Shown here piece by piece: positions 1 to 13,011 of a stretch of DNA of 13,011 nucleotides. Made by a program: the position numbers and the translations under genes. Positions within the stretch are counted from its first letter, which is position 1, and the number at the start of each line of letters is the position of its first letter. The DNA is from Desulfobulbus sp. (GTDB lineage: Bacteria; Desulfobacterota; Desulfobulbia; Desulfobulbales; Desulfobulbaceae). The stretch covers positions 1-13,011 of the forward strand of contig JAUWAH010000020.1 in NCBI GenBank assembly GCA_030602145.1. Reading direction: 5' to 3'. The notes under the pieces are model-generated. The model did no database searches, was not told the origin of the DNA, and worked only from the letters and a program-made list of their open reading frames with translations.

Positions 1-1473
1 GTCGGCCAGCGGTCCGGCGACAAAGGGGGTGTTGGCCCAGGGCTGGCGGTTGACGCCGCTGGCGCCGATCTCGGCGGCGGTGGCCTTGGAGACGATGGAG
101 GCGCCGATGGCCACGCCGGCATCCATGGTCTTGGCCACCCAGATGGGCGGCATGGTGTTGGCATCGCGGCCGGAGTAGGTGATGACCTCGATCACCAGGC
201 CGGCCGGGTCGGCGTTGGCCGCCTTGTTGTGGTTGCCCACGGTCTCGGCTTTGAGGGTGCAGCGGGCGTTGGGGTGGGAAACCGGCACGCCGGTCATGGA
301 GTTGTCCCATACCCCCTGGAAATTGACGCCCCGCTCCGGCCGGGTCTCGCCATCGCCGGTCCAACGCGGCTTGCGCTGCTCGTCGACCAGGACGTTGGAG
401 AAAATGACCTCGGCGCCTGGCTGGCGCAAGCATTTCATCAGGTAGGGGTCGCCCTCCTGGTTGACGTCTTCGATGATGCCGAAGATGCCGATCTCCGGGT
501 TGACCGCCCGCAGGGTGCCGTCGGATTCGATCCACATCTGGGCGAGATCGTCGCCGATGAAGTCGCTGCCCACCATGGCGGTGGTGGTCTTGCCGCAACC
601 CGAGGGGGCGGCGCCGGCGAAATAGGTCTTGCGGCCGCCGGGACCGGTCATGCCGGTGATGAACATGTGCTCGGACAGTTCCTCGCCGTGGCGCCGATAC
701 ATGGCGCTGTCGGAGGCAAACCGGTGGTTCCCCTTTTTCATCAGCAGGGTGTTGCCGGCGTAGGTGCAGAGGAAGGAAAAGGTGGTCTGCCAACTCCGGT
801 CCATGTAAATCCGGGCCTTGGGCACATCTTCGGAACGATGGGTGCCTTCGGAGTGGACATTGGTGAAGAACTCGCCGCGGCGGGCGACCTCGGCGTCAAA
901 ATCAGCGTAGCAGTTGCGGTAGAGCAACTCGGCCGAATGCATGACATAGGTGGAGCTGGAGATCTCGATGGCCGGAATCGAGGCCTGCGCCCCCACCGGC
1001 CCGCGGCTGTAGAAGCCGACGAACATGGTCTTGCCGCGCATGATGCCGACCATGTGCTCGCGGATGTAGGCGTGGGAATCATCCCGCAGCTCCTTTTTGG
1101 CCAGCGACGACACCTCTTCATCGGGGTTGGCGATGTAAAAGGTCTGGTCGACCATCCGGCCCTGGTCTTCGGGCAGGTCGAAATGGATGGTATGATTGGC
1201 GATGGCCAGCGACTGTTCTTCGCCCTTCTCCAGACTCATCCGCCGGACCAGGGCCTGGTCCTCTTCGCTGCCGGTATGGATAAATACCTGATCGGGCTCG
1301 CACATGGCGATGGCGTTGGCCACCTTGAGCAGCGCCTCTTCGTTGCTGATCAGTGCCAGCCGGTTCTGCTGTTCGCCGTCGAGCCGCTGGGCAAACAGGT
1401 TTCTGGCCTTGTCGATGGTGGTCACGCCGCCAACCGCTGATAAGATATCAACGCCCTTATTGAACTCCAACAT
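1..1473 (-). CDS. pckG: Phosphoenolpyruvate carboxykinase (GTP), partial (3' end missing)
   Basis: The product would interconvert oxaloacetate and phosphoenolpyruvate with GTP/GDP in the cytosol, for gluconeogenesis or anaplerosis. The window holds 491 codons from the start; the frame stays open to base 1, so the last ~100 or more residues and the stop lie outside. Visible marks: a kinase-1/P-loop APSGCGKTTTAM at residues 289-300 (Cys293 is the reactive P-loop cysteine position), a GSDFIGDDLA metal-binding segment just after it (302-311), a YAGNTLLMKK substrate/metal region at 238-247, and NPEIGIFGIIEDVN at 325-338. The P-loop differs from the common SACGKTNLAM form, so this belongs to a divergent branch of the GTP family. 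The ATG at 1473 is preceded by GGAGG (1478-1482, minus strand) at a rather short 4-nt spacing. It is transcribed away from the rest of the window and is probably unrelated to it in function. Confidence 0.92.
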   Translation of the reverse strand, partial: MLEFNKGVDILSAVGGVTTIDKARNLFAQRLDGEQQNRLALISNEEALLKVANAIAMCEPDQVFIHTGSEEDQALVRRMSLEKGEEQSLAIANHTIHFDLPEDQGRMVDQTFYIANPDEEVSSLAKKELRDDSHAYIREHMVGIMRGKTMFVGFYSRGPVGAQASIPAIEISSSTYVMHSAELLYRNCYADFDAEVARRGEFFTNVHSEGTHRSEDVPKARIYMDRSWQTTFSFLCTYAGNTLLMKKGNHRFASDSAMYRRHGEELSEHMFITGMTGPGGRKTYFAGAAPSGCGKTTTAMVGSDFIGDDLAQMWIESDGTLRAVNPEIGIFGIIEDVNQEGDPYLMKCLRQPGAEVIFSNVLVDEQRKPRWTGDGETRPERGVNFQGVWDNSMTGVPVSHPNARCTLKAETVGNHNKAANADPAGLVIEVITYSGRDANTMPPIWVAKTMDAGVAIGASIVSKATAAEIGASGVNRQPWANTPFVAGPLAD

Positions 1474-1825
1474 CCTGCCTCCGTGGGATTATTTGTCGAG
1501 TTGACCCGAAGGAAAACCGTCCTGTAAAATATGTTGACAAGTTTGTAAACCGCACTATTTAGCTCGAAAATGCGGAATACGCAAACAGGAATGCGGATTT
1601 CCCGGCGATTTTCCCGACAACGGCCGGCCCTGTTGTCCGGAGTCCGTTCAGACCCAATGCTTTTGCCGGCACGGGGCGGCGGGGGTCGCCGAAATGAGCC
1701 GCCGGTGGTATGGTGGAGGCCACCAGCAGCGGTTTGTCCCCCTGGCCCGGATTTTGAAAGAACCGGTGGAGTGCCGGGAACCCCCCGCAATCCCCCATCG
1801 CCAACCTTCAACACCCCCTTGCCCC
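1474..1825. other. Divergent intergenic region between pckG and the FHA regulator
   Basis: This 352-base gap separates two divergently transcribed genes. The half next to pckG (1474-1570) is relatively AT-rich and holds the dyad described separately. The half next to the regulator (1620-1825) is very GC-rich and has no recognisable Shine-Dalgarno sequence or good promoter. The regulator's reading frame stays open back to an ATG at 1694, but the 44 extra residues are Pro/Arg-rich and resemble no domain, so I treat this part as non-coding. I see no RNA gene here. Confidence 0.5.
1533..1550. promoter_or_regulatory. Imperfect 18-bp dyad, possible operator or divergent promoter
   Basis: GTTGACAAGTTTGTAAAC is an inverted repeat matching at 14 of 18 positions (GTT-n-ACAA-nn-TTGT-n-AAC). 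It contains a -35-like TTGACA on the plus strand (1534-1539), followed after 16 bp by a weak TATTTA. On the minus strand it contains a -35-like TTTACA, followed after 17 bp by a weak TACAGG. It lies 60 bp upstream of the pckG start. A repressor site over a pckG or divergent promoter is possible. The -10 elements are poor, so the promoter call is weak, and I do not recognise the binding protein. Confidence 0.3.
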
Positions 1826-3679
1826 ATGCCCCAGGTCATTGTCTGTCAGGATGCCCAGGATTACCGGGTGGCGGAGTTCGCCACCTCGCTGACCATCGGC
1901 CGGGAAGGCGACAACGACATCGTTCTAGCCTCGCCCCAGGTCTCCCGTCGCCATGCCTCCATCGTCCTGCGGGAAAACGGCGACTACATGCTGTTCGATC
2001 ACGACAGCACCAACGGTGTCTGGATCGAGGACAGCAAGGTGAGCGGTGTCCGCCTCTCCCACGGCGTGACATTCCGGATCGTCAACCACGTCTTTACCTT
2101 CATCGACGAGCACCGGGAGGATGCCCGGGTCTTTGCCGGCCACGGTGTCGGGCTCCCGGCCGGTGACAGGCCGATCGATCCGGCAACCATTCTCTTTGGT
2201 CAGGAACAGATGTCGCAGGCCCTGGTTGCGGCGAGCGGCGACGAAGAAACGGTGCTTGCGCCTCTGGCCCACCTCCTGCGCACCTTGCAGACCGTGGACG
2301 ACGAGAGTCTTTTCGGCGACCGTCTCCTGGCCGGTGCCGTGGATCTGGTCGGGGCGGAACGGGGGTTTCTCGCCCTGCTCAACACCAAGAACGAACTCGT
2401 CTATACGGCCAGCCATCACTTCGATCCGCGTCGGGAGAGCCGGGATGTCAGCCAGGAGGTGGTCCGGCAGATGATGGACGGCGCCAGGTCGGTCCGGGTC
2501 GAAGGGACCGGGCCCGGCGATGGCCGCAAGGGCAGGGCGCAGGCCCAGTCGGTGCTCGGCGCGCCCCTGGTCCGTGACAACAAGACGGTCGGCTGCCTCT
2601 ACCTCGATCATCATCAGGCCGGCTTCTTCACCGGAGCCGGGCAGAGGAGCCTTGAGATCCTGGCCCTGCACGGGGCCATCCTGCTCGACAACCTCGCCGG
2701 CCGGCAACGGATGCACCGCGAACGGGAGTCCTTGAAATCACGCCTGGCCGCCAAGGACGAGACCATCGTCCGCAGTGAGAAAATGGTCAAGCTCTACGAG
2801 GACATCCGCACCATCGCCGCCATCAATGTGCCGGTCTTCATCCAGGGGGAGGCGGGCAGCGGCAAGGAGCACGTCGCCGCGGCCCTGCACGGGTTTTCTG
2901 GGCGCAAGGGGGCCTATATCCCGCTCAACTGCGCCGCCATTCCCGAGGGCATCTTCGAAAGCGAACTGTTCGGCTCCAAGAAGGGTGCCTACCACGAAGC
3001 GATCGACAAACCGGGCAAGCTGGAACTGGCCGAGGGAGGCACCCTCTTCCTCGACGAGGTGGCGGACATGTCGCTCACCCTGCAACCCAAGTTGCTGCGG
3101 TTTCTCGAAAATGGGGAAATCACCCGGTTGGGTGATACCCGCACCCGCCGGCTCGATGTGCGGGTGGTGACCGCCACCAACCGGGACGTGGCCGCCATGA
3201 TCCGGGCCGGCCAGTTCCGCGACGATCTGTTTCAGCGATTGTCCTGCTTCACCCTCAAGGTCCCGCCCCTGCGGGAACGGATCGAGGATATCGAGCCGCT
3301 GGCCCGATATTTCCTGAATAAATTCGCCGCCGAGTACAACTGGCAGCCGCCCCGGGTCAGCGACGGCGCCCTACAGCTGCTGGCCCGCTCCCAGTGGCCG
3401 GGCAATGTCCGTCAGTTGCGCAATGTCCTCCTCCGCTTGGCGGTGCAATCCCAGGGGCGACCGATCACCGAACGGGACATTCTTTCCCTTTCCGAAGAGT
3501 TTGCCGCCATGGAGCCGGCCCGGATCGAGGTGTTTCCCAGCCTGGAGGAGGTGGAGAAGAATCATATCCGGGCGGCCCTGGAACGGGCCGGCGGTAATAT
3601 TTCCGACGCCGCCGCCCTGGTGGGCATAGCCCGCTCCACCCTCTATCAGAAGATGAAGAAGTACGACATTGCCGGTTGA
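1826..3679 (+). CDS. FHA-GAF-AAA+ sigma54-activator-type transcriptional regulator with Fis HTH
   Basis: The predicted product is 617 residues. An N-terminal FHA domain (about 3-93; GRE, SRRHA at 40-44, STNG at 61-64) should bind phosphothreonine peptides. A GAF sensor-like domain follows (about 146-291), then a sigma54-type AAA+ module (about 321-546) with Walker A GEAGSGKE (341-348), Walker B GGTLFLDEVAD (404-414) and an arginine-finger segment FRDDLFQRLS, then a Fis-type HTH (about 575-617). The sigma54-contacting GAFTGA loop is replaced by GAYHEA (387-392), which is unusual. Family knowledge says such proteins bind upstream enhancers and remodel sigma54 RNA polymerase. The near-consensus -24/-12 promoter downstream is the obvious target, by inference. 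The start is uncertain: the ATG at 1826 fits the FHA boundary but has no Shine-Dalgarno; an in-frame GTG (1766) or ATG (1694) would add residues without a recognisable domain. The linker after the FHA holds EETVLAP (Thr142), a possible phosphosite. Confidence 0.88.
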   Translation: MPQVIVCQDAQDYRVAEFATSLTIGREGDNDIVLASPQVSRRHASIVLRENGDYMLFDHDSTNGVWIEDSKVSGVRLSHGVTFRIVNHVFTFIDEHREDARVFAGHGVGLPAGDRPIDPATILFGQEQMSQALVAASGDEETVLAPLAHLLRTLQTVDDESLFGDRLLAGAVDLVGAERGFLALLNTKNELVYTASHHFDPRRESRDVSQEVVRQMMDGARSVRVEGTGPGDGRKGRAQAQSVLGAPLVRDNKTVGCLYLDHHQAGFFTGAGQRSLEILALHGAILLDNLAGRQRMHRERESLKSRLAAKDETIVRSEKMVKLYEDIRTIAAINVPVFIQGEAGSGKEHVAAALHGFSGRKGAYIPLNCAAIPEGIFESELFGSKKGAYHEAIDKPGKLELAEGGTLFLDEVADMSLTLQPKLLRFLENGEITRLGDTRTRRLDVRVVTATNRDVAAMIRAGQFRDDLFQRLSCFTLKVPPLRERIEDIEPLARYFLNKFAAEYNWQPPRVSDGALQLLARSQWPGNVRQLRNVLLRLAVQSQGRPITERDILSLSEEFAAMEPARIEVFPSLEEVEKNHIRAALERAGGNISDAAALVGIARSTLYQKMKKYDIAG

Positions 3680-3703
3680 CGCCGGCCGCCCGCCGGTGTG
3701 GAT

Positions 3704-3742
3704 GAGATCCGGACAGGGGCCCGGCCATGCTGTCCGGATTTC
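3704..3742 (+). terminator. Terminator-like hairpin after the FHA regulator
   Basis: The arms are GAGATCCGGACAG (3704-3716) and CTGTCCGGATTTC (3730-3742), forming a 13-bp stem with one G-U pair and a 13-nt loop, 24 bases after the regulator's stop codon. A pyrimidine-rich, T-rich stretch follows only after about 11 bases (from 3754), so it is not a textbook intrinsic terminator. It probably ends or processes the regulator transcript and insulates the downstream operon. Confidence 0.6.
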
Positions 3743-3809
3743 CTACAGCACCAATATTTTTCCCTTTCTCTCTCATTTCAGGCTTTTATCGGGATGCCTC
3801 CCGGGGCGT

Positions 3810-3826
3810 TGTTCGATTATCGAACA
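3810..3826. promoter_or_regulatory. Perfect 17-bp palindrome, candidate upstream activator (enhancer) site
   Basis: TGTTCGATTATCGAACA has two perfect 8-bp arms around one central base. Its centre is about 163 bp upstream of the predicted sigma54 start site (3981), the usual range for enhancer sites of sigma54 activators. A 17-bp odd-centred palindrome with TGT/ACA ends is compatible with a dimeric Fis-type HTH, such as that of the regulator at 1826-3679. The assignment to that protein is inference; a different repressor or activator could use it. Confidence 0.5.
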
Positions 3827-3901
3827 CTTCCCTCTGCTTTTTCCACCCCGTTTCGGTCCGCGTGGTCCGGTCAGGGGGGCCATGTGGTGGCGCACTCTTT
3901 T

Positions 3902-3914
3902 TAACTCATTGAAA
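3902..3914 (-). promoter_or_regulatory. IHF-like site between enhancer and promoter
   Basis: The minus strand reads TTTCAATGAGTTA, which fits the IHF consensus WATCAANNNNTTR with one mismatch, and has an A/T-rich tract on its 5' side as IHF sites often do. It lies between the palindrome at 3810-3826 and the -24 element at 3957, where IHF bends DNA at many sigma54 promoters. AT-rich DNA gives chance matches, so confidence is modest. Confidence 0.35.
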
Positions 3915-3954
3915 TATAATTCTATTTTTTAATCGGTGGCGGCCGATGTCTTTC

Positions 3955-3970
3955 TGGCACCGCATTTGCT
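3955..3970 (+). promoter_or_regulatory. Sigma54 (-24/-12) promoter of the amyloid-like operon
   Basis: TGGCACCGCATTTGCT matches the sigma54 consensus TGGCACGNNNNTTGCW at every defined position except the G after TGGCAC. The invariant GG (3956-3957) and GC (3968-3969) have the required spacing, with G at -24 and C at -12. The predicted start is near 3981, giving a leader of about 56 bases before the ATG at 4037. It lies just downstream of a sigma54-activator-type gene. This is one of the best-supported regulatory calls in the window. Confidence 0.82.
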
Positions 3971-4036
3971 CAAGCATGGCCAGCAGTGATTGCGTCCCAC
4001 ACTTTACACACCAAACACCTAAATGGAGGTTGTACC

Positions 4037-4873
4037 ATGCTGAAAAGAACCGTTTTTGCATCCGCTCTCATCTTCGCCATGGCCACCGGCACCGGCACGG
4101 CTCTTGCCGATCGTGACGACAACACCCTGCGCGGCTCGTTCCGTCAGCACAAGATCAAGGGGGTGACGGCGGTCCAGCACGGCGCCATCCATCATAACAC
4201 CTACGCCTCGCAGCCGATCACCAACACCAACACCAACATCATCACCGTCAATACCTCGGCCACCCAAACCGCCACGGCCACCGCCACCGCGCCGGCTACC
4301 CAGACCGCCACCGCCACTGCAAGCGCCAGCGGCACCGCCACCACCCCGGCCGACACCGGTTCAAACGTCGACGACACCGCGACGTCGTCCACCGACACCA
4401 CCAGCGGCACGGACACCACCGCCGCCACCGGAACGGATACCGGCACCGACACCGCAGCATCGACCACCGACACCGGCGTCGAAACCACCGCCACCGCCAC
4501 CCAAGAGGGGCAGGACGATGCCCAGAAGGGGATGAAGGCCGAAATCCGCAACGAGATCAAGCGGGCCGGCAATATCAGCAGCACGATTAAGAACGGCAAC
4601 AACAACCAGGCCAACGCCGCCTCCATCTCCATGAGCGGCCAGGCCCAGTCCACCGAATCGGTCATCAACCGGGTCAATACCAGCGGCAACATCAGCAGCA
4701 CGATCAAGAACGGCAACAACAACCAGGCCAATGCCGCCTCCATCTCCATGGGCGGGTCCATGGCGGTCAAGGGCCGGGTGATCAACGAGGTGGAAAACAC
4801 CGGCAACATCTCGGCATCTGTGGGCGGTGGCAACAACAACATGGCCAACGCCGGCTCCATCGCCGTCAACTGA
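4037..4873 (+). CDS. Secreted Asn/Gly-repeat protein, putative functional-amyloid subunit (first gene)
   Basis: The product is 278 residues. A Sec signal peptide (about 1-25, likely cut after ALA) is followed by a short mature N-terminus, then a Thr/Ala/Asp-rich low-complexity stretch (about 75-158), then three tandem 39-residue repeats whose GNNN cores start at residues 187, 226 and 265. The repeat reads roughly GNISSTIKNGNNNQANAASI, then M. The core keeps the GxxNxA pattern of curlin repeats but replaces the flanking glutamines; it also recalls the GxGNQQxN part of Pseudomonas Fap repeats. Secreted repeats of this type beside a CsgG-like exporter suggest an extracellular fibre subunit; this is inference. 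The ATG at 4037 has GGAGG at 4025-4029 (7-nt spacing), so it is preferred over an in-frame ATG at 3986 that would add residues before the signal peptide. It is the first gene behind the sigma54 promoter. Confidence 0.85.
   Translation: MLKRTVFASALIFAMATGTGTALADRDDNTLRGSFRQHKIKGVTAVQHGAIHHNTYASQPITNTNTNIITVNTSATQTATATATAPATQTATATASASGTATTPADTGSNVDDTATSSTDTTSGTDTTAATGTDTGTDTAASTTDTGVETTATATQEGQDDAQKGMKAEIRNEIKRAGNISSTIKNGNNNQANAASISMSGQAQSTESVINRVNTSGNISSTIKNGNNNQANAASISMGGSMAVKGRVINEVENTGNISASVGGGNNNMANAGSIAVN
4259..4510 (+). repeat. Low-complexity Thr/Ala/Asp-coding stretch
   Basis: About 84 codons consist almost only of ACC, GCC, GAC and related codons, giving a Thr/Ala-rich then Thr/Asp-rich segment between the N-terminus and the amyloid-type repeats of the first subunit. 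It is probably an extended, acidic, flexible linker. Such DNA is prone to length change by slippage. Confidence 0.7.
4568..4867 (+). repeat. Three tandem 117-bp coding repeats
   Basis: Copies begin at 4568, 4685 and 4802, a 117-bp (39-codon) period. The conserved 66-bp cores of the first two copies (4568-4633 and 4685-4750) differ by only three bases, all synonymous (AAT/AAC, ATT/ATC, AAC/AAT). The third copy (4802-4867) is diverged but keeps GNIS and GNNNxAN. The near identity of two copies suggests recent duplication or gene conversion. Confidence 0.85.
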
Positions 4874-4919
4874 CCGGCATGATTCCTCGCTGGAACCAAC
4901 AGGTTCAGAGAAAGATGCC

Positions 4920-4957
4920 GCATCCCGTGCCGGGTCCACAGCCGCGGCACGGGATGC
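4920..4957 (+). other. Perfect intercistronic hairpin between the two subunit genes
   Basis: The arms GCATCCCGTGCCG (4920-4932) and CGGCACGGGATGC (4945-4957) pair over 13 bp without a mismatch around a 12-nt loop, in the 128-base gap between the first and second repeat-protein genes. No T-tract follows. It could stabilise the 3' end of the upstream message, act as a processing point, or partly terminate transcription, so that the first subunit is made in excess over the rest of the operon. Confidence 0.65.
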
Positions 4958-5001
4958 TCCCCGACAGGGAAGGTCACACCATCGCTCCACGGAGAACGAA
5001 C

Positions 5002-5598
5002 ATGAAAAGCGTACACATCCTGCTCATCACCGCCCTGCTCGCCCTGCCGGCCGCGGGCCAGACGGCCGACCTCCTCGGACTCAAGGCGGAAAACCGGTTG
5101 CAGGGTGGCGAATACCGCGCCACCACCAAGGGCAACAACAACACCGCCAATGCCGCCTCGATCAACCTGTCCGGCAGCAAGGCGCGGGCCGTCAGCAACA
5201 GGGTCCAGGCCACCGGCACGGTTTCCGCCTCGGCCGTCGGCAACAAGAACACCGTCAACAGCGCTTCGGTGCAGATGGTCAACAGCCAGGCCAGCCAGGT
5301 GTCCAACACAGTCAAGGTCGGCTCCATCAACAATGCCGTTCAGGGCAACAACAACATCTCCAACATCGGTTCGGTGCAGATGGTCAACGCCAAGGCGGGC
5401 CGGGTGACCTCAGAGGTGACCGGCGAGGCGCTCACCGGCGTGATCGACGGCAACAACAACCGGCTCAACATCGGGTCGGTGCACATGAACGGCGCCCAGC
5501 GCGGCGACGTGACCACCAAGGCCGACCTTGGCAATGTCTCGGTGTCCATGTCCGGCAACAATTCCAGCGTGGCCGTCGACTCGGTGGTCGCGCAGTAA
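5002..5598 (+). CDS. Secreted Asn/Gly-repeat protein, putative second amyloid subunit or nucleator
   Basis: The product is 198 residues with a signal peptide (about 1-22). Nearly all the rest consists of five repeats whose GN cores start at residues 44, 80, 115, 150 and 185, a period of 35-36. The pattern is GNNNxxNxxSVxM followed by a charged/Ser/Val segment. The first repeat (GNNNTANAASI) is almost the same as those of the protein encoded by the gene at 4037; later ones are looser, and the last (GNNSSV) is degenerate and ends the protein. It lacks the Thr-rich linker. By analogy with CsgA/CsgB or FapC/FapB it could be the minor subunit or nucleator, but the sequence does not say which role each has. 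The ATG at 5002 has GGAG at 4991-4994 with 7-nt spacing; an upstream in-frame ATG (4879) would place residues before the signal peptide and cross the hairpin. Confidence 0.85.
   Translation: MKSVHILLITALLALPAAGQTADLLGLKAENRLQGGEYRATTKGNNNTANAASINLSGSKARAVSNRVQATGTVSASAVGNKNTVNSASVQMVNSQASQVSNTVKVGSINNAVQGNNNISNIGSVQMVNAKAGRVTSEVTGEALTGVIDGNNNRLNIGSVHMNGAQRGDVTTKADLGNVSVSMSGNNSSVAVDSVVAQ
5131..5595 (+). repeat. Five 35-36-residue protein repeats in the second subunit
   Basis: The repeats are clear at protein level (GN cores 36, 35, 35 and 35 residues apart) but much diverged in DNA, unlike the near-identical copies in the upstream gene. This suggests an older array. Confidence 0.75.
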
Positions 5599-5618
5599 AC
5601 GGCAGGGAGGACAGGACG

Positions 5619-5948
5619 ATGCGCGCTTCCATGACGATCCTGCTGCTCACCCTGCTGCTCACCGGCGGTTTGGTCGCCACCACCGCCGTCTGCCGGGCCG
5701 ACGACCTCAACGACGGCATCGAGGCCGACGAAACGAGCGTGCAGTACGGCGAAATGGGCGGTTCGAGCAAGAACTTCTCGTACCTCACCCAACGGGCGAG
5801 GAGCAAGGCCCGCTCCGGAACCGGTGACGTCGTCCTCTCCGACAGCGGCGCCCTCAACAGTGTCATCCTCGACGCAGGGGCACAGATCAACGGCGACATC
5901 ATCATCATCGATGATTCCAAGGGCGATAAAACGGTCATCGCCAAATGA
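5619..5948 (+). CDS. Small secreted protein of unknown family in the amyloid-like operon
   Basis: The product is 109 residues with a hydrophobic signal peptide (about 1-27, likely cut at CRA/DD; the Cys25 context TTAVC is not a lipobox). The mature part is short: an acidic N-terminus, a basic stretch (about 58-66), and a C-terminus of alternating hydrophobic residues with Gly/Asp turns (VVLSDSGALNSVILDAG, then INGDIIIIDD), which suggests a small beta-structure. I do not recognise it as CsgE or CsgF. A periplasmic or surface accessory role in export or fibre assembly is a guess from position. The ATG at 5619 has GGGAGG (5605-5610) at 8-nt spacing, 20 bases after the upstream stop. Its stop overlaps an ATG of the next frame (ATGA at 5945-5948), so the genes are tightly coupled. 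Confidence 0.8.
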   Translation: MRASMTILLLTLLLTGGLVATTAVCRADDLNDGIEADETSVQYGEMGGSSKNFSYLTQRARSKARSGTGDVVLSDSGALNSVILDAGAQINGDIIIIDDSKGDKTVIAK

Positions 5949-5959
5949 CGGGACACACC

Positions 5960-7417
5960 ATGAACAAGACGGCTGCATTGAAGAAAGGTCGGGCCCGGCG
6001 TCTGCCGGGCCTGCTGTCGGTGATAGCGCTGGTGGCGCTCAGCCTGGGCGGCTGTGCCAAACTCGATCCCCGCCAGGTGGATGTCGACCTGCCCTCGGAC
6101 ATGCCCGAGGTCAAAGAGACCAGCTTCGACAAACCCCTAGCCGAATTGGGCCGGATGACCCAGATCTACGGCAAGCGGGTCTATATCCAGGGCAAGGACG
6201 TCGCCGACTTTACCGGGCTGTCCGCCTACGGGTATGGCGAGATCCCCCGCGACATCACCGAAATGACCAAAAGCGCCCTCAACGCCATCGGCGGCAACGT
6301 GGTCTACATCCCCTACAGTCCGGTGTTCATCAACAACCAGATGGTGACCGGCTACTCCAATTTTCAGGGGAAGCTGATCCCGGACATCGTCCTCTCCGGC
6401 GGGATCACCGAATTTGACCGCGGCCTCGAAACCCGGGGCAGCAACACCGATTTCGGCGTCACCACCAAGCCCTTCAACGTCAATGAGTCCTGGGTGCCCG
6501 GCGATTACATCTCGGTGGATTACAACCAGGAGGACAAGAGCAGCCTCGCCCGGATTACCCTCGATTTCAACCTGCTCGATTTCCAGACCATGTCCGGCGT
6601 GGCCCGGATGCAGACCGTCAACTCGATCAACGTCTACAAGGCGGCGGCGGAAAAGGAACTCGGTTTCACCATCTTCGGCCCCACCTTCGGCCTCAAGGGC
6701 ACGGTCAAGAAGGTCCAGGGACGGCATGCGGCCATCCGGCTTTTGGTGCAGACCAGCGTCTTGCAGATCGTCGGCAAATACCTCTATCTGCCCTACTGGA
6801 AACTGATCCCGGAGATGAAGCCGGATCCGGTGGTCATGGACAAGATACGACAGGATTTCAGGAATCTGAGTCAGTCCGACCGGATCGGCGAGATACAGAC
6901 CTGCCTCTACCTCAAGGGGTACGACGTCCCGGTCACCGGCCGCATGGATGCCAAGACCCAGGCGGCACTGGCCCGGTTCAGGACCGACAACCCGTCCGCC
7001 CAAACCGGCGGCGACACCGAACTCTATGTCGAACTGTGGAGTTCGCTGGGCGACAACATGGAGCAGGTATCTGGCCGACGTGAGATGCTGGCCCGCATCA
7101 TCAACGGAGCCGACACCACCGAAAGGGTGGCGGCGGTACCGGCACCGGTGAAGAAGAGTCCGGCCAAGACCGAGGTGGCCAATCAACCCGAGGCCGCCAA
7201 GCCGGCAACGAAAAAGACCCCGTCCCCGGAAAAGACCGCCACCGGTCCGGCCGCCCTGGCCCAGGGCAAAGCCGAGCCGGCCCGCAAGGAGCAGTCGGCG
7301 GCAGCCAAGGAGCAGGACAAGCGGGAAGAGGTGGCGCAGGTGGCACGCACCCAGCCGATCCTGGGGAGCAAATCGACAGCGGAGGCTCTGATCAATGAAC
7401 GACGCATGGCCGAATAG
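5960..7417 (+). CDS. csgG: CsgG/HfaB-family outer-membrane secretion lipoprotein with C-terminal peptidoglycan-binding-like segment
   Basis: This is the predicted outer-membrane secretion channel of the operon, 485 residues. The signal peptide ends in a lipobox, LSLGGC (Cys32); the next residue is Ala, consistent with outer-membrane sorting. Residues ~55-285 align by eye with E. coli CsgG: an N-terminal VYIQGKDVADFTG-type segment, SGGITEFDRGLE where CsgG has its conserved GxIxxYxxNV strand, ARITLDFNLLDFQTMSG, and the late stretch before KYLYLPYW. An extension follows: residues ~303-345 look like a PG_binding_1 domain (IGEIQTCLYLKGYDVPVTGRMDAKTQAALARFR), then a Lys/Ala/Pro/Glu-rich tail (~390-465). 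Canonical CsgG (about 277 residues) lacks both, so this is a fusion. I chose ATG 5960, with CGGGA six bases upstream; ATG 5945 overlaps the preceding stop and would add five residues. The last 23 bases overlap the next gene. Confidence 0.87.
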   Translation: MNKTAALKKGRARRLPGLLSVIALVALSLGGCAKLDPRQVDVDLPSDMPEVKETSFDKPLAELGRMTQIYGKRVYIQGKDVADFTGLSAYGYGEIPRDITEMTKSALNAIGGNVVYIPYSPVFINNQMVTGYSNFQGKLIPDIVLSGGITEFDRGLETRGSNTDFGVTTKPFNVNESWVPGDYISVDYNQEDKSSLARITLDFNLLDFQTMSGVARMQTVNSINVYKAAAEKELGFTIFGPTFGLKGTVKKVQGRHAAIRLLVQTSVLQIVGKYLYLPYWKLIPEMKPDPVVMDKIRQDFRNLSQSDRIGEIQTCLYLKGYDVPVTGRMDAKTQAALARFRTDNPSAQTGGDTELYVELWSSLGDNMEQVSGRREMLARIINGADTTERVAAVPAPVKKSPAKTEVANQPEAAKPATKKTPSPEKTATGPAALAQGKAEPARKEQSAAAKEQDKREEVAQVARTQPILGSKSTAEALINERRMAE

Positions 7418-7718
7418 TTTCAAGGGCGGACTGCTGCTGGGTGTGCTGGTGGCGGGACTTGCCGTGCTGCTCATGGGCGCGGCGCACCATGACGGCCCTG
7501 TCCTGGCTGTGCCGGTACACGAGCCCAATGTCGACCGGGCGGTGGCCCCGCTCTCCAACACCGGTCGGTACCAGATCGCCACCTGGGAGGGCGGCGGCGG
7601 TTACGGTGCCTTTGTCCTCGACACCGCCACCGGGACCACCAAGGTGGCCTACAGTTCCGTCAAGGGACCGGGCGGCAAATCGGTCAACAACCTGGGCAAG
7701 TCCTTTGACAAGATGTAA
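7395..7718 (+). CDS. Small membrane-anchored protein of unknown function
   Basis: The product is 107 residues. One hydrophobic segment (about 10-29) serves as a signal anchor or uncleaved signal; no lipobox is seen. The periplasmic part has a compact motif RYQIATWEGGGGYGAFVLDTATGTT (in pieces, residues 58-82), a Tyr/Trp/Gly-rich beta-hairpin-like pattern seen in many small uncharacterised exported proteins, then a Gly/Lys/Ser-rich tail. It starts inside the end of the CsgG-like gene (overlap 7395-7417). GGAGG at 7381-7385 lies 9 bases before the ATG and supports this start. Its tight coupling suggests work with the secretion channel. I cannot assign CsgE or CsgF to it. Confidence 0.75.
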   Translation: MNDAWPNSFKGGLLLGVLVAGLAVLLMGAAHHDGPVLAVPVHEPNVDRAVAPLSNTGRYQIATWEGGGGYGAFVLDTATGTTKVAYSSVKGPGGKSVNNLGKSFDKM

Positions 7719-7741
7719 AATGGGCGCTCATCGGGTGATAA

Positions 7742-7758
7742 GCGGAGGAAGGCTCCGC
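7742..7758 (+). other. Small hairpin before the VWA-like gene
   Basis: GCGGAG and CTCCGC form a 6-bp stem around a 5-base loop in the 106-base gap between the small membrane protein and the VWA-like gene. No T-tract follows, so it is not a convincing terminator. I see no good promoter in this gap, and the downstream gene is probably co-transcribed. Confidence 0.35.
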
Positions 7759-7824
7759 CACACCCCAAGGCCAATCAGTCAACTGCACAACCGGGTTGAA
7801 CGCTCGGAGAACAAGGAGTCGGAG

Positions 7825-8976
7825 ATGAAATGGTGGAACAGATTGCGGCCGGTGGCGGCGGAGTTGATCCTTCTTATGCTGGTCCTGGTTGCTGCCCTGG
7901 TGGCCAACGTCGGCCATGCCGCGACCGTGGGTCCCAAAGGCTACGGACTGAAGATCTTTCGGGTCGAATCGGGACTGTACCCCTTTGTCCATGTCTACAT
8001 GCGCACCTTTGACCAGGAGATGAATCCCCTGGTCAACCTCAACGTCCTCAACATCGGCGTCATGGTCGAGGGCCGGGCCTATGATCCGCGCAAGAAACAA
8101 TATATCATTCAACCTCTGCGCGGTCGCGAAGAGGCGACCCGGTCGATCCTGGTGCTCGACACCAACAAGGCCCTGAAAGGCCCCGATTTCGAAGCCATGG
8201 TCCGGGCCGCCGCCCGGTTCATCGACGCCAAGCGGCCCCAGGACCAGGTGGCCCTGCTGGCTCTGGACAACAGCAGCGAAGGCTATTCCATGCTCTCCAA
8301 CTTCGACCGGGAGCCCTCTGTTCTCGGCCGTCGCCTGGCCGATCTCCAGCCGCGCGCCGACAAGACCAGGTTGTACGACGGCGTAGCCGCCGCCATGCAG
8401 ATGGCGGCCAGCGCGGTGGGCAGCGATTCGTCCAGCGATGTCGAGTATGTGGTGTCCAGCTCGATCATCATCCTGGGCAGCGGCCGTGACGACGACAGCG
8501 CCATCAGTCGTTCCGATCTGATGACCCGGATCTCCGGCCTGGCCATTCCCACCCCGATCTACGCTCTCGGGTTCAGCGGCCAGGAGAGCAGGGAGCACCG
8601 CAATCTCCAGGCCCTGGTGAAGAACTCGTTCGGCAAATTCTATCCCATCGGCTCCGCCCACGAGACCATCACCCGGGCCATCGAGGATATCCAGCAGGTC
8701 ATGCAGAGCGATTACGTGCTCACCTTCCGGGCCTACATTCCGGTGGACGGCGGCCGGCACAATGTCAAGGTCGGGGTCGAGTATCCCACCGGCAGCGGCA
8801 TCATGTACTATGACAGCTCCACCTTCGAGGCCATCGAGCCGCCCACCTTTCCCCGGATTATCGACGCGCAGCAGAAAATCGACATAGCCATTCCTCCTCT
8901 GGGCAAGGATGAGGAGTTGTACCTGAAGAACCCTTTTGCACCGGCGGGTCCTGCCCAGCCGGGCGGTAAGAGCTGA
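7825..8976 (+). CDS. Exported VWA-like protein with degenerate MIDAS
   Basis: The product is 383 residues. An N-terminal hydrophobic segment (about 12-33, possible cleavage after GHA) should export or anchor it. Residues ~105-295 have the order of a von Willebrand A domain: SILVLDTNKALKG where the DxSxS metal motif should be (Asp112 kept, both serines lost), KTRLYDGVAAAM (Thr181, the second metal-loop threonine), SIIILGSGRDDD where TDG is usual, then PIYALGFSG and a Leu-rich helix. The metal site is therefore probably weak or absent, and any binding would be metal-independent. Residues before and after (~40-100 and ~300-340) look like beta strands. It could be an adhesive or scaffold component in the periplasm or at the surface. 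The ATG at 7825 has AAGGAG at 7813-7818, followed by TCGGAG, and is followed by the signal sequence. It is the last gene of the operon. Confidence 0.8.
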   Translation: MKWWNRLRPVAAELILLMLVLVAALVANVGHAATVGPKGYGLKIFRVESGLYPFVHVYMRTFDQEMNPLVNLNVLNIGVMVEGRAYDPRKKQYIIQPLRGREEATRSILVLDTNKALKGPDFEAMVRAAARFIDAKRPQDQVALLALDNSSEGYSMLSNFDREPSVLGRRLADLQPRADKTRLYDGVAAAMQMAASAVGSDSSSDVEYVVSSSIIILGSGRDDDSAISRSDLMTRISGLAIPTPIYALGFSGQESREHRNLQALVKNSFGKFYPIGSAHETITRAIEDIQQVMQSDYVLTFRAYIPVDGGRHNVKVGVEYPTGSGIMYYDSSTFEAIEPPTFPRIIDAQQKIDIAIPPLGKDEELYLKNPFAPAGPAQPGGKS

Positions 8977-9005
8977 GGCCGAAAACGGCCGGGCAGATCC
9001 CGGCC
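8977..9005 (+). other. Two overlapping, mutually exclusive hairpins
   Basis: Immediately after the stop codon, GGCCG-AAAA-CGGCC (8977-8990) forms a tetraloop hairpin. GGCCGGG (8987-8993) and CCCGGCC (8999-9005) form a second stem that reuses four bases of the first. They cannot both form. They may protect the operon's 3' end or help the terminator just downstream. Confidence 0.5.
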
Positions 9006-9021
9006 TACCCTTTCACCCATG

Positions 9022-9064
9022 AGGTGCTGTCTCCGCCATCTGCGGCCGGAGGCAGCACCTTTTT
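9022..9064 (+). terminator. Rho-independent terminator of the amyloid-like operon
   Basis: The arms AGGTGCTGTCTCCG (9022-9035) and CGGAGGCAGCACCT (9047-9060) pair over 14 bp with one T-G wobble around an 11-base loop, followed directly by TTTT (five T in a row counting the last stem base). This should end transcription from the sigma54 promoter. The next gene starts only 19 bases later. Confidence 0.85.
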
Positions 9065-9082
9065 GCCGATGTATCGACAGGC

Positions 9083-11680
9083 ATGGATTCTCGCTCAGTC
9101 GCCGCTCAGCCCGCCGCCTATCTGGTCGCCCTGGACACCGGGTGCGCCAACCGGGAATATCCGCTTACCGCTCCCGGTGACCTGATCGTCGGCCGGGACG
9201 GCGGCTGCGACATCGTGGTCGCCGGCGCCACCGTCTCCCGACGCCACGCCCGTCTGTTGGCCGGCGGTGCGGCAGGCTGCCGCCTGGAGGATCTGGGCTC
9301 AACCAACGGCGTGTTCGTCAACGGCCGTCGGATTGCAGCCAGTACCGAGCTGCACGACGGCGACCTGATCGGTCTCGGCGCCACCGCTCCCCATTTTCGC
9401 TACCAGGCCCACAGCAGCCGGGACGCCCGCCGATTCACCCTGGCCGCCAAGGATCGGTGGGTCATCGGCCGCAGTCCGGACTGCGACCTGCCGCTGCCCT
9501 TCGAACCGACGGTGAGCGGTTGCCATGCCCTCCTTGAGAACCGCGACGGCATCCTCCATCTCAGCGACAACCACAGTCTGAACGGGACCTGGATCAACGG
9601 TCAGGCCCTGCGCAGAACCACGATCTCTCCGGCCGATACCGTGGTCATCGGCTCGACCCATTTCCGTTTCCGCCTCGAAGCAGACGGTTCGCTCTCCGTC
9701 CGCCAGCGGGAAAGCGGTCAGGCGCTCCGGCTGGAGGCGATCGACCTGCACCGGACAACGTCGGGCGGTGGCAGGCTGCTGCTTGACACCATCACCCTGT
9801 CCATCGCCCCGGGCGAATTCGTTGGCATCCTCGGCCCCTCGGGCGCCGGCAAGACCACGCTGCTCACCACCCTGGGCGGGGTCGTCCGGCCGGATCAGGG
9901 CCGGATTCTGCTCGACGAAATCCCGCTGGACAGCGCCTCGGCCATGTTTCGCAACGCCATCGGCTATGTGCCCCAGGACGACATCCTCCACCCCGAACTG
10001 ACCGTGGAGGCCAGCCTCGAGTACGTGGCCCGGTTGCGGCTCTCCCCCGACCTGCCTCCCGTCCGGCGGGCCGATATCGTCGACGCCACCATCGAAACCC
10101 TGGGATTGGGCCAAGTGCGGCGCATGCCGATCCATCGCCTGAGCGGTGGCCAGCGCAAGCGGGTTTCCATCGGTGCGGAACTGCTCGTCCGTCCCAGCCT
10201 GCTCTTCCTCGACGAGCCCACCTCGGGCCTCGATCCCAGCACCGAAGAGCGGCTGATGCGCCATTTCCGGTCCATGGCCCACAACGGCACCACCGTGGTC
10301 ATCACCACCCATGTCCTCTCCAACCTGGACTTGCTCGACAAGGTGGCCATCCTCGCCCAGGGGCGGCTGGTCTTTTTCGGTTCGCCCGCCGAGGCGCTGG
10401 TTTTTTTTGACGGGGAAGGGACGGGGCTCAGCAGTCCGGCCCGGATTTTCGACCTACTCACCGGGGAAGGGCAGGCGTCCGACCAGGAAGGCGGATCGAT
10501 CCTGGATGAGATTGCCGATCGCTATGCCCACCGCTATGCCACCTCCCCGTACCGACGGGAGGCCATCGAGCGGAGACTGTCGGCGGCGGCCCGGGCTGTG
10601 CTCGACGACGGCGAGGCCGGTTCGATGGAGTCGTCGGGACGGACCCGAAGCCTGCGGCTGGCGGACGCCGTTCGTTCGCTTCGCCGAACGTGGTCACCGG
10701 TGGAGTCGCTGCGCTCTTTTTGGATACTTTCCCAGCGGCATCTGCATATCCGGGCCAGTTCCACCCGGCGGTTGCTGCTCTTTTTCCTGGTGCCGGTGGT
10801 CCTGGGCCTGGTGACCCTGTCGCAGCACATCGCCGGCGTGCCGGCCGACGAGACGATCCGCGCCCGGAAAAGCGAACTCGGGCAAGCGGTGACCCAGGGC
10901 GGCCCGGGCATGGAGCCGCTGCTCAAGCACCTGCTGTCGCCGGCCGGCACCCATGATCCGCGTTCCGCCGTCGACCTGCTCCATGGTCTGCACCATGAAG
11001 GGCTGGCCAACCTGCCGGTGCCGATGAGCGTCCTGTTGATGATCGTCATGACGGCGGTGTTCTCCGGCACCCTGATCGCCTGTCTGGAGATCTCCACCGA
11101 ACGGTCCATTTATCGCCGGGAACGGCTGTCCCATCTGCGGATAATCCCCTATCTGGGCTCCAAGCTCCCCTATTGTCTGGCCATGACCGGGTTGCAGTGT
11201 CTGCTCTTTGTGGCGGTCTGCTGGCTGGATCCGTCGTTGCGGCAGGCAGCCTTTGTCCCGGTCTGGCTGGTGATGGTGGCCGTGGCCTGGAGTTCGGTGG
11301 CCATGGGACTGCTGCTCAGCGCCGCCGATCCGACCGGGGGACGGTTGTCGGTGATGCTGGCCGTGGCGGTGGTGCTGCCGCAGTTACTGCTGTCCGGTGG
11401 CCTGGGACCGGATTTTTTCGGCCACATGCCCACGGTCATGCGCTGGGTGGCTGATCTGCTGCCGGCGCGCTGGGGGCTGGAGATGCTCGCCACCGCCCTG
11501 TTCGGCTCGCTGTCGGGGGAGGGGGCGGGCTGGATCCCGGCCTTTATCCGGGAAACGATAGGTTTTGACTTCGGTTCGGGCGTTTATTATAGTGGAGCCC
11601 GTGCCCTGTTGATCCACTCCGTCCTCTGGCTGTTCCTCTGCGCAGGATTTCTTCGCTATCGCGATTTTCGCTCATGCTGA
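9083..11680 (+). CDS. Double-FHA ABC half-transporter (ATPase fused to ABC-2/ABCG-type membrane domain)
   Basis: The product is 865 residues. FHA1 (~13-107: VGRDG, SRRHA at 52-56, STNG at 73-76) and FHA2 (~118-198: IGR at 128-130, SGCH at 145-148, LNG at 166-168) each keep the residues expected to bind phosphothreonine. The ATPase (~215-450) has Walker A GPSGAGKTT (251-259), Q-loop Gln298, signature LSGGQ (353-357), Walker B LLFLDE (373-378) and switch His410. A charged linker leads to a membrane domain with about six helices (first ~564-582, then ~647-858). The layout matches mycobacterial Rv1747, an FHA exporter phosphorylated by its neighbour kinase PknF; here too a Ser/Thr kinase gene follows, overlapping by 7 bp. 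The substrate cannot be read from sequence. The ATG at 9083 has no convincing Shine-Dalgarno and lies just behind a terminator, so its promoter is unclear. Confidence 0.9.
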   Translation: MDSRSVAAQPAAYLVALDTGCANREYPLTAPGDLIVGRDGGCDIVVAGATVSRRHARLLAGGAAGCRLEDLGSTNGVFVNGRRIAASTELHDGDLIGLGATAPHFRYQAHSSRDARRFTLAAKDRWVIGRSPDCDLPLPFEPTVSGCHALLENRDGILHLSDNHSLNGTWINGQALRRTTISPADTVVIGSTHFRFRLEADGSLSVRQRESGQALRLEAIDLHRTTSGGGRLLLDTITLSIAPGEFVGILGPSGAGKTTLLTTLGGVVRPDQGRILLDEIPLDSASAMFRNAIGYVPQDDILHPELTVEASLEYVARLRLSPDLPPVRRADIVDATIETLGLGQVRRMPIHRLSGGQRKRVSIGAELLVRPSLLFLDEPTSGLDPSTEERLMRHFRSMAHNGTTVVITTHVLSNLDLLDKVAILAQGRLVFFGSPAEALVFFDGEGTGLSSPARIFDLLTGEGQASDQEGGSILDEIADRYAHRYATSPYRREAIERRLSAAARAVLDDGEAGSMESSGRTRSLRLADAVRSLRRTWSPVESLRSFWILSQRHLHIRASSTRRLLLFFLVPVVLGLVTLSQHIAGVPADETIRARKSELGQAVTQGGPGMEPLLKHLLSPAGTHDPRSAVDLLHGLHHEGLANLPVPMSVLLMIVMTAVFSGTLIACLEISTERSIYRRERLSHLRIIPYLGSKLPYCLAMTGLQCLLFVAVCWLDPSLRQAAFVPVWLVMVAVAWSSVAMGLLLSAADPTGGRLSVMLAVAVVLPQLLLSGGLGPDFFGHMPTVMRWVADLLPARWGLEMLATALFGSLSGEGAGWIPAFIRETIGFDFGSGVYYSGARALLIHSVLWLFLCAGFLRYRDFRSC

Positions 11681-13011
11681 ACGATTCCCGAACCCTCATC
11701 GATCCAGGCAGTGTTGCCGCCTCTCCACCGCCGGCCCTCGTCGACGATGGCGAAGAACTGATCGGCGGTCGGTATCGCCTCTTGCGGCCCTTGGGCGAGG
11801 GCGGCATGGGCAACGTCTATCTGGCCGCCGATCGGGTGCTGGCCCGCCAGGTGGCGGTGAAGACGGTTCGCGCCGAGTTGAGCGACAACGAGGAGGTGCG
11901 TGCCCGGATCAAGCGCGAGTGCCGGTTGCACGCCGCCATCGGGACCCATCCCCATATTATCACCCTCTTTGACACGGTCGAGGAAGGGGGACACATCTAC
12001 CTGGTGATGGAGTACTTCGAGGGGGAAACCCTGGCCAACCTTTTGGCCGGAGCCGGTTCCCGAGAAGCGCTGCCCCTGGAGCAGGGCTTGGACATCATCC
12101 GCCAGATCCTGCGGGCCCTGGCCTGTATCCACAGTCGGGACATCGTCCATCGCGATATCAAGACCTCCAATATTCTCCTCCAGCACCAGGCCGATGGCCG
12201 GTTCCTGGCCAAACTGACCGATGTCGGCATCGCCCGGGCCGAAGACGAGCCCGGTGTCCTCACCCGGCTGACCGCCCTGGGCATCCAGGGACCGGGAACG
12301 CCGATGTACATGGCGCCGGAACGCATCGATCCACAGACCTTCGGCGAGGTGTGTCCCGCCTCGGATCTGTATGCGGCCGGGGTCATCCTCTTCGAACTGC
12401 TGGCCGGCAAACCTCCTTTCATCGGCACGATGACCGAGGTCTTCACCGCCCACCTGATGCAGCAACCCGCCTTGGAGCGGCTGCCGAACGGAATCCCGGA
12501 TTCCCTGCGTGCGATTGTGCGCAAGGCCCTGGGCAAGCAGCCCTCCGAACGGTTCCAGGACGCCGAGTCCTTTCTGGCCGCCCTGGCCGATATCGACGGC
12601 AGCACCACGCTCCTGCCCAACCACGCCGGGGCGGAGGAAGCCACCGTCCTGGCGGCTGTGGAGGAGGCCGTTCTGCCTGCAGTCATCGCCGAAACCACCA
12701 TGCTCGATCCGGCTCAGGGCCAGGGGCGTCCGCGCCTCCGCTGGAAGCAACCGGGCCGTCGCTCGTTGGCCGCCGCGTTCGCGCTCCTGCTGGTGCTCAC
12801 GGTGGGCTTGGTGGCCTACCGGCTCAGCGACGGGCCGGAGAAACCGCTGACTGATCCGGCGGCCGATTCGGCCGTCACCACGACCCTTCCACAGGAACAG
12901 GCTGCACCGGCACCGGCCGTGTTCGCGGACAGCCTCAATCCGCCGCAGAAGGAAGGGTCGGCCCTGGAGGTGGTCGAACAGGCCCGCCTCAAGGGGAGCG
13001 CTGAAACCGTG
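11674..13011 (+). CDS. Membrane-anchored Hanks-type Ser/Thr protein kinase, partial (3' end missing)
   Basis: The 446 codons seen run open to the window edge. The kinase domain (~34-305) has glycine loop GEGGMGNVY (41-49), VAVK with Lys63, HRDIKTSN (159-166; Asp161, Lys163, Asn166) and APE (214-216). The metal-binding DFG reads DVG (183-185): Asp kept, Phe replaced by Val. The activation segment is Thr-rich. A basic stretch (RPRLRWK) precedes one transmembrane helix (~365-383), then a Pro/Ala/Thr-rich, presumably periplasmic part. The juxtamembrane linker holds three TT/TxL motifs (Thr311/312, Thr324, Thr341/342), plausible autophosphorylation sites for FHA docking. The ATG overlaps the transporter's stop (ATGCTGA), implying coupled translation, and the transporter's FHA domains are its likeliest partners. 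It could also phosphorylate the FHA regulator at 1826-3679; that is inference. Confidence 0.92.
   Translation, partial: MLNDSRTLIDPGSVAASPPPALVDDGEELIGGRYRLLRPLGEGGMGNVYLAADRVLARQVAVKTVRAELSDNEEVRARIKRECRLHAAIGTHPHIITLFDTVEEGGHIYLVMEYFEGETLANLLAGAGSREALPLEQGLDIIRQILRALACIHSRDIVHRDIKTSNILLQHQADGRFLAKLTDVGIARAEDEPGVLTRLTALGIQGPGTPMYMAPERIDPQTFGEVCPASDLYAAGVILFELLAGKPPFIGTMTEVFTAHLMQQPALERLPNGIPDSLRAIVRKALGKQPSERFQDAESFLAALADIDGSTTLLPNHAGAEEATVLAAVEEAVLPAVIAETTMLDPAQGQGRPRLRWKQPGRRSLAAAFALLLVLTVGLVAYRLSDGPEKPLTDPAADSAVTTTLPQEQAAPAPAVFADSLNPPQKEGSALEVVEQARLKGSAETV

Follow-up and report, generated by a model that had tools for sequence, protein, structure and literature searches.

CsgG-type secretion is known mainly for curlin, and the locus described here raises the question of whether such a channel also serves a substrate class of another kind. 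The window (the whole 13,011-nucleotide stretch of Desulfobulbus sp. DNA analyzed) carries six genes that an initial annotation had read as two signal-peptide repeat proteins, a CsgG-like lipoprotein, two small proteins and a VWA protein. We consider it probable that these genes make up an export operon of the CsgG (nucleation-precipitation-like) type that serves substrates of a distinct class, the repeat proteins stacking into surface fibers. The computed basis is the CsgG fold of the lipoprotein, a solenoid prediction for one repeat protein, gene linkage and a conserved promoter motif, from which we infer an oligomeric pore, secretion, stacking, the role of a small partner protein and kinase control. 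A search of the open-access literature found no description of this gene set.

Layout and probable control of the operon

All six reading frames were present where they had been placed, their coordinates were borne out and they form a compact + strand operon, R1-R2-C-G-E-VWA. R1 (4037-4873, 278 residues) has a Thr/Ala-rich region followed by three C-terminal 39-residue Asn/Gly repeats (about 4568-4873), and R2 (5002-5598, 198 residues) has repeats of 35-36 residues. C (5619-5948) is a small, putatively exported protein of 109 residues and G (5960-7417) is a lipoprotein of 485 residues. The start of E (7395-7718, 107 residues, with an N-terminal hydrophobic segment) overlaps the end of G, and the putatively exported VWA protein (7825-8976, 383 residues) scores 28.8 bits with PF13519, for which the cut-off is 27. 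Signal peptides were assigned by reading the N-termini by eye. At the far left of the window (1-1473, - strand) is an open-ended reading frame that we take to resemble a GTP-type phosphoenolpyruvate carboxykinase.

To place these genes among relatives, a profile of G was run against the GTDB contig collection, which gave 101 loci, the best 80 of which were kept. The operon had been assigned one promoter and one terminator, and both assignments held. A sigma-54 -24/-12 motif, TGGCACCGCATTTGCT (3955-3970, + strand; core GG-N10-GC, score 11/12), has the R1 start 66 nt downstream. Such a motif lies 55-81 nt upstream of R1 in the window and in all 12 Desulfobulbaceae-type loci having R1, and only 0-1.6% of the mononucleotide shuffles of each promoter region reached the motif score. 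The motif is uncommon in the other loci (6 of 44, versus 0.95 expected), and a sigma-70 scan placed no + strand site immediately in front of R1. The intrinsic terminator 3' of VWA (9021-9064, + strand) is a long hairpin followed by five T residues. Its region folds at a z score of -4.0, with none of 200 shuffles equally stable; a generic terminator scan restricted to loops of up to 8 did not list it.

Upstream of the promoter motif, a sigma-54 activator of FHA-GAF-AAA-Fis architecture (1694-3679, + strand; Pfam FHA, GAF_2, Sigma54_activat and HTH_8) probably regulates the operon, and its relatives occupy the corresponding position in those Desulfobulbaceae-type loci that have sufficient upstream flank. 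Past the terminator are an ABC-2 type ABC transporter with two FHA domains (9083-11680, + strand; Pfam) and a Ser/Thr protein kinase (11674-13011, + strand; Pkinase E 5.5e-50) whose frame is open at the window end. Both recur 3' of the operon in Desulfobulbaceae-type loci with enough downstream flank. Given the sigma-54 motif, the adjacent FHA activator and the nearby kinase, the arrangement suggests phosphorylation-controlled expression. The apparent sigma-54/FHA control, rather than control by CsgD, sets the window operon apart from curli.

The lipoprotein G and its recurrent neighbors

No protein of the window other than G is a candidate for a lipoprotein-like channel. Its Cys32 is in a lipobox-like position and is invariant across a 79-row alignment. 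Pfam gave no PF03783 (CsgG) match for G, and a PF03783 search of its own genome was also negative (the controls gave matches in 4 of 14 genomes). In a structure comparison of the G model, CsgG was clearly top-ranked. Only CsgG matches covered model residues 47-289, with 206-214 residues aligned, and long paired strands (143-169, 184-207 and 219-238) lie where the membrane hairpins would be. Computation thus shows a CsgG fold in the modeled G (about residues 48-289, nt 6101-6826), and the proposal of a CsgG-like lipoprotein was sustained by predicted fold, the sequence link being invisible to Pfam. The clear first rank of CsgG, its exclusive coverage of the domain and the placement of the strands all argue against G being a structural outer-membrane lipoprotein rather than an export pore, with the repeat proteins periplasmic, a reading we judge improbable. 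Beyond the fold, residues 306-344 (nt 6875-6991) weakly resemble PG_binding_1 of Pfam. Several G relatives carry the source name 'DUF4384 domain-containing protein', and the G of Methylotuvimicrobium buryatense 5G (L068:10016-11554) has a C-terminal DUF4384 domain (E 1.8e-27) that the window G lacks.

The expectation that the six genes would be conserved together was confirmed: the complete R1-R2-C-G-E-VWA set is present in 11 of the 11 Desulfobulbaceae-type loci with enough flank (L001-L006 and L008-L012; L007 and L015 are truncated on one side). In the wider set, a model of the repeat unit, trained on 16 loci, found a repeat reading frame upstream of G in 57 of the 68 loci with 1500 nt of flank and in 41 of 52 when the training loci were removed. 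All but one of the 103 repeat-unit matches (102) lie within 7 kb of G on the same strand, and no match was found among 6393 reversed ORFs. Three of the 11 loci lacking an upstream repeat frame (L028, L029 and L044) have repeat frames downstream. The model scored the window proteins weakly (R2 11.2 bits, R1 2.6 bits); direct two-unit alignment put both in register with it.

In 67 of the 77 loci having 600 nt of upstream flank, C precedes G by less than 700 nt. Training of the C model drew on the window and 40 of these loci; in the rows outside the training set, C was so placed in 29 of 37. A conserved mature start, [DNE]x[DNSEK]DG[IML], is present in 62 of 68 C proteins. By eye the C-terminal part of C resembles one repeat unit, to which the unit model gave weak scores (best 9.7 bits, E 0.0024). 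We propose by analogy that C is a CsgF/CsgB counterpart. E and VWA are proposed to be accessory proteins. Of the 63 loci having 3 kb of downstream flank, 35 have E no more than 3.5 kb past G, and relatives of VWA (phmmer) were found only in L001-L012 among the 80 loci. In many loci outside the Desulfobulbaceae type a putatively exported LPP20-like protein is encoded between G and E (e.g., L024:11394-12161, to which Pfam LPP20 was assigned); such a gene is downstream of G in 32 of 63 loci.

G might instead export some other cargo, such as a toxin, as suggested for Neisseria MafA/MafB, the repeat proteins being incidental. An outer-membrane lipoprotein pathway for MafB is reported in a paper that mentions CsgG (PMC7738311). 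This seems very unlikely because the set that recurs across phyla is repeat protein plus C plus G, whereas VWA is confined to Desulfobulbaceae-type loci and E and the LPP20-like gene each occur in roughly half of those loci whose flank is long enough. The gene set is real and conserved, and it combines a predicted CsgG-fold channel with its own class of repeat proteins.

The repeat proteins compared with curlin, Fap and Hfa proteins

R1 has three copies of the core GxxNxxNxx[SA] (spacings 39 and 39) and R2 has four (spacings 36, 35 and 35), versus means of 0.13 and 0.11 in shuffled R1 and R2 sequences, and hence the tandem Asn/Gly-rich repeats are real. At 35-39 residues they exceed the curlin repeat of about 23 residues, as first proposed. 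Neither protein was assigned to any family by a Pfam scan, so no known non-amyloid family claimed them. R1 and R2 likewise lack curlin repeats: PF07012 at E values up to 1 matched neither protein nor anything in their own genome, and the X6QX10Q spacing has one site in R1 and none in R2 (at least two sites in 6 of the 103 related repeat ORFs). Pfam CsgE and CsgF had no match among the nine window proteins scanned, and CsgE was not found in the genome, the assembly of which is 72% complete. Like curli, the window operon has a predicted CsgG-fold outer-membrane lipoprotein channel, signal-peptide repeat proteins predicted as beta-solenoids (here from the R2 prediction) and a small exported partner gene adjoining the repeat genes. 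Unlike curli, it has no curlin repeat and its G falls outside PF03783 and bears an extra C-terminal extension.

The likeness to Fap that had been suggested holds only in part. The repeats are of similar length (39 residues in Fap and 35-39 in the window), share an Asn/Gly-rich core and in both systems belong to a pair of proteins. The published minimal Fap repeat is X15GX4NX3GX6NX7 (PMC3792158). Its motif GX4NX3GX6N has no match in R1 or R2 and one in the 103 related repeat ORFs. The latter favor NX3GX5N (381 sites in 70 of the 103 proteins). Moreover, the channel here has a predicted CsgG fold, whereas Fap uses FapF.

R2, aligned with 15 relatives, gave a confident all-beta structure model with about four strands per 35-residue turn (strands counted by eye), in agreement with the beta-solenoid anticipated for this protein. 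When the R2 model was compared with the PDB no fold stood out, and thus the prediction is of a beta-solenoid monomer in general terms rather than of FapC or CsgA in particular. The sequence S[VI]xx[EKQNDRH] forms the C-terminal end of 85 of the 93 complete repeat proteins, at a fixed point of the repeat, versus 15 of 2507 other mechanically called ORFs. As the repeat proteins stop at one fixed repeat point, they have no separate C-terminal cap domain. For CsgA, solenoids with open ends and termini at a half repeat have been described (PMC10192328).

An uncapped solenoid could also serve as a short adhesin or anchor that forms no long fibers, G exporting R1 and R2 much as HfaB is proposed to do for HfaA and HfaD. 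In the Caulobacter holdfast anchor HfaB resembles CsgG, and the surface location of HfaA and HfaD depends on HfaB (PMC6707917). The window operon would similarly be a case of a CsgG-like lipoprotein serving non-canonical surface proteins; unlike the window G, the Caulobacter control genome matches PF03783. The solenoids of the window are short (three repeats in R1, about four in R2) and adhesins are among the best VIA-align rows for R2. We nevertheless consider this reading unlikely, since relatives reach 1302 residues of repeats, short and long proteins are paired and ends lacking a separate cap domain suit stacking. Surface fiber formation is the best, albeit unproven, explanation.

In L025, L029, L043, L048, L050, L051, L060, L076 and L080 a short repeat protein is paired with a far longer partner, as if a major subunit were accompanied by a minor or anchoring subunit. 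The long partners have up to 1302 residues and end in NKNSVVxK or similar (N[KV][ND]SV or close). In one locus (L074:8472-9593) C and G are preceded by a tandem array of three near-identical repeat proteins, each of 98 residues.

Proposed export route and spread

In the export route that we favor, R1 and R2 would reach the periplasm via their signal peptides and cross a putative ring of G unfolded. G would be an outer-membrane lipoprotein channel, and its C-terminal extension may tether it to peptidoglycan. Outside the cell R1 and R2 would fold into uncapped beta-solenoids, the open ends of which would allow stacking into fibers. C may play the CsgF/CsgB part, its N-terminal start lodged in the mouth of the channel and the C-terminal region templating the first solenoid, with E and VWA as putative accessories. 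In Desulfobulbaceae the adjacent FHA sigma-54 activator would switch transcription, probably under the nearby Ser/Thr kinase.

The related gene sets reach well beyond Desulfobacterota. The names among the best 80 of the 101 loci include Desulfobulbaceae, Desulfobacterales, Desulfuromonadaceae, Nitrospirota, Methylococcales, one Campylobacterota and one Elusimicrobiota; the rows called 'Myxococcota' by the tree tool bear only 'Deltaproteobacteria' names, and bins may hold foreign contigs. In the G tree the rows grouped largely by phylum (13 label changes versus a shuffled mean of 31.5). These gene sets appear to represent an undescribed relative of two amyloid systems, curli and Fap. With somewhat less assurance than for the operon itself, we lean toward a third class of surface-fiber export beside curli and Fap, made up of a CsgG-fold channel, the adaptor/nucleator C and open-ended 35-39-residue Asn-ladder solenoids with a fixed C-terminal end. 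It would be found in sulfate reducers, Desulfuromonas relatives, Nitrospirota, methanotrophs and others, and would have escaped the sequence models for curlin, CsgG and Fap.

If this is a separate lineage, the pore-plus-solenoid design serves several substrate classes, and the lineage would have a repeat and a partner protein of its own and occur in a wide range of environments. It would also provide a solenoid scaffold with a longer turn than that of curlin, and could help explain how sulfate reducers, nitrifiers and methanotrophs without curli and Fap genes come to have fibers in their biofilms. The proposal is testable in cultured strains, as the repeat genes, C and G are present in Desulfobulbus elongatus DSM 2908 (L004) and Methylotuvimicrobium buryatense 5G (L068).

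Within the phylum sample the G profile matched 8 of 297 genomes, with strong matches in four (E 1.1e-148 or lower); the remaining matches were distant or involved the peptidoglycan-binding-like part only. Of six genomes from the genus of the window, among them its own, two matched. PF03783, a broad family, has matches in 116 of 198 genomes of the phylum. True curli systems apparently also occur in Desulfobacterota: next to L094, a PF03783 locus of the same phylum, is a frame in which the QX10Q spacing occurs 20 times.
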